64,000 nt of DNA from Hymenobacter sp. DG01 (GTDB lineage Bacteria > Bacteroidota > Bacteroidia > Cytophagales > Hymenobacteraceae). Positions 1 through 64,000 of this stretch are shown here, piece by piece. The stretch is from assembly GCF_006352025.1 (NCBI RefSeq), contig NZ_CP040936.1:1860001-1924000 (forward strand), in the 5' to 3' direction. A program made the position numbers and the translations under genes. Every line of letters begins with the position of its first letter. Position 1 is the first letter of the stretch. Under the pieces are notes generated by a model. It worked only from the letters and a program-made list of their open reading frames with translations. It was not told the DNA's origin and ran no database searches.

Positions 1-122
1 GGCGCGGCGTAGCGCCGGGACTTGGGGTAGAAGATGAAGCCCAGAAAGTCGGGGCGCAGGGCGGCTACCGCCCGCAGGTTGTCGGGACGGGCCATGCCGC
101 AGACTTTCAGGCGCACGCTCAT
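1..122 (-). CDS. trpF: Phosphoribosylanthranilate isomerase, N-terminal part (cut by window edge)
   Basis: Only the first 40 codons are in the window, reading MSVRLKVCGMARPDN and continuing to GFIFYPKSRRYA. The KVCGM start and the GFIFYPKSRRY segment are typical of TrpF, the (beta/alpha)8 isomerase that converts N-(5-phosphoribosyl)anthranilate to CdRP in tryptophan synthesis. The Cys in KVCGM is the usual catalytic general base. The ATG shares one base with the trpC stop codon (TAATG), so translation is probably coupled to trpC. The rest of the gene lies to the left of the window. Identification rests on this short segment plus its operon position. Confidence 0.88.
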   Translation of the reverse strand, partial: MSVRLKVCGMARPDNLRAVAALRPDFLGFIFYPKSRRYAA

Positions 123-937
123 TAGAGTACGGTTACGGCCTCGGTGGCACGGAGCTGCTGCACCAGGGCGGCACAGGCTTTTTCGGGGCGGGAGTGGCGC
201 ATGAACGTTTCACCGATCAGGAAGCCGCGGTAGCCTACCTGGCGCAAGGCCTCAATGTCGGCCGCTGAGGTCAGGCCGCTTTCCGTCACTTTCACAAACT
301 CGTCGGGGATACGCTGGGCCAGCTCGCCGGAGGTATCCAGGCTCACACTGAAGTCGTGCAAGTTGCGGTTGTTCACGCCTACCAGGCTCACCGCGTCGGG
401 GTGCAGAGTCTTGTCGAGCTCCTCGGCGTTATGGATTTCGAGCAGCACTTCCAGGCCCAGGCTTTTGGCCAGACGGCCCAGGCGCAGCACTTCCTCGCCC
501 GAAAGCACGGCCGCAATCAGCAGCACGGCGTCGGCCCCAATGCTCTTGGCTTCCAGAATCTGGTACTCATCCACCACAAAATCCTTGCGCAGAATCGGGC
601 AGAAATTGAAGCGCCGAGCCGTAATCAGGTCCTCGTTCCTGCCCCCGAAAAACTCCGTATCCGTCAGCACCGACAGGGCCGAGGCGCCGGCCTGCATGTA
701 GCCTAGTGTAGTGCGCTCTACCGGGGCGTGGGGGTTGATGAAGCCCTTGCTCGGTGACTTGCGCTTGAACTCAGCAATAATGCCGCTCAGATCCTCGCGC
801 AGCAGGTAGCGGCGCAAACTCAGGGGCTGGCTTTGCATGTACAGGCTTTTTTCCAGCAGCTTTACCGGCACCAGGCTTTGGCGGTCGGCTACTTCTTGGC
901 GCTTGTGGGCAATGATTTGGTCGAGAATCGTAGGCAT
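122..937 (-). CDS. trpC: Indole-3-glycerol phosphate synthase
   Basis: The 271-residue protein is the normal length for a monofunctional TrpC, a cytoplasmic TIM-barrel enzyme that closes the indole ring by decarboxylating CdRP. Visible active-site motifs are EFKRKSPS (E56, K58), LRKDF (K118 as the expected catalytic Lys), the GVNNRNL loop (about 187-193) and TESG (218-221). It sits in trpE-G-D-C-F order on the minus strand. The gap to trpD is 137 bases and the overlap with trpF is one base. There is no sign of fusion to TrpF, unlike the enterobacterial TrpCF protein. Confidence 0.96.
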   Translation of the reverse strand: MPTILDQIIAHKRQEVADRQSLVPVKLLEKSLYMQSQPLSLRRYLLREDLSGIIAEFKRKSPSKGFINPHAPVERTTLGYMQAGASALSVLTDTEFFGGRNEDLITARRFNFCPILRKDFVVDEYQILEAKSIGADAVLLIAAVLSGEEVLRLGRLAKSLGLEVLLEIHNAEELDKTLHPDAVSLVGVNNRNLHDFSVSLDTSGELAQRIPDEFVKVTESGLTSAADIEALRQVGYRGFLIGETFMRHSRPEKACAALVQQLRATEAVTVL

Positions 938-1074
938 TGGCGGGCCGCCGATGGTGTGCGGCGGGGTTTGAAGGTGAATTCCTACCTAGCGGCAAGGAAT
1001 TGGGTGAACAGTATTCAGGAGAAAAGAGAGCTACCATGTATTTCGGTGGTCTAGCGGCTACCCTTCGGCAAGAC

Positions 1075-2088
1075 TTATAAGGTAGTAGCGTGGCTGTGCG
1101 TGACGGCCACCAGCTTGCGCAGGGCCTGCCGCGCCCGGCCGGAATCCAGGGATTCCTGGGCGGCGGCCAGGGCCTCGGCAAAGTTGAAGGTGGGCTCCAG
1201 GCAGCCAATGGCCAGGGCCGCGTTGGCCGTTACCACGTCACGCTGGGCGCGGGTGGCGCGGCCCTCCAGCACCTCCAGAAACAGCTTAGCTGATTCCTGC
1301 GGGGTGCGGCCGCCCGCCAACTCTTCGGGGCGGGTGGCAGTCAGGCCCAGGTCGGCGGCCGAGAGGAGCTGCTCGCCGGCGGGGGTGGCCAGCTTAGCGG
1401 CCCCGGTCAGCGAGAGTTCATCGTAGCCATCGAGGGCGTGTACTACGGCGTAGCGGGTTTCAGTTTGCTGCAGCAGGTAGTGGTAGAGGCGCAGCAGCTC
1501 CAGGCTAAACGTGCCGGCCACCTGGTGTTTCGGACGAGCGGGGTTAATCAGGGGGCCTAAGATGTTAAAGAAGGTGCGCACGCCCAGCTCCCGCCGCACG
1601 GGGCCGGCGTAGCGCATGGCCGGGTGGAACGAGGGCGCGTGCAGAAAGCAGATATTGGCCTGCTCTAGCTGCTGCTTCAACACGTCGTTTCCTACCCCAA
1701 AATCAACCCCCAACTGCGCCAGCACATCCGAGGAGCCACACACCGACGATACCCCGATGTTGCCGTGCTTGGTCACCCGGTAGCCCGCGCCGGCCACCAC
1801 AAAGCAGGCCAGCGTACTGATGTTGAGCGTGTCTTTGCCGTCGCCACCGGTGCCCACAATATCTACCGTGTCGTGGGTGCCTAGCTCCGGGTCGCGGCTC
1901 AAACTCAGCAGAGCCTCGCGGAAGCCGGCCAGCTCCGGCACGGCAATGGGCCGCATGCGGTACACCGTCATGAAAGCCGCCATTTCCGAAGCGTTGGCCT
2001 CGCCCTGCCCGATGCGCAGCATGGCCTCATGCGCCTCGGCGTGGGTAAGCTGCTGCTGGTCGAAGAGTTGATTAAGGATTTGTTTCAC
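1075..2088 (-). CDS. trpD: Anthranilate phosphoribosyltransferase
   Basis: The 337-residue protein carries the PRPP-binding glycine loop GTGGDGKDTLNIST (about 79-92) and KHGN (107-110), both diagnostic of TrpD. The enzyme transfers phosphoribose from PRPP to anthranilate, the second committed step of tryptophan synthesis. It is a stand-alone TrpD rather than a TrpGD fusion, because a separate trpG lies upstream. Its start is 96 bases downstream of the trpG stop on the minus strand, with no obvious terminator between them, so it is probably transcribed with the operon. Confidence 0.96.
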   Translation of the reverse strand: MKQILNQLFDQQQLTHAEAHEAMLRIGQGEANASEMAAFMTVYRMRPIAVPELAGFREALLSLSRDPELGTHDTVDIVGTGGDGKDTLNISTLACFVVAGAGYRVTKHGNIGVSSVCGSSDVLAQLGVDFGVGNDVLKQQLEQANICFLHAPSFHPAMRYAGPVRRELGVRTFFNILGPLINPARPKHQVAGTFSLELLRLYHYLLQQTETRYAVVHALDGYDELSLTGAAKLATPAGEQLLSAADLGLTATRPEELAGGRTPQESAKLFLEVLEGRATRAQRDVVTANAALAIGCLEPTFNFAEALAAAQESLDSGRARQALRKLVAVTHSHATTL

Positions 2089-2184
2089 TAAGAGGGGTAG
2101 CTGGCGGCCGGGAGCGTTCAGCTGTTTGGATGGGAATCGAAAGAAGAGCAGGGACTAAGGCAGGCAAGCGCCTACCCCTGTAGG

Positions 2185-2751
2185 TTAGGCCAACCAGTTA
2201 GCCAGCATCTGGTGGCCGTGCTCGGTCAGGATAGACTCGGGGTGGAACTGCACGCCGCGCACATCATACTCGCGGTGGCGGAAGGCCAGTACTTGACCGT
2301 TAGCATCCACGGCCGTTACTTCCAGCTCGGCCGGCACCGATTCGGTCCGGACGCTCCAGGAGTGGTAGCGCCCTACCTTGAACTGCTGGGGCAAACCGGT
2401 AAACAGGCGGTCCGGGGCCGTTACCTGGGCATCGGTAGCTAAGCCGTGCAGCACATCAGGCATGTTATACAGCTCACCACCGAAGCTTTCGGCCAGGCCC
2501 TGGTGGCCCAGACACACACCCAGCATGCGCTTGGTGGGTGCGTAGCGCCGAATGATTTCCGGCATCAGCCCGGCATCAGCTGGCACACCCGGACCAGGAG
2601 AAAGCAGCACGGCATCGTAGGCGGCCACGTCTTCCACCGTCAGCTTGTCGTTGCGAATTACCGTGACGTTGTCGGTATGCCCTAGCTCCCGCAGCACCTG
2701 CACAAGGTTGTAGGTAAAGGAGTCGTAGTTATCAATGACGAGGATTTTCAT
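2185..2751 (-). CDS. trpG: Anthranilate synthase component II (glutamine amidotransferase)
   Basis: The 188-residue class I glutamine amidotransferase has the nucleophile Cys80 in GVCLGHQ and the His170/Glu172 pair in FHPES, completing a Cys-His-Glu triad. The N-terminal ILVIDNYDSFTYNL is characteristic of TrpG/PabA. It should release ammonia from glutamine for TrpE. The gene follows trpE, but 157 bases containing a palindromic repeat separate the two. A dual role in folate synthesis (PabA) is possible if no pabA exists elsewhere, which cannot be judged here. Confidence 0.95.
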   Translation of the reverse strand: MKILVIDNYDSFTYNLVQVLRELGHTDNVTVIRNDKLTVEDVAAYDAVLLSPGPGVPADAGLMPEIIRRYAPTKRMLGVCLGHQGLAESFGGELYNMPDVLHGLATDAQVTAPDRLFTGLPQQFKVGRYHSWSVRTESVPAELEVTAVDANGQVLAFRHREYDVRGVQFHPESILTEHGHQMLANWLA

Positions 2752-2793
2752 TTGAGGGGAGTGGTACTCGGGTGGGTTGAATTCTATTAAACC

Positions 2794-2887
2794 GTCATAC
2801 TGAGCGCAGTCGAAGCATCTCTACCGCTTCATTGCCATGTCAATTGGTTAGCCAGAGGTAGAGATGCTTCGACAAGCTCAGCATGAC
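2794..2887. repeat. GTCAT-type palindrome between trpE and trpG
   Basis: The left arm (2794-2825, starting GTCATACTGAGCGCAGTCGA) and right arm (2857-2887, ending GACAAGCTCAGCATGAC) are near-perfect inverted copies around a 31-base spacer. One short stretch differs (CGCA against CTTG). The element lies inside the trp operon between trpE and trpG. It has no T-run of the intrinsic-terminator kind, so it could act as an RNA-stabilising or processing structure, or be a passive insertion. Its tips match those of repeats at 20372, 37786, 45422 and 61171. Confidence 0.85.
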
Positions 2888-2908
2888 ACTACTTCCTTTC
2901 TTTTCTCT

Positions 2909-4324
2909 CTACACCAACTCAGCTTCTTTCAGGGCCTTGCGCAGGGCGGCCAGCTTGTGATGCACTTCGTTGAGCTCGGAGTTGATATCGGAGGCGGCTA
3001 CTACCCCTGCGCCGGCCTGGAAGTAGAGCTGGCCGGCTGTGCTCAGGAAGGAGCGAATCATGATGGCGTGGTTGAAGTCGCCTTTGAAGCCGAGGTGGCC
3101 GATGGCCCCGCCGTAGTAGCCGCGGGCCGTGAGTTCCAGCCTGTCGATAATCTGCATGGCGCGGTGCTTGGGGGCGCCGGAAAGCGTACCAGCCGGGAAC
3201 GTATCGGCCACTACCTGCAGGGGGCTGGCTTCTGCCGCCAGGCGGGCCGTCACCTCACTGACCAAGTGAATGACGTGGGAGTAGTACTGGATTTCGCGGA
3301 ACACCTTCACTTTTACCTCGTCGCCGTGGCGGGCCAGGTCGTTGCGAGCCAGGTCCACGAGCATGACGTGCTCGGCGTTTTCCTTAGGGTCGTCGGCTAG
3401 TTTCTGGGCCAGGGCAGCATCTTCGGCATCGTGGCCGGTGCGGCGGAAGGTGCCGGCAATAGGGTACAGGCTGGCCTGGCGCCCTTTAATCAGCAGCTGG
3501 GTTTCGGGCGAGGAGCCGAAAATCTTGAATGAGCCGTAATCGAAATAAAACAGGTAGGGCGAGGGGTTGATGGAGCGCAGGGCCCGGTACACGTTGAACT
3601 CGTCGCCGCTGAAGCCCTGCTGAAACCGCCGCGACAGTACAATCTGGAACACGTTGCCCCGGCGGCAGTGCTGCTGCCCTTCGGCCAGCACCCGCAGGAA
3701 CTCCTCGTCGGTCTGGTTGGTCTGCTCCTCACCTACTGCCTTAAACTTGAAATCGGGCAGCGAAGGGTTCCGAATCAGGTTTACCAACCGCGTCAGTCCA
3801 TCTTCGTCCACCGTTTGCCCGGCCAGCGTGTGCTCGAACACATACAGTTCGTTGCGGAAGTGGTTGACGGCAATAACGTAGCGGTAGGTGCTGTAGAGAA
3901 TGTCCGGAATCTGACCGGCAGTGGGCTTTTCGGGATTCAGCTCCAGGTCCTCGAAGTACTGCACCGCTTCATAGCCCAAGTAGCCAAACAGCCCACCCGT
4001 GATGAAATCGTGGCCGGTGTCCTCGGTCTGGAAGCAGCCGGCAAACTCCTGCAGGCGGGCCAGGGCTTGCCGGGGTTCGGTTAGGGTTTCGGTTTCCGAG
4101 GTATCGTCGGGGTAGGTCAGGGTCAGCTCGCGGCCGCTCAGCTCAAATCGGGCCAGAGGGTCGAAGGCGAGGTAGCTGAAGGCATTTTGCTGGCCGTGGT
4201 AGTCGGAGCTTTCCAGCAGCAGGCAGTTGGCATACCGGTCGCGCAGACGGAGGTAAAGGCCCACGGGGGTTACCGTATCGGCCAGAACGCGCAGGAAGCG
4301 GGTATGCAGTTGAAAGGTTTTCAT
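2909..4324 (-). CDS. trpE: Anthranilate synthase component I
   Basis: The 471-residue chorismate-utilising enzyme makes anthranilate with TrpG. The LLESSD motif near the N-terminus matches the tryptophan feedback-binding motif of TrpE. The C-terminal half has the family signatures PAGTLSGAPK and GGAIGHLGF of the chorismate-binding fold. The ATG at 4324 (MKTFQLHTRF) is preferred over an in-frame upstream start at 4564. The upstream start would add 80 residues translated from the attenuator region, and those residues do not look like TrpE. The gene is first in the operon and lies 43 bases after the attenuator hairpin. Confidence 0.96.
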   Translation of the reverse strand: MKTFQLHTRFLRVLADTVTPVGLYLRLRDRYANCLLLESSDYHGQQNAFSYLAFDPLARFELSGRELTLTYPDDTSETETLTEPRQALARLQEFAGCFQTEDTGHDFITGGLFGYLGYEAVQYFEDLELNPEKPTAGQIPDILYSTYRYVIAVNHFRNELYVFEHTLAGQTVDEDGLTRLVNLIRNPSLPDFKFKAVGEEQTNQTDEEFLRVLAEGQQHCRRGNVFQIVLSRRFQQGFSGDEFNVYRALRSINPSPYLFYFDYGSFKIFGSSPETQLLIKGRQASLYPIAGTFRRTGHDAEDAALAQKLADDPKENAEHVMLVDLARNDLARHGDEVKVKVFREIQYYSHVIHLVSEVTARLAAEASPLQVVADTFPAGTLSGAPKHRAMQIIDRLELTARGYYGGAIGHLGFKGDFNHAIMIRSFLSTAGQLYFQAGAGVVAASDINSELNEVHHKLAALRKALKEAELV

Positions 4325-4366
4325 CGGCTGGTTGTGGTGATTGGAGGGTGACCAGCGCCGGGAAAT

Positions 4367-4396
4367 AAAAAAGCCCGGCGGGGCGGCCGGGCTTTT
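4367..4396 (-). terminator. trp attenuator terminator hairpin
   Basis: Read on the minus strand, a GC-rich stem (AAAAGCCCGGC pairing with GCCGGGCTTTT) is followed directly by a run of six T. It lies between the leader peptide stop (4429) and the trpE start (4324). An intrinsic terminator in front of the first structural gene, after a Trp-rich leader peptide, is the classical arrangement for transcription attenuation. Confidence 0.9.
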
Positions 4397-4428
4397 GAGC
4401 TTTTGCGAAGGTAGTGGTTCAGTTGACC

Positions 4429-4494
4429 TTAGCGCACGCACATGCTGTCCCGTCCGGAATTTCCGTAGGGCCACCACCATGCCTGCTGCGTCAT
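4429..4494 (-). CDS. trpL: trp leader peptide (attenuation)
   Basis: This 21-codon reading frame begins MTQQAWWWPYG and ends SMCVR before TAA. It contains three consecutive Trp codons (TGG at 4479-4471). An in-frame ATG at 4506 would give a 25-residue version. The frame lies between a full promoter (4535-4564) and an intrinsic terminator (4367-4396), and is followed by trpE. The Trp codon run (GGTGGTGG) can pair with CCACTACC at 4417-4410 with one G-U pair, as expected for a 1:2 pause stem. Ribosome stalling at scarce Trp-tRNA would then let trpE transcription continue. The mechanism is inferred from layout, and the competing antiterminator stem was not computed. Confidence 0.88.
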   Translation of the reverse strand: MTQQAWWWPYGNSGRDSMCVR

Positions 4495-4534
4495 TGAGAA
4501 GGTCATTGCCAATAGTTTTGGGCGTTGAACGAGG

Positions 4535-4564
4535 CAAAGGTAAGGGGAGTTGAATTTTTCGCAA
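4535..4564 (-). promoter_or_regulatory. trp operon promoter, Bacteroidota type
   Basis: On the minus strand, TTG (4564-4562) is separated by exactly 19 bases from TACCTTTG (4542-4535). This matches the Bacteroidota sigma factor consensus TTTG-N19-TAnnTTTG. The predicted transcript start near 4528 lies 20 to 35 bases before the leader peptide ATG. It is the best promoter match in the window. Confidence 0.8.
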
Positions 4565-4608
4565 GCACAGGCCCGAATTTTTTACCGGCCGGCAACTGCT
4601 CCCCGAAA

Positions 4609-6030
4609 CTACTGCTTCCGCAGGTACTGCCGGCCCTGTTGCTTTCCGGCACTAACCACCACTTCGTAGCTGCCGGGGGGTAGGCGGCGCACATCCACGG
4701 CACGGCGGTTTTTCACCTTTTTCGCCAGCATTATCTGCTTCTGCGGGCTCAGCACCTCTACCCTACCCCTGTCGTAGCCCTGAGGCAGATAGACCTCCAG
4801 TCGGTTCTGCTCGGGGTTCAGGTGGGCGCTGTACTTGAGAGGGCCGCCGTCTTTGTAATCATAAATTGTCCCGTCCTGCTCGTACAGCCACTGGTAAGCC
4901 ACCGGAAACTCCCGCTTCCAGAACCACTCGGAGTGCTTGCCGTCAGCGGGGGTAGCATACCGCAGGCTTGCTCCGGCCCGCGCCAGCGTGTCGTGCACGG
5001 CCTTCATCAGGGGTACCATGGTTTCGCTTTCCGTGGTACCGCTCACGAAGTATAACCGGGTGCCGGGCTGTGGGCGGTGCCGCTGCAGGTACTGAAACAA
5101 CGAGTCCTTGGCAAACCAAAAGGCCGGCGAGAAAACGCCTACCTTACTGTACACCTGCGGATACTTCAGGGCCGCGTAGGTCGAAATCAGGCCACCCATG
5201 CTGCTGCCCGCAATGCCCGTAAACTCCCGGCCAGTGAGGGTACGGTAGTGCAGGTCGATGTAGGGCTTGAGGGTCTGCACCAGAAAATCCACGTACTGGT
5301 CGCCCAGCCCGCCGCCGTACTCGGGGTTTTTCCAGGGCGAGAGTTCGTTGAGGCGCTCGGGGCCGCCGTGGTCCACGGCCACCACAATGCAGCCGGCCGC
5401 ATCCAGGCCCTGCTGCTGCAGCTGGCTCAGGGCTTCATCCACGCCCCACTCGCCCGAGAAGCTGGTGCAGGCATCAAACACGTTCTGGCCGTCGTGCATG
5501 TACAGCACGGGGTAGCGTTTGGCCGGGGCCATGGGGTAGTCGTTGGGCAGATATACCCACACGCGGCGGGAACGGCCCAGTTGGGGCATTTGAAACTCCG
5601 TGCTGATAACCTGCACGTTGGGCTGCCGGGCCGTGCTCTGGCAGGCACCGGCCATGGGCGCGCCCGACAGGTCTTTCCAATTCAGCACCGCCAGCGTTAC
5701 AGTCCCTACCCCCGTGCCGGCCCTGAACTCCCGATTTGGCACGTCATTGCCGGCAGTATCGGTTTCTACCGTTTCCCAGGAGCCGCGGGTTACTTTGAAG
5801 GCATGACTGCCCGTCACGGACGCGGGTAAGGTCAGTAGGTAGGTTCCATCGGGGTTGCGGGTGAAGGCATGGGTAGGGCTGGCCGGCTGCCAGTTATTGA
5901 ACGAGCCGGCCAGATACAAAGTGGCACTGGCAGAGGTTGCGGAAGGTACCTGAGTCAACCGGATAATGGTTTGCGCGGCACTACGTCCGGCAAACAAAAG
6001 GCCTGCGGCCAGTAAAACGAAGAGCTTCAT
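4609..6030 (-). CDS. Secreted esterase with N-terminal starch-binding-like domain
   Basis: The 473-residue protein has a signal peptide (about 1-20) and then a CBM20/48-like beta-sandwich (about 23-115) containing LAGSFNNWQP, the usual glucan-binding hallmark. An Esterase_D-type alpha/beta-hydrolase domain follows (about 140-385). The nucleophile is Ser277 in GSSMG and the likely triad His is His366 in GKHSEW. The last 80 residues form a small beta domain ending PGSYEVVVSAGKQQG, which resembles a T9SS type A sorting domain, so surface secretion is possible. It is divergent from the susC operon and may remove acyl groups from an alpha-glucan or related ester. The actual substrate is unknown. 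Confidence 0.82.
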   Translation of the reverse strand: MKLFVLLAAGLLFAGRSAAQTIIRLTQVPSATSASATLYLAGSFNNWQPASPTHAFTRNPDGTYLLTLPASVTGSHAFKVTRGSWETVETDTAGNDVPNREFRAGTGVGTVTLAVLNWKDLSGAPMAGACQSTARQPNVQVISTEFQMPQLGRSRRVWVYLPNDYPMAPAKRYPVLYMHDGQNVFDACTSFSGEWGVDEALSQLQQQGLDAAGCIVVAVDHGGPERLNELSPWKNPEYGGGLGDQYVDFLVQTLKPYIDLHYRTLTGREFTGIAGSSMGGLISTYAALKYPQVYSKVGVFSPAFWFAKDSLFQYLQRHRPQPGTRLYFVSGTTESETMVPLMKAVHDTLARAGASLRYATPADGKHSEWFWKREFPVAYQWLYEQDGTIYDYKDGGPLKYSAHLNPEQNRLEVYLPQGYDRGRVEVLSPQKQIMLAKKVKNRRAVDVRRLPPGSYEVVVSAGKQQGRQYLRKQ

Positions 6031-6988
6031 AAAACGACAAGCTAAAGGCCGAGCAAGCTACCATTATTTGCGGGCTGAGAAGAACAGAAAACCCGGCTGC
6101 CAGAGCCCTTCCACCGTGCGGCCAAGCAGGACCGGATAGCGGATAAACCCAACCTGTATTTTTCCTAGAATTTTGTTTTGCCGGCTTGCTCGCCTTGGCC
6201 TTAAGTCAGTAAGTAAGCCCTCACCTAAGCGCATGGAGCACCTCCCAAACCGGTAGGGTATGCGCTGAGGCGTACATTAAAATTCAGCCTCCGGAATGCC
6301 CTAGAATATATGCAAAAACATAGCAAAAGAGCCCCTGTTTTTCGCTGGCATCACTAAGCCTCTATTGACAAACCTCATCCATCGCGCACAGCCCCCCTTA
6401 ATTGAAATATCAGATAGTTTTTTATCGGTTTTTGGCAATAATACACCGCCATCAGACAAAAAACCTGCATTTTTTGCACAAAACCACCTCCGTTTTCTCT
6501 ATCCAGGTTAACAAAAGCAAAGAACGACTCATTGTGCTGTTTTGATCAGCCGCCAGACCACAGAGCAACTCAGAATCATGTTTTGTTAATACAGCATAAG
6601 CCTCAAACCAAGCGTCACCTACCGCTTTACCCCCCTCAGAAAGTATCCATATCCTGTCTGCTATACGTTTACGCCCCTATTCCAGGACTGCTATAACCGC
6701 CACCTTACCACTGCTCTGCCCTCTGTATTTGGAGCTTACCCTCCGGTCACGCACAAAGTCCAATTATCACTATACCGGCTTACCCCTACTGCCCCATTGT
6801 TTTTGTTGTGGCAGTCACAGTAACTTGCGCTGTTTCTTAACAATTTGGTGACGTTGAACCCAGGCAAAAAGAGCGGTAAAACAGGCATCCGCTAGCGTAG
6901 TTACCAGGGCCTTTTTGCTTGTATGGACCACTAAATTCCCACTCCGGTTTGTCCGGAAAAATCCATTTCAACCCCTAACTTTTTTTCA
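6031..6988. other. Long divergent intergenic region upstream of susC
   Basis: This 958-base stretch separates the minus-strand esterase from the plus-strand susC. It is visibly more AT-rich than the flanking genes, and no convincing gene, RNA or repeat was found in it. The best promoter-like match for susC is TTG at 6797-6799 with TAACTTGC at 6821-6828, whose 21-base spacing and box are imperfect. The length suggests regulatory sites for the divergent operons, but no operator could be identified by eye. Confidence 0.5.
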
Positions 6989-9967
6989 ATGAAACACCCC
7001 TATCTAGCGAAACTGGCGCTGCCTCTCCTGTGCGCAAGTGCAGGCGTTAGCACCGCATACGCGCAGGGCATCGGGACGGTGAGCGGCCGAGTACTCGACG
7101 AGAAAGGTGAAGGCATGCCCGGCGTGACGGTCCTGATTGAGGGCACGACCGTAGGCGGCTCAACCAACTCCGACGGCACGTTCTCCATCCAGAACGTTCC
7201 TTCCGGCCCCCACACCCTGGTGCTGTCGTTCGTGGGTTACACCACCCAGCGGCAGTCGATTAACGTAACTGCCGGCCAGAACACGGCCGTAACGTCGCTG
7301 ACGCTTTCGGAAAACACTACCCTCCTCAACGAAGCCGTGGTAGTGGGCTACGGCGTGCAGCGCCGCCAGGACGTAACGGGCGCCGTGGCATCGGTGCAGG
7401 CCAAGGACTTCGTGCAGGGCCAGGTGACCAACCCTGAGCAGCTGGTGCAGGGTAAGATTGCGGGTGTTAGCATTACCACCGGCGGTGGTGCCCCGGGCGC
7501 GCCGGCTAACGTGCGTATCCGCGGTAACTCCTCGCTGAACGCCAACAATGACCCCTTGTATGTAATTGATGGCGTGCCGGTTGACAAGGAAGGTATTTCG
7601 GGGGCTTCGAACCCGCTGACCCTCATCAACCCCAACGATATTGAGAGCGTGACCGTGCTGAAAGATGCTTCGGCCACGGCTATTTACGGTAACCGCGCCG
7701 CTAACGGCGTTATTCTGGTTACTACCAAAAAAGGATTGCAGGGTGAAAAGCTGACGGTTAATCTGTCGTCGCAGACGTCGGTGTCGCGTCGCACGAAAAG
7801 CTACGACGTACTCAACGCCCAGGAATTCGCCGAAATCATTCGGGCCAACGGCTCGGCCTCACAGATTGCTACCCTGGGCACGGCCAACACCGACTGGCAG
7901 GACGAGATTTTCCGCACCGCCGCTACCTACGATAACAACGTGAGCCTGACCGGCAGCGCCGGCAAGGTGCCGTTCCGGGTTTCGTACGGTAACCTCCAGC
8001 AGGAAGGCATCGTCATCACCAACAAGCTGCAGCGTAATACCGGCTCTGTGAGCCTCTCGCCCATGCTGTTCGATGACCACCTGCGCATCGATATCAACGC
8101 CAAAGGCACCCAGGTTAACAACCGCTTTATCGAAGGCGCGCAGATCGGCAACGCCGTGCTGTTCGACCCCACCCAGCCGGTACGCAGCAGCGAGGCGCCC
8201 TTCGCTCCGTACGGCGGCTACTTCCAGTTCCTGCAGGCCAACGGCAACCCGCTGGGCCAGGCCATTGGCAACCCGGTAGCAGCCCTCAACAACCGCAAGG
8301 ACATCAGTGAGGTAAAGCGCCTGATCGGTAACGTGCAGTTTGACTACAAGATCCACGGTGTAGAAGGCCTGCGCGCCAACCTGAACCTGGCCACCGACAT
8401 TTCGCGGGGTGAGGGCTCGGCAGTGAACAACCTGGCTGACTTCGGCAACTTCCTCAACCAAGGCCGTTACACCCAGTACAACCAGAAGAAGGACATGCGC
8501 CTGCTGGAAGCCTACCTGGCCTACGGCAAGCAGTTTGGCGGTACGCGCTTCGACATTCAGGCGGGTCACTCCTACCAGGATTTCGTGAACAAGGGCGACA
8601 ACTTCCTGGCCTACCGCTTCGACCGCACAACGCTGGTGAACTCCACCGACGTGCTGACCGTGCCGGGCTACTACTCTAAGCTGGTGCTGCTCTCCTACTT
8701 CGGCCGGGCTACGGTGAACGTAAAGGACCGCTACCTGCTGACCGCTACCGTCCGGAACGATAACACCTCGCGCTTCGCTGATGGCAACCGCAGCGGTATC
8801 TTCCCGGCTATTGGTCTCGGCTGGCGCCTGAAGGGCGAGGATTTCCTGGCCAACAACAACACTATTTCCGAGCTGAAGCTGCGCGCCGGCTGGGGTCGCA
8901 CCGGCCAGCAGGACATCGGGGGCGTGTACGACTACCTGCCGCGCTACGTGGTGGGCAACGCCGCCGCTCAGTACAACGGCGTTACTACCCTGCGTCCTTC
9001 GGGCTACAACGAAGGCCTGACCTGGGAAACCACCACTACCTGGAACGTAGGTCTGGATTACGGTTTCTGGGATAACCGCCTCTCGGGCTCGATTGACGCC
9101 TACGACCGCACCTCCGACGACCTGCTCGCGCTGGTTAACGTAGCAGCCGGCTCGAACCTCACCAACCAGCTCAATGCCAACATCGGCTCGTTACGCAACC
9201 GTGGTATTGAATTCAACATCAACGCCGCTCCCGTACGCTCCGAAACCTGGAACTGGGACGTGAACTTCAACGCGGCCTACAACAAAACCAAAATCACGGA
9301 GCTGGGCGAACAGCAGCCTGGCTTTGAGGGCTACCTGACGGGTGGCATCCCCGGCGGTACGGGCAGCACCATTCAGGTGAATACCGTGGGCTACCCTAAC
9401 AACGCTTTCTACGTGTTGCAGCAGGTGTATGGCAGCAATGGCCGTCCGCTGGAAGGCATCTACGTGGACCGCAACGGCGATGGTACCATCAACGAGCGGG
9501 ATAACTACCGCTACAAGCAGGCAGCGCCGCTGGTAGTACTGGGCTTCTCCTCGAACGTGGCCTATAAGAAGCTGAACCTCTCGTTCACGCTGCGCGGCAA
9601 CCTGGGCAACTACGTGTACAACTCCATTGCCGCCAACCTGGGCAACTTCTCCAACGCCAAGGGTTCGACCAACTACCTGTTGAACCTGCCCTCCGACATC
9701 CGCAACACCGGATTCGTGTCTCAGCAGCTGTTCTCCGATTACTACCTGGAAAACGGCTCGTTCCTGCGCGGCGAGAACATCACGCTGGGCTACAACGTGG
9801 GCAAAATTTTCTCGGAGAAAGCAAACTTGCGCCTGTCGGCTGCTGTTCAGAATGCGTTCCTTATCACCAAGTATAACGGGCTTGATCCTGAGATATTTGG
9901 CGGCATCGACAACAACTTTTACCCCCGCGCCCGCACGTTCACCTTCGGTCTGAACCTAGGCTTCTAA
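6989..9967 (+). CDS. SusC/RagA-family TonB-dependent outer-membrane transporter
   Basis: The 992-residue protein starts with a signal peptide ending at AYAQ (about 26). A CarboxypepD_reg-like domain follows (about 29-112, VSGRVLDEKGEGMPGVTV), then the plug domain beginning at EAVVVGYGVQRR and a long C-terminal beta-barrel ending RTFTFGLNLGF. This is the standard architecture of SusC proteins, which import oligosaccharides across the outer membrane with a SusD lid, powered by TonB. It is followed 11 bases later by the SusD gene. The neighbouring GH13 amylase and CBM proteins suggest an alpha-glucan ligand. The ligand is inferred from context. Confidence 0.95.
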   Translation: MKHPYLAKLALPLLCASAGVSTAYAQGIGTVSGRVLDEKGEGMPGVTVLIEGTTVGGSTNSDGTFSIQNVPSGPHTLVLSFVGYTTQRQSINVTAGQNTAVTSLTLSENTTLLNEAVVVGYGVQRRQDVTGAVASVQAKDFVQGQVTNPEQLVQGKIAGVSITTGGGAPGAPANVRIRGNSSLNANNDPLYVIDGVPVDKEGISGASNPLTLINPNDIESVTVLKDASATAIYGNRAANGVILVTTKKGLQGEKLTVNLSSQTSVSRRTKSYDVLNAQEFAEIIRANGSASQIATLGTANTDWQDEIFRTAATYDNNVSLTGSAGKVPFRVSYGNLQQEGIVITNKLQRNTGSVSLSPMLFDDHLRIDINAKGTQVNNRFIEGAQIGNAVLFDPTQPVRSSEAPFAPYGGYFQFLQANGNPLGQAIGNPVAALNNRKDISEVKRLIGNVQFDYKIHGVEGLRANLNLATDISRGEGSAVNNLADFGNFLNQGRYTQYNQKKDMRLLEAYLAYGKQFGGTRFDIQAGHSYQDFVNKGDNFLAYRFDRTTLVNSTDVLTVPGYYSKLVLLSYFGRATVNVKDRYLLTATVRNDNTSRFADGNRSGIFPAIGLGWRLKGEDFLANNNTISELKLRAGWGRTGQQDIGGVYDYLPRYVVGNAAAQYNGVTTLRPSGYNEGLTWETTTTWNVGLDYGFWDNRLSGSIDAYDRTSDDLLALVNVAAGSNLTNQLNANIGSLRNRGIEFNINAAPVRSETWNWDVNFNAAYNKTKITELGEQQPGFEGYLTGGIPGGTGSTIQVNTVGYPNNAFYVLQQVYGSNGRPLEGIYVDRNGDGTINERDNYRYKQAAPLVVLGFSSNVAYKKLNLSFTLRGNLGNYVYNSIAANLGNFSNAKGSTNYLLNLPSDIRNTGFVSQQLFSDYYLENGSFLRGENITLGYNVGKIFSEKANLRLSAAVQNAFLITKYNGLDPEIFGGIDNNFYPRARTFTFGLNLGF

Positions 9968-9978
9968 TATTCCCACCC

Positions 9979-11649
9979 ATGAACAAAACGATATTCCGCG
10001 GCCTGGCCGTTGCGGCCACCGGCCTGGCCCTCGTTGGGGGTACTACTTCCTGCACCAAGGAGCTGGATCAGACCCCGCGCTACGAGGTAACGCCCGATAA
10101 AGTATATGCTAACCTGGACGGCTACCGTCAGGTGCTGGCCAAACTCTACGGCGGCTTTGCCCTGACCGGGCAGACGGGCCCTGCCGGCGCCGGCGACATT
10201 GGCGGCATCGACGAGGGTACCTCCGACTACCTGCGTCAGTACTGGAGCGCCCAGGAGCTGTCCACCGACGAGGCGGCCATTGTATGGAACGACCTTGGGG
10301 TGCGCGACTGGCACAACATGAACTGGAACTCCAGCAACCCCCTGATCCGGGGTTTGTATAGCCGCATCTACTTTGAAATTGCAGCCTGCAACGAGTTCAT
10401 CCGCGAGTCCTCGGACGATAAGCTGTCCTCCCGCCTCTCGGCTGCCGAAGCTACCACGGCTAAGCGTTTCCGCGCCGAAGCCCGCTTCCTGCGCGCTGTG
10501 GCATACATGCACGCCCTAGACCTGTTCGGCAATGGCCCATTCGTGACGGAAAACGATGCCGTAGGCTTCGCTAAGCCCGCCTATGCTACCCGCCAGCAGC
10601 TGTTCGACTACGTAGAAAAGGAGCTGACGGCCCTGAGCAGCGACGCTGACTTCGCTGACGCGCGCACTAATGAGTATGCTCGCGTGGATAAAGCGGCTGC
10701 CTGGGCTATGCTCTCGCGCCTGTACCTGAACGCTCAGGTGTACACCGGCACCGCCCGCTACACCGACGCCGCCGCGCAGGCCAAAAAGGTAATCGACGCC
10801 GGCTATGCCCTCTCGACTACCGGTGCTGGCACCGTGGCCTCGCCCTACGCCCGCCTGTTCTTGGCTGACAACAACACCGGCCCGGCCCGTAACGAAATCA
10901 TCTGGCCCATCGCCTTCGACGCCAACACCACCCAGAGCTACGGTGGTGCTACCTTCCTGGTGAATGGTGCCACGGGCACGTCCAGCAAGTGGCAGTCCAT
11001 AGTGGGCATGTCCACCGGCTGGCAGGGCATGCGCACCACTAAAAACCTGTTCAACCTGTTCCAGAGCCCCGGAGGCGGACTGGTTTCCGACACCACCCGC
11101 GACACGCGCGGCCGGTTCTGGGTGAAAAAGGTAGATAACACCTTGCGCCCGGTGGAAATCACGGACCTCTACAACTTTGAGGAAGGCTACGGCGTGATTA
11201 AGTTCCGCAACGTCAACTCGGCCGGTCAGGCCCAGGGCGGCTCGCAGAACTTCTCCAGCGTTGACTTCCCCATGATTCGTCTGGCGGAAGTGATGCTGAA
11301 CTACGCGGAAGCCGTAGTACGTGGCGGCACCGGCGACCGGACGCTGGCCCTGAACTACGTGAATGCTATTCGGGCCCGGGCCTTCAACGGCCAGGCTGGC
11401 AGCGCCATTACGGCCGCCCAGCTGACGCCGGAGTTCCTGCTCGATGAGCGTGGCCGGGAGCTGTTCTGGGAAGGTCACCGTCGCACCGACCTCATCCGCT
11501 TCAACCGCTTTACGGAGGCCTCGTACCTGTGGCCCTTTAAGGGTGGGGTACCGGCTGGCCGGGGCGTAGAGAGCTTCCGCAACCTGTACCCGATTCCGGC
11601 TGCTGATCTTTCTGTAAACCAGAATCTTAAGCAGAACCCTGGGTATTAA
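9979..11649 (+). CDS. SusD/RagB-family surface glycan-binding lipoprotein
   Basis: The 556-residue protein has a lipoprotein signal with Cys at about position 25 (GGTTSC). Its helical TPR-like body and C-terminal RagB/SusD segment include LLDERGRELFWEGHRRTDLIRF, a strong family signature. SusD proteins cap the SusC barrel and hold the glycan. The gene is 11 bases downstream of susC and 91 bases upstream of the susE-like gene, so the three probably form one operon. Confidence 0.95.
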   Translation: MNKTIFRGLAVAATGLALVGGTTSCTKELDQTPRYEVTPDKVYANLDGYRQVLAKLYGGFALTGQTGPAGAGDIGGIDEGTSDYLRQYWSAQELSTDEAAIVWNDLGVRDWHNMNWNSSNPLIRGLYSRIYFEIAACNEFIRESSDDKLSSRLSAAEATTAKRFRAEARFLRAVAYMHALDLFGNGPFVTENDAVGFAKPAYATRQQLFDYVEKELTALSSDADFADARTNEYARVDKAAAWAMLSRLYLNAQVYTGTARYTDAAAQAKKVIDAGYALSTTGAGTVASPYARLFLADNNTGPARNEIIWPIAFDANTTQSYGGATFLVNGATGTSSKWQSIVGMSTGWQGMRTTKNLFNLFQSPGGGLVSDTTRDTRGRFWVKKVDNTLRPVEITDLYNFEEGYGVIKFRNVNSAGQAQGGSQNFSSVDFPMIRLAEVMLNYAEAVVRGGTGDRTLALNYVNAIRARAFNGQAGSAITAAQLTPEFLLDERGRELFWEGHRRTDLIRFNRFTEASYLWPFKGGVPAGRGVESFRNLYPIPAADLSVNQNLKQNPGY

Positions 11650-11740
11650 TTTGCTTCGTTCGTGCCAACCGGGAACTGGTAATGTCCAGTTTCCGGTTGG
11701 GCGAATAACCCAATCAATTCCCACTAATTTCCAGCTTCAC

Positions 11741-12775
11741 ATGAATTATTTTACCAAACTGGCAGGGCTCGGCCTGATGGCGACTCTGTTTCTGGCTTCG
11801 TGCGACAAAGACGAAGACCGTGCGGTTATGCAGCCCGGCAGCGCCTCAGCCCTGAAAGCTTCGACCAGCAGCGTTACGCTGGTACAGGCCAATGCTGCCT
11901 CGCCGGCCGTAACCTATACCTGGGAGCCGATTTCCTTCGGGTACCAGGCGGCCGTGAAATACGTGCTGCAGTTCGATAAGAAAGGTGGCACGTTCGCTTC
12001 GCCGGTTGAGATTGAGGCAGGCAACGCCACCACCCGTACGCTTACGGTGGCCGAACTGAACAGCGCCCTGATTCGGCTGAAGATGGCTCCCGGTGTGGCA
12101 GGCAACGTTGATGTGCGCGTGAAAGCCAGCGTAGGCGGCACCACCGATCCGGTTGTGTCGGCTGCTTCCTCGCTCACGGCCGCTCCCTACCTGGTGTTTA
12201 TCGAGTACCCGTCTATTTACGTGCCGGGTAGCTACCAGAACTGGTCGCCGGAAACGGCTCCGTTCCTGGCTTCGGTAGCCAGCGACAAGGTGTACGAAGG
12301 CTACATCAACTTCCCGGCTGCCGACAACATGTTCAAATTCACGCCCGCCCGTAACTGGGACAACGACTACGGGGTGGATACTGCCCCTGGCACGCTGAAA
12401 GCCAAGGGCGGCGACATTAAGCTGGCCGACGCTGGTTACTACCGCTTCATTGTGGACCTGAATACGATGAAGTACACGGCCGATAAAACCACCTGGGCCG
12501 TAATCGGGGCGGCTACCCCCGGCGGCTGGGACAAGGATACCCCCCTGACCTACGACGCGACCCGCAAAGTGTGGACGGCTACCGTTGCCCTGAAGGCCGA
12601 CGAGCTGAAGTTCCGGGCCAACGGCGCCTGGGATATTGAGTACGGCGACAACGAGCCCGACAACATGCCCGACTTCAAGGGCAAGAACATCAAGGTTCCG
12701 GCCGCGGGCACCTATACCGTTACCCTCGACCTGAGCAAAGGAGCTGGTAACTACTCTTACTCCATCGAGAAATAA
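11741..12775 (+). CDS. SusE/SusF-like starch-binding outer-membrane lipoprotein
   Basis: The 344-residue protein starts MNYFTKLAG and has a lipobox Cys at about position 21 (FLASC). An N-terminal SusE-type immunoglobulin-like domain (about 35-140) contains TYTWEPISFGYQAAVKYVLQ. Two repeated CBM-like modules follow (about 150-245 and 250-344), each with VPGSYQNWSPE- or AATPGGWDKDTP-like openings, the usual arrangement in SusE/F. The chosen ATG sits directly before a clear lipoprotein signal, whereas the reading frame upstream of it has none. The protein should bind alpha-glucan at the cell surface alongside the SusCD pair. A terminator follows the gene. Confidence 0.88.
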   Translation: MNYFTKLAGLGLMATLFLASCDKDEDRAVMQPGSASALKASTSSVTLVQANAASPAVTYTWEPISFGYQAAVKYVLQFDKKGGTFASPVEIEAGNATTRTLTVAELNSALIRLKMAPGVAGNVDVRVKASVGGTTDPVVSAASSLTAAPYLVFIEYPSIYVPGSYQNWSPETAPFLASVASDKVYEGYINFPAADNMFKFTPARNWDNDYGVDTAPGTLKAKGGDIKLADAGYYRFIVDLNTMKYTADKTTWAVIGAATPGGWDKDTPLTYDATRKVWTATVALKADELKFRANGAWDIEYGDNEPDNMPDFKGKNIKVPAAGTYTVTLDLSKGAGNYSYSIEK

Positions 12776-12800
12776 GGCATTACTTCTCGCTACTGATCAC

Positions 12801-12829
12801 AAAAAAGGGAGCTCCGGCTCCCTTTTTTG
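12801..12829 (+). terminator. Intrinsic terminator of the susCDE operon
   Basis: The sequence AAAAAAGGGAGC CGG GCTCCCTTTTTT forms a compact hairpin with a T-run on the plus strand, 25 bases after the susE-like stop codon. The A-run on the other side would make it work in both directions. Confidence 0.88.
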
Positions 12830-12835
12830 TATCGG

Positions 12836-12881
12836 ATGGGGTAGCCGCCGGCCTCCTAACGAAGGCCGGCGGCTACCCCAT
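12836..12881. repeat. Perfect 19-bp inverted repeat
   Basis: Two perfectly complementary 19-base arms (ATGGGGTAGCCGCCGGCCT at 12836-12854 and its inverse at 12863-12881) flank an 8-base loop. The element follows the susE terminator directly in the 304-base gap before the kinase gene. It has no T-run. It contains the GGGGTAG/CTACCCC word that recurs in other palindromes here. The remainder of the gap holds nothing else recognisable. Confidence 0.85.
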
Positions 12882-13079
12882 CACGAAGGCCTTTGCGGCG
12901 GGCCATAGTGGCTTTTCACTTCATCGGTGGGCCCGGAAAAGATTGTTTCAAGGATTAGGGCCCGCATTTTTTTCTGCCGAAATCTTTTCCGTGTTTCGCC
13001 ACTCTTAACCACGAACTTTAGCCGCGGCCTACCGCAGGCCCGGCTGTTCGCCTTCTTTCCTTCACCTTTCCGACCGGAT

Positions 13080-13931
13080 ATGATTCTTATTGCCGACGGC
13101 GGCTCGACCAAGAGCAGCTGGTGCCAGCTTGATGAGGCTGGTAACCGTGTGTACTTCAACACCGAAGGGTACAACCCCGATTTCATTAATACCGAGGGCG
13201 TAGTGGCTTCGCTGGAAAAAAACCTGCCCGATACACTGCCCCGGGCCCAGGTGACGGAGGTGCACTACTACGGCGCCGGGGTGTCGTCGGCGAAGAAGGC
13301 TGAGGTGCTGGCCAAAGCCATGCGCCAGGTGTTTCCGCAGGCCCGGGTGGTAGTGGACCACGACTTGCTGGCCTCGGCGCGGGCCTTGTTGGGCCGCCAG
13401 CCGGGCTTTGCGGCCATTCTGGGCACCGGCACTAACTCCTGCCTCTACGACGGCAACAAAATCACGTACAACGTGGATTCGCTCGGCTATTTCCTGGGCG
13501 ACGAGGGCAGCGGCTCGTTTATCGGCAAGCGCCTGCTGCGCGACTACCTGCGCGGCCTGCTGCCCGACGGCCTGCAGGAAATCTTCCAGCAGGAGTTCAA
13601 GCTCACCCGCGAGGATATTCTGGACCGGCTCTACAACCAGCCCCTCCCCAACCGATTCCTGGCCAGCTTCGCCAAATTCACCTACGACCACAACAACATC
13701 AGCTACTGCCGCGAGATTGTGTTGCAGGGCTTCGAGACGTTCTTCGCCAACATTGTGCGGCACTACCCCCGCTATCAGGACTATACCTTCAACTGCATCG
13801 GCTCGGTGGGCTACAACTTCCGCGACGCCCTGAGCCAGGTAGCCCGCGACAACGGCATGGAAGTCGGCAAGATTATCCGCTCCCCCATCGATGACCTCGT
13901 ATCCTTCCACGAGGGAGAGTTGAAGCACTAG
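13080..13931 (+). CDS. BadF/BadG-type sugar kinase (N-acetylglucosamine kinase-like)
   Basis: The 283-residue protein starts MILIADGGSTKSSW, whose DGGSTKS is the phosphate-1 loop of the ASKHA ATPase fold. GTGTNSCLYDG (about 118-128) and LGDEGSGSFIGKRLL (about 138-152) match the BadF/BadG and GlcNAc kinase family. The start at 13080 is preferred over an in-frame extension to 12927, because the conserved phosphate loop normally lies at the very N-terminus. It lies downstream of the sus operon but after a terminator, so it probably has its own promoter. It should phosphorylate a sugar or amino sugar in the cytoplasm. Whether the substrate is GlcNAc, glucosamine or glucose is open. Confidence 0.85.
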   Translation: MILIADGGSTKSSWCQLDEAGNRVYFNTEGYNPDFINTEGVVASLEKNLPDTLPRAQVTEVHYYGAGVSSAKKAEVLAKAMRQVFPQARVVVDHDLLASARALLGRQPGFAAILGTGTNSCLYDGNKITYNVDSLGYFLGDEGSGSFIGKRLLRDYLRGLLPDGLQEIFQQEFKLTREDILDRLYNQPLPNRFLASFAKFTYDHNNISYCREIVLQGFETFFANIVRHYPRYQDYTFNCIGSVGYNFRDALSQVARDNGMEVGKIIRSPIDDLVSFHEGELKH

Positions 13932-13970
13932 CCTACCCCCTGCCGGACCGGCAACCTCCAATTAACTCAT

Positions 13971-14007
13971 AAAAAAGGCCTTCCTGCAAGCAGGAAGGCC
14001 TTTTTTT
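13971..14007. terminator. Bidirectional terminator between kinase and amylase genes
   Basis: AAAAAAGGCCTTCCTGC pairs with GCAGGAAGGCCTTTTTTT around a 3-base loop, giving a perfect stem with A- and T-runs on both sides. It sits between two convergent genes and can end transcription from both. Confidence 0.92.
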
Positions 14008-14039
14008 GTGCATGGCAAGCGGCAAATGTGCCGGCAGAA

Positions 14040-16916
14040 TTATTTCTGTACTACCAGGCGGACGGCTTGCTGCTGCTCGCCGGTGGTCAGCTGCACCAGG
14101 TACACGCCGTTGGCTAGCTTGCCCAGGGGCAGCTCCAGCTCGTGGGTACCGGCAGCCTGGCGGACGGCGGGCAGGGTTTGCACGGTAGCGCCCAGCAGGT
14201 TGGTAACGGTTACCTGCACGCTGGTAGCCTGGGGCAGGGAGTAGCGCAGCTGGGCTTTGCCAGCGGCCGGGTTAGGCTGGGCCGTCAGCTGGAGCACAGC
14301 GGCGTCGCGCTGGCGCTTGGTGGTGAGAACCGTACCAGCCGGCACCGAAATCTTGCGCGAGGTGTACACGGCGTACTGGCCGGGGGCCAGGTTCATGCTC
14401 ATGCTGGTGTTGGTGACGGCCAGCGGCTCGCCGGTGAGGTAGCTGTACCAGGTGCCGGTTTGCGGGAACGTAACGGTAGCCGTAGTGGCCGTTACATCAA
14501 AGTTACCCACCGTAACCACGCCCAGGTCGGCGTTGGCAATGCTGATGGTTTTCACGGCTCCGCCCAGGTTTTGGGTGAAAGACGTAGGGGCCGAGAATAC
14601 GGGCTGCTTGCGCAGGGCAATCAGAGCGCGGTAGGTGTCGTAGAGGTGGCGGCGATTAACATCCTGGTAGTAGTCCCAGCGGATGGGCTTGGCTGCTACC
14701 CGGCAGTCGTTGCTGATGGTAGTGCCGTCGGAGCAGGTGTTGATGGAGTAATCGTAGCCCAGCTCCCCGAACTGCCAGATCATGCGCGGACCGGGCTGGG
14801 TGAAGAAGATGGCGGCGGCCAGCTCGTTGCGCTTGAGGCCGGTAGCCTGGTCTTTCACGGAGTAGCTGCCGCTGGTGTTGCCATACATCTTGTTCTTGAA
14901 CTGCAGGCGCTCCTCGTCGTGGCTTTCCATGAAGGTTACCAGGTTGGGGGCATTCCAGCCCCGGCCGCCGTTGCCGGTGCCATAGTAGCCGTAGCTCAGG
15001 TCGGAGCCGCTCAGGTAGCCCATGGTGGCCTCGTTGTAGTTGTGGTTCATGTTGCCCCACAGCATCAGCCCGGCCGCCGACAGAGCCTTGGCTTCGTCGT
15101 TGGCCACGAAGGTTTCCAAGATGGGATAAGACGTGTTGTCCGCTGCCATCTGAGCCGCGTGGTAGTCTTTCCAGATGTCGACCCGCGACTGGTCAAACAC
15201 CGACTCGTAGGTAGCTTCGGTTTTCTGAATCTGGCTGAAGCCGCCGGCCAGATCGTAGCGGTAACCATCTACGTGATATTCCTGCAGCCAATGCTTAATT
15301 ACCTGCTTGCTGAAGTAGCGGGTGTAGGGGCTCTCGTGGTTGAAATCGTAGCCGACGTTGTAGGGGTGCTTGGCATCGGCATTAAACCAGGGGCTGTTGG
15401 CCGCGGCCTTGTCACCGTTAGTGTATAGCTGCACCATGGGGCTGCGGCTGAAGGAATGGTTCAGCACCATGTCCAGAATCACGGCAATGCCTTTGCTGTG
15501 GCACACGTCCACGAAGCGCTTGAAGTCGTTGGCTGTGCCGTAGTATTTGTCGGGGGCGAAGTAGAACGAGGGGTTGTAGCCCCAGGAGTCGTTGCCCTCA
15601 AACTCGTTTACGGGCAGCAGCTCAATGGCATTTACGCCCAGGCGCTGGAGGTAGGCCAGCGTATCGGTCAGGGTTTTGTAGTCGTGGCGGGCCACGAAGT
15701 CGCGCAGATGCAACTCGTACACTACCAGGTTAGTGCGGCTGGGGCGCTGGAAGTTAGTGGTCTGCCAGGTGTAGCCCGGCGCGTTGCTTTGCAGCACCGA
15801 TACGATGCCGCTGGTTTTCTCGGCCGGATAGGGCTTCAGGTTGGGGTACGTCTCAGCCGGAATAAACCGGTCGTTGTCGGAGTCCAGTACTTTTTCGGTG
15901 TAGGGGTCGGCAATGCGCTGGGTTTCGTTTACCAGAAACTGGTAGGCGTACTCCTGGCCAGGGGTCAGGCCGTCAATCTGTACCCACCACCGGTCGTCGG
16001 CGGCGCGGTTCGCGGTGGTCGTATCGGTGCGCTTGAGCTGGTAGGCCGCATCGGGTTGCCAGTTGTTGAAGTCGCCGATAACGTACACCGATTTCTTGAA
16101 GGGAGCTGTGAGGGAGAGCACCGCTGAGGTGCCATTGTTGAGGTAGGTGATGCCGTCTTTCTTGGCACCGGCCGGCAGAGCGGCCGTGGTCAGGGGCGCG
16201 CGGGCAATAACGCTGAGCGTGCTGGATACCGTGCTGGAGCCGCTGGTGGCGGTCAGGCGCAGCTCGTTGCGGCCGGCCTGCGTGATGGGCACGTTGGCCG
16301 TGAGGGTTTTAGCATTGGTTTGCTGGGCCACCTGCGTGCCGTTCAGCGTGAGGGTTAGGGTAGCCTCGGTAGAAGCGGCCCCGGTTACACTTACGCTGCT
16401 GCCATTGTTCACGAAAATGGGGTTGTTGTTCTGCACCACGGGGCTGGTAAATGCTACCGACAGGGCCGCCTGGGCTACATCCACGAAAATATCGGTATTG
16501 CCTTCGCCCTTGCCCTGGGGCGTGCCGTTGGCGCCGCGGAACACCATGGCCAGCTTCAGAATAGTTTCGGAAGCGGTGAGGCCGGGGTAGTAAGTGCGGG
16601 GCGTAAAGGTGATGCTGTACTTATTGTTGCCGAGCGAAGTCATTTTCTCGGCCGCCGTGGGTACGTTGAAATTCGTGCCCTTTACGTGCTTCCAGTCGGC
16701 GTTGGAGGTGCTCTGGTTGGTGATGACGCCGGTCCAGATATACACGTCGCCGGTGTAGCCTGCTAATGCTTTGTTACCCTGGTTGGCATCAAAGGTGAGG
16801 GTAACGGCATCGGTGTCGCGGAAGAAGGTAGGCTGAGTCGTGACGACCTGGGCTCGCAAAACTGGTATTCCAGCCAGCAAAGCCACCAGACTCAGTAAAA
16901 GTCGAAGTGTTTTCAT
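14040..16916 (-). CDS. Secreted GH13 alpha-amylase-family glycosidase with T9SS sorting domain
   Basis: The 958-residue protein has a signal peptide (1-23), two beta-sandwich modules (about 24-150 and 150-240) and a CBM48-like module (about 262-340, VIGDFNNWQPD). A GH13 TIM barrel follows (about 395-760). The four conserved regions are visible: DMVLNH (482-487), GYRYDLAGG with nucleophile Asp555, ILETF with acid/base Glu601, and ESHDEE with His666/Asp667. A beta-sandwich follows, and the last 75 residues (QPNPAAGKAQLRYSLP to the end) are a T9SS type A sorting domain. The enzyme should cut alpha-glucans at the surface and feed the sus transporter. The start MKTLRLLLSL is chosen for its signal peptide. 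Confidence 0.93.
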   Translation of the reverse strand: MKTLRLLLSLVALLAGIPVLRAQVVTTQPTFFRDTDAVTLTFDANQGNKALAGYTGDVYIWTGVITNQSTSNADWKHVKGTNFNVPTAAEKMTSLGNNKYSITFTPRTYYPGLTASETILKLAMVFRGANGTPQGKGEGNTDIFVDVAQAALSVAFTSPVVQNNNPIFVNNGSSVSVTGAASTEATLTLTLNGTQVAQQTNAKTLTANVPITQAGRNELRLTATSGSSTVSSTLSVIARAPLTTAALPAGAKKDGITYLNNGTSAVLSLTAPFKKSVYVIGDFNNWQPDAAYQLKRTDTTTANRAADDRWWVQIDGLTPGQEYAYQFLVNETQRIADPYTEKVLDSDNDRFIPAETYPNLKPYPAEKTSGIVSVLQSNAPGYTWQTTNFQRPSRTNLVVYELHLRDFVARHDYKTLTDTLAYLQRLGVNAIELLPVNEFEGNDSWGYNPSFYFAPDKYYGTANDFKRFVDVCHSKGIAVILDMVLNHSFSRSPMVQLYTNGDKAAANSPWFNADAKHPYNVGYDFNHESPYTRYFSKQVIKHWLQEYHVDGYRYDLAGGFSQIQKTEATYESVFDQSRVDIWKDYHAAQMAADNTSYPILETFVANDEAKALSAAGLMLWGNMNHNYNEATMGYLSGSDLSYGYYGTGNGGRGWNAPNLVTFMESHDEERLQFKNKMYGNTSGSYSVKDQATGLKRNELAAAIFFTQPGPRMIWQFGELGYDYSINTCSDGTTISNDCRVAAKPIRWDYYQDVNRRHLYDTYRALIALRKQPVFSAPTSFTQNLGGAVKTISIANADLGVVTVGNFDVTATTATVTFPQTGTWYSYLTGEPLAVTNTSMSMNLAPGQYAVYTSRKISVPAGTVLTTKRQRDAAVLQLTAQPNPAAGKAQLRYSLPQATSVQVTVTNLLGATVQTLPAVRQAAGTHELELPLGKLANGVYLVQLTTGEQQQAVRLVVQK

Positions 16917-17067
16917 GAAAAATAGGGGTTGGGAATTTTGGAAAAAGAACAAGAAAACCAATGCTCCATTAACCTTACCAGAATCATAATATTCTAGTAG
17001 TGCGCAAGAGGGCATTAAAGATAGGCGAATGCGCCGAACCTCGCCAAGTCAATAGCGGCTTTTATCG

Positions 17068-17075
17068 TAGCTTTG
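17068..17075 (+). promoter_or_regulatory. Candidate -7 box before the DUF2279 gene
   Basis: TAGCTTTG matches the Bacteroidota -7 consensus TAnnTTTG and lies 35 bases before the ATG at 17111. No good -33 TTTG was seen at the usual 19-base distance, so support is partial. Confidence 0.4.
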
Positions 17076-17110
17076 ATGAGCTTACCCAGCCGCTGCCTTT
17101 CTCCTTCGCC

Positions 17111-18091
17111 ATGTTGCTTTGCCCTGCTTTTTCGTCTTGCTTCGGCCGCCTGGGGCGGTGGCTGGGGGTAGTGGCGGGGTGCCTGGCACTGGCGCAGGCA
17201 GCTCCGGCGCAGGTACCCCCGGCTGTTACGTCGGCGCCGGAGCTGCCTGCGCCCCTACCCTCGGCAGCCCCCCCCGATACCAGCCGGCTAAGTCGGCGCC
17301 TGCCGGTGCTGGCCGGCGGCCTGGCCGTATCGTACTCCGCTACCCTCTACTTGCTCAGCAACAGCTGGTACACTGGCGAGCGGACCCGCCTGCACTGGTT
17401 CAACGACCTGCCGGAGTGGAAGCAGATGGACAAAGCCGGGCACTTCTGGGGGGCTTTTCACGAAAGCCGCGGGGCCGTGGACATGCTGCGCTGGGCCGGC
17501 GTGCCCGACCGCAAAGCCCTCTGGTACGGCGGCTTCGTGGGGTTTCTGCTGCAAAGCCCTATTGAGCTGCTCGATGGCCGTGACCCGCAGTACGGGGCTT
17601 CGGCCACGGATCTGGCGGCCAACTTCCTGGGCTCGGTGGGCCTGATTGGGCAGCACCTAGCCTGGGATGAGGTGCGCATCATGCCCAAATACTCGTTTCA
17701 TACCACCCGCTATGCCGCGCTACGGCCTAATGTGTTGGGCAAGAGCCTTGGCGAGCAGTACCTGAAGGACTACAACGGCCAGACCTATTGGCTGTGCGTA
17801 GATGTAGGGGCCTGGCTGCCGGCCGCCTCCTGCTGGCCGCGCTGGCTGCAGCCGGCCGTAGGCTACGGGGCCCAACAAATGGTGTACAATGACCCCGGCG
17901 CCAACGCTGCCCTGGGCCTGCAGCCCTACCGCCAGTATTACCTCTCCCTCGACGTGGATTTGCGCCGCATCCCTACCCGCTCCAAGCTGCTCAAGCGGGT
18001 CTTCTACGTAGCCAGCATCTTCCATCTACCCGCCCCGGCCCTGGAGTGGAACCGCAAGCGCGGTCTGGTGGCGCATGGGCTGTACTATTAA
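17111..18091 (+). CDS. DUF2279-family predicted periplasmic/membrane protein
   Basis: The 326-residue protein has a signal peptide ending near APAQ and a Pro/Ala-rich linker (about 38-60). A hydrophobic segment (about 67-88) precedes the DUF2279 core containing DKAGHFWGAFHESRG, FVGFLLQSPIELLDG and ATDLAANFLGS. The KAGH and LDG-ATDLAAN motifs are the family hallmark in Bacteroidota, and the function is unknown. The start MLLCPAFSS is chosen because the signal sequence follows it. It is divergent from the amylase gene, and the Smr-domain gene follows 116 bases later behind its own promoter box. Confidence 0.8.
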   Translation: MLLCPAFSSCFGRLGRWLGVVAGCLALAQAAPAQVPPAVTSAPELPAPLPSAAPPDTSRLSRRLPVLAGGLAVSYSATLYLLSNSWYTGERTRLHWFNDLPEWKQMDKAGHFWGAFHESRGAVDMLRWAGVPDRKALWYGGFVGFLLQSPIELLDGRDPQYGASATDLAANFLGSVGLIGQHLAWDEVRIMPKYSFHTTRYAALRPNVLGKSLGEQYLKDYNGQTYWLCVDVGAWLPAASCWPRWLQPAVGYGAQQMVYNDPGANAALGLQPYRQYYLSLDVDLRRIPTRSKLLKRVFYVASIFHLPAPALEWNRKRGLVAHGLYY

Positions 18092-18163
18092 GGTGGAAGC
18101 CGTAGCAAACCGGTAGGCGTTCGGTGCTCGTAAAGCGCAGCGGGGCGGGCTCGTTTTGCCGGT

Positions 18164-18171
18164 TACCTTTG
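18164..18171 (+). promoter_or_regulatory. Candidate -7 box before the Smr-domain gene
   Basis: TACCTTTG is a perfect match to the -7 consensus and is the same octamer as in the trp and rnpB promoters. It lies 37 bases before the ATG at 18208. The -33 region is not recognisable. Confidence 0.45.
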
Positions 18172-18207
18172 TTGCTCTTATTCCATCCGCAATTTCTTTC
18201 TGATCAT

Positions 18208-19317
18208 ATGAACGTTGGAGACCGAGTGCGCCTGCTTACCGGGCGCGAAGAAGGCATTATCACCCGCCTGCTCAGCGACGAGCTGGTAGAGGTGGCCATT
18301 GATAACGATTTCACCATTCCGGTGTTGCGCCGCGAGGTAGTGGTAGTAGCCGCCGAAGAAACCAAAGCCTTCGGACAAAGCGCCGCCGCGGTGGCCGCCG
18401 AAAAAAAGGCCGCTACCTCAGGCGCCAACCGCGCGGCCAAGGCGGCCGGCGTAGCGGCACCGGCCCCTACCCCTGCGGTTAAAACCGAAGGCCCTACCCC
18501 TGTGAAGGCCGACAAAACCGCTCCGCCGAGCGTGCAGAAAGGCCTCTACCTAGCCCTCACCCACCAGTCACCGGAGCTGCTAGCTTTGCAAATCGTCAAC
18601 CACACCGACCGGGACGTGCTTTATACCTTTGGGGAGGAGCGCAACGGGCAGTACCGGGGCCTGCGCGCCGAGAAGCTGGCGGCTAAATCGGCCAGCCCGG
18701 CGCTGGGGCACTGGCACCTCAAGGATTTCGACCAGTGGCCCGCCGCTATGGTGCAGCTCCTACCCTTCCAGCTGAACGGAACCTCGGCCTACGAGCTGCT
18801 CACCAAACGCCTGCAGTTTAAGGCGGCGAGCTTCTACACCAGCCGCCAGCCCAACGTGCCGGTGCTCCAGCGCGAGGCCTACCTGTTCCAGCTGGATGAG
18901 AAGCCTGCCGCGCCCGCTGCCATTGCCCCCGAGAAACTAGCCGAAACTCTGAAAGCCCAGCTATCTGGCAACGCCCCGGCCAAACCGGCCGCCGTAGCGC
19001 CCGCTCCCGAACCGGCCAAAGCCATTATAGCCCCGCCCCACGAAGTGGACCTGCACCTGGAAGCCCTGATGCCGGAAGGCGCGGAAGGCATGAGCAACAC
19101 GGCCATTCTGAAACTGCAGCTGGAGGCCTTCGAGGATACCTTAAGCCGGGCTCTGGCTACCAACATGCACGAAATCATGTTCATTCACGGCTCCGGCAAC
19201 GGCACCCTGCGTAAGGAGCTGCACAAGCTGCTTAGCCGCAACCGCGACATCAAATTCTTTGAGGACTCGAAGAAGGAGAAGTTCGGCTACGGCGCTACCC
19301 TGGTGCGGCTGAAGTAA
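18208..19317 (+). CDS. DUF2027 and Smr domain protein (MutS2-like)
   Basis: The 369-residue protein starts MNVGDRVRLLTGREEG. The N-terminal 50 residues form the small beta domain found with DUF2027. An Ala/Pro-rich linker (about 55-110) follows, then the DUF2027 body and a C-terminal Smr domain (about 280-369). The Smr motifs VDLHLEAL and FIHGSGNGTLRKEL are visible; in other Smr proteins these LDxH and HGxGxG elements give nuclease activity on branched DNA or stalled-ribosome mRNA. Here the first motif is VDLH. The MutS ATPase domains are absent, so this is a stand-alone Smr protein. A strong terminator follows. Confidence 0.85.
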   Translation: MNVGDRVRLLTGREEGIITRLLSDELVEVAIDNDFTIPVLRREVVVVAAEETKAFGQSAAAVAAEKKAATSGANRAAKAAGVAAPAPTPAVKTEGPTPVKADKTAPPSVQKGLYLALTHQSPELLALQIVNHTDRDVLYTFGEERNGQYRGLRAEKLAAKSASPALGHWHLKDFDQWPAAMVQLLPFQLNGTSAYELLTKRLQFKAASFYTSRQPNVPVLQREAYLFQLDEKPAAPAAIAPEKLAETLKAQLSGNAPAKPAAVAPAPEPAKAIIAPPHEVDLHLEALMPEGAEGMSNTAILKLQLEAFEDTLSRALATNMHEIMFIHGSGNGTLRKELHKLLSRNRDIKFFEDSKKEKFGYGATLVRLK

Positions 19318-19336
19318 CTGGTCCCGCTCTGCTGAT

Positions 19337-19379
19337 AAGGGCCGGACGGTCTGCGCAACGCAGGCTGTCCGGCCTTTTT
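19337..19379 (+). terminator. Terminator after the Smr-domain gene
   Basis: GGCCGGACGGTCTGCG pairs with CGCAGGCTGTCCGGCC (one mismatch) around a CAA loop and is followed by TTTTT. It lies 20 bases after the stop codon and immediately before the phosphoesterase gene. Confidence 0.88.
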
Positions 19380-19398
19380 CCTGTTATTATTACGCTCT

Positions 19399-20313
19399 AT
19401 GTACGACCTCATTGGTGATATTCACGGCCATGCCCAGGAGCTGCGGCAGCTACTTCAGAAACTAGGGTACACAGAACAGAAGGGCTGCTACCGCCACCCC
19501 AATCGGCAAGCCATTTTCCTGGGCGACTTCGTGGACCGTGGTCCGCACATCCGGGAAACGCTGCAGGTGGTGCGGGCCATGGTGGAGGGCGGCGCGGCCC
19601 TGGCCGTAATGGGTAACCACGAGTACAACGCCATCTGCTTTCACGAGGAGCACCCGCACGGCGGCCACCTGCGGCCCCACATCCCGCGCAATATTTTCCA
19701 GCACCTGCGCACCCTGGAGGAGTTTTCGAGCCGGGAAGGCTGGGTGGAATGGCAGGAGTACATTGCCTGGTTCAAAACCCTACCCCTGTTTCTGGAGCTA
19801 CCCGGCCTGCGCGTAGTGCACGCCTGCTGGGACCCGCGCCACATTGCGTTTCTGCGCCAAGCCCTGCCCGATGGCCGCCTGACCCCAGAGTTTTTACTAC
19901 GCAGCGCCGAGCGGGGCACGCCTGAATACGTGGCCGTGGAAGATACCCTGAAAGGCAAGGAAGTAAACCTACCGGCCGGGGTGCAGTTTCACGACAAGGA
20001 TGGGAACCCACGCACCAAAATGCGCACCCGTTGGTGGACCGACCCACGCACCTGCACCTACCTCGATTACTACCTCGAACCCATTGAAGCCCTGAACGCC
20101 CTACCCGTGGAGGTAGATGCGCTGGCTGATGTATGGCACTACCAGGACACGGTGCCTGTGTTCTTCGGCCACTATTGGTTGCGGGGCACGCCCCAACTGC
20201 TCAGCCCCTACGCCGTGTGCCTGGATTACAGCGTAGCCAAGGGCGGCGAGCTAGTAGCCTACCGCTGGCACGGCGAGCAGGAGCTGCGGGCGGATGGCCT
20301 GGTAAGCGCCTGA
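19399..20313 (+). CDS. Calcineurin-like metallophosphoesterase
   Basis: The 304-residue protein has the metal-binding motifs of the phosphoprotein phosphatase fold in order: GDIHGH (about 6-11), GDFVDRGP (about 38-45) and GNHEYN (about 72-77), followed by a downstream His in VVHACWDPRH. This set is typical of PrpE/ApaH-type enzymes, which hydrolyse phosphoproteins or dinucleoside polyphosphates. The substrate cannot be read from the sequence. The gene starts 20 bases after the previous terminator, so its promoter must overlap that hairpin or lie further upstream. Confidence 0.88.
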   Translation: MYDLIGDIHGHAQELRQLLQKLGYTEQKGCYRHPNRQAIFLGDFVDRGPHIRETLQVVRAMVEGGAALAVMGNHEYNAICFHEEHPHGGHLRPHIPRNIFQHLRTLEEFSSREGWVEWQEYIAWFKTLPLFLELPGLRVVHACWDPRHIAFLRQALPDGRLTPEFLLRSAERGTPEYVAVEDTLKGKEVNLPAGVQFHDKDGNPRTKMRTRWWTDPRTCTYLDYYLEPIEALNALPVEVDALADVWHYQDTVPVFFGHYWLRGTPQLLSPYAVCLDYSVAKGGELVAYRWHGEQELRADGLVSA

Positions 20314-20371
20314 TATTGTAAGCGGTTTGAGAGAAGGACCCAGTACAGATAACCGCCCGTATAACAGAGCG

Positions 20372-20609
20372 GTCATGTCGAGCTTGTCGAGACATCTCGC
20401 GTGCTGATGTTGTAGTGGTAACACGCCATAGCAGTATGTCATTCTGAGTGCAGCGAAGGATTTTCTCAAAGAGCAACAGGCCTGGCATCTCGTGCTGACG
20501 TGATAAGGACCTTCCTTCGTCAGGATGATGTGCTATCGTAATGTTCTGACTCAATTTGATTGGCACCGCAACGTCAGCACGCGAGATGTCTCGACAAGCT
20601 CGACATGAC
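20372..20609. repeat. GTCAT-type long palindrome with nested repeat
   Basis: The 41-base arms (20372-20412 and 20569-20609) are inverted copies with one mismatch. Their tip is GTCATGTCGAGCTTGTCGAG. The 156-base spacer holds a second, degenerate GTCATTCTGAG-type pair (about 20438 and 20508-20530), so it looks like one element inserted in another. It fills most of the 386-base gap between the phosphoesterase and peptidase genes, and no other feature was seen there. Confidence 0.88.
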
Positions 20610-20699
20610 GTTCCTCTAGCTTACTGGCCTATGCCTATACTACCCATAGGCAACCCTCGAAAGCATCTGGTTACTTTGCGGCAGATCTATTTCTTCTGC

Positions 20700-22562
20700 A
20701 TGAAACTCCCTGCGCTTCTCGCCGCCTCTCTCCTCGCCCTTACCGCCTCCGCCCAGCAGCTGCCCGTGCCGCGCAACCTGCAGGCTACCTATGCCAAAGG
20801 CACCCGCGCCGAGAGTGGCTTACCGGGCCCCAACTACTGGCAGAACTCCGCCGACTACAAGCTCAAAGTTGATTTTGACCCCACCACCCGGCGCGTAGCG
20901 GGCACCGTGGATATTGCCTACCACAACCAAAGTCCCGATTCCCTACACCAACTCTGGTTTAAGCTCTACCCCAACCTCTACCAGAAAGGTGCGCCCCGTG
21001 CTTCCGGTATCAGCCCCGAGGACGTGAGCGAAGGCGTAAAAATCACCAAACTGACGATCAACGGCCAGTCTGTTGACGTGGCCAAGCTCCGCGCCGACTT
21101 CACCAACCTGCCGGTTTCGGTGCGCCGTGCCATTGGGCCCAAGCAAACGGCGCAGGTTTCCATTACCTACTCCTACATTCTCAACCAGGGCTCGCACACC
21201 CGCACTGGTGAGGTGGAGCCCAACGCCGACTTTATAGCTTACTTTTTCCCGCGCATTGCGGTGTATGACGACATCGATGGCTGGAACCGCACGCCCTACA
21301 ACGGCTCCCAGGAGTTCTACAACGACTTCGCCAACTTCTCGGCCGACATCACCGTGCCCAAAGACTTTGTGGTGTGGGCCACCGGCGACCTGACCAACGC
21401 GGACAATGTTCTAACCAAAAAGTACGCCCAGCGCCTCCAGGACGCGGAGAAGAAGGACGGCATTACCAGCATTATCACCGAAGCTGACCTAAAAACCAAA
21501 GGCATCACGGCCCCAAGCGCCCACAATACCTGGCACTTCGAGGCCAAGAATGTGACCGATTTCGTGTTTGCCACCACCGACCATTACGTGTGGCAGGCTA
21601 GTAGTCTGGTAGTTGACCCGGCCACCAAGCGCCGCACCCGCGTGGATGCTGTGTACAACCCCAAGCACAAGGATTACGAGGAGGTGATTCACTTCGCCCG
21701 CAAAACGGTGGAGGCCATGTCGTACACCTTCCCCAAGTGGCCCTTCCCTTACTCCCACGAAACCGTGTTCGACGGTCTCGACCAGATGGAGTACCCCATG
21801 ATGGTGAACGACAACCCCACGGAAACCCGCCAAGACGCCATTACGCTCACTGACCACGAGATATTCCACACGATGTTCCCGTTCTACATGGGCATCAACG
21901 AAACCAAGTATGGCTGGATGGATGAAGGCTGGGCCACCATCGGCGAGTGGATTATTTCCGGCATCATCGACCCCAAGCTGGATGACGATTATGGCATTGC
22001 GCCCTACGCCGCCGCCGCGGCTACCGAAGTCGATGTGCCCATTGTCACGCTCAGCACCCAGCAAACCGGCACGGCGTTTTTCCTCAACTCCTACCCCAAG
22101 CCGGGCCTGGGCTACCTCTACGTGAAGGACATGCTGGGCGACGAGTTGTTCACGAAGGCCCTGCACACCTACATCCACAACTGGAACGGCAAGCACCCCA
22201 TGCCCTACGACTTCTTCAACTCAATGAACGCCGGGGCCGGCCGCAACCTCAACTGGTTTTGGCAGCGCTGGTTCTTCGATGGCGGCTACCCCGACCTGGC
22301 CATCCAAACCGTCACGAAAACCGGCAGCGGCTACGATGTAGTGGTAGAATCCAAAGGTACCAAGCCCGTGCCCGTTGACCTCACCATCACCTTCGCCGAC
22401 AACTCCACCCAGAAGCTGCACCGCACCATCGCCGTCTGGGAGCAGGGCGCCCGCACCGTCACGGTGCCCGTGGCCTCCTCCAAAGCCGTGAAGCAAGTGA
22501 AGCTAGGCGCTACCCTCGTGCCCGACAGCTACCCGAAGGATAATGTGTGGGAAGGGAAGTAG
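20700..22562 (+). CDS. Secreted M1-family metallopeptidase (aminopeptidase)
   Basis: The 620-residue protein has a signal peptide ending near ASAQ (about 19) and an N-terminal beta-saddle domain typical of M1 peptidases (about 45-230). The zinc site HEIFH (His386, Glu387, His390) is followed 18 residues later by the third ligand Glu409 in MDEGWA. QMEYPM (about 362) is in the position of the GAMEN exopeptidase motif. The start MKLPALLAAS is chosen over an upstream frame that runs through the palindrome. The protein probably trims peptides in the periplasm or at the surface. Confidence 0.92.
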   Translation: MKLPALLAASLLALTASAQQLPVPRNLQATYAKGTRAESGLPGPNYWQNSADYKLKVDFDPTTRRVAGTVDIAYHNQSPDSLHQLWFKLYPNLYQKGAPRASGISPEDVSEGVKITKLTINGQSVDVAKLRADFTNLPVSVRRAIGPKQTAQVSITYSYILNQGSHTRTGEVEPNADFIAYFFPRIAVYDDIDGWNRTPYNGSQEFYNDFANFSADITVPKDFVVWATGDLTNADNVLTKKYAQRLQDAEKKDGITSIITEADLKTKGITAPSAHNTWHFEAKNVTDFVFATTDHYVWQASSLVVDPATKRRTRVDAVYNPKHKDYEEVIHFARKTVEAMSYTFPKWPFPYSHETVFDGLDQMEYPMMVNDNPTETRQDAITLTDHEIFHTMFPFYMGINETKYGWMDEGWATIGEWIISGIIDPKLDDDYGIAPYAAAAATEVDVPIVTLSTQQTGTAFFLNSYPKPGLGYLYVKDMLGDELFTKALHTYIHNWNGKHPMPYDFFNSMNAGAGRNLNWFWQRWFFDGGYPDLAIQTVTKTGSGYDVVVESKGTKPVPVDLTITFADNSTQKLHRTIAVWEQGARTVTVPVASSKAVKQVKLGATLVPDSYPKDNVWEGK

Positions 22563-22595
22563 AAATCTTAACTGATTGACATTCAGAGATAAAAA

Positions 22596-23162
22596 ATGCT
22601 TCCTTTCAAAAAAAATATAGCCTGCATTGAAGGCCGTTGGGTACAAGACTTCACGAAGCCCAATAGTGTGGCAGCTGGTCTGGAACTATTACAAAATAAT
22701 AAAATTATAAGAAAGCAATGTTGCAAGAACTCTCATTTTAAGGCAACCACATTAGATCTACTATTAGAGTTTACTCAAAAGAGGTATGCTAGCTACAGCT
22801 TACTTTATTTATCATTTCATGGTGAGCCGGGTGCAATTGGTTTAGGAAAAGAGAGGGTTACACTTGATGAGTTAGAGGAAAGACTTGCGGGAAAGCTCAC
22901 TGGCAAAATCTTGCATTTTGGCTCGTGTCAGACGGTTAACATAAATAAGCGCCGCCTTACCAAATTTCTGGTAACAACAAAAGCCGCAGCTGTATCAGGT
23001 TTTACCACAGATGTTGCTTTTCTGGAAAGCACTCTTTTCGATTTACTATACTTCGAAACTTGTCAATACCGAGACCGAGTAGAAGACATCCAATCAGATA
23101 TGAGCACTAATTACGGAGCGATGAGTCGCCGGCTTGGATTTCGTATGGTGATACATCCTTGA
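22596..23162 (+). CDS. AT-rich gene for a small caspase-fold-like protein (CHAT/DUF6642-like)
   Basis: The 188-residue protein has no signal peptide. A predicted strand LLYLSFHGEPG carries His75-Gly76, and a second strand ILHFGSCQT carries Cys111. An HG dyad followed about 35 residues later by a strand ending in GSC is the layout of clan CD (caspase, CHAT) active sites. The nearest family I recall is DUF6642, but that assignment is from memory. Codon use and base composition are far more AT-rich than the neighbours, which suggests horizontal transfer. It lies 33 bases after the peptidase gene and is followed at once by an rnpB-like fragment. Protease activity is a hypothesis. Confidence 0.6.
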   Translation: MLPFKKNIACIEGRWVQDFTKPNSVAAGLELLQNNKIIRKQCCKNSHFKATTLDLLLEFTQKRYASYSLLYLSFHGEPGAIGLGKERVTLDELEERLAGKLTGKILHFGSCQTVNINKRRLTKFLVTTKAAAVSGFTTDVAFLESTLFDLLYFETCQYRDRVEDIQSDMSTNYGAMSRRLGFRMVIHP

Positions 23163-23171
23163 GGCTTGACT

Positions 23172-23260
23172 ACTTTGCCCCAGTGATGGGGCGCCTCACC
23201 GCAGCGCCCGCGCAAGAATGGTGACGAGGAAAGTCCGGAGCAACACAGAGCACTATCCTC
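23172..23260 (+). pseudogene. Partial copy of the RNase P RNA 5' end
   Basis: About 85 bases closely resemble the start of the rnpB gene at 30805-30895. They include CAGTGATGGG, CGCAAGAATGG, the conserved GACGAGGAAAGTCCGG (5' strand of P4) and CAACACAGAGCAC. A promoter-like TACTTTG precedes it at the same place as TACCTTTG before rnpB. The catalytic 3' half of the RNA is missing, so it cannot be a working RNase P RNA alone. A hairpin terminator at 23306-23353 could define a transcript of roughly 170 bases. It may be a decayed duplicate or a small regulatory RNA. Confidence 0.8.
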
Positions 23261-23305
23261 TACTTTATTAAGGAAACTAGAATACTTCATCGTTATATAT
23301 ATCAT

Positions 23306-23353
23306 AAACAAGCAGCCCCACTCCGGTTCAAACCAGAGCGGGGCTGCTTGTTT
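23306..23353. terminator. Bidirectional terminator hairpin
   Basis: AAACAAGCAGCCCC and GGGGCTGCTTGTTT form the main stem, extended by a short inner helix. A-rich and T-rich ends occur on both strands. It separates the rnpB-like fragment (plus) from the convergent T9SS protein gene (minus). Confidence 0.85.
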
Positions 23354-23382
23354 AAGAACCTACACTAGGCGGCCAAATTCCT

Positions 23383-24846
23383 CTACTCCCGCACCACTTT
23401 CACCGTGCGGAACTGGTGGCCTTGCCGGACGCCGAGCACATAGGTGCCCACCGGCCAGGTGTGAGCTTGCGGCAGGTTCAGGCGGTTTTCGCCTTTGGTG
23501 AGGGGTAGGGTCTGCTGCCACAGGGTGCGGCCTACGGCGTCCACCACGCGGAGGGTGGCGGGGCTGGTTTCGGGGGCCTGGATCAGCACGGTGGCCTGGG
23601 TGGTGAAGGGCGTAGGATACACCTGCACGGCCAGGGGCAGAGCTTCGCTGGGCACGGCTACGGTCTGCACCTGCGAGGTGGTGGCCGTGCCATCCTGGTC
23701 TAGCTGGCGCAGGCGGTAGTACACCAGCGGCACCTGGTAGCGGGCCAGGTTGGGGTCGGTTAGCTGGTAGTCGTGGCGCTGGGTGGTGGTACCGTGGCCT
23801 GCTACCCGGCCTACGGACCTGAACGTGCGGCCGTCGGGGCTGCTTTCCACTTCAAACCCGGCGTTGTTCAGCTCCTGGGCCGTGGTCCAGCGCAACAGGG
23901 CATCGGGCCCTACCCGCCGGGCCGTGAAGCTGACCAGCTGCACCGGCAGCGGCTTCTGCCCCTCGCTTACGGTCAGGCGGGAGAAGGCGGTGGTGCTCAC
24001 CGTGATGCTGCGGGCCGAGGCATCGGTGGGAGAACCAATGGCCTCCCAGGGCGCCGAGCTGGCGGGCATGCGCCACACCTGGGCCTGGGCGAAGTTGGTC
24101 AGGCCGTTGTCGTCGTCGGGCAGCCAGGACAGCGTGAGGGTGGCCGGGGCCGTGGGCGTTTGGTCGGCCGTCACGCTCCAGATCCGGTCGATGGTGTGCT
24201 GGCTGGGGTTAGCCGGGTTCTGACCGAAGCTCACACCGGCTTGCTGGAGGCCAGCGGTGCGCAGTACACGCACGGCGCCCAAACTGCCGCCGTTGGGGTT
24301 CAGCACCAATCCATTCCCGAAATCAACCACCGTACTCCCCTGCACAGCGGCGCGGGTAATTTCCAGGTTGCCCTGTACGTAGCGGCCGGCGGTTTCGCCG
24401 GTCAGCGTGGCCCCGTCAGGCAGGTGCAGCGTGGCGGTGGCGTCGGTGCGCGGTAGGCCGCTTACCAGTGTCAGCTGTTGCAGTACAGTAAGGTCGGTGG
24501 GCAGCAAGATGCGGTTTTGGCCTGCGGGGCCGGTATTGCGCACTTCCACCCGGCCCAGGCTGGCGCCGCCCGCCGACAGGGTTTGCTCCGTTGAACCGAT
24601 TAGCACCAGGGTGCCGTTGGCGGGTACTACCGTGCCTGTATTGATGAAGTCGCCGCCTACCTGCACGGTGCCGCCAGGGGTCAGCGTGGCGCCGGCCTGG
24701 TTGCGCAAGGCGCCGGGCACCGACAGCAGAACGCCGGGTTCCACCGTGAGCTGGGTGCCGGTGTTGGTCAGGTCCTGGGCCTGGGCAGCAGCGCCGGCAA
24801 GTGCCAGCGCTACTCCCACCGAAGCGAAAAAGAGTGGCCTAGACAT
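23383..24846 (-). CDS. Secreted beta-rich protein with T9SS type A sorting domain
   Basis: The 487-residue protein has a signal peptide ending AAAQAQ (about 23). A repetitive beta-helix-like region follows (about 25-190, with GTLVLIGSTEQTLSAGG and similar). A mid-region then contains VQLVSFTARRVGPDALLRWTTAQELNNAGFEVE, a segment common before sorting domains. The last 80 residues (LPLAVQVYPTPFTTQ to GTYVLGVRQGHQFRTVKVVRE) are a type A T9SS sorting domain. Export to the cell surface is therefore expected, but the function is unknown. Its start codon overlaps the stop of the upstream S74-domain gene by one base (TAATG), so the two proteins are probably made together. Confidence 0.85.
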   Translation of the reverse strand: MSRPLFFASVGVALALAGAAAQAQDLTNTGTQLTVEPGVLLSVPGALRNQAGATLTPGGTVQVGGDFINTGTVVPANGTLVLIGSTEQTLSAGGASLGRVEVRNTGPAGQNRILLPTDLTVLQQLTLVSGLPRTDATATLHLPDGATLTGETAGRYVQGNLEITRAAVQGSTVVDFGNGLVLNPNGGSLGAVRVLRTAGLQQAGVSFGQNPANPSQHTIDRIWSVTADQTPTAPATLTLSWLPDDDNGLTNFAQAQVWRMPASSAPWEAIGSPTDASARSITVSTTAFSRLTVSEGQKPLPVQLVSFTARRVGPDALLRWTTAQELNNAGFEVESSPDGRTFRSVGRVAGHGTTTQRHDYQLTDPNLARYQVPLVYYRLRQLDQDGTATTSQVQTVAVPSEALPLAVQVYPTPFTTQATVLIQAPETSPATLRVVDAVGRTLWQQTLPLTKGENRLNLPQAHTWPVGTYVLGVRQGHQFRTVKVVRE

Positions 24847-27800
24847 TATTTCACCGATGCTTTAGTACCCAGCATGTTTTCCAGGGCCTGCAGGCGCTGC
24901 GTCAGGTCCTGAGTGCGGGCGGCTTCGGCCTGCAAGGTTTGCAAAGCGGCCTGCTGACTTGTCAGGCTCGTTTGTTGCTGGTCGAGGCGGCCTTGCTGGG
25001 CCTGCAGCTGCTGTTGCAGCGCGGCGTTTTGCTGCTCCAGCAGGGCCACTTTGCGGGCCAGCTCCTGGGTAGCCGACACGTTCAGCATAGACAGGGCTTC
25101 GTAGTCCACGGTGCGCACATCGGGGTGCTCCAGGCCAAACACAAACACAGCCTGGCCGGCCAGCTGCCGGGCTCCGCGCACCACCAGGGCGTTGCCTTTG
25201 GGCAGTTGGGCCACGACTCCAATCATCTCGCTACCCCCCGTAATCAGCTTAACGCGCTGCCCTGCTTTCACGCCCGCGGGCAGGGTAGGCACGGTCAGGT
25301 GCAGCAGGGAGTCGCCGGGCAGCAGCTGGGCTGCCGTGGCCGTAGCGTACACGTCGGGCACGAAGCCCTGGTGCTGGTTCACGGCCTGCGGAAATACCTG
25401 CTCCACTTCCTGGGCAATAACTTTCTTGAAGCGCCGGTCGCCGTACTGCACCCGGTCGCGCATGGTGTAGTCGGTGATGCGGATACGGCTGAGCAAGGTC
25501 AGGTCGGCGGCGTTGTCGGAGAGGCCTAGCACGGACTTCAGGCGCCGGTCGGAGGTAGCGTTGAACTCGGAGGCCAGCACGCGGCCCGTGGCCCGAATGC
25601 TCACCGGGCCGGTGTTGTTGGTGGCATAATTCACCTGCCCGCTGCCGTTGAGGTAGCCGTAGTTGAAATTAGCGGGCGTCACGGTGCGCTGCACGTCGAG
25701 GGGGTAAGCCGGTGCGGTGGTGCCAATACCTACGTTGGAACCACTAAACGTCATGTAGTTAGCTCCGCCGACGTTGGGCCCATCCGACAGCTTGAGCTTG
25801 TAGCCGTCGTTGGCATCCAGCCCTAAAGAAGCCCAAGCGTTGTTGGGCGAATGAAAGACCATATACGGGCTATTCTGCCGGATTTCCAGCGGGCCATTGG
25901 GTAGAGCCGCGTTATTGAAGCCCGTGCCAATACCCAACCGGCCATTTGTCAGAACCATCTGCTGGGTTCCCCCACCGGCATTGAACTGCTCTGCATTGGG
26001 AGAGCCGCCGGCGTACCAGGCAAAGGCCCCGCCCGAACGGAAATACTGGGTACCATCCTGAACGCCGATGCCGTATTCCGAGCCCCACAGGTTAATCATC
26101 TGCCGGGTGCTGGCCCCGAAGCCCAGCGTGCCACGCACCAGCTCGTTGCCGTTCACGTCAAGCAAAGCCTCGGGCGAAGTCGTGCCGATGCCCACGCCGC
26201 CCGAGCCTTTCGGAATCAGGTTCAGCGACTGGTTGGTGTTCGTGCCGGCGGCGTACAGCGAGTTGTAGCCGATGCCTACCCCTTGCGTGCCGTTAAAGTG
26301 CCGGAACTCTGCCCCGCCCGCGGCCTGGTCGAAGTCGCCGGTTACGTAGAGCGGCCGCCCCGTGGCGTGTGTGCCCGAGCGGGCGGCCGTAGTTTGCACG
26401 TCGAGGCGGTTACTGGCCCCGGCGTTGCCGGTCCCGATGCCCACGTTGCCGTTGCTTTCAAAGCTCACGTTGGGGATAGTTCCGCTGTTATCGTCGGAGT
26501 AAAAGCGGATGGGCGCGGCGTTGGTTACCAGGCGCATGTAGCTACCACTGACGCGGGAGTACAGCCCCAGGTCGGAGGTGCTGGTAACGGCCGCGCCGCC
26601 GCGCTGAATCACGCCGGCCGGCAGCAGCAGGCCGCCGCTGCTGGTCAGGCCCAGGCCCGTGCTGCCGCCGTTGCCCACCAGTTGGTAGGTGCTGAGGTTC
26701 AGGTTTTGGGTGGCCGTATGGTTACCCAGGTTATCGGCACCGGCGGGCAGGGTTACGGTATTGCTGCCGCTGAGCCCCAGGGTCAGGCCGTTGATAGTCA
26801 GCTCGGGCAGCGCCTGGGCCGCGAGGGTGCCGTTGTTATCCGTTGTCACCATGCGGGCCCCGCTGCCGGCCAGACCCTCCACGCGGGCGGCACCGGCTAC
26901 GTGCAGTGCCGCTTGCGGGCTACCCGTGCCAATACCCAGACGGCCGTTCGCGTTGTCCCAGGCTAGCTTGGTTGCGTTGCCGGTGAGCTTGCCGCCGTCG
27001 CTGTAAATCACGCTGCCCGCCGCCTGCGAGGTAGTAGCGTTGTTGAGGCTGATAACCGGAGCTTCGGGCTGGAAGCTAAAGCTGATTTTGGCGTACCCAG
27101 CCCCATTCTGGTAGCCCTGGGTATGGACCACGTTGGTCGCCAGTGTCGGGTCGGTGTACGACGAGCCCCCGCCGGCACCGGCGTTGCCGTGGCTCATGCC
27201 GCCCCCGTAGTAGCCGCCCCCGCCACCGGCCGCGCCCCAACTGGTGCCACCGGTTAGGCTCCCGCCCACGCCCGGGCCGGCCGGACTCGTGCCGCAGTAG
27301 CAGTACTGCTGCTGCGTGCCGCCCGTGGCGCCGCCGGCTGTTTGGGTACCGCCGGTACCGGGGGTCCCCGTCGGGTTGCTGCCGGTAGGCAACAGGCCGT
27401 CGCCGCCGACGAGGCCCCCACCGGGCCCGCCCCTAGCGTAGTAGCCCGAGCCGCCGCCGCCGCCGGCCACCAGCACCCGGTTACTCAGGGCCGTGCCGCC
27501 GATGCGGATGTCAGTAGCGCCGCCCCCCGGCTCGCTGCCGCGCCCGCCGCCATTGTAGCCTCCGTCTTGGTAGAGCGTGCTGGGGTTATAGCCCCGGTCG
27601 CCGCCCACTTCAATGGTCAGCACCTGCCCTGGCGTCACGGCCAGCGTGGCCTGCACCCGACCGCCCCGGCCGCCTCGGTAGCAGTTCGAGCAGTTATCAA
27701 TGGTGCGGCCTCGTGCACCCGCAATATCCACCTGCACGCTGGTCACGTTCGGCGGCACGGTCCAGGTTTGAGAAGCCCCGGTGAAATTGAAGGTCAGGAC

Positions 27801-28115
27801 CTTGGGACCATTGGCGTTGGCACTGGCCGACAGACCCACCACAGCATCGGTCCAGAAGAAGCCGTTCCAGGTGTTGAGCTTGGCCGCATCGAGGTTGTAG
27901 ATGGTCAAGCCCACGGCCGGGCTCGGAATGGCGTCGCGCTGGGCCTGGGTCATGCGCGGGGGTAGCAGGCCTTTACTGGTCGAGTTCAGTTCCAGCAAAG
28001 CTGAGGCCGCCGGCGTACTGGTACCGATGCCCACGCCACCGGGGGTTTGCGCCTGGGCCGCGTGAAGCCCAAGCGCGGCGGATAAGGCTAGCGCGTAGCG
28101 TAAAAGTTTTCGCAT
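24846..28115 (-). CDS. Large secreted glycine-rich protein with S74 intramolecular chaperone domain
   Basis: The 1089-residue protein has a signal peptide ending AAQAQ, then a glycine-rich domain (about 140-350, many GGG and GGRGG runs). Repeated tail-fibre-like segments of the form VGIGTSSPxAxLxV follow (about 390-850). An S74 domain starts at SDRRLK (855-860), where Ser855 and Lys860 fit the self-cleaving Ser/Lys dyad. The domain is followed by a beta domain and a long Gln-rich coiled coil (about 1010-1085). In phage tailspikes the S74 domain trimerises the fibre and then cuts itself off. The protein may form a trimeric surface fibre. The start MRKLLRYALA is chosen for its signal peptide. 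Confidence 0.85.
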   Translation of the reverse strand: MRKLLRYALALSAALGLHAAQAQTPGGVGIGTSTPAASALLELNSTSKGLLPPRMTQAQRDAIPSPAVGLTIYNLDAAKLNTWNGFFWTDAVVGLSASANANGPKVLTFNFTGASQTWTVPPNVTSVQVDIAGARGRTIDNCSNCYRGGRGGRVQATLAVTPGQVLTIEVGGDRGYNPSTLYQDGGYNGGGRGSEPGGGATDIRIGGTALSNRVLVAGGGGGSGYYARGGPGGGLVGGDGLLPTGSNPTGTPGTGGTQTAGGATGGTQQQYCYCGTSPAGPGVGGSLTGGTSWGAAGGGGGYYGGGMSHGNAGAGGGSSYTDPTLATNVVHTQGYQNGAGYAKISFSFQPEAPVISLNNATTSQAAGSVIYSDGGKLTGNATKLAWDNANGRLGIGTGSPQAALHVAGAARVEGLAGSGARMVTTDNNGTLAAQALPELTINGLTLGLSGSNTVTLPAGADNLGNHTATQNLNLSTYQLVGNGGSTGLGLTSSGGLLLPAGVIQRGGAAVTSTSDLGLYSRVSGSYMRLVTNAAPIRFYSDDNSGTIPNVSFESNGNVGIGTGNAGASNRLDVQTTAARSGTHATGRPLYVTGDFDQAAGGAEFRHFNGTQGVGIGYNSLYAAGTNTNQSLNLIPKGSGGVGIGTTSPEALLDVNGNELVRGTLGFGASTRQMINLWGSEYGIGVQDGTQYFRSGGAFAWYAGGSPNAEQFNAGGGTQQMVLTNGRLGIGTGFNNAALPNGPLEIRQNSPYMVFHSPNNAWASLGLDANDGYKLKLSDGPNVGGANYMTFSGSNVGIGTTAPAYPLDVQRTVTPANFNYGYLNGSGQVNYATNNTGPVSIRATGRVLASEFNATSDRRLKSVLGLSDNAADLTLLSRIRITDYTMRDRVQYGDRRFKKVIAQEVEQVFPQAVNQHQGFVPDVYATATAAQLLPGDSLLHLTVPTLPAGVKAGQRVKLITGGSEMIGVVAQLPKGNALVVRGARQLAGQAVFVFGLEHPDVRTVDYEALSMLNVSATQELARKVALLEQQNAALQQQLQAQQGRLDQQQTSLTSQQAALQTLQAEAARTQDLTQRLQALENMLGTKASVK

Positions 28116-28284
28116 AGTAGAAAGTAGGTGTGGAAAGGCTGTTTCACGGGCTGCGTTGTGGCGCAGCCGGATTTGGGGACGCAAACTTCCTAGTAACAGA
28201 GCGTTATTCCTAATATGAGGTGTACCGCATTTGGGGGTAACGCCGGGGTTGCGCCGGGGCGGCCATAGCCCGTCCTTTGCGGAT

Positions 28285-28923
28285 ATGAATTCCCCGATTC
28301 GATTGGCTTTGGTAGAAGACGACCCCGAAGTGCGCGCTCTGCTGCACGGCTACCTGTGCCGGCAGCCCGAACTCGACTGCGTGCTCGTGGCTGACTCCGT
28401 AGAAGAGTTTATGGCCCAGCTGCCCGACTTAGTGCAGGCTCCCCAGGTTGTGCTGCTCGACGTGCACCTACCGGGCCTAAGTGGCCTAGACGCGCTGCCA
28501 CTCATCAAACAGCGCCTCCCCGATGCCGACGTGGTCATGCAAACTGTGTTTGATGACGCCGACCGGATTTACCGGGCCCTGTGCGCCGGGGCCAGCGGCT
28601 ACGTGCTCAAAAACACCCCGTTGGATGAGCTGAAAGCCGCCGTGTTAGAGGTCAGTCGGGGCGGCGCGCCCATGAGCCGGGCCGTGGCCCGCAAGGTGCT
28701 GGCGCACTTCAAGCCTACCCCTGCCGTACAGTCAGACCTGTTATCGGAGCGGGAACGAGACGTAGTGAAGGCCATTGTAGATGGCCTCGGCGATAAACAG
28801 GTGGCCGCCCGCCTAGGCCTATCGGTGGAAACGGTGCGCACGTACGTGAAGCGCGTGTACAAAAAGCTGCAGGTCAGCAGCCGCACGGAGCTGGTTAGCC
28901 GCCACGCCCGCGGTCAACTGTAG
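28285..28923 (+). CDS. NarL/FixJ-type response regulator
   Basis: The 212-residue protein has an N-terminal receiver domain with acidic pocket EDD (11-13), phospho-acceptor Asp59 in LLDVHLPG and a conserved Lys in YVLKNTP. A C-terminal LuxR helix-turn-helix follows (about 150-205, LSERERDVVKAIVDGLGDKQVA). The start MNSPIRLALVEDD puts the receiver at the usual distance from the N-terminus. It converges on the histidine kinase gene with only 21 bases between stop codons. The pair is likely a two-component system even though the genes face each other. Confidence 0.93.
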   Translation: MNSPIRLALVEDDPEVRALLHGYLCRQPELDCVLVADSVEEFMAQLPDLVQAPQVVLLDVHLPGLSGLDALPLIKQRLPDADVVMQTVFDDADRIYRALCAGASGYVLKNTPLDELKAAVLEVSRGGAPMSRAVARKVLAHFKPTPAVQSDLLSERERDVVKAIVDGLGDKQVAARLGLSVETVRTYVKRVYKKLQVSSRTELVSRHARGQL

Positions 28924-28944
28924 CCCTACCCCCTGGCAACAGGC

Positions 28945-30711
28945 CTACTGAGCCGGCACCGACAGGCGCACCCCAAACCCACCATCTTTGTGCGGGGCGG
29001 CCCGCAGGCTTCCGCGTAACGCCGCCGCCCGCTGCTGCATATTGCGTAGGCCCATGCCGCTGCGGGCGGTGCTACCCTCGCTTCTCCCGTCATCCTCCAC
29101 AGTGAGCAGAATCTGGTCCTGCTGGCGGGTAAGCGACACTCGCAATTGGGTGGCATGCCGGGCGTGCCGCACCGCGTTGGTAACGGCTTCTTTGAAGACG
29201 AGGTAGAGGTGCTGGCGCAGCTCGGGCGTCAGGGCCTCCTGGTCGTTGAGGCCGTGCGTAGTCAGCTCGGTTTCCAGGCCGACGGCAGCGGCAGTTTGGT
29301 CGAGGTGGTCGCGCATACGGTCCAGTAGGGCGCCCACGGTATCGGCTTGCGCATCAATGCTCCACACGATGTCGCGCATGGTGCTGGCGGCGGCCCGGCT
29401 GTTGGTCAACAGGCGGTCCAGGGCAGGGTCGGGCTGATTTTGGCGCAGCAGCTCGGCCTGCAGGTTTACGCGGGTGAGCAGTGTGCCCACTTCGTCGTGC
29501 AGGTCGGCGGCAATGCGGTTGCGCATGCGCGGGGCGGCGGCTGTGCTTTCCAATAGGTGCCGGGCGCGCTGCCGCACTACCACCAGCACCAGCATCAGGC
29601 CCGCGCCCACCAGACCAGCCAGAAACAGCGTAGTGCGGCGCGTCAGCTCGGCTTCGTGCAGACCGGTGCTGACCTGCAGGCTGGCAATGCGCTGGCGCTG
29701 CCGGGCCAGCTGCTGCTCCTTCTGCTGGGTTGCGTACAGGGTTTGCAGCTCCCGGGCGTGGCGGGCGCTGGATTCCTCGAACAGGCTGTCCTGCAGCACG
29801 GCGTAGCGCCGCTGATGCTGCAGGGCTTCGCGGTAGCGGCCCAGCCGTTCCAGCGCGGGCACCAGCGTTTCCAACACACTCATCTCATCGTGAATCTGAT
29901 GGTGGTCGTAGCTGGTTTTCAGCGTGGCCCCGAGCAGTTGGGCCGCTGCCGCGTACTGGCCTTGCTCGTAGGCCAGGGCACCCTTTAAGTTGTCGAGGAT
30001 AAGCTGAACGCCCACGTAGCGCGGGGGCGGGTACACGGCGTAGGCGGAGTCGAGTAGTGCGGCCATGCGCGGTAACTGCCGCTGCTTGTGGGCAATAGCA
30101 GCCAGGTTCGCCAGCTCCACTGCCACGTTGGCCGTGTCGCCATCGGCGCGGGCCAGCTGCAAAGCCTGCCGGTCGCAGTAGGCGGCTAGTTTGTAGTCGG
30201 GCACAATAAGCGCACAGGAAGCCAGGTTGGAATAAATGCCGCCTAGCTCCTGGTAGCCAGCTGGCGTATGCCGGGGCACCAGCCGCAAGGCCTCGCGGCC
30301 GTAGGCAATGCCTGGCTGGGGCTGTTTAAGTAAATAGTACGAGTAGCACAGCCACTCGCACGCCACAGCTGCCCGCAACGAGTCGTGGTCTTCCAGGGCC
30401 ATGCGGCGGGTTTGCAGCATCTGCATAATGGCCAGACTGGGTTGGTTTTCGTGCAGGTAATGGCCCGCCAGATTAGCCCGTAGCTCCGCCTGTACACGCC
30501 ACGGAATATCGGGGCGCCGTAGCAGCCCGATAACCACCGGCGCCGTAGCGGGCGTAACGGTAGCTCCGGCCAGGCGCATCTGCTGGTGAAACGGCCACCG
30601 CCATAGCTGCCGCAGACTATCGGGCGCCGTACGTGGCCCGGCGCCTGCCAGATCCGACCATAGCAACAGGACCACGCATAACAGCGGCACAACGCGGGCA
30701 AAGCGGTTCAT
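28945..30711 (-). CDS. TPR-containing sensor histidine kinase (HisKA_3 type)
   Basis: The 588-residue protein has a signal peptide or first membrane segment (about 1-24) and a periplasmic region of TPR-like helical repeats (about 60-330). A coiled segment and one transmembrane helix follow (about 355-378, LAGLVGAGLMLVLVVV). The dimerisation/phospho-acceptor helix carries His405 in ADLHDEVG, and the HATPase domain has KEAVTNAVRHA and GMGLRNMQQRA. This architecture is common for NarL-partner kinases in Bacteroidota. The signal sensed is unknown. The start MNRFARVVPLL is chosen because an upstream frame would run through the rnpB promoter region. Confidence 0.9.
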   Translation of the reverse strand: MNRFARVVPLLCVVLLLWSDLAGAGPRTAPDSLRQLWRWPFHQQMRLAGATVTPATAPVVIGLLRRPDIPWRVQAELRANLAGHYLHENQPSLAIMQMLQTRRMALEDHDSLRAAVACEWLCYSYYLLKQPQPGIAYGREALRLVPRHTPAGYQELGGIYSNLASCALIVPDYKLAAYCDRQALQLARADGDTANVAVELANLAAIAHKQRQLPRMAALLDSAYAVYPPPRYVGVQLILDNLKGALAYEQGQYAAAAQLLGATLKTSYDHHQIHDEMSVLETLVPALERLGRYREALQHQRRYAVLQDSLFEESSARHARELQTLYATQQKEQQLARQRQRIASLQVSTGLHEAELTRRTTLFLAGLVGAGLMLVLVVVRQRARHLLESTAAAPRMRNRIAADLHDEVGTLLTRVNLQAELLRQNQPDPALDRLLTNSRAAASTMRDIVWSIDAQADTVGALLDRMRDHLDQTAAAVGLETELTTHGLNDQEALTPELRQHLYLVFKEAVTNAVRHARHATQLRVSLTRQQDQILLTVEDDGRSEGSTARSGMGLRNMQQRAAALRGSLRAAPHKDGGFGVRLSVPAQ

Positions 30712-30801
30712 GCTGCAAGTTAAGCGCCTGAACCGGCCAGGCCTAACGCCTTCTAGGCCAGTTGCCGCACGGTTTACCGCGCAGGTGCGGCCAATTCCTT
30801 G

Positions 30802-30809
30802 TACCTTTG
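30802..30809 (+). promoter_or_regulatory. rnpB promoter -7 box
   Basis: TACCTTTG is a perfect -7 match and lies 5 to 7 bases before the expected 5' end of the RNase P RNA, the spacing of a -7 element. No clear -33 TTTG is visible at N19. Confidence 0.65.
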
Positions 30810-30813
30810 CCCG

Positions 30814-31300
30814 CAGTGATGGGTCGCCCCACCGCGGCGCCAAACGCAAGAATGGCGACGAGGAAAGTCCGGGCAACACAGAGCACCCTGCTTCCTAACG
30901 GGAAGGACTGGGCGGCGTAAAGCTTCCCAGGACAGCCAGTGCCACAGAAAATTACCGCCGGTTTTGAAGGGTAAGCGGGTAGGAGGGTGTGAGGGCAAGA
31001 GGTTTTTACCTCCTGAACTCCTACCCTCACACCTTCCTACCCAACCAAACCGGTAAGGGTGAAAAGGTGCGGTAAGAGCGCACCAGCGGCTGGGTGACCA
31101 TGCCGGCTGGGTAAACCTCAGGGGTTGAAAGACCAAATAAGCTGGCACGCGGGCCCTTTCGGGGGCCGGCACCGGGCGGCTCGTCCGGCGCCAGCGGGTA
31201 GGTTGATGGAGCCTTTCCGCGAGGACTGGCCTAGATAAATGGTGGGGCCGCTTCTGCTTGCAGGGGCGGACAAAACCCGGCTTACAGACTCATCACCGCC
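30814..31300 (+). ncRNA. rnpB: RNase P RNA (bacterial type A)
   Basis: The 5' part contains GTGATGGG..., the conserved GACGAGGAAAGTCCGG (P4 5' strand) and CAACACAGAGCA. The 3' part contains GGTTGAAAGACCAAATAAGC, GGCGGACAAAACCCGGCTTACAG and ends CATCACC. GTGATG at 30816 pairs with CATCAC at 31291-31296 to form P1. The RNA removes 5' leaders from tRNA precursors. At about 485 bases it is longer than most type A RNAs because of a palindromic insertion in the P12 region (30977-31042). A terminator follows at once. Confidence 0.95.
30977..31042 (+). repeat. Palindromic insertion in the P12 region of rnpB
   Basis: GGGTAGGAGGGTGTGAGGG (30977-30995) and CCCTCACACCTTCCTACCC (31024-31042) are inverted 19-base arms with one mismatch, closed by a smaller GAGG/CCTC helix. 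The position is between the first third of the RNA and the conserved 3' domain, where helix P12 varies in length among bacteria. The words GGAGGGTGTG and GTGAGGG also occur in the palindrome at 42301-42441. Confidence 0.8.
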
Positions 31301-31303
31301 ATC

Positions 31304-31341
31304 AAACGGCCGCCGCAACTTCGGGTGCGGCGGCCGTTTTT
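31304..31341 (+). terminator. rnpB terminator
   Basis: AAACGGCCGCCGCA pairs with TGCGGCGGCCGTTT around an 8-base loop and is followed by more T. It lies directly behind the RNA 3' end and 43 bases before the next ATG. Confidence 0.92.
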
Positions 31342-31383
31342 GTAACTATATGGTGTTACTTCGCGAATTCAAACGTTTGCATT

Positions 31384-34020
31384 ATGTCTGATTCCTTGCC
31401 TTTCCCTGGTTCCGCTCGTAGTGGCCGGTGGTGGTTGCTGGCCGGTTTTGCCTGGCTGCTGGCCGGCACCCCCGCCGCTCTGGCCCAAAAAACTCCTTCC
31501 CAAGCCGCCGATGTGTACACGGATGCTAAAGGCGTGCTGCGCTGGCAAGGCAGCAAGCAGGAAGTAGCGCTGTTTGGAGTAAACTACACCACGCCCTTCG
31601 CCTACTCCTACCGTGCCCACCAGAAGCTGGGCGTGAACCTGGAAAAAGCTATTGACCAGGATGTGTACCACCTTTCGCGCCTGGGCGTAGATGCCTTCCG
31701 GGTGCACGTTTGGGATGTGGAAATTACCGATACCCTGGGCAACATCATCCAGAATGAGCACCTGCGCCTGCTCGACTACCTGGTACAGCGGCTTAAGCAG
31801 CGGCGCATCAAAATCATTCTGACGCCCATTGCCTACTGGGGCAACGGCTACCCCGAGAAGGACACGGCCCAGACGGGTTTCTCCAGCATTTACCCCAAAG
31901 GCCGGGCCTATAACAACGAGCGGGCCGTGCGGGCCCAGGAAAACTACCTGGCCCAGTTCCTCAATCACCGCAACCAATACACTGGTCAGCTCAACCGCGA
32001 AGACCCCGACATCATCGCCTACGAGGTTTGCAACGAGCCCCACTACCGCCAGCCCGAGGCCGAGGTGAGCCGCTTTGTGGAACGCATGGTGCAGGCCATG
32101 CGCAGCACCGGCTATAAGAAGCCCATCTTCTACAACATTGCCGAAAGCCCGACGGTAGCCAACGCTATTCTTAACAGTCCGGTGCAGGGTTTCACGTTTC
32201 AGTGGTATCCTTCGGCCCTGGTGGGCGGGCACACGCTGCAGGGCAACATGCTGCCTCTGGTAAGCCAGTACCCCATCCCGTACGCCCAGGACCCGCGCTT
32301 CAGCTCCAAGCCCCGCATGGTGTACGAGTTTGAGTCGGCTGATATTCTGCAGCCTGTGATGTATCCGCTGATGGCCCGCTCCTTCCGCAGCGCCGGCATG
32401 CAGTGGGCTACCCAGTTTGCCTACGACCCGCTGGCTATTGCCTTCGCCAACACCGAGTACCAGACCCATTACCTGAACCTAGCCTACACCCCGGCCAAAG
32501 CCCTGAGCCTGCTGATTGCGGGCAAGGTATTCCGGGACGTGAAGCGGGGGCAGCCGTTCGGGGCCTACCCCCAGGATTCGGTCTTCAACAACTTTCGGGT
32601 AAGCTACCGCGCGGGCGTCAGTGAGCTAAACACGCCCGAGGAGTTTTACTACACCAGCACCACCACCACCCAGCCGCGCAAGCCCGCCGCCCTGCGCCGC
32701 CTGGCCGGCACCGGCTCCTCGCCCCTGGTAACCTACGAAGGCACCGGCGCCTACTTCCTCGACCAGTTGGCTACCGGCGTGTGGCGGCTGGAGGTGATGC
32801 CCGACGCTATTCCGGTGCGCGACCCGTTTGCGACTACCTCCCTGCGCCAGCCCGTGGTGCGCATTGCCTGGAACACCCAGCCCCTGCGCCTGAGCCTGCC
32901 CGGCCTGGGTTCCGACTTTACCGTGCGCGGCTTAAACGAAGGCAACACCTTCCAGGGCCAGGCCACGGACGGCACCGTGCGCCTGCAGCCCGGCGTGTAC
33001 CTGGTAGCGGCCCGGGGCAAAAACACCGGCGCCTTCACGGCCCAAACCCAGGTAGGCGACATCCGACTGGGTGAGTTTGTGGCCCCGGCCCCTACCCCTC
33101 TCCCCACTCAGGTAGTTCACACGGCGCCTACCCAGCTCCCGGCCGGCCGGCCCGCCACCCTTCAGGCTACCGTGGCCGGCGCCGACGCGGCTGACTCCCT
33201 GTTTCTGGTGGCCCAGCACTTTTACGGCCGCACCCGCGCCGTGCCCATGCGCCGCCTTACCCTGACCACCGCCGAAGCCACCGTACCCGCCGACCTGCTC
33301 TACCCAGGCCTGCTACGCTACTGGGTGGTAGTGAAGCACAATGGCCGCTCCACCACCTTCCCCGGCGGCTTTGCCGGCAGCCCCCAGGACTGGGACTACG
33401 CCCCGCGTGAGCATTGGGAGGCCCAGATTGTGGCGGCCGGCGCGGCTCTGCCCCTGTTTATAGCCGCTCAGGACCAGCAGCGGGTAGAAGTAGGCGGCGT
33501 GAACGGGGCCGGCTGGGCCGATTACGTCACCAGCGGCAACGGTCAGCTGGCCCTGCGCCTGCTCCAGAGTCCCCCGTCCCCTACCCCCATTCCCTTCGCC
33601 GATGCCACCGCCCCCGTGGCCTTCCTGCGCGCCTACTTCGGCGACCGGCTGGCCTCGCGCGCGGCCGAGGCAGGCGCTTTCCGGGAATTGGTTATCCGGG
33701 GCCGCCGGGGCGCCGGGGCGGGCCGCGCGCGCCTCGTGCTGACCACCCGCGACGCGGCGGCTTACGTGGCGGAAGTGGAGCTCGGCGACGACCTGCAGGA
33801 AGTGCGCGTGCCGTTGTCGGCGTTCCGGCCCGGGGCCCAGCTGCTGCTGCCCCGGCCCTACCCCAGCTTCCTGCCCCTAAGCTTCCAGACGCCCGGCCCG
33901 GCTACCCTACCCCTGGCCCAGGCCGAAGTGCTGCAGGTGCTGCTGGAGCCCGCCGCTACCCCCGCTCCGGCCGCCAACGCCCGCCCCTTCCTCGACCTCG
34001 AATCCATCTATCTGCGCTAA
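31384..34020 (+). CDS. Secreted GH5-like glycoside hydrolase (clan GH-A)
   Basis: The 878-residue protein has a signal peptide ending AALAQ (about 35) and a TIM-barrel domain (about 45-420). In it, CNEP (Glu218) fits the acid/base at the end of strand 4, and VYEFE (Glu315) fits the nucleophile at strand 7 of clan GH-A. GVNYTTPFAYSYRAH and AFRVHVWD support a GH5-type fold. The rest (about 440-878) is a set of beta-sandwich modules with Pro/Thr-rich linkers encoded by repeated CCTACCCC words. Its stop overlaps the start of a GH2 gene by one base, so the two enzymes are probably made together. The substrate is unknown; a beta-linked plant or microbial polysaccharide is likely. Confidence 0.82.
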   Translation: MSDSLPFPGSARSGRWWLLAGFAWLLAGTPAALAQKTPSQAADVYTDAKGVLRWQGSKQEVALFGVNYTTPFAYSYRAHQKLGVNLEKAIDQDVYHLSRLGVDAFRVHVWDVEITDTLGNIIQNEHLRLLDYLVQRLKQRRIKIILTPIAYWGNGYPEKDTAQTGFSSIYPKGRAYNNERAVRAQENYLAQFLNHRNQYTGQLNREDPDIIAYEVCNEPHYRQPEAEVSRFVERMVQAMRSTGYKKPIFYNIAESPTVANAILNSPVQGFTFQWYPSALVGGHTLQGNMLPLVSQYPIPYAQDPRFSSKPRMVYEFESADILQPVMYPLMARSFRSAGMQWATQFAYDPLAIAFANTEYQTHYLNLAYTPAKALSLLIAGKVFRDVKRGQPFGAYPQDSVFNNFRVSYRAGVSELNTPEEFYYTSTTTTQPRKPAALRRLAGTGSSPLVTYEGTGAYFLDQLATGVWRLEVMPDAIPVRDPFATTSLRQPVVRIAWNTQPLRLSLPGLGSDFTVRGLNEGNTFQGQATDGTVRLQPGVYLVAARGKNTGAFTAQTQVGDIRLGEFVAPAPTPLPTQVVHTAPTQLPAGRPATLQATVAGADAADSLFLVAQHFYGRTRAVPMRRLTLTTAEATVPADLLYPGLLRYWVVVKHNGRSTTFPGGFAGSPQDWDYAPREHWEAQIVAAGAALPLFIAAQDQQRVEVGGVNGAGWADYVTSGNGQLALRLLQSPPSPTPIPFADATAPVAFLRAYFGDRLASRAAEAGAFRELVIRGRRGAGAGRARLVLTTRDAAAYVAEVELGDDLQEVRVPLSAFRPGAQLLLPRPYPSFLPLSFQTPGPATLPLAQAEVLQVLLEPAATPAPAANARPFLDLESIYLR

Positions 34021-36443
34021 TGAGTAGTTTTCGTCGTGCCTTACTTGCTCCGCTCCTCACCTTCGGCGGGCTCCTGACGCTGGCCGCCTGCACCCGCCCG
34101 AGCGGCCAGGCGGCCTCCTCCGCCCTCCGCCCCGAGACCTTCAACCAGGACTGGGAGTTTGTGAAGGACGTGGATACGACGGTGGGACCTGCCTTCTTCG
34201 GGCGCGCCGCTGAGGCTGCCCGGCCCTGGGCCGCGGTGGGCCTGCCCCACACGCCCCGGCTGGAGCCGGTGGTAACCACCGCCCGGCAGTGGCAGGGCAC
34301 CTGCTTCTACCGGCGCTTCTTCCGGGTGGCTGCTGCTGATACTGCCCGCCGCGTGGCCATTCGGTTTGAGGGAGCCATGCAGGAAGCCGATGTGTACCTG
34401 AACGGCCGCCGCCTTGCCCATCACCAGGGCGGCTACCTGCCCTTCACCGTAAACCTGACGCCCTACCTCCGCCCCGGCGCCGAAAACTGCCTGCTGGTGA
34501 GGCTCAACAACCAGGACAATCCAGCCATTCCCCCCGGCAAGCCTCTCAAAGACCTCGACTTCAACTACTACGGTGGCCTCTACCGCCCCGTACAGCTGCT
34601 AGTGCAGGACAAGCTGCACATTACTGATGCCGTGGAATCAGGGCGGGTGGCCGGGGGCGGGCTACTGCTCCGCTACGAAAACGTGAGCGAGCAGCAGGCC
34701 ACCCTGCATCTGCAGGCCGAAATCCGCAACGACTACCGTACCGACCGGGCCGCCCGCCTGCGCACCGTGGTGCTTGATGCCGAAGGCAAGGAGGTAGCCC
34801 GCGTCCTCACCGATGCGCCCCTGCTCACGCCCGGCGGAGCTACTGCGGTGCGGCAAACGCTGCCCCTGGCCCAGCCCAGACTCTGGACGCCCGCGCGCCC
34901 CTACCTTTACCGGGTGGTGACGGAAGTGCTGGACGACAAGGGCCGCGCCCTCGACCGCCAGGAGCTGACAACTGGGGTGCGCACCATCCGCTTCGCGCCG
35001 GATGGCTTCTACCTCAACGGCCAGAAAACCCGCCTGCGCGGCACCAACCGCCACCAGGAGTACCCGTACCTGGCCTACGCCCTCTCAGACGAGATGCAGT
35101 ACCGCGACGCCTGGAAAATCAAGGAAGCCGGGTTCAACTTTGTGCGCTGCTCCCACTACCCGCCCTCGCCGGCCTTTCTGCAGGCCTGCGACGAGTTGGG
35201 TTTGCTGGTGATGAACTCCATTCCGGGCTGGCAGTTTTTCGGCGGCGAGGACTTTCAGCGCAACAGCCTCCAGAACGTGCGCGACATGGTGCGCCGCGAC
35301 CGGAACCACCCCAGCATTGTGCTCTGGGAAGCCGCCCTCAACGAAACCGACATGAGCAAGCCGTTCATGGACCAGGCCCACCAGGCCGTGCACGAGGAGC
35401 TACCCTTCCCGACCGATGTGTACACCTGCGGCTGGCTGGATTACGCCTACGACGTGTTTATTCCGGCCCGCCAGCACGCCAAAGCGCCCGACTACTGGCA
35501 CAAGTACAATAAGCAAAAGCCCATTTTGCTCTGCGAGTACGGCGACTGGGAATACTACGCCCAGAACGCGGGCTTCAACCAAACGGCTTACGCGGGCCTG
35601 AAGGAGGCGGAGCGCACTTCGCGCCAGCTGCGTGGCCAGGGCGAGCGGGCCCTGATTCAGCAGGCCCTCAACTTCCAGGAGGCCCACAACGACAACTTTA
35701 TCGGCCCGGCTATCGGCGACGCCAACTGGCTGCAGTTCGACTACAAGCGCGGCTACGCCCCGGATATCGAGTCGTCGGGCATTATGGACATTTACCGCCT
35801 GCCCAAGTTTGCCTTCTACTTCTATCAGAGCCAGTACGGCCCCACCCCCGATGCCCAGGGCTTCGGCAAGCCCATGGTGTACCTGGCCAGCTACGCCCAG
35901 GCCAGCCCTACCCCCCGGCAGGTGCGCGTGTTCAGCAACTGCGCGGAGGTAGAGCTGCAGCTTGACGGCAAGCCCCTGGCCCGCCAGCGCCCCGACCAGG
36001 ACCGTTATTCCGACCACCTGGCTCATCCTTCGTTTACGTTCACTGTGCCGCCGTTCAGCACCGGTACGCTGCGGGCTGTGGCCTATCTGAACGGTCAGGT
36101 GGCCGCCGAGCATACCCGCCGCACGCCCGGCCCGGCCCACCACCTGCAGCTTACCTTCGACCGGAGCGGCCGCGACCTGACCGCCGACCGCCAGGACGCC
36201 GTGTTCGTGTATGCTACCGTGGTAGATGCCCAAGGTACACCTGTGCCGGACGCCGCTACCCCTATCCGCTTCGCCGTAACCGCCGGCGACGCCGAGCTAC
36301 TGGGCGACAACCCCGTGGCCGCCGAGGCCGGCATTGCCACGGCCCTGCTGCGGGCCGGCCGCACCCCTGGTACAGTACGGCTTACGGCCTCGGCCGAGGG
36401 CCTACCGGCCGCTACCCTGTCGGTGCGCAGCGTTAAACCGTAA
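34020..36443 (+). CDS. GH2-family glycosidase lipoprotein (beta-galactosidase/mannosidase/glucuronidase-like)
   Basis: The 807-residue protein has a lipobox Cys at about 24 (LTLAAC) and a jelly-roll sugar-binding domain (about 40-190). An Ig-like domain (about 200-310) precedes the TIM barrel with acid/base Glu442 in ALNETD and nucleophile Glu506 in LLCEYGD. C-terminal Ig-like domains include one of the Big/invasin type (about 700-800, VYATVVDAQGTPVPDAATPIRF). The order is typical of GH2. The start codon lies in the TAATG overlap with the preceding gene; a longer in-frame start inside the upstream gene is rejected because it would hide the lipoprotein signal. It is likely exported to the periplasm or outer membrane. 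Confidence 0.9.
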   Translation: MSSFRRALLAPLLTFGGLLTLAACTRPSGQAASSALRPETFNQDWEFVKDVDTTVGPAFFGRAAEAARPWAAVGLPHTPRLEPVVTTARQWQGTCFYRRFFRVAAADTARRVAIRFEGAMQEADVYLNGRRLAHHQGGYLPFTVNLTPYLRPGAENCLLVRLNNQDNPAIPPGKPLKDLDFNYYGGLYRPVQLLVQDKLHITDAVESGRVAGGGLLLRYENVSEQQATLHLQAEIRNDYRTDRAARLRTVVLDAEGKEVARVLTDAPLLTPGGATAVRQTLPLAQPRLWTPARPYLYRVVTEVLDDKGRALDRQELTTGVRTIRFAPDGFYLNGQKTRLRGTNRHQEYPYLAYALSDEMQYRDAWKIKEAGFNFVRCSHYPPSPAFLQACDELGLLVMNSIPGWQFFGGEDFQRNSLQNVRDMVRRDRNHPSIVLWEAALNETDMSKPFMDQAHQAVHEELPFPTDVYTCGWLDYAYDVFIPARQHAKAPDYWHKYNKQKPILLCEYGDWEYYAQNAGFNQTAYAGLKEAERTSRQLRGQGERALIQQALNFQEAHNDNFIGPAIGDANWLQFDYKRGYAPDIESSGIMDIYRLPKFAFYFYQSQYGPTPDAQGFGKPMVYLASYAQASPTPRQVRVFSNCAEVELQLDGKPLARQRPDQDRYSDHLAHPSFTFTVPPFSTGTLRAVAYLNGQVAAEHTRRTPGPAHHLQLTFDRSGRDLTADRQDAVFVYATVVDAQGTPVPDAATPIRFAVTAGDAELLGDNPVAAEAGIATALLRAGRTPGTVRLTASAEGLPAATLSVRSVKP

Positions 36444-36602
36444 GCCAGACTGCTAATCTAAGCTGTCCTTGAAATCAGCCGGGCTATTCGTAGTAGACTA
36501 CGATTTTCTTCGGCCCATTCCACCAAGGTTCGGGGGTAGGCTTCATCTTTTGCCGCCGGCTTTTCGTTACTTTGGTTTCCTTCAATTGCCCTTCCCTAGC
36601 TT

Positions 36603-37781
36603 ATGCCCCGCATCTTAATTATTGACGACGAAAAGGCCATTCGGCACACGCTGAAGGAAATTCTCGAATACGAAAGCTACCAGGTAGATCAGGCCGAGGA
36701 TGGCCCCACGGGCCTGGACATGCTCATCCGCGACAAGTACGACGTGGTGCTCTGCGACATCAAAATGCCCAAGATGGACGGCATTGAGGTGCTGGAGCGG
36801 GCCCGCATTGTGGCGCCCAACGCGGCCTTCATCATGGTGTCGGCCCACGGCAACGTGGAAATGGCCGTGGATGCTACCAAGAAGGGCGCCTTCGACTTCC
36901 TGCAGAAGCCACCAGACCTGAACCGCCTGCTGGTAACTGTGCGCAACGCCCTGGACCGTACCAAGCTCACGGCCGAAACCACCAAGCTGGCCACTGAAAA
37001 CAAGACGCTTAAGAAGAAGCTGGCCAAAAACTCGGAAATGATTGGCGATTCGGCGGCCCTCACGGCCGTGCGTAAAGCCATCGAGAAGGTTGCTCCTACC
37101 GATGCGCGCGTGCTCATTACGGGCCCTAATGGTGCCGGCAAGGAAATGGTGGCCCGTCAGCTGCACGAGCTTAGCAACCGCAGCAGCGGCCCTCTGGTGG
37201 AGGTAAACTGCGCCGCTATTCCTTCGGAGCTGATTGAGTCCGAGCTGTTCGGGCACGAAAAGGGCTCGTTCACGTCGGCCGTAAAGCAGCGCATCGGTAA
37301 GTTTGAGCAAGCCGACGGCGGTACGCTGTTCCTCGACGAAATTGGCGACATGAGCCTTTCAGCCCAGGCCAAAGTGCTGCGCGCCCTGCAGGAAAGCAAG
37401 ATTACGCGCGTAGGCGGCGAGAAGGAAATTTCGGTGAACGTGCGGGTGCTGGCAGCTACCAACAAGGACCTGCTCCAGGAAATTGCGGACCGCAACTTCC
37501 GCGAGGACCTTTACCACCGCCTCTCCGTCATCCTTATCCAGGTACCCGCCCTCAACGACCGCCGCGACGATATTCCGGCCCTCATCGAGAAATTCCTGAA
37601 GGACATAGCCGCCGACTACGGCAACAAACCCAAGCGCATTGAGGATGCCGCCCTCTCCTACCTGCAACGCCTAGACTGGCGCGGCAACATTCGGGAGCTG
37701 CGCAACGTGGTGGAGCGCCTCGTTATCATGAGCGACGATACCATTACCGAAGCCGACGCCCGCGCTTTCGCCGGGAAGTAA
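36603..37781 (+). CDS. NtrC-like response regulator lacking a DNA-binding domain and with altered GAFTGA loop
   Basis: The 392-residue protein has a receiver domain (about 1-118, phospho-acceptor Asp52 in LCDIKMP) and a sigma-54-activator AAA+ domain (about 145-375). Walker A is GPNGAGK (174-180), Walker B is GGTLFLDEIGD, and an arginine-finger region is present. Two features are odd. The sigma-54 contact loop reads GSFTSA (221-226) instead of GAFTGA, and the protein ends after the AAA+ lid with no Fis-type helix-turn-helix. It therefore may not bind DNA and may not activate sigma-54 in the usual way. Orthologues seem common in this phylum. No partner kinase lies nearby. Confidence 0.88.
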   Translation: MPRILIIDDEKAIRHTLKEILEYESYQVDQAEDGPTGLDMLIRDKYDVVLCDIKMPKMDGIEVLERARIVAPNAAFIMVSAHGNVEMAVDATKKGAFDFLQKPPDLNRLLVTVRNALDRTKLTAETTKLATENKTLKKKLAKNSEMIGDSAALTAVRKAIEKVAPTDARVLITGPNGAGKEMVARQLHELSNRSSGPLVEVNCAAIPSELIESELFGHEKGSFTSAVKQRIGKFEQADGGTLFLDEIGDMSLSAQAKVLRALQESKITRVGGEKEISVNVRVLAATNKDLLQEIADRNFREDLYHRLSVILIQVPALNDRRDDIPALIEKFLKDIAADYGNKPKRIEDAALSYLQRLDWRGNIRELRNVVERLVIMSDDTITEADARAFAGK

Positions 37782-37785
37782 TACT

Positions 37786-37948
37786 GTCATTGCGAGGACG
37801 CAGGACGAAGCAATCCGTTCTGACCAACGTACTTAATCCTGAAACGTGACAAGCCCTTGACATCAGCGCGAATGTCAAGGGCTTGTCACATTTAGGGGGC
37901 AGTTCTTCGTAAAGGATGGATTGCCTCGTCCTGCATCCTCGCAATGAC
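37786..37948. repeat. Composite GTCAT-type palindrome (nested)
   Basis: The outer arms start GTCATTGCGAGGACGCAGGA (37786) and end CATCCTCGCAATGAC (37948). A perfect inner 18-base repeat, GTGACAAGCCCTTGACAT (37846-37863) against 37872-37889, has an 8-base loop. Related copies with the same inner GACAAGCCCTT core occur at 43308-43405 and 47484-47644. It fills the space between two convergent genes and may also end transcription. Confidence 0.88.
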
Positions 37949-37964
37949 ACTACCTCTCGGCCCC

Positions 37965-38966
37965 TTATACCATCTGGTTGCACCCCCTGATATCGGAGTT
38001 ATCGAGGCGGCCGAGCACTTCAAATGAGCCATCGGGGTGCATGCGGGCCAAGTCCTTGGTTTCGATAAAGGCGCAGGAGTCCACGTTAGCTAGGTCGATG
38101 ACGTTAATGGCGCCACTAGCCCTGGTGGCCGACACCGAAAACGGGTCAGAAGGGTCGCGCAGGAGCACTTGCAGCTGGGGCGGGGCGTGGAAACGGCCGT
38201 CGCCGAAGCTGTAGGCCTGGCCCAGCAGCTCCGTCATGCCGTACTCAGAGTGAATGCCGGCCGGTCCGAAAGCCTGTTGCAGCTCGGCGTGCAACTCCTC
38301 CCGTATCATTTCGCGACGGCGGCCCTTCATGCCCCCAGTTTCCAGCACCGTCAGGCCCAGCAGGGCTGGGTCGCCGGCGTACTCGGCGGCCAGGTCCAGC
38401 AGGGCGTAGCTCACCCCCATCAGCAGCACCCGGCGGCTGGTATCCTGCTTGGCTTCGCGCAGAGCCGCCAGCAACGCCGCGTGGTCGTGCAGAAAGAAAG
38501 CCGGCTGCCGCTGCCCCGAAACTTGGGCGAAATAATCGACCATAGCCACCAACGACGACTGGCCTTGCTCCAGATACGAGGGTAGCAAAGCCAGCACCGT
38601 CCAGCCAGAAAGCGGGCCGTAGTAGTGTTCAAAGATGCGGGCCGCGTGCTGGCGGTACAGCTGCGGGTCGCGGACGTAGTGGTGGCTGCGCTGCTGCTGG
38701 GTGGTGCCGCTGCTCAGAAACACTTCCTGCGGCTCCCACTCGGCCCCGTCGGTGCGCACCTCGTGGGTTTTGAAAAACTCAATGGGTAGGAACGGGATAT
38801 CCGCCAGCCGCTGCACCTGATCTGGCTGGCAACCCAAGGCGGCCAGGTACGCGCGGTAAGGCGGGCAATGCCGGGCCTGGTAGGCAAATAATTGCAGGGC
38901 GGCCGCCTCGGCGGTGGCCGCCGTCAGGTGCGGGAGCTGGTGCAGGTATTCGGTGCGGAAACTCAT
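37965..38966 (-). CDS. LuxE-like acyl-protein synthetase / acyltransferase
   Basis: The 333-residue protein belongs to the adenylating LuxE/acyl-protein synthetase group. FLSSGTTQQQRS (about 82-93) resembles the P-loop-like STGT motif of AMP-forming enzymes. ETGGMKGRRREM, SEYGMTELLGQAY and the C-terminal RLDNSDIRGCNQMV match the family. Such enzymes activate a carboxylate as an acyl-adenylate and pass it to a thiol. LuxC and LuxD homologues are absent, so bioluminescence is not implied. The substrate is unknown, and a role in surface polysaccharide or lipid acylation is only a guess. Confidence 0.8.
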   Translation of the reverse strand: MSFRTEYLHQLPHLTAATAEAAALQLFAYQARHCPPYRAYLAALGCQPDQVQRLADIPFLPIEFFKTHEVRTDGAEWEPQEVFLSSGTTQQQRSHHYVRDPQLYRQHAARIFEHYYGPLSGWTVLALLPSYLEQGQSSLVAMVDYFAQVSGQRQPAFFLHDHAALLAALREAKQDTSRRVLLMGVSYALLDLAAEYAGDPALLGLTVLETGGMKGRRREMIREELHAELQQAFGPAGIHSEYGMTELLGQAYSFGDGRFHAPPQLQVLLRDPSDPFSVSATRASGAINVIDLANVDSCAFIETKDLARMHPDGSFEVLGRLDNSDIRGCNQMV

Positions 38967-39080
38967 TCCAAGAGTGCGGGGTTAGCGGAAGAATAGAACA
39001 ATGCGGGCCGTACTTCGTTCGTTGAGATGTTGTACCTTCCCCCAGTGGGGCCGTTTCTTCACCTCGTTCTTCTCCCTCTT

Positions 39081-39653
39081 ATGATCATACTTCGTACGCT
39101 CTGCTATGTGGCCCTGGTGGTTTTGCTGGGAGCCGGAATTGCCTCCTGCGTCAGCCCACCCGACTACCCCGACACGCCGGAGATTTCCTTTAAGAAGATA
39201 GAATCGTCCCGGATTGTGAAGTCCACCGGCTCCTACGATACCGTTTCCGTGACCATCTCCTTCAAGGACGGCGACGGCGACCTGGGGCTGGACAACAGTG
39301 ATACGGGCTACCCTTATAGCCGGCTGGATCAGAACAACCAGCTCAACAAGTATTACAACAACTACTTCATGACCATGCAGGTGCAGGAAAGCAACGGCAA
39401 CTTCGTGGATCTGCCCCTGGGTACTCTGGACTACAACAGCCGCTACCCCCGCCTCTCACCCGAGGCCCAGGGCGGCCGCAAAACGCCCCTGCGCGGCGAC
39501 CTCACCTTCGGCCTGACCATCACCCAGGGCACGCTGCGGGTAATCAAGCCCGATTTGCCGGCCCAGATTATGGTGCGCTTCAAGGTCCGGATCGTTGATC
39601 GGGCCCTGCACGAAAGCAACGAAATCATCACCGACCCGATAGCCACCCGGTAA
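39081..39653 (+). CDS. Hypothetical lipoprotein
   Basis: The 190-residue protein starts MIILRTLCYVALVVLLG and has a lipobox Cys at about 23 (GIASC). The mature part is predicted mainly beta, with an acidic KDGDGDLGLDN stretch (about 73-83) that resembles a calcium-binding loop. It ends with a strand motif HESNEIITDPIATR. I do not recognise a named family; similar small lipoproteins are frequent in Cytophagales. The start is chosen for the signal sequence. A strong terminator shared with the convergent E1 gene follows. Confidence 0.75.
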   Translation: MIILRTLCYVALVVLLGAGIASCVSPPDYPDTPEISFKKIESSRIVKSTGSYDTVSVTISFKDGDGDLGLDNSDTGYPYSRLDQNNQLNKYYNNYFMTMQVQESNGNFVDLPLGTLDYNSRYPRLSPEAQGGRKTPLRGDLTFGLTITQGTLRVIKPDLPAQIMVRFKVRIVDRALHESNEIITDPIATR

Positions 39654-39673
39654 GGACACCCCTATGTAGCTTA

Positions 39674-39735
39674 GCAGCCGGCTCCGGCGCCTGCCTCATG
39701 GTTGTGAGGCAAGTGCCGGAGCCGGCTGCTTTTTT
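39674..39735. terminator. Bidirectional terminator between lipoprotein and E1 genes
   Basis: GCAGCCGGCTCCGGC pairs with GCCGGAGCCGGCTGC, extended inside by CTGCCTCA/TGAGGCAAG, and is followed by TTTTTT. It stands between two convergent stop codons. Confidence 0.9.
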
Positions 39736-39740
39736 GCTAC

Positions 39741-42164
39741 CTAGTAGATGGCCGGAAAGCGCTTGGGGTCGGCCTCCTGCATGATTTCGTACACGGCGTC
39801 GAACACGTCCTCGGCGTTGGGCTTGCTGAAATAGTCACCGTCGGAGCCGTAGGGCGGGCGGTGGGCCTGGGCCGAAAGGCAGCGCGGCTGCGAGTCAAGG
39901 AAGCGGTAGGCCTGCTGCTCATCCAGCACCTGCTGCATCATGTAGGCAGTAGCGCCGCCGGGCACGTCCTCGTCGGCGAACAGTACGCGGTTGGTGCGCT
40001 GCAGGGAATCGGCAATTACGTGGTCCACGTCGAAGGGCAGCAGGGTCTGCACGTCAATGATTTCCACGTTGATGCCTACTTCCTCGAGCTGCTTGGCGGC
40101 GTCCTGCACGATGCGGCACATAGAGCCGTAGGTCACAATCGTCAGGTCCTCGCCTTTCTTCAGGGTTTCGGGCCGGCCGAGGGGTAGGGTGAACTCGCCC
40201 ACGTTGCTGGGGATGCGCTCCTTGAGGCGGTAGCCGTTCAGGCACTCAATCACGATGGCGGGCTCATCGGAGCGCAGCAGTGTATTGTAGAAACCAGCGG
40301 CCTGGGTCATGTTGCGCGGCACACACAGGTGCATGCCCCGGATAGAGCCCAGAATCATTTGGATGGGTGAGCCGCTGTGCCAGATGCCTTCCAGCCGGTG
40401 CCCACGGGTGCGCACAATCAGCGGGGACTTCTGGCCGCCCTTGGTGCGGTACTGCAGCGGGGCCACGTCGTCGGAGAGAATCTGGATGGCGTAGAGTAGG
40501 TAGTCGAGGTACTGGATTTCGGTGATGGGTCGCAGGCCGCGCATGGCCGCGCCAATGCCCTGCCCCACGATGGTGCACTCCCGAATACCCGTATCGGTCA
40601 CGCGCAGCTCACCAAATTTCTCCTGCAGACCGGCGAAGGCCTGGTTCACGTCGCCGATGCGGCCCACGTCCTCGCCAATGGCGAAAATGCGGGGGTCGCG
40701 CTGGAAGTTGGCGTCGAAGCAGGCCTGCAGCACCTCGCGGGCATCTACCTGGGGGGCGTTGGCCTCGAACTTGGCGGGCACTTCTTCGATGTTGCCTACT
40801 GCCGCTTCGCTCTGGCTGAAGAGGTAGGAGTTGTAGCGGTCGGCGTTTTCGGCCAGGGCCTGCTCCAACCAGTTCTGTAGGTCGCGACGGGCGGCGCTGC
40901 GCTGGCCGCGTACCTGGCGCAGGGCGCGGCGCACGGTGCGCACCAGGTCGGCCCGGATGGGTGCCGAGTTGTGCTCCAGGGTTTCTACCAGCTCGTGCAG
41001 GCTGTTTTCGCGGCCAGTTTCGGCCACAAGCTTATTGAGCAGCTGCACTACCTCGTCGCGCTCCTGCTTGATGGGGTTGAAGAAGCTGTTCCAGGCGGCG
41101 GCGCGGGCTACCTTCACGGTTTCCTTGGCCTCGTTTTCAATCTGGTCGAGTTCCTGCTCGGAGGCGTGGCCTTCCTGCAGCAGCCACTCGCGCATTTTGC
41201 GCAGGCAGTCGTGCTCTTCTTCCCACGAGAGGCGGTCTTTGCTCTTGTAGCGCTCGTGCGAGCCGCTGGTGCTGTGGCCCTGGGGCTGAGTAACTTCCTG
41301 TACGTGAATGAGCACGGGAACGTGCTGGGTGCGGCACACCTCAGCGGCGCGCTGGTAGGTATCCACCAGGCCGGCGTAGTCCCAGCCTTTCACCCGGAAA
41401 ATTTCGAAGCCCTCCTGGCCCTCGCCTTCCCGCTGGAAGCCTTTCAGAATTTCGCTGATATTCTGCTTGGTTGTCTGATACTCAGCGGGAACCGAAATGC
41501 CATAGTGGTCGTCCCAGACGCTGACGAGCATAGGAATCTGGAGTACACCGGCGGCATTGATGGCCTCGAAGAACATACCTTCCGAGGTGCTGGCGTTGCC
41601 GATGGTACCAAAAGCTACCTCATTGCCATTCACCGAAAACTGCGAAAACTGGTGCAGCTCGGGGTTCTGGCGGTAGAGCTTGGAGGCGTAGGCCAGGCCC
41701 ACAAGGCGAGGCATCTGGCCGCCGGTGGGCGAAATATCGGCGGAGGAATTTTTGCTCTGGGCCAAGTTGCGGAAGTTGCCGTCCTCGTCGAGGTGACGGG
41801 TACCGAAGTGGCCGTTCATGGCGCGGCCGGCCGTGGAGGGCTCAGCTTCTACGTCGGGGTGGGCATAGAGCTGGGCGAAGTACTGCTGCAGGGTCAGCTC
41901 GCCGATAGCAAACATAAACGTCTGGTCGCGGTAGTAGCCCGAGCGCCAGTCGCCGGCCCGGAAAGCGCGGGCCATGGCCAGCTGGGGTACTTCCTTGCCG
42001 TCGCCGAAGATGCCGAACTTGGCTTTACCCATGAATACTTCCTTGCGGCCAGCCAGGGAGGCCTGGCGGCTTTCCCAGCCCAGGCGGTAGTCGCGGAGCA
42101 GGTCTTCTTTGCTGAGGGAGGCGACGCTAGTTTGCACGTCGGCGGCGGTTTCGGCAGTGGACAT
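39741..42164 (-). CDS. 2-oxoacid dehydrogenase E1, alpha and beta subunits fused
   Basis: The 807-residue protein joins an E1-alpha half (about 1-370, thiamine-diphosphate site around FGTIGNASTSEGMFFEAIN and WDDHYGIS) to an E1-beta half (about 470-807, AIGEDVGRIGDVNQAF to the C-terminal transketolase domain). A helical linker connects the halves. Such fusions in Bacteroidota act as the decarboxylating E1 of branched-chain 2-oxoacid or pyruvate-type complexes with separate E2 and E3. In the cofactor motif the usual Gly-Asp reads Gly-Asn, which may be normal for this subfamily. A candidate promoter box lies at 42242-42249. No E2 or E3 gene is nearby. Confidence 0.93.
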   Translation of the reverse strand: MSTAETAADVQTSVASLSKEDLLRDYRLGWESRQASLAGRKEVFMGKAKFGIFGDGKEVPQLAMARAFRAGDWRSGYYRDQTFMFAIGELTLQQYFAQLYAHPDVEAEPSTAGRAMNGHFGTRHLDEDGNFRNLAQSKNSSADISPTGGQMPRLVGLAYASKLYRQNPELHQFSQFSVNGNEVAFGTIGNASTSEGMFFEAINAAGVLQIPMLVSVWDDHYGISVPAEYQTTKQNISEILKGFQREGEGQEGFEIFRVKGWDYAGLVDTYQRAAEVCRTQHVPVLIHVQEVTQPQGHSTSGSHERYKSKDRLSWEEEHDCLRKMREWLLQEGHASEQELDQIENEAKETVKVARAAAWNSFFNPIKQERDEVVQLLNKLVAETGRENSLHELVETLEHNSAPIRADLVRTVRRALRQVRGQRSAARRDLQNWLEQALAENADRYNSYLFSQSEAAVGNIEEVPAKFEANAPQVDAREVLQACFDANFQRDPRIFAIGEDVGRIGDVNQAFAGLQEKFGELRVTDTGIRECTIVGQGIGAAMRGLRPITEIQYLDYLLYAIQILSDDVAPLQYRTKGGQKSPLIVRTRGHRLEGIWHSGSPIQMILGSIRGMHLCVPRNMTQAAGFYNTLLRSDEPAIVIECLNGYRLKERIPSNVGEFTLPLGRPETLKKGEDLTIVTYGSMCRIVQDAAKQLEEVGINVEIIDVQTLLPFDVDHVIADSLQRTNRVLFADEDVPGGATAYMMQQVLDEQQAYRFLDSQPRCLSAQAHRPPYGSDGDYFSKPNAEDVFDAVYEIMQEADPKRFPAIY

Positions 42165-42241
42165 AGAGACGAAAGAGGCGGGTGGAGTTAGGAGCCGGAC
42201 ACTGGTGGAGGTGGGAAGCTGCTGCCCGGAAAGCAGGCCCC

Positions 42242-42249
42242 CAAAAGTA
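42242..42249 (-). promoter_or_regulatory. Candidate -7 box for the E1 fusion gene
   Basis: TACTTTTG on the minus strand fits TAnnTTTG and lies 78 bases before the start codon at 42164. No clear -33 element was found. Confidence 0.4.
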
Positions 42250-42308
42250 CGGATTTACCGTTGATGCGGGGGTAGGCGTTTTTGTGGCTATCTTTGGGGA
42301 GGGTGTGC

Positions 42309-42441
42309 GGGCGTGAGGGTATGGGGGCAGGAGTTGAAAAAAGGGTGTTTGGGCTAGGGGCAAGGCGTCGGAACGTACGGTGAACCGGCTTGCCTCACGC
42401 CCTCCTACTTCCCCAACTCCTACTCCCATACCCTCACGCCC
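42309..42441. repeat. GGTAG/CTACC-rich palindrome
   Basis: GGGCGTGAGGGTATGGGGGC (from 42309, arm to 42336) is inverted at 42414-42441 with two mismatches, around a 77-base spacer. The right side continues as degenerate direct copies of CCCATACCCTCC and CCCTCCTACCC up to 42470, just before the DUF1573 start codon. The 313-base gap between divergent genes contains only this element and the E1 promoter box. The words resemble the insertion in rnpB. Confidence 0.82.
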
Positions 42442-42477
42442 TCCTACCCCCATACCCTCCTACCCTACTCTACTGCC

Positions 42478-43251
42478 ATGAAACACGTATTCTTCTTTCT
42501 GATTGCCCTGCTGGCAGCCTCGGCGGCGCACGCTCAGGGCGTGCTCAAGTTCGAGCAGGAGCTGCATGATTTCGGTAACGTGCCGGAGGGCACCATGGCT
42601 ACCCACGAGTTCCGCTTCCGGAACGTGGGCAACCAGCCCGTTATCATCGCCAACGTGCAGGCCAGCTGCGGCTGCACTACCCCTGACTGGACGAAAACCC
42701 CGGTGCTGCCCGGCAAAACCGGCATTGTGAAGGCTGTGTACAGCAGCGCCGGCCGCCCCGGCATCTTCAATAAAACCGTAACGGTGACCAGCAACGCCGC
42801 TACCCCCAGCACGGTGCTCACCATCAAAGGCAACGTGCTGACCAAGGACCAGGTGAAGGCCTCATTGACGCCGGCCCAGCTGGCTCAGTCGGCCCGCCTG
42901 ACGGTTGACCGCACCACCCACGACTTTGGCAAAATGGAAGCCGGCCAGTCGCCAGTAGCACGCTTCACCGTGAAAAATACGGGCAAGCAGGACCTGGTGC
43001 TAGGCACCATTACCTCGCAGTGCTATTGCGTAGGCTATAAAAATGCACCCTCGCCCATCAAGCCCGGTCAGAGCGCGGTGGTAGAGCTGGTGTACAACCA
43101 GCGCAAGCTGGGCGCCCAAACCGAAACCGTTACCATCACCAGCAACGACATGAACGGCGACACCAAGCTGACCCTGAAAGCCCAGGTAGTGCAGGACCTG
43201 AACGGCGGCAGCATGGTAAAGGAAAGCGGCGCTTCGGTGCCGTTTAAGTGA
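42478..43251 (+). CDS. Secreted protein with two DUF1573 domains
   Basis: The 257-residue protein has a signal peptide ending AAHAQ (about 20) and two Ig-like DUF1573 repeats (about 25-115 and 140-235). They are marked by ELHDFGNVPEG and THDFGKMEAG openings and conserved Cys motifs SCGCTTP and QCYCVGY. DUF1573 proteins are abundant in Bacteroidota; their role is unknown, and the paired Cys could bind metal or be redox active. The N-terminal repeat has the standard CGC motif, while the second reads CYC. Confidence 0.88.
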   Translation: MKHVFFFLIALLAASAAHAQGVLKFEQELHDFGNVPEGTMATHEFRFRNVGNQPVIIANVQASCGCTTPDWTKTPVLPGKTGIVKAVYSSAGRPGIFNKTVTVTSNAATPSTVLTIKGNVLTKDQVKASLTPAQLAQSARLTVDRTTHDFGKMEAGQSPVARFTVKNTGKQDLVLGTITSQCYCVGYKNAPSPIKPGQSAVVELVYNQRKLGAQTETVTITSNDMNGDTKLTLKAQVVQDLNGGSMVKESGASVPFK

Positions 43252-43307
43252 TTTTAGGTGATGAGGTGACAGGTGACGGGTTTCGTACCCCCAGCCTGAT
43301 AAAGCCG

Positions 43308-43405
43308 CAAGCCCTTACTTCCAGCACGGAGGTAAGGGCTTGTCACATTTCAGGGGGTAGCAATTTGGCCGGGAAGGATTGCTTCAGCTACCGCCTCGCA
43401 ATGAC
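43308..43405. repeat. Truncated composite palindrome
   Basis: CAAGCCCTTAC (43308-43318) is inverted at 43332-43342 and continues TCACATTTCAGGGGG. The element ends GCCTCGCAATGAC at 43405. This matches the right two thirds of the element at 37786-37948, but the left outer arm is missing. It may serve as terminator for the DUF1573 gene. Confidence 0.75.
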
Positions 43406-43415
43406 AATTACACCT

Positions 43416-43423
43416 TATCTTTG
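43416..43423 (+). promoter_or_regulatory. Candidate -7 box for alanine dehydrogenase gene
   Basis: TATCTTTG fits TAnnTTTG and lies 55 bases before the ATG at 43478, directly behind the truncated palindrome. A -33 match is lacking at N19, so the palindrome end may have replaced the original upstream element. Confidence 0.45.
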
Positions 43424-43477
43424 CCCCGCCTTTTCCCGGCAACACCCATCCACCCACTTTCACTCTTGCTTCGAGCC

Positions 43478-44605
43478 ATGATTATCGGCGTACCGAAAGA
43501 AATTAAGAACAACGAAAACCGCGTAGGCCTGACCCCCGCCGGCGTAGCTGAATTCCGCAAGCATGGCCACGAGGTGTTCGTGCAGGCTACTGCCGGCAAC
43601 GGCAGCGGCTTCTCCGACGCCGAGTATGAGCAAGCCGGTGCTACCATCCTCGCCACCATTGAAGAAGTGTACGCCAAGGCCGAAATGATTGTGAAGGTGA
43701 AGGAGCCGATTGCCTCGGAATACCCTCTCATCAAGGAGAATCAGCTGCTATTCACCTACTTCCACTTTGCCTCAAGCGAAGAGCTGACCCACGCCATGAT
43801 TGAGCGTAAGGCTACCTGCCTGGCCTACGAAACCGTGGAGCTGCCCTCGCGCGCCCTGCCCCTGCTCATCCCGATGAGCGAGGTAGCCGGCCGCATGGCT
43901 CCGCAGGAAGGCGCTAAGTACCTGGAGAAGCCCCTGAAAGGCCGCGGCATTCTGCTGGGTGGCGTACCCGGCGTGAAGCCCGCTGAGGTGCTGGTGCTGG
44001 GTGGCGGCATTGTGGGAACCCAAGCGGCTAAAATTGCCGCTGGTCTGGGTGCCCGCGTCACCATCATGGACATCAGCCTGAACCGTCTGCGCGAGCTGGA
44101 CGACATCATGCCCAAGAACGTGGTGACCCAGTACTCCAACGAGTACAACATTCGCGAAGCCATCAAGACTGCCGACCTGATTGTGGGTGCTGTGCTGATT
44201 CCGGGCGCGAAGGCTCCGCACCTCATCACCCGCGAGATGCTCAAAACCATGAAGCCCGGCACCGTGCTCGTGGACGTGGCCGTGGACCAGGGTGGCTGCA
44301 TCGAAACCTGCAAGCCCACCACCCACGAAGACCCCACCTTCATCATCGACGACATCGTGCACTACTGCGTGGCCAACATGCCGGGTGCCGTGCCTTACAC
44401 CTCTACCCTGGCCCTGACCAACGCTACCCTGCCCTACGCCGTGAAACTGGCAAACCTGGGCTGGCAGGAGGCTTGCCGCCGCGACGAGGCCCTGCGCCTC
44501 GGCCTGAACGTGGTGAACGGCAAAGTGGTGTACAAAGGCGTGGCCGATGCCTGGGGTCTGCCCCTGGAATCGGTAGAATCGGTAATGGAAGTAGCCGTAG
44601 CCTAA
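43478..44605 (+). CDS. ald: Alanine dehydrogenase
   Basis: The 375-residue protein starts [20 protein letters not shown], the standard N-terminus of alanine dehydrogenase. It has a Rossmann NAD-binding segment [20 protein letters not shown] (about 171-190) with Asp in IMDIS (about 198). The catalytic region FTYFHFASS (His about 96) and the late motif [16 protein letters not shown] are present. It interconverts alanine and pyruvate with NAD in the cytoplasm. The start at 43478 agrees with family length; the in-frame upstream extension runs into the palindrome. A clear terminator follows. Confidence 0.96.
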
Positions 44606-44630
44606 GCGGTAATCCATCCGAAGTACATAG

Positions 44631-44667
44631 AAAAGCCTTTCCGGCCGGGTGGTCGGAAAGGCTTTTT
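44631..44667 (+). terminator. Terminator of ald
   Basis: AAAAGCCTTTCCG pairs with CGGAAAGGCTTTTT around a 10-base loop, 25 bases after the stop codon. Confidence 0.9.
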
Positions 44668-44670
44668 CTG

Positions 44671-44768
44671 TAGCGCGGAGCTCCAGCTTCGCGCCTCGGT
44701 GAACGGCCAGCAGATACCTCGTTCAACGACCAACGTACCCTGACACGCAAAGCTGGAGCTTGGCGCTA
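44671..44768. repeat. Palindrome with CTCCAGCTT core
   Basis: TAGCGCGGAGCTCCAGCTTC (from 44671, 23-base arm) is inverted at 44746-44768 with three mismatches around a 52-base spacer. It lies between the ald terminator and the SMI1-like gene, 6 bases before the latter's ATG, so it must overlap that gene's 5' leader. It belongs to a different family from the GTCAT elements. Confidence 0.8.
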
Positions 44769-44774
44769 TTTCTT

Positions 44775-45374
44775 ATGAGAGGCATTCTATATACCGGCGG
44801 CGAGCTGACCGACTTAGTGAGCTTTGCCCGCCTTCCTTCCTACCTGCAAGGCTTCCTGCGCGAACAAAACGGGGTGGTAGCTTACTTCGGCGGGCTCCAC
44901 ATCCGGGGCTGCGTAGCGGAGCCTACCTGGCATTCCCTGGCTGAAGCCTTGCAGGGCGAGCAGGCCTTCTGGCGCACTTACGATGAGGTGGAGGAAACCG
45001 ACATTCCGTTCGCGCAGGACTGCGTGGGCAACCAGTTTTTGCTGCGCGGCGACGCGGTGCTGTTCCTGGATACCGAAACCGGGGAGCTGGCCGACTTAGA
45101 GGTGGACTTCAAACACTTCCTGTTTGGGGCCGAGAGGTTTCCGCTTGATGCCCTGGGCATGGAGCCATTGCGCATCTTCCAGCAGGGCGGCGGCGTTCTG
45201 AAACCGGGGCACCTGCTAAGCTTGCATCCACCAGTGTGCATTGCTACCACCAGCAAAAACCGGCCAACCGCCAAGCCCGTGCCCGCCGCGGACCGTCTGG
45301 CCTGGCTGGCCGACTTCTACCGGCAGATCAAAAACCTTCCCGACGGGCAGCAGGTGCGCCTGAAGCCTCTCTAG
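44775..45374 (+). CDS. SMI1/KNR4 (SUKH)-superfamily-like protein
   Basis: The 199-residue cytoplasmic protein has the general pattern of SUKH proteins. An N-terminal region is rich in hydrophobic strands (LPSYLQGFLREQNGVVAYFGGLHIRG). A central FAQDCVGNQFLLRGDAVLFLDTETGE resembles the family core FaxDxxGNxfxxd-xxxVyxxDHE. In other bacteria this fold often serves as immunity protein against contact-dependent or polymorphic toxins, but no toxin gene is adjacent. The assignment is by pattern only. The start is placed at MRGILYTGG after the palindrome; an ATG at 44760 would begin inside the repeat arm. Confidence 0.6.
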   Translation: MRGILYTGGELTDLVSFARLPSYLQGFLREQNGVVAYFGGLHIRGCVAEPTWHSLAEALQGEQAFWRTYDEVEETDIPFAQDCVGNQFLLRGDAVLFLDTETGELADLEVDFKHFLFGAERFPLDALGMEPLRIFQQGGGVLKPGHLLSLHPPVCIATTSKNRPTAKPVPAADRLAWLADFYRQIKNLPDGQQVRLKPL

Positions 45375-45421
45375 GTAGGCGCTTCATTTCTGCATAGCAT
45401 TGAAGGGGCTTAAATGGCACT

Positions 45422-45517
45422 GTCATCCTGAGGTGGCGCCGAAGGACCTCTACTGCCTGACTACTTCAATCGTCCGAGCGACGCGGTAAAGGCCCTTCGG
45501 CGCCGCCTCAGGATGAC
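45422..45517. repeat. GTCAT-type palindrome
   Basis: GTCATCCTGAGGTGGCGCCG (from 45422) is inverted as CGGCGCCGCCTCAGGATGAC ending at 45517. The arms are about 32 bases with a few G-T type differences and a short spacer. It fills the gap before the sulfatase gene. Confidence 0.88.
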
Positions 45518-45580
45518 AACCAGTATTCTTGCTATGCAGCAGCTTGCCCCCTTTGCTTTGCTCTTTACTTAGTACCCACT

Positions 45581-47473
45581 ATGCCTTCTTTGTTTCTGCG
45601 CCTGCTGGTGCGGCGGTTTGCGCTGCTGCTAGGGATTTACACGCTCCTAAGGCTGGGCTTTTACTGGGCCAACTACGCTGTGTTCCAGGAAGCAACGGGA
45701 GAGCAGGTGGCGTGGGCATTTGTGTACGGGTTGCGGTTTGATATAGCGGGGTTGCTGCTGCTGAATCTGCCGTTTGTGGTGCTGTCGTTGGTGCCCTCTG
45801 CGGGCCGCCCGTGGCAGAAGCTGGTGCGGGGCGTGTATCTCACGTTAAACGCAACGGGCATAGCACTTAACCTGATTGACACGCAATACTTTAAGTTTAT
45901 TGGCCGCCGAACCAGTAACGAACTGTTCACCATTACCGGCGACATTCAGCGGCAGGCCGGGCAGTTGGTGGGGCACTACTGGTTTCTGCTGATTCCGTTT
46001 GTGGTCTTGTTCGGGCTGCTGTGGTACGCCTACCCCATGCCGCGGCCCGAAGCCTTCGTGGCAACTCGGGGGGTAGCCCCCCGGCAGTGGTGGCGGCCAG
46101 GGCTGGCATTTGTGCTGGTGGCGGGCCTGACGGTCCTCGGTATTCGGGGCGGGTTTCAGTTGAAGCCCCTGCGCACCGGTCACGCCTTCGTGCAGGCCCC
46201 GCCCATCCTGGGCCACGTCACGCTCAACAGCACCTTTACTTTCCTGAAAAGCCTGGGCTATCAGCCCCCCGAGCGGCGCAACTACTTTGCTTCCGCCGAG
46301 GCCCTGCGTGCGGCTTTGGCCGCGCATCAGCCGGAGGCCCGCCCCAACGCCCCGCGCGACAACGTGGTGGTGTTGCTGGTGGAAAGCTTCGCCTCGGAGT
46401 ACAATGGCATTGAAAACGGCGGGCAGGGCTACACGCCATTCTTTGATTCCCTGGCCACTCAGGGCCTGCTCTTCCGGCACCACTACGCCAACGGCCGCCG
46501 CTCCATTGAGGCCCTGCCGGCGGTGCTGGCCGGCTTGCCTTCCCTCATGGAAAGCCCCTTCATCACCTCCAACTTCCAGACCGATGAGCTGCACGGCCTG
46601 GGCGAGCTGCTGGGCCGGGCAGGCTACGCTACCTCCGTGTTTCATGGGGCCCAGAACGGAACCATGGGCTTTAATACCTTTGCAGGTATCATTGGGATGC
46701 AGCAGTATTACGGTCTGCAGGAATACCCCGGCGGCGCTAAAAGCCCCGATTACGACGGGCATTGGGGCATTTTTGATGAGCCCTACCTCCAGTACTTCGC
46801 CCGGCAGCTAAGCCGGCAGAAGCAGCCGTTTTTCTCCACGGTGTTCACGCTTACCTCGCACGAGCCGTTTCCTGTGCCGGCCCAGTACAAAAGCCGGTTT
46901 ACGCCGGGGCAGCTGCCTATTCACGCCTCCATCCGGTACACCGATTTTGCCCTACGCCAGTTTTTCCGGGAGGCCGCACGGCAGCCCTGGTACCGCAACA
47001 CGCTGTTCATCCTGCTCGCCGACCACACTTCCCAAACCCTGCGGCCTGACTACCAAAACACGCTGGGCTCCTACAAAACCCCGCTGCTGCTCTTCCACCC
47101 CGGCCGGCAGCTGCCGGCAGCTAACCCCCAGCGCATCACCCAGCAAGCCGATGTGCCGGCTACCATCCTCGACTACCTGGGGGTACCCGCGCAGGGTCGG
47201 CTGCTGCCTTTTGGCTACTCGGTGTTTGACACTGCCACTCCCGGCCGGGCCCTGTTCCTGAGCGGAGGCAGCTACTTTCTGGTCCACTCTGATTTCGTGA
47301 CGGAGCTGACGGTGGACAACCAAGTGCGCCTCTACCCCTACGCCAATCATCAACTCTCCCCTACCCCCCTTGCCACCCCCAACCCCGAGAAGCTGCAAGA
47401 GTACGGCAACGAGTTGAAAGCCTGCGTGCAGTTCTTTCTGAACGGTCTGGCCGATAACAGCTTATACAAGTAG
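45581..47473 (+). CDS. LTA synthase-family membrane sulfatase/phosphotransferase
   Basis: The 630-residue protein has about five N-terminal membrane helices (about 12-200) and an extracytoplasmic alkaline-phosphatase-fold domain (about 260-600). Visible metal-site elements are VLLVESFASEYNG (Glu ligand), NGRRSIEALPAVLAG (the Ser/Thr nucleophile position), and DYDGHWGIFDE with LLADHT (Asp/His ligands). Members transfer phosphoglycerol or phosphoethanolamine groups, or act as sulfatases. In a Gram-negative bacterium true lipoteichoic acid synthesis is unlikely, so modification of an envelope glycan or lipid is more plausible. The start MPSLFLRLLV is chosen because the first helix follows. Confidence 0.9.
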   Translation: MPSLFLRLLVRRFALLLGIYTLLRLGFYWANYAVFQEATGEQVAWAFVYGLRFDIAGLLLLNLPFVVLSLVPSAGRPWQKLVRGVYLTLNATGIALNLIDTQYFKFIGRRTSNELFTITGDIQRQAGQLVGHYWFLLIPFVVLFGLLWYAYPMPRPEAFVATRGVAPRQWWRPGLAFVLVAGLTVLGIRGGFQLKPLRTGHAFVQAPPILGHVTLNSTFTFLKSLGYQPPERRNYFASAEALRAALAAHQPEARPNAPRDNVVVLLVESFASEYNGIENGGQGYTPFFDSLATQGLLFRHHYANGRRSIEALPAVLAGLPSLMESPFITSNFQTDELHGLGELLGRAGYATSVFHGAQNGTMGFNTFAGIIGMQQYYGLQEYPGGAKSPDYDGHWGIFDEPYLQYFARQLSRQKQPFFSTVFTLTSHEPFPVPAQYKSRFTPGQLPIHASIRYTDFALRQFFREAARQPWYRNTLFILLADHTSQTLRPDYQNTLGSYKTPLLLFHPGRQLPAANPQRITQQADVPATILDYLGVPAQGRLLPFGYSVFDTATPGRALFLSGGSYFLVHSDFVTELTVDNQVRLYPYANHQLSPTPLATPNPEKLQEYGNELKACVQFFLNGLADNSLYK

Positions 47474-47483
47474 TCGATGCAGT

Positions 47484-47644
47484 GTCAGGGCGAGGAGGCA
47501 CGACGAGGCCATCCGTCCTAACCAACGCCCTACCCCCTCGAAACGTGACAAGCCCTTGACGACTGTACTAGCGTCAGGGGCTTGTCTGTTTACTAGGCTT
47601 GTCACAGAAGAGAGGAAAGATGGCTTCGCTCCGCTCGCCATGAC
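47484..47644. repeat. Composite GTCA-type palindrome, diverged copy
   Basis: The element starts GTCAGGGCGAGGAGGCACGA and ends CTCGCCATGAC. It carries an inner GTGACAAGCCCTTGAC segment inverted as GTCAGGGGCTTGTC, plus a second GGCTTGTCAC. It shares the ATCCGT-CT-ACCAACG and GAAACGTGACAAGCCC segments with the copy at 37786. It lies between the convergent sulfatase and HsdR-N-like genes. Confidence 0.8.
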
Positions 47645-47651
47645 ACATCAC

Positions 47652-48107
47652 TCATTCACCATATCTCGGCACTTCCAGCAGGCGCTCATTGGTGCGCGCG
47701 GCAAAATCAACGCGCCAGCAGAAGTGGCTGAGGCCATTAGAAAGTAGCAGCAGTGGGGCCCCGATAGTTTGGTTGTAGGTGGCGGCCTGCAGGGCTACTG
47801 CGGCAGTAATGGGCACGGAGGGAGCTTTGCATTCCACCAGCAAGAGCGGCTGGCCGTGGGCATCCAAGGCCACTAGGTCGGTGCGTTTTTGGCGCTGGTT
47901 GTAGCGGTGGCCGCGCTCCAGGCTCAACAAACCCTTGGGGTAGCCGCGGTGGTTGATGAGGTAATGTACTACGTGCTGACGTACCCATTCTTCGGGCGTA
48001 AGCACCACGTTGCGGCGGCGTAGAACATCCCAGATTAGCAAATTTTCGCTGGATTGTGTAACTTTGTACTCGAAAGGCGGCAGGTTCAACTCTTGCATCA
48101 CCTCCAA
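47652..48107 (-). CDS. Stand-alone type I restriction HsdR N-terminal-like protein (PD-(D/E)XK fold)
   Basis: The 151-residue protein matches the HSDR_N_2 pattern. It has an N-terminal helix region (LTPEEWVRQHVVHYLINHRGYPK), then a PD-(D/E)XK nuclease core with RTDLVALD (Asp) and LLLVECKAP (E-x-K). QAATYNQTIGAPLLLLSNG follows and fits a later strand/helix of the fold. No ATPase/translocase, specificity or methylase subunit is near, so it is not a restriction system on its own. Small proteins of this type are common in Bacteroidota and their role is unknown. The start may be Met1 or Met4; the N-terminal region overlaps a plus-strand promoter-like box. Confidence 0.8.
   Translation of the reverse strand: MEVMQELNLPPFEYKVTQSSENLLIWDVLRRRNVVLTPEEWVRQHVVHYLINHRGYPKGLLSLERGHRYNQRQKRTDLVALDAHGQPLLLVECKAPSVPITAAVALQAATYNQTIGAPLLLLSNGLSHFCWRVDFAARTNERLLEVPRYGE
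48059..48066 (+). promoter_or_regulatory. Candidate -7 box of the AMP nucleosidase leader
   Basis: TAACTTTG is a full -7 match. It lies inside the 5' end of the opposite-strand HsdR-N-like gene, 227 bases upstream of the nucleosidase ATG and about 80 bases upstream of a terminator hairpin. No TTTG was seen at N19. Confidence 0.4.
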
Positions 48108-48147
48108 AGGTACGGCCCTGGGTACTTACTCCCGCTTTTCGCCCCGT

Positions 48148-48186
48148 ACCGTCGCACCCAGCTTTCTGGGTCCCGACGGTTTTTTT
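48148..48186 (+). terminator. Terminator hairpin in the leader of AMP nucleosidase
   Basis: ACCGTCG and CCCAG pair with CTGGG and CGACGGT in one interrupted stem, followed by six T. An upstream stem, GGTACGG (48109-48115) with CCGTACC (48144-48150), shares three bases with the terminator, so the two cannot form fully together. No plus-strand gene ends here; the hairpin either closes a small RNA or attenuates the downstream gene. Confidence 0.7.
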
Positions 48187-48285
48187 GTACCCCAATTTTC
48201 CGGCTGCCCGTAGCTGGTGGCGGCAACCTGCCGCGGCCGATGCTCGCGCAGCCTTTTCACAAGCAACACATATTTGACATACCCT

Positions 48286-49059
48286 ATGAAGACCAAAGCC
48301 GACATCGTTGAGAACTGGTTGCCCCGCTACACCGGCGTTCCGCTGGATGAGTTTGGCCAGTACATCCTGCTGACCAACTTTATCAACTACGTGCATATGT
48401 TCGCCGAGCAGTTCGGCGTGGAAGTACGCGGCCTGGACAAACCCATGCAGACGGCTACGGCCAACGGCATTACCATTATCAACTTTGGCATGGGCTCCCC
48501 CATGGCCGCTACCGTTATGGATCTGCTGTCGGCCATCAAGCCCAAAGCAGCTTTGTTCCTGGGCAAGTGCGGCGGCTTGAAAAACAAAACCAAGCTCGGC
48601 GACCTAATTCTGCCCATCGCAGCTATCCGGGGCGAGGGTACTTCCGATGACTACCTGCCCGCCGAGATTCCGGCCCTGCCCTCCTTCCGCCTGCAGCGCG
48701 CTGTGTCTTCCATGATCAAGAAGCACGAGAAGGACTACTGGACTGGCACCGTGTACACCACCAACCGCCGCGTGTGGGAGCACGACGAGAACTTCAAGGA
48801 GTATCTGCGCCAGATCCGGGCTATGGCTGTGGATATGGAAACAGCTACCATCTTCACCGTAGGCTTCGTCAACGAAATTCCTCACGGTGCTCTGCTGCTG
48901 GTATCAGATAACCCGATGACGCCCGAAGGCGTGAAAACCTCCGAGAGCGACAAGAAAGTAACCGCCGACTTCGTGACCTCGCACCTGCAAATTGGTATTG
49001 AGTCGCTGCTAGAGCTGAAAAACTCCGGCGAATCGGTGAAGCACATGCGCTTCGAGTAA
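48286..49059 (+). CDS. amn: AMP nucleosidase (short form)
   Basis: The 257-residue protein belongs to the nucleoside phosphorylase fold. GITIINFGMGSPMAATVMDLL, LFLGKCGGLKNKTKLGD and the ribose/base-binding segment AVDMETATIFTVGFVNEIPHGALLLVSDNP match AMP nucleosidase. It hydrolyses AMP to adenine and ribose 5-phosphate. It lacks the regulatory N-terminal domain of the roughly 480-residue E. coli Amn, which is usual in Bacteroidota. The start MKTKADIVENW is chosen at 48286, about 100 bases after the leader terminator. Regulation by that leader is possible. A terminator follows. Confidence 0.92.
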   Translation: MKTKADIVENWLPRYTGVPLDEFGQYILLTNFINYVHMFAEQFGVEVRGLDKPMQTATANGITIINFGMGSPMAATVMDLLSAIKPKAALFLGKCGGLKNKTKLGDLILPIAAIRGEGTSDDYLPAEIPALPSFRLQRAVSSMIKKHEKDYWTGTVYTTNRRVWEHDENFKEYLRQIRAMAVDMETATIFTVGFVNEIPHGALLLVSDNPMTPEGVKTSESDKKVTADFVTSHLQIGIESLLELKNSGESVKHMRFE

Positions 49060-49076
49060 AGCATTTGCTACCCCTA

Positions 49077-49115
49077 CGAAAAGCCTCAACCCTACTCAGG
49101 GTTGGGGCTTTTTCG
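49077..49115 (+). terminator. Terminator of AMP nucleosidase gene
   Basis: CGAAAAGCCTCAACCCT pairs with AGGGTTGGGGCTTTTTCG around a 4-base loop and has a T-run, 17 bases after the stop codon. Confidence 0.9.
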
Positions 49116-49118
49116 TGG

Positions 49119-49243
49119 GGTAGGGCGCGGGGCTTGTTCCCGGCCGCCGGCCGCGCCAAGGAACAGTTTAGGGCTCTACGAAAGCAAAACAGTAGAAAGC
49201 ATAACGCCCCGGACCCAAGCGGGAACAAGCCCCGCACCCTACC
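49119..49243. repeat. Palindrome with GGGGCTTGTTCCC core
   Basis: GGTAGGGCGCGGGGCTTGTT (arm 49119-49141) is inverted at 49221-49243 with one mismatch around a 79-base spacer. It starts within a few bases of the previous terminator. It is a third palindrome type and again begins with GGTAGGG. Confidence 0.85.
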
Positions 49244-49323
49244 AACATTCGAATTTCTACCTCAACTTGCAGCCCACGGCCGGTAAATCCCGACTCTGCC
49301 TCACCACAACCATTTCCATCTAT

Positions 49324-50982
49324 ATGACCCCACGTTTCCGCCCGTTGCTGGCGCTGCCCCTGCTTCTGGGGAGCTTTACCGCCTGCCAGACTACCTCTCG
49401 CCAGACCGCCGACCTGCTGGTGTACAACGCCACCGTGTACACCGTCGATTCGGCCTTCAGCAAGACGCAGGCATTTGCCGTGAGGGATGGCAGGTTTGTA
49501 GGGGTAGGCACGGCCGATGAGCTGCGCGGCAAGTTTCAGGCGGAGCAGGAAGTGGATGCCCAGGGCCAGTTTATCTACCCCGGCTTCTATGATGCTCACT
49601 GCCACTTCTACCGCTACGCCCTGGGCCTGCGCGATGCCGATTTGGTGGGTACCGGCTCCTGGAAGGAGGTAGTACAGAAGCTCCAGCAGCAGCGCCAGCA
49701 ATACCCGCAGGCTGCTTGGCTTACCGGCCGCGGCTGGGACCAGAACGACTGGCCCAGCAAGCAATTCCCGACCAAAGACACCCTGGACGCGCTGTTCCCT
49801 AACACGCCCGTTTTCATTATCCGGGTTGATGGGCACGCAGCCCTGGTGAACCAAAAGGCCCTGGACTTGGCCGGCGTAACGGCCCGCACGCCTATCAGCG
49901 GGGGTACCATTACGAAGGATGCTGCCGGCAAGCTCACTGGTTTGCTGGTCGATAATGCCGTACGGCTGGTGTCAGGCAAGATTCCGGAGCCAACCGCCGC
50001 CGAGGCCGAAGCTGCCCTGCTCGAAGCCCAAAAACGCTGCGTGGCCGTGGGCCTCACCAGCATGGCCGATGCCGGCCTGGAAAAAGCCAACGTGGACCGC
50101 ATTGATGGCTTGCAGCAGCAAGGCAAGCTGAAAGTGCGCCTCTACGCCATGCTCGGGCCCACTAAGGAAAACAAGGACTATTACCTCAAGAACGGCCCCG
50201 TGTTCAAGGACCGCCTCACGGTGTGCTCCTTTAAGGTGTACGCCGATGGGGCTCTGGGCTCCCGCGGGGCCTGCCTGATTCACCCCTACTCCGACCGACC
50301 CAAGGAAACCGGCTTCCTGCTTTCGTCGGTGGCCGATTTCCGCAATCTGGCCAGGGAGCTGGCGGCCAGCAAATTTCAGATGAACACCCACGCCATCGGC
50401 GACTCCAGCAACCGCCTGCTGCTGGATATTTACGGCGAGGCGCTGAAGGGCCAGAAGGACCGGCGCTGGCGTATTGAGCACGCCCAGGTAGTCAGCCGGG
50501 AAGATGTGGCCAAGTTCGGACAGTACGGCATTGTGCCCTCGGTGCAGCCCACCCACGCTACTTCTGATATGTACTGGGCCGGGGAACGGCTGGGCGCCGA
50601 GCGCCTCAAAACCGCCTACGCCTTCAACGACCTGCGCAAGCAGTATGGGCAGGTAGCCCTGGGCTCCGACTTCCCAGTGGAAGACATCAACCCGCTATTC
50701 GGCTTCCACTCGGCCGTAGCCCGCCAGGATGCCAAGAACTACCCTGCCCAGGGCTTCCAGATGGAAAACGCCCTGAGCCGCGAAGATGCCCTGCGCGGCA
50801 TGACCACTTGGGCCGCGCACGCCGCCTTTGAGGACAAGCAGAAGGGTAGCATTCGCCCCGGCATGGCCGCCGACTTCGTTATCCTCGACCTCGACCTGCT
50901 GCAAGCTCCTAAGGAGAAACTGCGCGGCGCCAAAGTGCAGCAAACCTGGATTGCCGGTGAGCGGGTTTTCGGCGGGAAGTAA
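49324..50982 (+). CDS. Amidohydrolase-family lipoprotein (YtcJ/amidohydro_3-like)
   Basis: The 552-residue protein has a lipobox Cys at about 21 (GSFTAC) and the urease-like metal-dependent hydrolase fold. DAHCHFYRY (first His pair), KVYADGALGSRGA (Lys/metal region), HAIGDSSN and GSDFPVEDINP mark the metal and substrate sites, and ADFVILDLDLLQ closes the small beta domain. YtcJ-type enzymes hydrolyse amide bonds in small molecules; the substrate is unknown. As a predicted lipoprotein it would act in the periplasm, which is less common for the family. The start is chosen at the signal sequence; an in-frame extension would run through the palindrome. Confidence 0.88.
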   Translation: MTPRFRPLLALPLLLGSFTACQTTSRQTADLLVYNATVYTVDSAFSKTQAFAVRDGRFVGVGTADELRGKFQAEQEVDAQGQFIYPGFYDAHCHFYRYALGLRDADLVGTGSWKEVVQKLQQQRQQYPQAAWLTGRGWDQNDWPSKQFPTKDTLDALFPNTPVFIIRVDGHAALVNQKALDLAGVTARTPISGGTITKDAAGKLTGLLVDNAVRLVSGKIPEPTAAEAEAALLEAQKRCVAVGLTSMADAGLEKANVDRIDGLQQQGKLKVRLYAMLGPTKENKDYYLKNGPVFKDRLTVCSFKVYADGALGSRGACLIHPYSDRPKETGFLLSSVADFRNLARELAASKFQMNTHAIGDSSNRLLLDIYGEALKGQKDRRWRIEHAQVVSREDVAKFGQYGIVPSVQPTHATSDMYWAGERLGAERLKTAYAFNDLRKQYGQVALGSDFPVEDINPLFGFHSAVARQDAKNYPAQGFQMENALSREDALRGMTTWAAHAAFEDKQKGSIRPGMAADFVILDLDLLQAPKEKLRGAKVQQTWIAGERVFGGK

Positions 50983-51016
50983 TGAAGGTAACTGCCTAAA
51001 GGATAACTGATTTACT

Positions 51017-51069
51017 AGCAGTAGCGTGAGGCAGCACTTCCATAGGTTGTCTGGCGCTACTGCTTTTGT
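51017..51069. terminator. Possible terminator between amidohydrolase and delta-60 gene
   Basis: AGCAGTAGCG pairs with CGCTACTGCT around a 28-base loop and is followed by TTTGTTT. The stem is perfect but the loop is large, so the assignment is tentative. The flanking genes are convergent. Confidence 0.5.
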
Positions 51070-51074
51070 TTACA

Positions 51075-52538
51075 CTAGTCTTGTATTACGATGCGCCGGA
51101 CCACTGGACTAGCCTTGGCGTAGTGCACTTGCACATGGTAAACACCGGCAGCCAGCCCTGTTAGGGGCACAGTAAGCGCCGATTTAGGCTGCAGTAGCGT
51201 CAGCACGGGCCGGCCCAGTGCATCGAGCACTTGCACCCTTTGGGGGGCGCTGGATGCATCTAGGCTTAGGTGAAGTACTTGGCGGCTCGGGACGGGCCAG
51301 GCACTGGTGCCGGATTCTGCAACGGATGGGCTCGCCTGCAATACGTTGGCATCGCGCAGCCGTACCAGAGACGCTATGTAGTTCAGCCCAGGATGCTGCA
51401 AAGAACCCGCTACCAGTATCGCACAGTCGGGTTGCACTAATAAACTATTGATACCGCGGTTGTTATGAGGGCTTCTAGCTGCCTGAGGCGTGTCTTTTGA
51501 CTGGAAGCTGGCATCCAGCGCCCCTGTGGGCATGATTCGCTCCGTTAGGAGGCCGCCTGTCAGGAGGCGGCCATTGGGCTGCATCCAGAGGGCTCTCATG
51601 GTATTCAGCTGATTGCCCCGATAGTCAAAGGAAGCATCTGTGGTGCCGTTGGGCCGTAAGCGGCGCAGGAAAGGGTGGCCGCTGCCGGCGCTGTTGTATA
51701 ACCCGGCGGCGTAAATGTTACCCGCTTCATCGGCAGTCAACGCCCTGATTTCTGATGTGTAGCTGTTGCCCAGGCTGGTGAAGCTGTTGTCCGGCGAACC
51801 GTTGGAGTTTAGTTGAGTCAGCAAGGTGCCTTGCTGGTAGGAGAATACAGCCCCACCCACCACTATTTTGCCGTTAGGCAGTAGCAGCAGGGAGTAAACG
51901 CCGGAGTTAACGGTCTGATACGGCTGAAATTCAGCGTCAGGCTGACCAGTGCCCCCATCGAGGCGGTCGAGCAGTTGCCTGGTGGTGCCACCCCGGACAC
52001 TAAAATAGCCACCCAGCAGAATACGACCATCTGGCTGTATAGCCAAGCTATATACCGTAGCGGTTGCGTTGACTAGCTCTGTGGAAGGAGGCGTGAAAGT
52101 ATTATCAACGGCTCCTGTAGTGAGCAGGCGGCCTATAGCCAGGCGTCTGCTGCCCGATAGCTATGAGAATGAGCCACCAACTACAATTCTGCCGCTAGCT
52201 TGCAATACCAGCGCCAGTACCGGACCGTTGGTGGCACTAGCAGCCGTAAAGGCAGCGTCCACGGTGCCGTCGGGCAGTAGTCGGGCCAGGTTATTAGCCG
52301 GCACCCCGTTGATTTCGGTGAATACGCCGCCTATTACATACTTGCCATCGGGTTGCCGCACAATGGCGTTAAGTACACCATTCACGCGCGTTCCGGCCGT
52401 TTCCTGCCACACCTGGGTGGGCTGAAAGCTGGCATCAAGTACCGGTGCCTGCGCGCTAACACAGAAAGCCATGCCTAGCAATGTATAACTGGCGGCCGCC
52501 AGAAAGCGCCAAATTTGGGAAGCTGCCAGCACAGTCAT
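51075..52538 (-). pseudogene. Delta-60-repeat T9SS protein interrupted by one in-frame amber codon
   Basis: The reading frame has 487 coding positions from MTVLAASQIWRF (signal peptide ending SAQ) to the C-terminal T9SS sorting domain (RVQVLDALGRPVLTLL to RRIVIQD). It is broken only by TAG at 52163-52161. About seven 50-60-residue delta-60 repeats (QPDGKxxIGGxF, ARLxxxGxxDxxF) run across the stop in the same frame. At the break, GGSFS is followed by TAG and then LSGSRRLAIGRL. The matching place in repeat 1 holds Glu, and GAG to TAG is one base change. It could be a nonsense mutation, a base-call error or readthrough. Nothing else is damaged, so any inactivation is recent. Confidence 0.82.
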
Positions 52539-52561
52539 ACACAGGCTTTTATATCAAGAAC

Positions 52562-52613
52562 AATAAAGCTTAGTAATATACAACATATTAGCTATATATT
52601 ACTAAGCTTTATT
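52562..52613. repeat. AT-rich perfect 19-bp hairpin
   Basis: AATAAAGCTTAGTAATATA (52562-52580) is perfectly inverted at 52595-52613 around a 14-base spacer. It lies between the DinB-like stop (52630) and the start of the delta-60 gene (52538), both on the minus strand. It may terminate the DinB-like transcript or overlap the promoter of the delta-60 gene. Its AT-richness contrasts with all other palindromes here. Confidence 0.8.
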
Positions 52614-52629
52614 ACTCTGCTAGACTGTG

Positions 52630-53145
52630 CTATCCGCGCACCGGGCCTTCATCGGCGGAGCCGCCGTAGATGGCAGGCACCGGAATATCAAGCAGGCGCA
52701 AGTACACCGACAGTTGACCGCGGTGGTGGATGAGGTGGTTGAGCACCATGGTGCGGGCCACGGCGGCGCGGGGCAGCGTCATGAGCACCTGCTCGCCCCG
52801 GCGCAACGACCAGCTGCCATGGAAGGTAGCGTCATCTACCTGCTCCAGCGCCTTGTGGATGTTTTCGCTGTTCACATCAAAGCGGCTTAACACCGCGTCG
52901 GTATTCTCGCCCTGGGGCATCTGCACGGTGGTCACCTCCGTTTCCGGCCCCGTAAGGGACAATTCCAGGAAGCCTACCAGGTTGGCCATGTGCGAAGCCA
53001 GCGCGCCAATGCTCATGGACTTGGGGTGGGGCTGCCAGCTGAACTGCTCGGTGGGCACGCGCTCCAGCAGGCGGCGGGTGAGTTTCAGCTCGGTGCGCAG
53101 CTCCTGGCTGAGGGCGGCTTGCAGGGTGGGTTGGGTGTCGGTCAT
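52630..53145 (-). CDS. DinB-like metal-dependent protein
   Basis: The 171-residue protein has the four-helix DinB_2 pattern. SIGALASHMANLVGFLE (about 46-62) carries the first metal His. The later LNHLIHHRGQLSVYLRLL (about 135-152) carries the other two His, which together form the usual Ni/Zn site. Members include thiol transferases such as those using bacillithiol, but many have no known reaction. It appears monocistronic between two hairpins. The initiator MTDTQPTLQ gives normal family length. Confidence 0.88.
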   Translation of the reverse strand: MTDTQPTLQAALSQELRTELKLTRRLLERVPTEQFSWQPHPKSMSIGALASHMANLVGFLELSLTGPETEVTTVQMPQGENTDAVLSRFDVNSENIHKALEQVDDATFHGSWSLRRGEQVLMTLPRAAVARTMVLNHLIHHRGQLSVYLRLLDIPVPAIYGGSADEGPVRG

Positions 53146-53219
53146 GGGTTGGAAAAAGGATAATTTAGAAACAACGCCAAAGTAACCGTTTCAGGCAAGG
53201 TTGGTTGGCCGCTGAATGC

Positions 53220-53252
53220 AAAAGCCGCGTCAGGTAGCTGACGCGGCTTTTA
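53220..53252 (-). terminator. Terminator downstream of the MFS gene
   Basis: AAAAGCCGCGTCA and TGACGCGGCTTTT form a perfect stem with a 6- or 7-base loop. It lies 25 bases beyond the minus-strand MFS stop codon and upstream of the DinB-like gene. Confidence 0.88.
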
Positions 53253-53276
53253 CTGTGAAAGGGAGGATAGGGCAGA

Positions 53277-54722
53277 TTAGCGGGCGGAAGCGGGCATGCC
53301 CACGTTTGGGGTGGCGGGCGGCGGGCCTAGCGTAGTGGCTTCTGAAGCGTCTGTGTCGCGCAGCCTTTTGCCGCGCAGCTGCAACAGGAAAATCAACCCC
53401 AGAATAAAGAACACAATCAGGGCTAGAATACTATAGCGCATGTTGCCGTCCATTAGCTGCGAAATTCCTCCGAATACAACCAGCCCGATTACAATACCGA
53501 CTTTCTCGGTTACGTCGAAGAAGCTGAAATAAGCGGCGGAGTTGGGCGTGTTTTCCGGGATGATTTTGGAGTAGGTGGAGCGCGACAAACTCTGCACCGC
53601 ACCCATGGTCAGGCCAATGATAGCCGCCAGGGCATAGAAGCTCCAGCCGGCCTGCACGAAATAGCCAGCAATACAAATCAGCATCCAGATGAACACGGCC
53701 CAACTGAGGGCGCGCGTATTGCCGATGCGCTCCGAGAGCTTAGAGAAGAGGTAAGCGCCCAGAATACCCACAATCTGAAGTAGTAGAATGGTAATAATAA
53801 GCGACTTGCTATCCAGGTGCAATTCCTCGTCACCGAAGAGGGTAGCGACGTACATTACCGTTTGCACGCCCATGTTGTAAGTAAAATAGGCTAGCAGGAA
53901 GCGCTTCAGGTTGGGTTGATGCTTGGTTTCTTCCCACACTTTGCCCAACTCCCGGAAGCCGTTCAGTAGCCAGCCCGACTCTGAGACAGCACCAGCGGGG
54001 CGGCCACGGTCGGCGGGCAGGGTAAAAAACGGAATCTGGGCAAAGCCCGCCCACCAGATACCGGTTAGTAGAAAGCTGTAGCGCGTGGCGGTGCCAGCGT
54101 CGAGGCCAAACATAGGCGTACCTGATAAGGTAGGGCCCTGAATCAGCATCAGGCACAGGATCAGTAGAAGCACTGATCCAATGTACCCCATCGAAAAGCC
54201 CCTGGCTGAAAGAGAATCGAAATTCTTTTCCGAGGAAATATCAGGCAGATAGGAGTTGTAGAATACAATGGAGCCTGAAAAGCCTACCGTAGCCATGATA
54301 AACACAAACACGCTAATGGTGAACGTGTTGGGCTCAAAGAAGTACAGACAAGCGCAGGAAATAGCCCCGATGTAGCAGAATATCTGCAAGAACAGCTTCT
54401 TCCGCCCCGAGAAATCGGCCAGAGCAGTAAGCAGGGGGCTAATTAAAGCAATAATGAGGAAGGCTGCTGATACGGAATAGTTCTGCAGAGAAGTACCGGG
54501 CACATGCAGCCCCAGGAACTCAACCGGCGTTTTACCGCTGTCCGTGTTGGTAACGGCCTTTACCATCGAGCCCCAATAAATGGGAAAGATAGAGCTGGTA
54601 ATCACAAGCGGGTAAACCGAGTTGGCCCAGTCATAGAAAGTCCAGCCGCGGGTAATACGCTTGTCGTCCTTAGGAACGGTATCGAAGGAGGGGTCCGCCG
54701 CGGCGGCCGGGGTAGTGCTCAT
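53277..54722 (-). CDS. UMF1-family MFS transporter
   Basis: The 481-residue membrane protein begins MSTTPAAAADPS. The conserved TRGWTFYDWANSVYPLVITSSIFPIYW (about 24-50) is typical of the UMF1/Atg22-like branch of the major facilitator superfamily. About 12 hydrophobic segments follow, and a short cytoplasmic tail closes the protein. GAVQSLSRSTYSKIIPENTP is a second family signature. The substrate is unknown; related transporters export amino acids. The in-frame start at 54896 is rejected because it would overlap the MocA-like gene and add residues of that gene's antisense type. It lies directly downstream of the molybdenum cluster on the same strand. Confidence 0.9.
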   Translation of the reverse strand: MSTTPAAAADPSFDTVPKDDKRITRGWTFYDWANSVYPLVITSSIFPIYWGSMVKAVTNTDSGKTPVEFLGLHVPGTSLQNYSVSAAFLIIALISPLLTALADFSGRKKLFLQIFCYIGAISCACLYFFEPNTFTISVFVFIMATVGFSGSIVFYNSYLPDISSEKNFDSLSARGFSMGYIGSVLLLILCLMLIQGPTLSGTPMFGLDAGTATRYSFLLTGIWWAGFAQIPFFTLPADRGRPAGAVSESGWLLNGFRELGKVWEETKHQPNLKRFLLAYFTYNMGVQTVMYVATLFGDEELHLDSKSLIITILLLQIVGILGAYLFSKLSERIGNTRALSWAVFIWMLICIAGYFVQAGWSFYALAAIIGLTMGAVQSLSRSTYSKIIPENTPNSAAYFSFFDVTEKVGIVIGLVVFGGISQLMDGNMRYSILALIVFFILGLIFLLQLRGKRLRDTDASEATTLGPPPATPNVGMPASAR

Positions 54723-54816
54723 ATAAGCGAGGGGAAATGTGGCAACGGCCAAGATAACGGGAATTCCTGGTTGCGGTTGCCAGCTCGGCACTACCATTTT
54801 GTTTCCCCAGCAGGCG

Positions 54817-55407
54817 CTATTCCCCGGCCAGCAAGGCGGCGTACTGCGCTTCCGTGTCCACATCAATCGCACCCTGGGGGAAAGGCACCGACGCAACCAG
54901 TTCCGAGTGGCGCTTCAGGAGCTGGCCCGCGCCGGCCTCATCGGGCAGCTGACGGAGTAACGGAACCGCCGAGGCGCTGAAAAATACGGGCACGCCGTGC
55001 ACACTCGCATAGGCGCAGGCCACAATAGCGCGGCCAGTGGCAACGTGGGTGGCGGCAAGCTGCTGCAGGAGCGCCGGGGTTACGTGCGGCTGGTCGCAGA
55101 GCATAAGCGTTATACCTTCCGGCAGGGCCTGATGCTTCTCCAGGGCTGCCAGGCCGCATTTTATGGAGGCCCCCATTCCCTGTTTCCACGCCGGGCAGTG
55201 CGCTACCGTTACTGGCAACCCAGCCAGTTCCGGCAGCAGAGCATGATGCTGGGCACCGGTTACTACCACTACCGCCGCGCCAGCTGCGGCGGCTATGGCC
55301 GTTTCGGCGGCACGGCGCAGTAGCGTCTGGCCGTGGTAGCGCAGCAGTTGTTTAGGTCGACCCAAACGCGTGGAAGCACCGGCGGCAAGCAGAATGATGG
55401 CGGGCAT
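54817..55407 (-). CDS. MocA-like molybdenum cofactor nucleotidyltransferase
   Basis: The 196-residue NTP transferase starts PAIILLAAGASTRLGRPKQLL, the signature loop of the MobA/MocA family. Further elements are VVVVTGAQ, the acidic metal site LMLCDQPHVT and GVPVFFSAS. MocA attaches CMP to molybdopterin for xanthine dehydrogenase-family enzymes, and MobA attaches GMP. Location in a cluster with XdhC and a molybdenum hydroxylase points to the MocA role. It lies 53 bases downstream of the XdhC gene on the same strand. Confidence 0.88.
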   Translation of the reverse strand: MPAIILLAAGASTRLGRPKQLLRYHGQTLLRRAAETAIAAAAGAAVVVVTGAQHHALLPELAGLPVTVAHCPAWKQGMGASIKCGLAALEKHQALPEGITLMLCDQPHVTPALLQQLAATHVATGRAIVACAYASVHGVPVFFSASAVPLLRQLPDEAGAGQLLKRHSELVASVPFPQGAIDVDTEAQYAALLAGE

Positions 55408-55460
55408 GAAGAGGTTTAAGGCAGATCAGGGGGTAGGGCGCAATAGCGTGATGCCGCAGG

Positions 55461-56651
55461 CTACAAGCCACACACGGCATCTACCCGGCCCTCTGCCACC
55501 AGTGGCCCATCAGCACGCAGGGGCGGGTGGATAGGATGCGGGGAGTCGCGGAGGAAGCCGGCGGGGCGCTTGGTAAGCACCGCCTGGATTTCGGCAATGA
55601 TGGACAAGGCAATTTCCTCGGGCGTTTCGGCGCCCAGGTTCAGGCCAATGGGGCTGTGGATGCGGCCCTGCAGCTGCTCGGCGGCATCGGGGGTTTGCTG
55701 GCGGAGGTCGTCGAGGAGGCGCTCATATTTCTTGCGAGGGCCTAGCAAGCCAATATAGGTAGTGCTCGGGTCGGGCAGCAGGTGGCGCAGCACCGCTAGG
55801 TCGTAATAGTAGTTGTGGGTCATCAGCAGGGCGAAGCTGCCGTCGTAGGGCTCGGTTTCCACCTGAGCCAGGGGTAGCACCCGCACCACATCGGCCTCCG
55901 GAAACCGATTGAGTTGGGCCTGGGCTGGCCGGCCATCCACTACCTGCACGCGCCAGCCCAACCCCGAAGCCAGTCGCACCAAGGGCTGCACGTCGTTGCC
56001 GGCCCCGTACACCGTCAGGCGCACCGGGGGCCGCAGTATTTCCAGGCTTACGCGCACGGTGCCAGCCTCTACAGGGTAGTGCCGGGTAGCGGGCTGACCG
56101 GCGGCAAGGGCCGCCTGAGCATCGGCCAGAATCTGGGGGTAGAGCGCCGCCTGTTCCGGCAGGGTGCCCTGAGCGGCGTGGTTGTGGGTGAGCAGCAGGC
56201 GCTGCCCTACCCCTACTTCGGAGCTCAAACCGGCCACCCCAAACACAGTGGCTACCACGGCAGGTTTTTCTACCCCATCGGCCCAGCGGCGTAACAGCTC
56301 CACGGGGTTATCGGGGTTCTGAAAATCTAGGGGCTCCAGCAGAATCTGCACAACGCCCTGGCAGCCCAAGGCAGCTCCAAACTGCAGGTCATCGTCGGGG
56401 TCGGTCGAGTCGTAGGTAACTACCATGGGGCGACCTTGCTGAATGGTGCGGCGGGCCCGCTGGCGGGCATCCCCTTCCAAGCAGCCCCCACTGATGGCCC
56501 CGGTCAGCTGGCCTTCATCTGTTACCAGCATACGGGCGCCGGGCCGGCGGTAGGCCGAGCCGGCTACATCTACCACCGAGGCCAACGCGCAGGCGCGGCC
56601 GGCGGCGCGGTGTTCATCATAAGCCCGCAAAAGGCGTTGTAATTCGGTCAT
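55461..56651 (-). CDS. XdhC-family maturation factor
   Basis: The 396-residue protein has an N-terminal XdhC_CoxI domain (about 14-85, SVVDVAGSAYRRPGARMLV and ISGGCLEGDARQRA, with the conserved Cys). A C-terminal Rossmann-type domain includes RLTVYGAGNDVQPLV and YIGLLGPRKKYERLLDDL. XdhC/PaoD-type proteins bind the molybdenum cofactor and insert its sulfurated form into the hydroxylase. The start at MTELQRLLRAY gives the family's normal N-terminus. It lies downstream of the three enzyme subunits and upstream of the MocA-like gene, a known functional grouping. Confidence 0.92.
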   Translation of the reverse strand: MTELQRLLRAYDEHRAAGRACALASVVDVAGSAYRRPGARMLVTDEGQLTGAISGGCLEGDARQRARRTIQQGRPMVVTYDSTDPDDDLQFGAALGCQGVVQILLEPLDFQNPDNPVELLRRWADGVEKPAVVATVFGVAGLSSEVGVGQRLLLTHNHAAQGTLPEQAALYPQILADAQAALAAGQPATRHYPVEAGTVRVSLEILRPPVRLTVYGAGNDVQPLVRLASGLGWRVQVVDGRPAQAQLNRFPEADVVRVLPLAQVETEPYDGSFALLMTHNYYYDLAVLRHLLPDPSTTYIGLLGPRKKYERLLDDLRQQTPDAAEQLQGRIHSPIGLNLGAETPEEIALSIIAEIQAVLTKRPAGFLRDSPHPIHPPLRADGPLVAEGRVDAVCGL

Positions 56652-56707
56652 AATCGATAAATCAGCTAACCGCTGATCAACAAGCACTACGCAGAAAGGA
56701 ATCTGCA

Positions 56708-56745
56708 GGCTGCATGCCCGGATGTTCTAACCCGAGCATGCAGCC
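56708..56745. repeat. Short hairpin between XdhC and Mo-subunit genes
   Basis: GGCTGCATGC (56708-56717) is perfectly inverted at 56736-56745 around an 18-base loop that can pair further. It lies in the 154-base gap between the two genes and has no T-run. It may dampen transcription within the cluster. Confidence 0.65.
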
Positions 56746-56805
56746 AACTGTTTTCAGCTTCTCTGTACCGTTCCAGGGTGCAGCCGGAGCATACGGATCG
56801 ATAAC

Positions 56806-59145
56806 TTAGGCTTGCACCTTTTTCGTTTCCAGCACTTTATCTGGGGTGATGGGCAGGCTACGAATGCGCTTGCCGGTGGCGTGGAATACGGCATTGGCCA
56901 CGGCTGCCGACACGCCTACCATCGAAATTTCGCCGATGCCCTTCACGCCCATGGCATTAATGTAAGGGTCGTGCTCCTCAATGAATTCCACGGTCATATC
57001 AGGAATGTCGGCGCAGACGGGGACGTGGTAGTCGGCGAGGTTGGAGTTGGTGTACCGGGAGAAGTTCGGGTCGCGGAAGGTGCCTTCCATGAGGGCGTTA
57101 CCGATGCCGAAAATGCTGCCCCCGATAATCTGGGAGCGGGCGGTTTTGGCGTTCAGGATGCGGCCGGCGGCGTGCACGCTTACCCAGCGCGAAACGCGCA
57201 CGGTGCCCAGGTCGGGGTCAACTTTTACCTCGCAGAAGTGCACGCCAAAGGAGTGCATGGAGTGGCCAGCCATGTCGTCCTGGTGGCCCGAGTCGGCGGG
57301 GCCGGCGGCCAGGCCCGATTCGTAGCCGGCGCCGTACTTACCGTTGCCAGTGCCCTCAATGTCGGTGGTTTCGTTACGCTTCATCAGGGTCGCAAAGTCT
57401 TCGCCTTTGGCTTTGTTGGCCTTAAGTACCATGCGGCCGTTTTCTACCACCACATCAGCCGCTTTGGCCCGGTACAGGGGCGACTTTTTATCCTGGGTAG
57501 CCAGCTTGATGAGCTTTTGCCACACGTCCTGAGCCGCCATGTAAATAGACGACGACACCGTGCCCGCCGCTACCGACCCGCCCGAGTTAGGAGCGGTGGG
57601 CAGCCGGGTGTCGCCCAACTCAAACCGGATTTTATCGGGCGTGAGCCACAGCGCGTCGGCCGCTACCTGGGTCATGACGGTGTAGGTGCCGGTGCCCAGG
57701 TCGGTGGCGCCGGTTTGCACCACCGCGTGTCCATCGGCGTAGAGGCGGACGCGGGCGGTGCCTTGGTTGTTGTGCACGGGGTAGGAAGCGGTTGCCATGC
57801 CCCAGCCCACCAGCAGGCGGCCGTCGCGGGTAGCGCCGGCCTGGGGATTGCGCTTGCTCCAGCCGAACAGCTCGGCCCCGCGGGCGTAACATTGCTTCAG
57901 GCTTTTGCTGCTCCACGGTTTGCCGCTGCTGGGGTCTTTTTCAGCATAGTTGCGCAGCCGAATTTCCAAGGGGTCAATGCCCAACTGGTAGGCCAGATCA
58001 TCCATGGAGCACTCAATAGCAAATGAGCCGGGCGCCTCGCCGGGGGCGCGCATAAACGTGGAGGTCATCACGTCGGCGCGGGCCAGCTGGTACGTCGATT
58101 CAAACGCGGGGCAGTTGTAGAGCAGGTTGATGATCCGGCTGTTGGGCTCCGCGTAGTTGTCCCAGGGCGAGGTGGTGGAGGTTTTCTCGTGGATGAGAGC
58201 CAGCAGCTTGCCGTCCTTGGTTGCGCCTACTTTCAGGGTCTGGGTCTGGTCTTCGCGGTGACCCATGCTGGTGAACATCTGCGGGCGCGTGAGGGCCAGC
58301 TTCACGGGCCGACCAACCGCCTTAGCTGCCTGCACCGTCAGGACGGTGTGGGGCCAGGTGGAGCCCTTGCAGCCAAAGCCGCCGCCGAGGTACTTCGTGA
58401 CGACGCGCACCTGCTCAGTAGGCAGGCCCAGCATGGCACTCAGGGCCTTCTGCGTGCGCGTCACCCCCTGCGTCGATTCATACACCGTTACGCGGTCCGG
58501 GGCTTCCCAATGGGCCGTAGTAGAGCCCGGCTCCATGGGGTTGTGGTGGTTGATGGCGTGCTCGTAGGTGTGGGTAAGCTGCACCGGCGCCGCTGCGAAG
58601 GCCGCTTTGGGGTTGCCGCGCACCGTATGGCCCTGAGTTTTGCCATCCTGCACTTTCTGCGGATCGAACAGCTCAGCGCGCGGATCGGCGTAGGAAGCCA
58701 GGGGCTTTTCAGCGGCAATATTTACCCGCACCAGGGCAGCTGCGTGCTGGGCCCGCTCTAGGGTATTGGCCAGCACAATAGCTACCGGCTGCCCGGCGTA
58801 GTGCACCTGGTCGGAGGTGAGGGGTAGGAAGCCCATAGGGGCGCCAATGGCCTTTTTCCCCTCAGGGCTGTTGGGCGTTTTGGCCAGCTGGGGCAGGTTC
58901 TGATGGGTGAGAATGGCTACTACCCCCGGCTCTTTCAGGGCCAGACTGGTATCAATGCTCTGGATGCGGCCTTTGGCTACCTCGCTGGTTTTGAGCACGG
59001 CGTGCACCAGGCCGGGCAGGCTGTTGAACTCAGCCGAGTAGCGAGCCTGACCCGTCACTTTGGCCCGGCCATCCACCCGGTCCAGGGGTTGGCCCACGGA
59101 GCCGGCCTTGGGGTTGGTTTCAAAGAATGCGGGTTCGGTATCCAT
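56806..59145 (-). CDS. Molybdenum hydroxylase large subunit (xanthine dehydrogenase family)
   Basis: The 779-residue protein has an N-terminal aldehyde oxidase/xanthine dehydrogenase a/b hammerhead (about 18-140, VGQPLDRVDGRAKVTGQARY). The molybdopterin-binding domains follow (about 160-760). The active-site Glu739 is in GVKGIGEIS, and GGFGCKG and GSFAIECSMDDLA fit cofactor-binding segments. There is no signal peptide; export with the Tat-bearing small subunit is possible. The arrangement with an FAD/4Fe-4S subunit resembles the periplasmic aldehyde oxidoreductase PaoABC more than xanthine dehydrogenase. The natural substrate is unknown. Confidence 0.92.
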   Translation of the reverse strand: MDTEPAFFETNPKAGSVGQPLDRVDGRAKVTGQARYSAEFNSLPGLVHAVLKTSEVAKGRIQSIDTSLALKEPGVVAILTHQNLPQLAKTPNSPEGKKAIGAPMGFLPLTSDQVHYAGQPVAIVLANTLERAQHAAALVRVNIAAEKPLASYADPRAELFDPQKVQDGKTQGHTVRGNPKAAFAAAPVQLTHTYEHAINHHNPMEPGSTTAHWEAPDRVTVYESTQGVTRTQKALSAMLGLPTEQVRVVTKYLGGGFGCKGSTWPHTVLTVQAAKAVGRPVKLALTRPQMFTSMGHREDQTQTLKVGATKDGKLLALIHEKTSTTSPWDNYAEPNSRIINLLYNCPAFESTYQLARADVMTSTFMRAPGEAPGSFAIECSMDDLAYQLGIDPLEIRLRNYAEKDPSSGKPWSSKSLKQCYARGAELFGWSKRNPQAGATRDGRLLVGWGMATASYPVHNNQGTARVRLYADGHAVVQTGATDLGTGTYTVMTQVAADALWLTPDKIRFELGDTRLPTAPNSGGSVAAGTVSSSIYMAAQDVWQKLIKLATQDKKSPLYRAKAADVVVENGRMVLKANKAKGEDFATLMKRNETTDIEGTGNGKYGAGYESGLAAGPADSGHQDDMAGHSMHSFGVHFCEVKVDPDLGTVRVSRWVSVHAAGRILNAKTARSQIIGGSIFGIGNALMEGTFRDPNFSRYTNSNLADYHVPVCADIPDMTVEFIEEHDPYINAMGVKGIGEISMVGVSAAVANAVFHATGKRIRSLPITPDKVLETKKVQA

Positions 59146-59283
59146 GAGGAAGTCTAAACGTTAAGCGGAGAAAACAACATCCTGCTTCATCCCTCGCGGG
59201 CGCTGGGTTCAGCAAGGATTGGGGGGTAGGCCACGACTGCGCGCCTAAGGCGGCATGAACTTGCCTACCCATTCGGCGGGAGC

Positions 59284-60267
59284 CTATCCCGCTACTTTCT
59301 GCAAAGCCTGCACCAGCGTGTTCTGGGCCAGCTCTACCTTGAAGCGGTTATGCTCCCGGGGCTGGGCTCCACGCAGAGCCGCCGCCGCCGCCGCCCGGAA
59401 CGTAGCTTCGGTAGCAGGGGCACCAGTCAGAATCTGCTCGGCCTCGCGGGAACGCCAGGGCTGAGCTCCTACCCCACCCAGGGCTACGCGAGCTGCGCGG
59501 ATGGAACCGCCCTGCACTTCCAGACCCACGGCCGCTGAGGTCAGAGCATAGGCGTAGCTGCTTCGCTCGCGCACCTTAAGGTAAGTGGAACGTTGGGTGT
59601 AAGCGGCTGCCGGCACCAGAATGGACACGATTAGCTCGCCGGGCTCCAGCACGGTTTCAATGTGCGGGGTGTTGCCGGGCAATCGATAAAACTCCGTGAT
59701 GGGTACGCGGCGCTGCTTGCCCTTCTGGTTTTCCAAGGTCAGGACGGCATCGAAGGCAGCCAGGGCTACGCTCAGGTCGCCGGGGTAACTGGTGGCAATG
59801 CAGGCCTCGCTCACGCCCAGGATGGCGAGGTTGTGGTTGTCGCCCTGCTGGGCGGGACAGCCGGAGCCGGGCACGCGCTTGTTGCACGGAAACGCGGCGT
59901 CGCGGAAGTAGCCGCAGCGAGTGCGCTGCAAGATGTTGCCCCCAATGCTGGCCATATTCCGCAGCTGGGGCGAGGCCGCCAGCAGCAGCGACTCCGAAAC
60001 GGCCGGGAACTGCTGTTTTACCAGTGCATTTTCGCCTACGTCGCTCATGCGCTCCAAGGCCCCGATGCGCAGCCCGTCCTTGGTTTGCTCGATGCCTTTG
60101 AAGGGCAGCACGTTGATGTCAACCAGCTGCGGGTGCTCCTCCAGGTTGGCCTTCATCAAATCCAGGAGGGTAGTACCGCCGGCAATGTAGGCGGCCTGGG
60201 GCTTGTCTTTGCGGATGCCGGTGGCTTCCTTGGCCGAACTGGCCTGGGTGTAGCTGAAGTTGTTCAT
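59284..60267 (-). CDS. FAD-binding subunit with additional 4Fe-4S motif (PaoB-like)
   Basis: The 327-residue protein has the CoxM-type FAD domain, with AYIAGGTTLLDLMK (about 27-40) and SIGGNILQRTRCGYF. The C-terminal CO-dehydrogenase flavoprotein domain starts near 215. Cys118, Cys128, Cys137 and Cys156 lie in and after an insertion (RCGYFRDAAFPCNK and GSGCPA) and can hold the extra 4Fe-4S cluster known from PaoB-type subunits. It would pass electrons from the 2Fe-2S clusters to FAD. Its start codon follows the stop of the 2Fe-2S gene with no gap. Confidence 0.92.
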   Translation of the reverse strand: MNNFSYTQASSAKEATGIRKDKPQAAYIAGGTTLLDLMKANLEEHPQLVDINVLPFKGIEQTKDGLRIGALERMSDVGENALVKQQFPAVSESLLLAASPQLRNMASIGGNILQRTRCGYFRDAAFPCNKRVPGSGCPAQQGDNHNLAILGVSEACIATSYPGDLSVALAAFDAVLTLENQKGKQRRVPITEFYRLPGNTPHIETVLEPGELIVSILVPAAAYTQRSTYLKVRERSSYAYALTSAAVGLEVQGGSIRAARVALGGVGAQPWRSREAEQILTGAPATEATFRAAAAAALRGAQPREHNRFKVELAQNTLVQALQKVAG

Positions 60268-60915
60268 CTAGACTTTTCCTCCTTTTTGCTGCACCTCGCG
60301 CACGGCGGCTACAATGTTGGGGTAGGCCCCGCAGCGGCACAGGTTGCCGCTCATGTACTCCCGGATTTCGGCATCCGAACCGGCATGACCCTCGCGCACG
60401 CACGCCACGGCCGACATAATCTGGCCGGGGGTGCAGTAGCCGCACTGAAACCCATCGTGCTTGATGAAGGCCTCCTGCATGGGGTGCAGTTCCTCTCCCT
60501 TCGCCAATCCTTCAATGGTAGTTATTTCCTTGCCCTGGTTCATCACGGCCAGGGTCAGGCAGCTCGTAATGCGGCGGCCATCTACGTGCACGGTGCACGC
60601 CCCGCACTGGCCATGGTCGCAGCCTTTCTTGGTGCCGGTCAAGTCGAGATACTCGCGCAGGGCATCAAGCAAACTCACGCGGGGCTCAGCCTGAAACGAG
60701 CGCACGGTGCCGTTTACTTTCAGCTGCATGGTCGTTACGCCTTCCACCGTTTTGGAGTAGGCGGCCAGGCGCTCGGCCGGCCCGGCGAAGGGCGGAGCCA
60801 GGGCCAGCCCCAGAATGCCGCCGGCCTGTTTCATGAAGGAACGGCGCGTGCCGTCCTCAGGACGCGGCTCCTGCGGAAACTCGCCCGGGTTATCGGTTGA
60901 AGAGGTCGTCGACAT
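60268..60915 (-). CDS. 2Fe-2S subunit with Tat signal (PaoA-like)
   Basis: The 215-residue protein has a twin-arginine signal TRRSFMKQAGG at about 23-33 followed by a hydrophobic stretch. A plant-type ferredoxin domain follows (CDHGQCGAC plus a later Cys), then a helical second 2Fe-2S domain (CGYCTPGQ and CRCGAY). The two clusters carry electrons in molybdenum hydroxylases. The Tat motif implies that the folded complex is exported to the periplasm. The start MSTTSSTDN at 60915 is chosen over one 18 codons upstream, because it keeps the signal at a normal distance. It is first in the cluster. Confidence 0.92.
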   Translation of the reverse strand: MSTTSSTDNPGEFPQEPRPEDGTRRSFMKQAGGILGLALAPPFAGPAERLAAYSKTVEGVTTMQLKVNGTVRSFQAEPRVSLLDALREYLDLTGTKKGCDHGQCGACTVHVDGRRITSCLTLAVMNQGKEITTIEGLAKGEELHPMQEAFIKHDGFQCGYCTPGQIMSAVACVREGHAGSDAEIREYMSGNLCRCGAYPNIVAAVREVQQKGGKV

Positions 60916-61170
60916 AGAAAATAGAAAGTTGAAAAGCCCGCACCACGTACCGCACTCTACTGCAAACAACCGCTTACCGTTGGGCCGGGTTAGCTTCCAT
61001 AGGGTACAACATCTTGGCCTGGTAAAAGACCTGACGTGTCTTTACGCCGGAACCGGGGTATTGTTCAGGTACAACCATAGGTCCCCTACCCCACCCTAAC
61101 TTCTTAAAAGCCGGTTAATGCTTCCCTAGCTGGCTGTATATGCGTTCCAGATATACGTTCCAGGCTAATG

Positions 61171-61263
61171 GTCATTCCGAGCTTGTCGAGGAATCTCGCG
61201 TGCTGATGTTGTGGTGCTAATCGTACGTCAGCACGCGAGATTCCTCGACAAGCTCGGAATGAC
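61171..61263. repeat. GTCAT-type perfect 36-bp palindrome
   Basis: GTCATTCCGAGCTTGTCGAG (arm 61171-61206) is perfectly inverted at 61228-61263 around a 21-base spacer. Compared with the element at 20372, the inner GAGCTTGTCGAG and CTCGCGTGCTGA are the same, while flanking bases differ in both arms in a matching way. The 451-base gap between the 2Fe-2S and GH115 genes otherwise holds one terminator and nothing else recognisable. Confidence 0.9.
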
Positions 61264-61312
61264 GTTCTTGACCACACCGACCCGGCTGGACACCTCTGGG
61301 GCCAACAACAAA

Positions 61313-61345
61313 CAACCCTGCCCGGCGCGAAGCCGAACAGGGTTG
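61313..61345 (-). terminator. Terminator of the GH115-like gene
   Basis: On the minus strand, CAACCCTG and CGGC pair with GCCG and CAGGGTTG, followed by TTTGTTGTT. The hairpin lies 22 bases beyond the stop codon; an A-run on the other side gives some bidirectional character. Confidence 0.75.
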
Positions 61346-61366
61346 AAAAAAAGATACTGGCAGCTG

Positions 61367-64000
61367 CTAGCGGCGGCCGACGCTGCCTTTGCCCGCGGCG
61401 GACGTGGCAGTTGGGCTTTCCGGCGGACCGAGGTAGGTGGCTGGCAGCGTACCCCGGCTGATAACCAGCTTTTCCAGCACCACACCGGGATCCACGCGCC
61501 AGAATTTCACGGTGTGGGTGCCCGCGGCGGCTATGTTGTGCTGGGATGTTTTGATGATGATGCTTTCGGCTACAGCCCGTTCCCAGGGTCTGTTACCATT
61601 ATCGGCCACCATGCCGGTGTGCAGATTGACGAGCTGGGGCGCTTCGTCGTCAATGGAAACGGCGTATTGCAAGCCTTTCCCAGCGGTGAAATTCAGGGTA
61701 GGCGCCAGGTAGGCGTGCACCGTAACGGGGCCGGCCTGCTGCAACGTGATGGTGTACTGCAGGTGAGGCGACTCACCACCGGGCGCGGCCTGCGCGGCGG
61801 CTGTAACGGGGAAGGTGGTCATGGCACCCAGGGTGCGGCCCAGGTCGGGCAGGTGCTGCCAGGTAACGGAGCCAGCGTTTACGGCTTTGGTGTAGTGCTC
61901 GGCTTCCATGCTCACGTAGCCATCCGTCTCCACGAAACCAGCGCCGGATACTGCAGCAGGCTTGGGCGTGGCAGCGGGGACTGTTGGCTCTACAATCACC
62001 TTAGCTTCTTTAAGCGACAGAGTTTTCACTTCGGGCATTTTCTGCTCGTTGGGCTGCTGCCAGTAGGTGTAGCCGATGTGAGTCTGGTCCATCATGTGGT
62101 TCCACTTGCCTCCGGCCAGGGCGTGGTAGCGCTTCGTAATTTCGGCATCCTTGGCGTAGAGGGCCCGGGCTTTTTCGGCCAGCTCATTGGTGTTGGCCTG
62201 GCCTTTTTGGGCCGCATCGTGGTTCAGGGCCACGGTGTAGTACAGCTCGTTGAGGTTGGCGCAGGCCTGCACAGGGTGCAGCACCAACTGGTAGTAGGCG
62301 TCGCGGGAGGTGGCCGGAATCTTCTGGTTGATGGCTTCGGCGCGGGCTAGCAGCTGGTTGTACTCGGCTACTACCGTGGCCCACTCGCCGGTAGCGAGGC
62401 TGTAGGTTTTCTGGTCGAGCAGCTCGGGCTTGCGGCGGGCGTTGTACTTGGCGTACTTGGCCAAGATGTCGGCAATGTCGGCGGCATTCTTCTCCCCAAA
62501 CTGCTCGGCAGCCCAGCGCTGGGTATATGCGGCCACGTCGGTAGCCTTAATCTGGTCGGGGTTCCAGGCGTAATTCAGGAAGAAGCTGATGGGCAGCTCC
62601 ATGGGCTTCAGGTCGCCCACGTTCACAATCCAGATCTGGTTGGCGCCGTACTCGTGGGCCAGGTGCATTTGCTCCCAGATGCGGGGTAGCGGGTTCGTGT
62701 TCAGCCACTTGTAGTTGCGTGGGCCACCCACGTAGTCGAAGTGGTAGTAGATGCCGTAGCCGCCGCTGCGGGGCTTCTCACCGGGCTTGGGCAGCTTGCG
62801 AAGGTTGCCCCAGTTATCGTCGCAGAGCAGCAGCGTCACGTCGTCGGGTACGCGCATGCCCCGGTCGTAGTAGTCCTGTACTTCCTTGTAGAGGGCCCAG
62901 AGCTGGGGCGTTTGCTCGGCCGGTTTGCCGGTGGCTTCGGCCAGAATCTGGCGCTGGTCGGCCACGATGCGCTCCAGCAGGGAAATGTTGCTTTCCTCGC
63001 TCATGGGCTCGTCGCCGTCGCCGCGCATGCCAATAGTCACGATGCTTTCGTGGGTGCCCATGTTCACGATGCCCTGGCGCCAGAAGTCGGCCAGCGTTTT
63101 CTGGTTGGTCTGGTAGTTCCAGGGGCCCGAGCCGAAGCGCTTCCACTCCTGCTGGGCCCGCAGCATGGGCTCGTGGTGGGATGTACCCATTACCACGCCG
63201 TACTCGTCGGCCAGCACCGGGCTTTGCTTGTCGTCGTCGTTGAAGGCATTGCCCCACATGGCGGGCCACAGGTAGTTGCCCTTCAGGCGCAGAATCAACT
63301 CAAACACGTGCACGTACATCTTCGAGTTGATGCCCCCGAACTTCTCCTTGGCCCAGCCGCTCAGGGCCGGCGCCTCGTCGTTGAGGAAGATGCCGCGGTA
63401 CTTCACTTTTGGCTCGCCCTGGGTGTGGCGCCCCGCCGCCACATAGAGCGCCTTCTGCGGCTGCACCGGCACATCGGCCCACCAGTACCACGGCGACACC
63501 CCGATTTGCTGCGACACATCATAGATGCCATAGATGGTGCCGCGCTTGTCGCTGCCGGCAATTACTAGGGCCCGGTCTACGCCCGCCATCGGCTTGTCAA
63601 CCGTTTGCACCACAAACGTTTCCCACTTGCCCATCAGAGCTGAGGCATCCAGCTTGCCGGCTTGCACCAGCCCATCAATCAGCGGACTTTTGCCCAGGGT
63701 ACCAATCAGCACCACCTCTTTGCCTTTGGGCGCCTGGTCAGTCGTCAGGGCAGGCTGCTGCTTGGTAACCCGCTGCACGTCAGCCTGCAAATCCCGGGCG
63801 GCGCGCAACACGCCGGGCCAATCCTGGGCACTGGCGAACAGCGGCGCTACCTTGCCGGAGGCGGCCAAGGCAAAGCTACCCTTGCTTTTTTTCGCGGAAA
63901 TGTAGGTTTCGCCTAAGCCAGTCGGCGTATCGGCCCAGCTTGGCGTGTAGGCCAGTAAGAGCAGCAGTAGGGCCAGCGAGAAGCGGGTTAACCTATGGAG
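61367..64000 (-). CDS. GH115-like alpha-glucuronidase, 5' end beyond window
   Basis: The frame is open to the window edge and gives 877 residues. The first visible residues, HRLTRFSLALLLLLLAYTPS, are the end of a signal peptide, so only the start codon and a few residues are missing. The body matches GH115. It has an N-terminal alpha/beta domain (VVLIGTLGKSPLIDGL), then DVSQQIGVSPWYWWADVPV, KYRGIFLNDEAPAL, LKGNYLWPAMWGNAFN and IWIVNVGDLKPMELPISFF in the catalytic barrel. A C-terminal sugar-binding-like domain ends it. GH115 enzymes release 4-O-methyl-glucuronic acid from xylan side chains. A terminator follows the stop codon. Confidence 0.9.
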   Translation of the reverse strand, partial: LHRLTRFSLALLLLLLAYTPSWADTPTGLGETYISAKKSKGSFALAASGKVAPLFASAQDWPGVLRAARDLQADVQRVTKQQPALTTDQAPKGKEVVLIGTLGKSPLIDGLVQAGKLDASALMGKWETFVVQTVDKPMAGVDRALVIAGSDKRGTIYGIYDVSQQIGVSPWYWWADVPVQPQKALYVAAGRHTQGEPKVKYRGIFLNDEAPALSGWAKEKFGGINSKMYVHVFELILRLKGNYLWPAMWGNAFNDDDKQSPVLADEYGVVMGTSHHEPMLRAQQEWKRFGSGPWNYQTNQKTLADFWRQGIVNMGTHESIVTIGMRGDGDEPMSEESNISLLERIVADQRQILAEATGKPAEQTPQLWALYKEVQDYYDRGMRVPDDVTLLLCDDNWGNLRKLPKPGEKPRSGGYGIYYHFDYVGGPRNYKWLNTNPLPRIWEQMHLAHEYGANQIWIVNVGDLKPMELPISFFLNYAWNPDQIKATDVAAYTQRWAAEQFGEKNAADIADILAKYAKYNARRKPELLDQKTYSLATGEWATVVAEYNQLLARAEAINQKIPATSRDAYYQLVLHPVQACANLNELYYTVALNHDAAQKGQANTNELAEKARALYAKDAEITKRYHALAGGKWNHMMDQTHIGYTYWQQPNEQKMPEVKTLSLKEAKVIVEPTVPAATPKPAAVSGAGFVETDGYVSMEAEHYTKAVNAGSVTWQHLPDLGRTLGAMTTFPVTAAAQAAPGGESPHLQYTITLQQAGPVTVHAYLAPTLNFTAGKGLQYAVSIDDEAPQLVNLHTGMVADNGNRPWERAVAESIIIKTSQHNIAAAGTHTVKFWRVDPGVVLEKLVISRGTLPATYLGPPESPTATSAAGKGSVGRR

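Follow-up and report, generated by a model that had tools for sequence, protein, structure and literature searches.

A probable ribosome-mediated trp attenuator with three adjacent Trp codons upstream of trpEGDC in Hymenobacter, and Trp-run leaders across the Bacteroidota

The window, a stretch of 64,000 nucleotides from a Hymenobacter genome, carries trpE, trpG, trpD and trpC in this order on the minus strand downstream of a short open reading frame with three adjacent Trp codons. This raises the question of whether the expression of the operon is set by a ribosome that reads the leader. The first-pass annotation had proposed a complete trp attenuation region, and the conservation of the leader, the terminators and the co-evolving alternative pairings described below support that proposal. 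We consider it very probable that trpEGDC is controlled at this leader by transcription attenuation of the classical, ribosome-mediated kind. The features of the locus are collected in Table 1.

Table 1. Positions of the leader features, promoter elements and trp genes in the window, and of the tandem Phe/Tyr leaders elsewhere in the same genome
Feature	Position	Strand	Basis and remarks
TTG promoter element	4562..4564	minus	read directly
TACCTTTG promoter element	4535..4542	minus	19 bases downstream of TTG; read directly
Leader ORF, MTFSMTQQAWWWPYGNSGRDSMCVR plus stop	4429..4506	minus	ATG 4506 (25 codons), TAA 4431-4429; Trp-run leaders in 61/61 genus genomes
Long-range helix, 5' strand UGACCUU, first leader codons	4499..4505	minus	partner-swap
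TGG TGG TGG, three Trp codons (proposed sensor)	4471..4479	minus	kept in 32/32 gapless clade A leaders
Segment 1, CCC UA CGGA, adjoins the Trp codons 3'	4462..4470	minus	predicted fold; 1:2 partner-swap
Segment 2, UCCGGACGGG; CGGACGGG (4456-4449) doubles as antiterminator 5' strand	4449..4458	minus	predicted fold; invariant TCC GGA CGG
Long-range helix, 3' strand AAGGUCA, begins in the stop codon	4424..4430	minus	partner-swap
Segment 3, antiterminator 3' strand CCCGgCCG, inside terminator arm and loop	4384..4391	minus	predicted fold
Intrinsic terminator	4367..4396	minus	stem 4396-4386 / 4379-4369, loop 4385-4380, U tail to 4367; -19.1 kcal/mol
trpE, first gene of the operon	2909..4324	minus	TIGR00564, 2.9e-121, 405.6 bits, under the curated cut-off of 517.7
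trpG	2185..2751	minus	TIGR00566, above cut-off
trpD	1075..2088	minus	TIGR01245, above cut-off
trpC	122..937	minus	NF001377, above cut-off
Tandem Phe/Tyr leaders MRQHTGRFFFSYYFYYATT and MLTPAFFYYGYYRFFFTKKPGPVCRS (L214)	G000:C1 ~3701880-3702125	minus	own terminator each

The full promoter of the first-pass annotation, TTG-N19-TACCTTTG, was read in the window as described, and we take its two parts to be the -33 and -7 elements of a Bacteroidota-type promoter. Of the 61 genus genomes, 48 carry the motif TAnnTTTG at most 110 bases from the leader ATG (3.7% in base-shuffled sequence), and a TTG was placed 17-22 bases 5' of it in 35 of the 61. At the other end of the region, the proteins of relatives align from the trpE Met at 4324.

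The leader ORF has two in-frame ATG codons, the second of which, at 4494, would give a peptide of 21 codons instead of 25. To compare the codons we used the gapless leaders of clade A, the clade to which the window belongs, which were 32 of 33 after L032, with a shorter ORF, was omitted. The first ATG was present in 32/32 of these leaders and the second in only 14/32, and the 21-codon start was therefore rejected and the 25-codon start is the better candidate of the two. The leader of 21 or 25 codons with three adjacent Trp codons that had been annotated is thus present, with the longer form favoured. By-eye inspection of the sequence before the leader ATG of the window revealed no Shine-Dalgarno-like sequence.

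In the genus, we scored short ORFs running from an ATG to a stop with at least two adjacent TGG codons and lying at most 300 bases upstream of trpE, in 61 genomes, the window's own included, made up of 33 of clade A, 15 of clade B and 13 of clade C. All 61 genomes had such a leader and 49 had at least three adjacent TGG codons. On the opposite strand of the same genomes there were two leaders with at least two TGG codons and none with at least three, and in 20 dinucleotide shuffles the maximum was one and none, respectively. Since a Trp-run leader was found in 61/61 genomes against at most one in the shuffles, its presence is not due to chance. TGG was by far the commonest codon run, followed by ATG runs in two genomes. 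The alignment of trpE leaders from relatives, suggested in the first-pass annotation, thus found the Trp run conserved, and neither the short frame nor the Trp codons were missing from any of the 61 genus genomes.

Outside the genus set, two or more adjacent Trp codons were found in 99 of 128 loci and three in 80 of 128, with maxima of two and zero in the shuffles. Six loci of this group, which also enters the terminator and folding counts below, belong to the genus of the window, and three of these (L064, L071 and L073) come from genomes already among the 61; L138 is from the same family. In a sample of the phylum, searched over a wider span, 27 of 38 families had WWW leaders and 33 of 38 had runs of WW or longer; counted by genus, 53 of 88 had WWW. 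Four loci of this sample (L185, L188, L190 and L193) did not align and were entered by coordinate. A part of the WW matches beyond the genus may have arisen by chance. There was no WW leader in 28 of 193 sampled upstream regions, nine of them in family f4, four in f20 and three each in f14 and f22. A set of named records that overlaps the phylum sample, and from which L304 and L306 were excluded as contig ends, gave 58 WWW leaders, 13 WW leaders and 7 without either among 78 usable loci. Named genera with a Trp-run leader include Hymenobacter, Flavobacterium, Algoriphagus, Dyadobacter, Aquimarina, Sphingobacterium and Chitinophaga, and the records without one include three of Pedobacter and one of Pontibacter.

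The codons around the Trp run carry two kinds of constraint. The reading frame was unbroken in all 32 gapless clade A leaders; codon 8 was Gln in 30/32, written with two synonymous codons, and codon 9 was Ala in 29/32, written with four, and from the synonymous codon use at Ala codon 9 the leader ORF looks translated. By comparison, TCC GGA CGG and TGC GTG were invariant at every base in the 32 leaders, third positions included, which points to RNA pairing and not to the peptide alone. The end of the peptide, SGRD..LCVR, is almost constant in clade A. Such a conserved SGRDxLCVR end would be explained if the peptide functioned in trans, as PMC7298713 reports for peTrpL of Sinorhizobium, and this function could coexist with attenuation. 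We regard it as very unlikely here, because the third positions of TCC GGA CGG and TGC GTG are fixed as well, as RNA pairing demands, and because the peptide ends differently in clade B, with forms such as GPACLCA or GPDSQCAR, in clade C and in the other sampled families.

The terminator annotated upstream of trpE was also found, but its stem ends 44 bases from the trpE ATG at 4324, not 43 as first counted. A hairpin with a U tail followed the leader in 157 of 161 leader-bearing loci, three of which (L076, L151 and L165) had hairpins weaker than -8 kcal/mol and were removed before the nascent-RNA model. The automated search returned no terminator for L080, L116, L150 and L174, and at L023 it picked the wrong hairpin. 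An extra hairpin between the leader stop and the terminator, ranking fifth or better of 100, was present in 13/15 leaders of clade B, 5/33 of clade A, 0/13 of clade C and 8/95 of the others. In several other families (L069, L084, L114 and L133 among others) the sequence UUCAC was seen in or near the terminator loop; in L069 and L084, inspection by eye shows complementarity between this sequence and the 3' portion of the leader ORF, and the antiterminator would there overlap the leader end.

An attenuator needs a pairing that competes with the terminator, and the first-pass annotation had noted that the Trp-codon region is complementary to a downstream segment. The duplex of the Trp codons with CCACUACC is indeed present in the window (-13.8 kcal/mol), but it is not conserved across the 48 genomes of clades A and B. 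It was strong only in the window, L002 and L003 (L001-L003), with values from -10.5 to -4.3 in the other 45 genomes, a mean of -6.88 versus -7.26 kcal/mol in shuffled sequence, and 12.5% of the genomes beating 90% of their own shuffles. With a strong duplex in three close genomes only and a mean no better than shuffles, this stem was rejected as the working switch. For the segment that follows the Trp codons, the better-supported partner is CGGACGGG, which lies inside the leader ORF. In the predicted fold of the window, CCC (4470-4468) and CGGA (4465-4462) pair with UCCG (4458-4455) and GGG (4451-4449) to form 1:2, and with a ribosome on the Trp codons CGGACGGG pairs with CCCGGCCG (4391-4384) to form 2:3 with one A.G mismatch. 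When a ribosome was placed at the stop codon and folding was limited to the RNA ahead of it, the terminator stayed. The stability of the fold of the window transcript as a whole was not unusual (z -1.55).

We then asked how specific these pairings are with a partner-swap test, in which the segments of each genome were paired with their own partners versus those of other genomes. For the phylum, one WWW locus per genus with a terminator at least as strong as -8 kcal/mol was taken, giving 47 genera, and all RNA from the stalled ribosome to the terminator stood for segment 2. The leader RNA paired with its own terminator arm and loop at -13.28 versus -9.44 kcal/mol for swapped partners (z -9.9, 0/5000 permutations), and the own arm was in the best tenth of partners in 22 of the 47 genera. 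The 1:2 swap gave z -7.0 (0/5000 permutations), with the own partner in the best tenth in 17/47; the segments of the 1:2 test overlap by three bases here and by six in the genus test. The 3:4 swap gave z -19.7, a value that follows from the selection for a hairpin. Within the genus, the 1:2 swap was significant for clades A and B together (z -4.4, 0/2000) and showed no signal inside single clades (z 0.1 in A and -1.0 in B), and the 2:3 swap showed none either (z +0.8 to +1.0), with segments that scarcely vary. The 1:2, 2:3 and 3:4 stems, whose computation the first-pass annotation had called for, are thus all predicted in the window, and the mutually exclusive pairings 1:2 and 2:3 appear to have co-evolved over 47 genera.

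A further helix was predicted between the first leader codons and the region of the stop codon. In clade A, this long-range helix had -8.59 kcal/mol with its own partner versus -6.50 kcal/mol with swapped partners (z -6.0, 0/2000 permutations), and the swap was not significant inside clade B (z -1.1) or clade C (z -0.7). The free-state fold of E. coli trpL likewise has a long-range helix from the 5' part of the leader to a distal segment, and in E. coli such pairing limits re-initiation at trpL. In Hymenobacter, the helix may limit re-initiation or lock the untranslated state.

To relate the pairings to the position of the ribosome, a nascent-RNA folding model was used in which the readout was the cost of opening the terminator arm with the ribosome stalled on the last Trp codon, with free RNA and with the ribosome at the stop codon. 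In that order, the costs were 8.2, 2.9 and 2.2 kcal/mol for the window (5.9 if stalled on the first Trp codon), 8.6, 4.1 and 2.2 kcal/mol as medians of the 61 genus genomes, 8.6, 2.8 and 1.8 kcal/mol for the other loci, and 9.3, 0.2 and 0.0 kcal/mol for the E. coli control. The stalled state exceeded the stop state by at least 2 in 58/61 genus genomes and 84/93 other loci, and the free state by at least 1 kcal/mol in 44/61 and 87/93, with 17 of the 61 genus genomes falling short. The 'at stop' state omits all RNA upstream of the ribosome and so removes segment 2 by construction; because segment 2, about 18 bases before the stop codon, sits just behind the ribosome, this state overstates the contrast. 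Measured against shuffles, the stalled cost was better (at most 3/60 as good) in 24/61 genus genomes and 53/93 other loci, or 2/33 in clade A, 12/15 in clade B and 10/13 in clade C.

In a variant of the model, the RNA behind the ribosome was free to pair; it was run for 11/33 leaders of clade A, 8/15 of clade B, 5/13 of clade C and 18 other loci. For the window, a ribosome on the Trp codons gave a cost of 5.7-6.9, which fell to 2.5-3.0 a few codons further on, rose as high as 10.3 around codons 19-20 and was 4.9 once the stop codon was reached. The maximum fell at the Trp codons or at most two codons past them in 13/18 other loci, 5/8 leaders of clade B, 2/5 of clade C and 1/11 of clade A, where the profiles peak at the first leader codons. 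The E. coli control was flat in the variant, and for the window the contrast is weak. The models favour a dependence on ribosome position for most other loci and clade B, and weakly so for the window and clade A.

These numbers bear on the possibility that the terminator is a constitutive insulator, read through at a fixed rate, and that the short ORF plays no part in regulation. It would fit that in 31/33 clade A leaders the stalled pairing was no better than in shuffles and that the dependence on ribosome position is small. However, the Trp run, its position ahead of the terminator and the co-evolving pairings all persist across 47 genera, and we consider a mere insulator improbable. Equilibrium folding is weak evidence for the window itself, and the case for attenuation stands on conservation and on the other clades.

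Comparison and computation established the ORF, the Trp codons, the terminator, their conservation and the co-evolving pairings. What we infer is the translation of the leader, the stalling, the response to tryptophan and the sequence of steps at the stop codon, which would proceed as follows. The lead ribosome would translate the 25-codon leader and, when Trp-tRNA is scarce, stall on the three Trp codons and cover segment 1. Segment 2, through CGGACGGG, would then pair with CCCGGCCG in the terminator 5' arm, and transcription would enter trpE. When Trp-tRNA is ample, the ribosome would cross segment 2 and arrive at the stop codon; segment 2, now behind it, could refold on segment 1 and the terminator would form. 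If the leader is not translated, 1:2 and the long-range helix would hold segment 2, and the terminator would again form.

The leader could instead control translation, for instance through re-initiation or by making the trpE start accessible. Leader-dependent translational control occurs in other systems. Passages of PMC4833913 discuss re-initiation after leaders at short distances, Bacteroidetes included. Here, 104 bases separate the leader stop from the trpE ATG, with an intrinsic terminator in between, and the co-evolving pairing that was tested includes the terminator arm; control at the level of translation accordingly has a very small probability in our estimate.

The operon might also be under another tryptophan device, such as a T-box, a TRAP site or a TrpR operator, and we searched for the corresponding RNAs and proteins. 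A scan of the window at the Rfam gathering level found no T-box and no match to what we take to be the Trp leader family of Rfam. The single match was RNase P RNA, bacterial class A, at 30816-31300 on the plus strand. A lax scan of 4300-4600 again found no T-box or Trp leader, with weak Leu_leader and Thr_leader hits far under the cut-offs. TrpBP (PF02081) and Trp_repressor (PF01371) were each found in 0/16 genus genomes searched, and the positive controls matched (the Trp repressor family in E. coli and B. subtilis, TRAP in B. subtilis). With no such match in the RNA and neither protein family found in the 16 genomes, another device is extremely unlikely, and ribosome-mediated attenuation is the reading that we retain.

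Compared to E. coli trpL (L194, NC_000913), the Hymenobacter leader shares the short ORF with adjacent Trp codons, the terminator before trpE and the alternative pairings, and the values in the first nascent-RNA model were similar. In contrast, it has 25 instead of 14 codons, its segment 2 is contained in the ORF, there is no visible Shine-Dalgarno-like sequence at the leader ATG and TrpR was not found in the 16 genus genomes. It also gave no Rfam match to the known proteobacterial leaders.

A 2010 paper by Lopatovskaya, Seliverstov and Lyubetsky, cited in PMC4833913, may contain earlier predictions of some attenuators in Bacteroidetes. Among the open-access matches listed, no trp attenuation in Bacteroidota was recognised by title or start of the abstract, with subscription journals mostly outside this scope. 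Flavobacterium psychrophilum presumably belongs to the same phylum as the window's genome. Parts of PMC9723704 report strong clues in this species for leader-peptide attenuation before amino-acid operons and name conserved structured 5' elements before pheA and hisG; in its main text, 'trp' has no match. The view of the first-pass annotation that trp attenuation is not experimentally described in such bacteria agrees with the open-access matches listed, but has to allow for these hints from Flavobacterium (PMC9723704, in part). In Bacteroides thetaiotaomicron, short ORFs in long 5' untranslated regions resemble attenuation leaders, according to passages of PMC7366714. Outside the Gammaproteobacteria, Trp-dependent leader regulation is described for trp leaders of Actinobacteria (Corynebacterium and Streptomyces), another phylum, with experimental support cited in parts of PMC4833913. 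The authors of PMC2965389 (2010) state in a passage that before their own Firmicutes case they knew of no leader-peptide system beyond Proteobacteria and Actinobacteria, and the main text of that paper has no match for Bacteroid-, Flavobacter- or Cytophag-. The trp attenuator is well supported by comparison and, as far as we have seen, new as a described member in its phylum, and its mechanism is ordinary. What is notable is its wide spread and the lack of a visible Shine-Dalgarno sequence at its start site.

The ribosomes of Bacteroidota, according to a 2021 paper, reportedly sequester their anti-Shine-Dalgarno sequence. Attenuation of this kind needs a close coupling of transcription and translation that is not universal; in B. 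subtilis the two seem to be uncoupled, as parts of PMC10931766 indicate. Co-evolving and widespread trp leaders would make both coupling and Shine-Dalgarno-less initiation in Bacteroidota directly testable, and an attenuator would give the trp genes a regulator in a genus in which neither TrpR nor TRAP was found in 16 genomes. Taking the results together, we lean towards a broader reading in which ribosome-mediated attenuation was the original tryptophan control of Bacteroidota and is still the principal one, acting at starts without Shine-Dalgarno sequences, so that lead ribosomes must trail RNA polymerase closely, and in which Hymenobacter adds a co-varying start-stop helix and two complete serial Phe/Tyr attenuators before pheA.

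Leaders of the same kind were found before operons for other amino acids. A His-run leader ORF (e.g. HHHHHGHHSSF) preceded hisG in 16/16 genus genomes (L195-L210, raw count). A pheA match was obtained in 14 of 16 genus genomes searched, and all 14 had Phe/Tyr-rich leaders before it; the opposite strand had none, and base shuffles gave 0.4%. Two such leaders stood in series in 11 of the 14, each with its own terminator in 10 of these 11; next to the pair of the window's genome, the tandem arrangement was found at L211-L213, L215-L218, L220, L222 and L224. In an order-wide search of 88 genomes, of which 67 had a match, the 29 new loci gave four Phe/Tyr leader matches, one of them convincing and from the same genus, and tandem leaders were not convincingly present in the 28 extra-genus loci examined. 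The tandem Phe/Tyr leaders are possibly more novel than the trp leader. In the window's genome, the pheA operon encodes a prephenate dehydratase over the Pfam cut-off and under the NCBIfam cut-offs, a prephenate dehydrogenase over the cut-off and a DAHP synthase with a chorismate-mutase end under the cut-offs, and a further ORF looks like a putative aminotransferase; this gene content fits a leader that counts both Phe and Tyr. Finally, of 10 genus genomes with an ilvD match, three (L230, L233 and L234, raw count) had a VVII-type leader before the gene.
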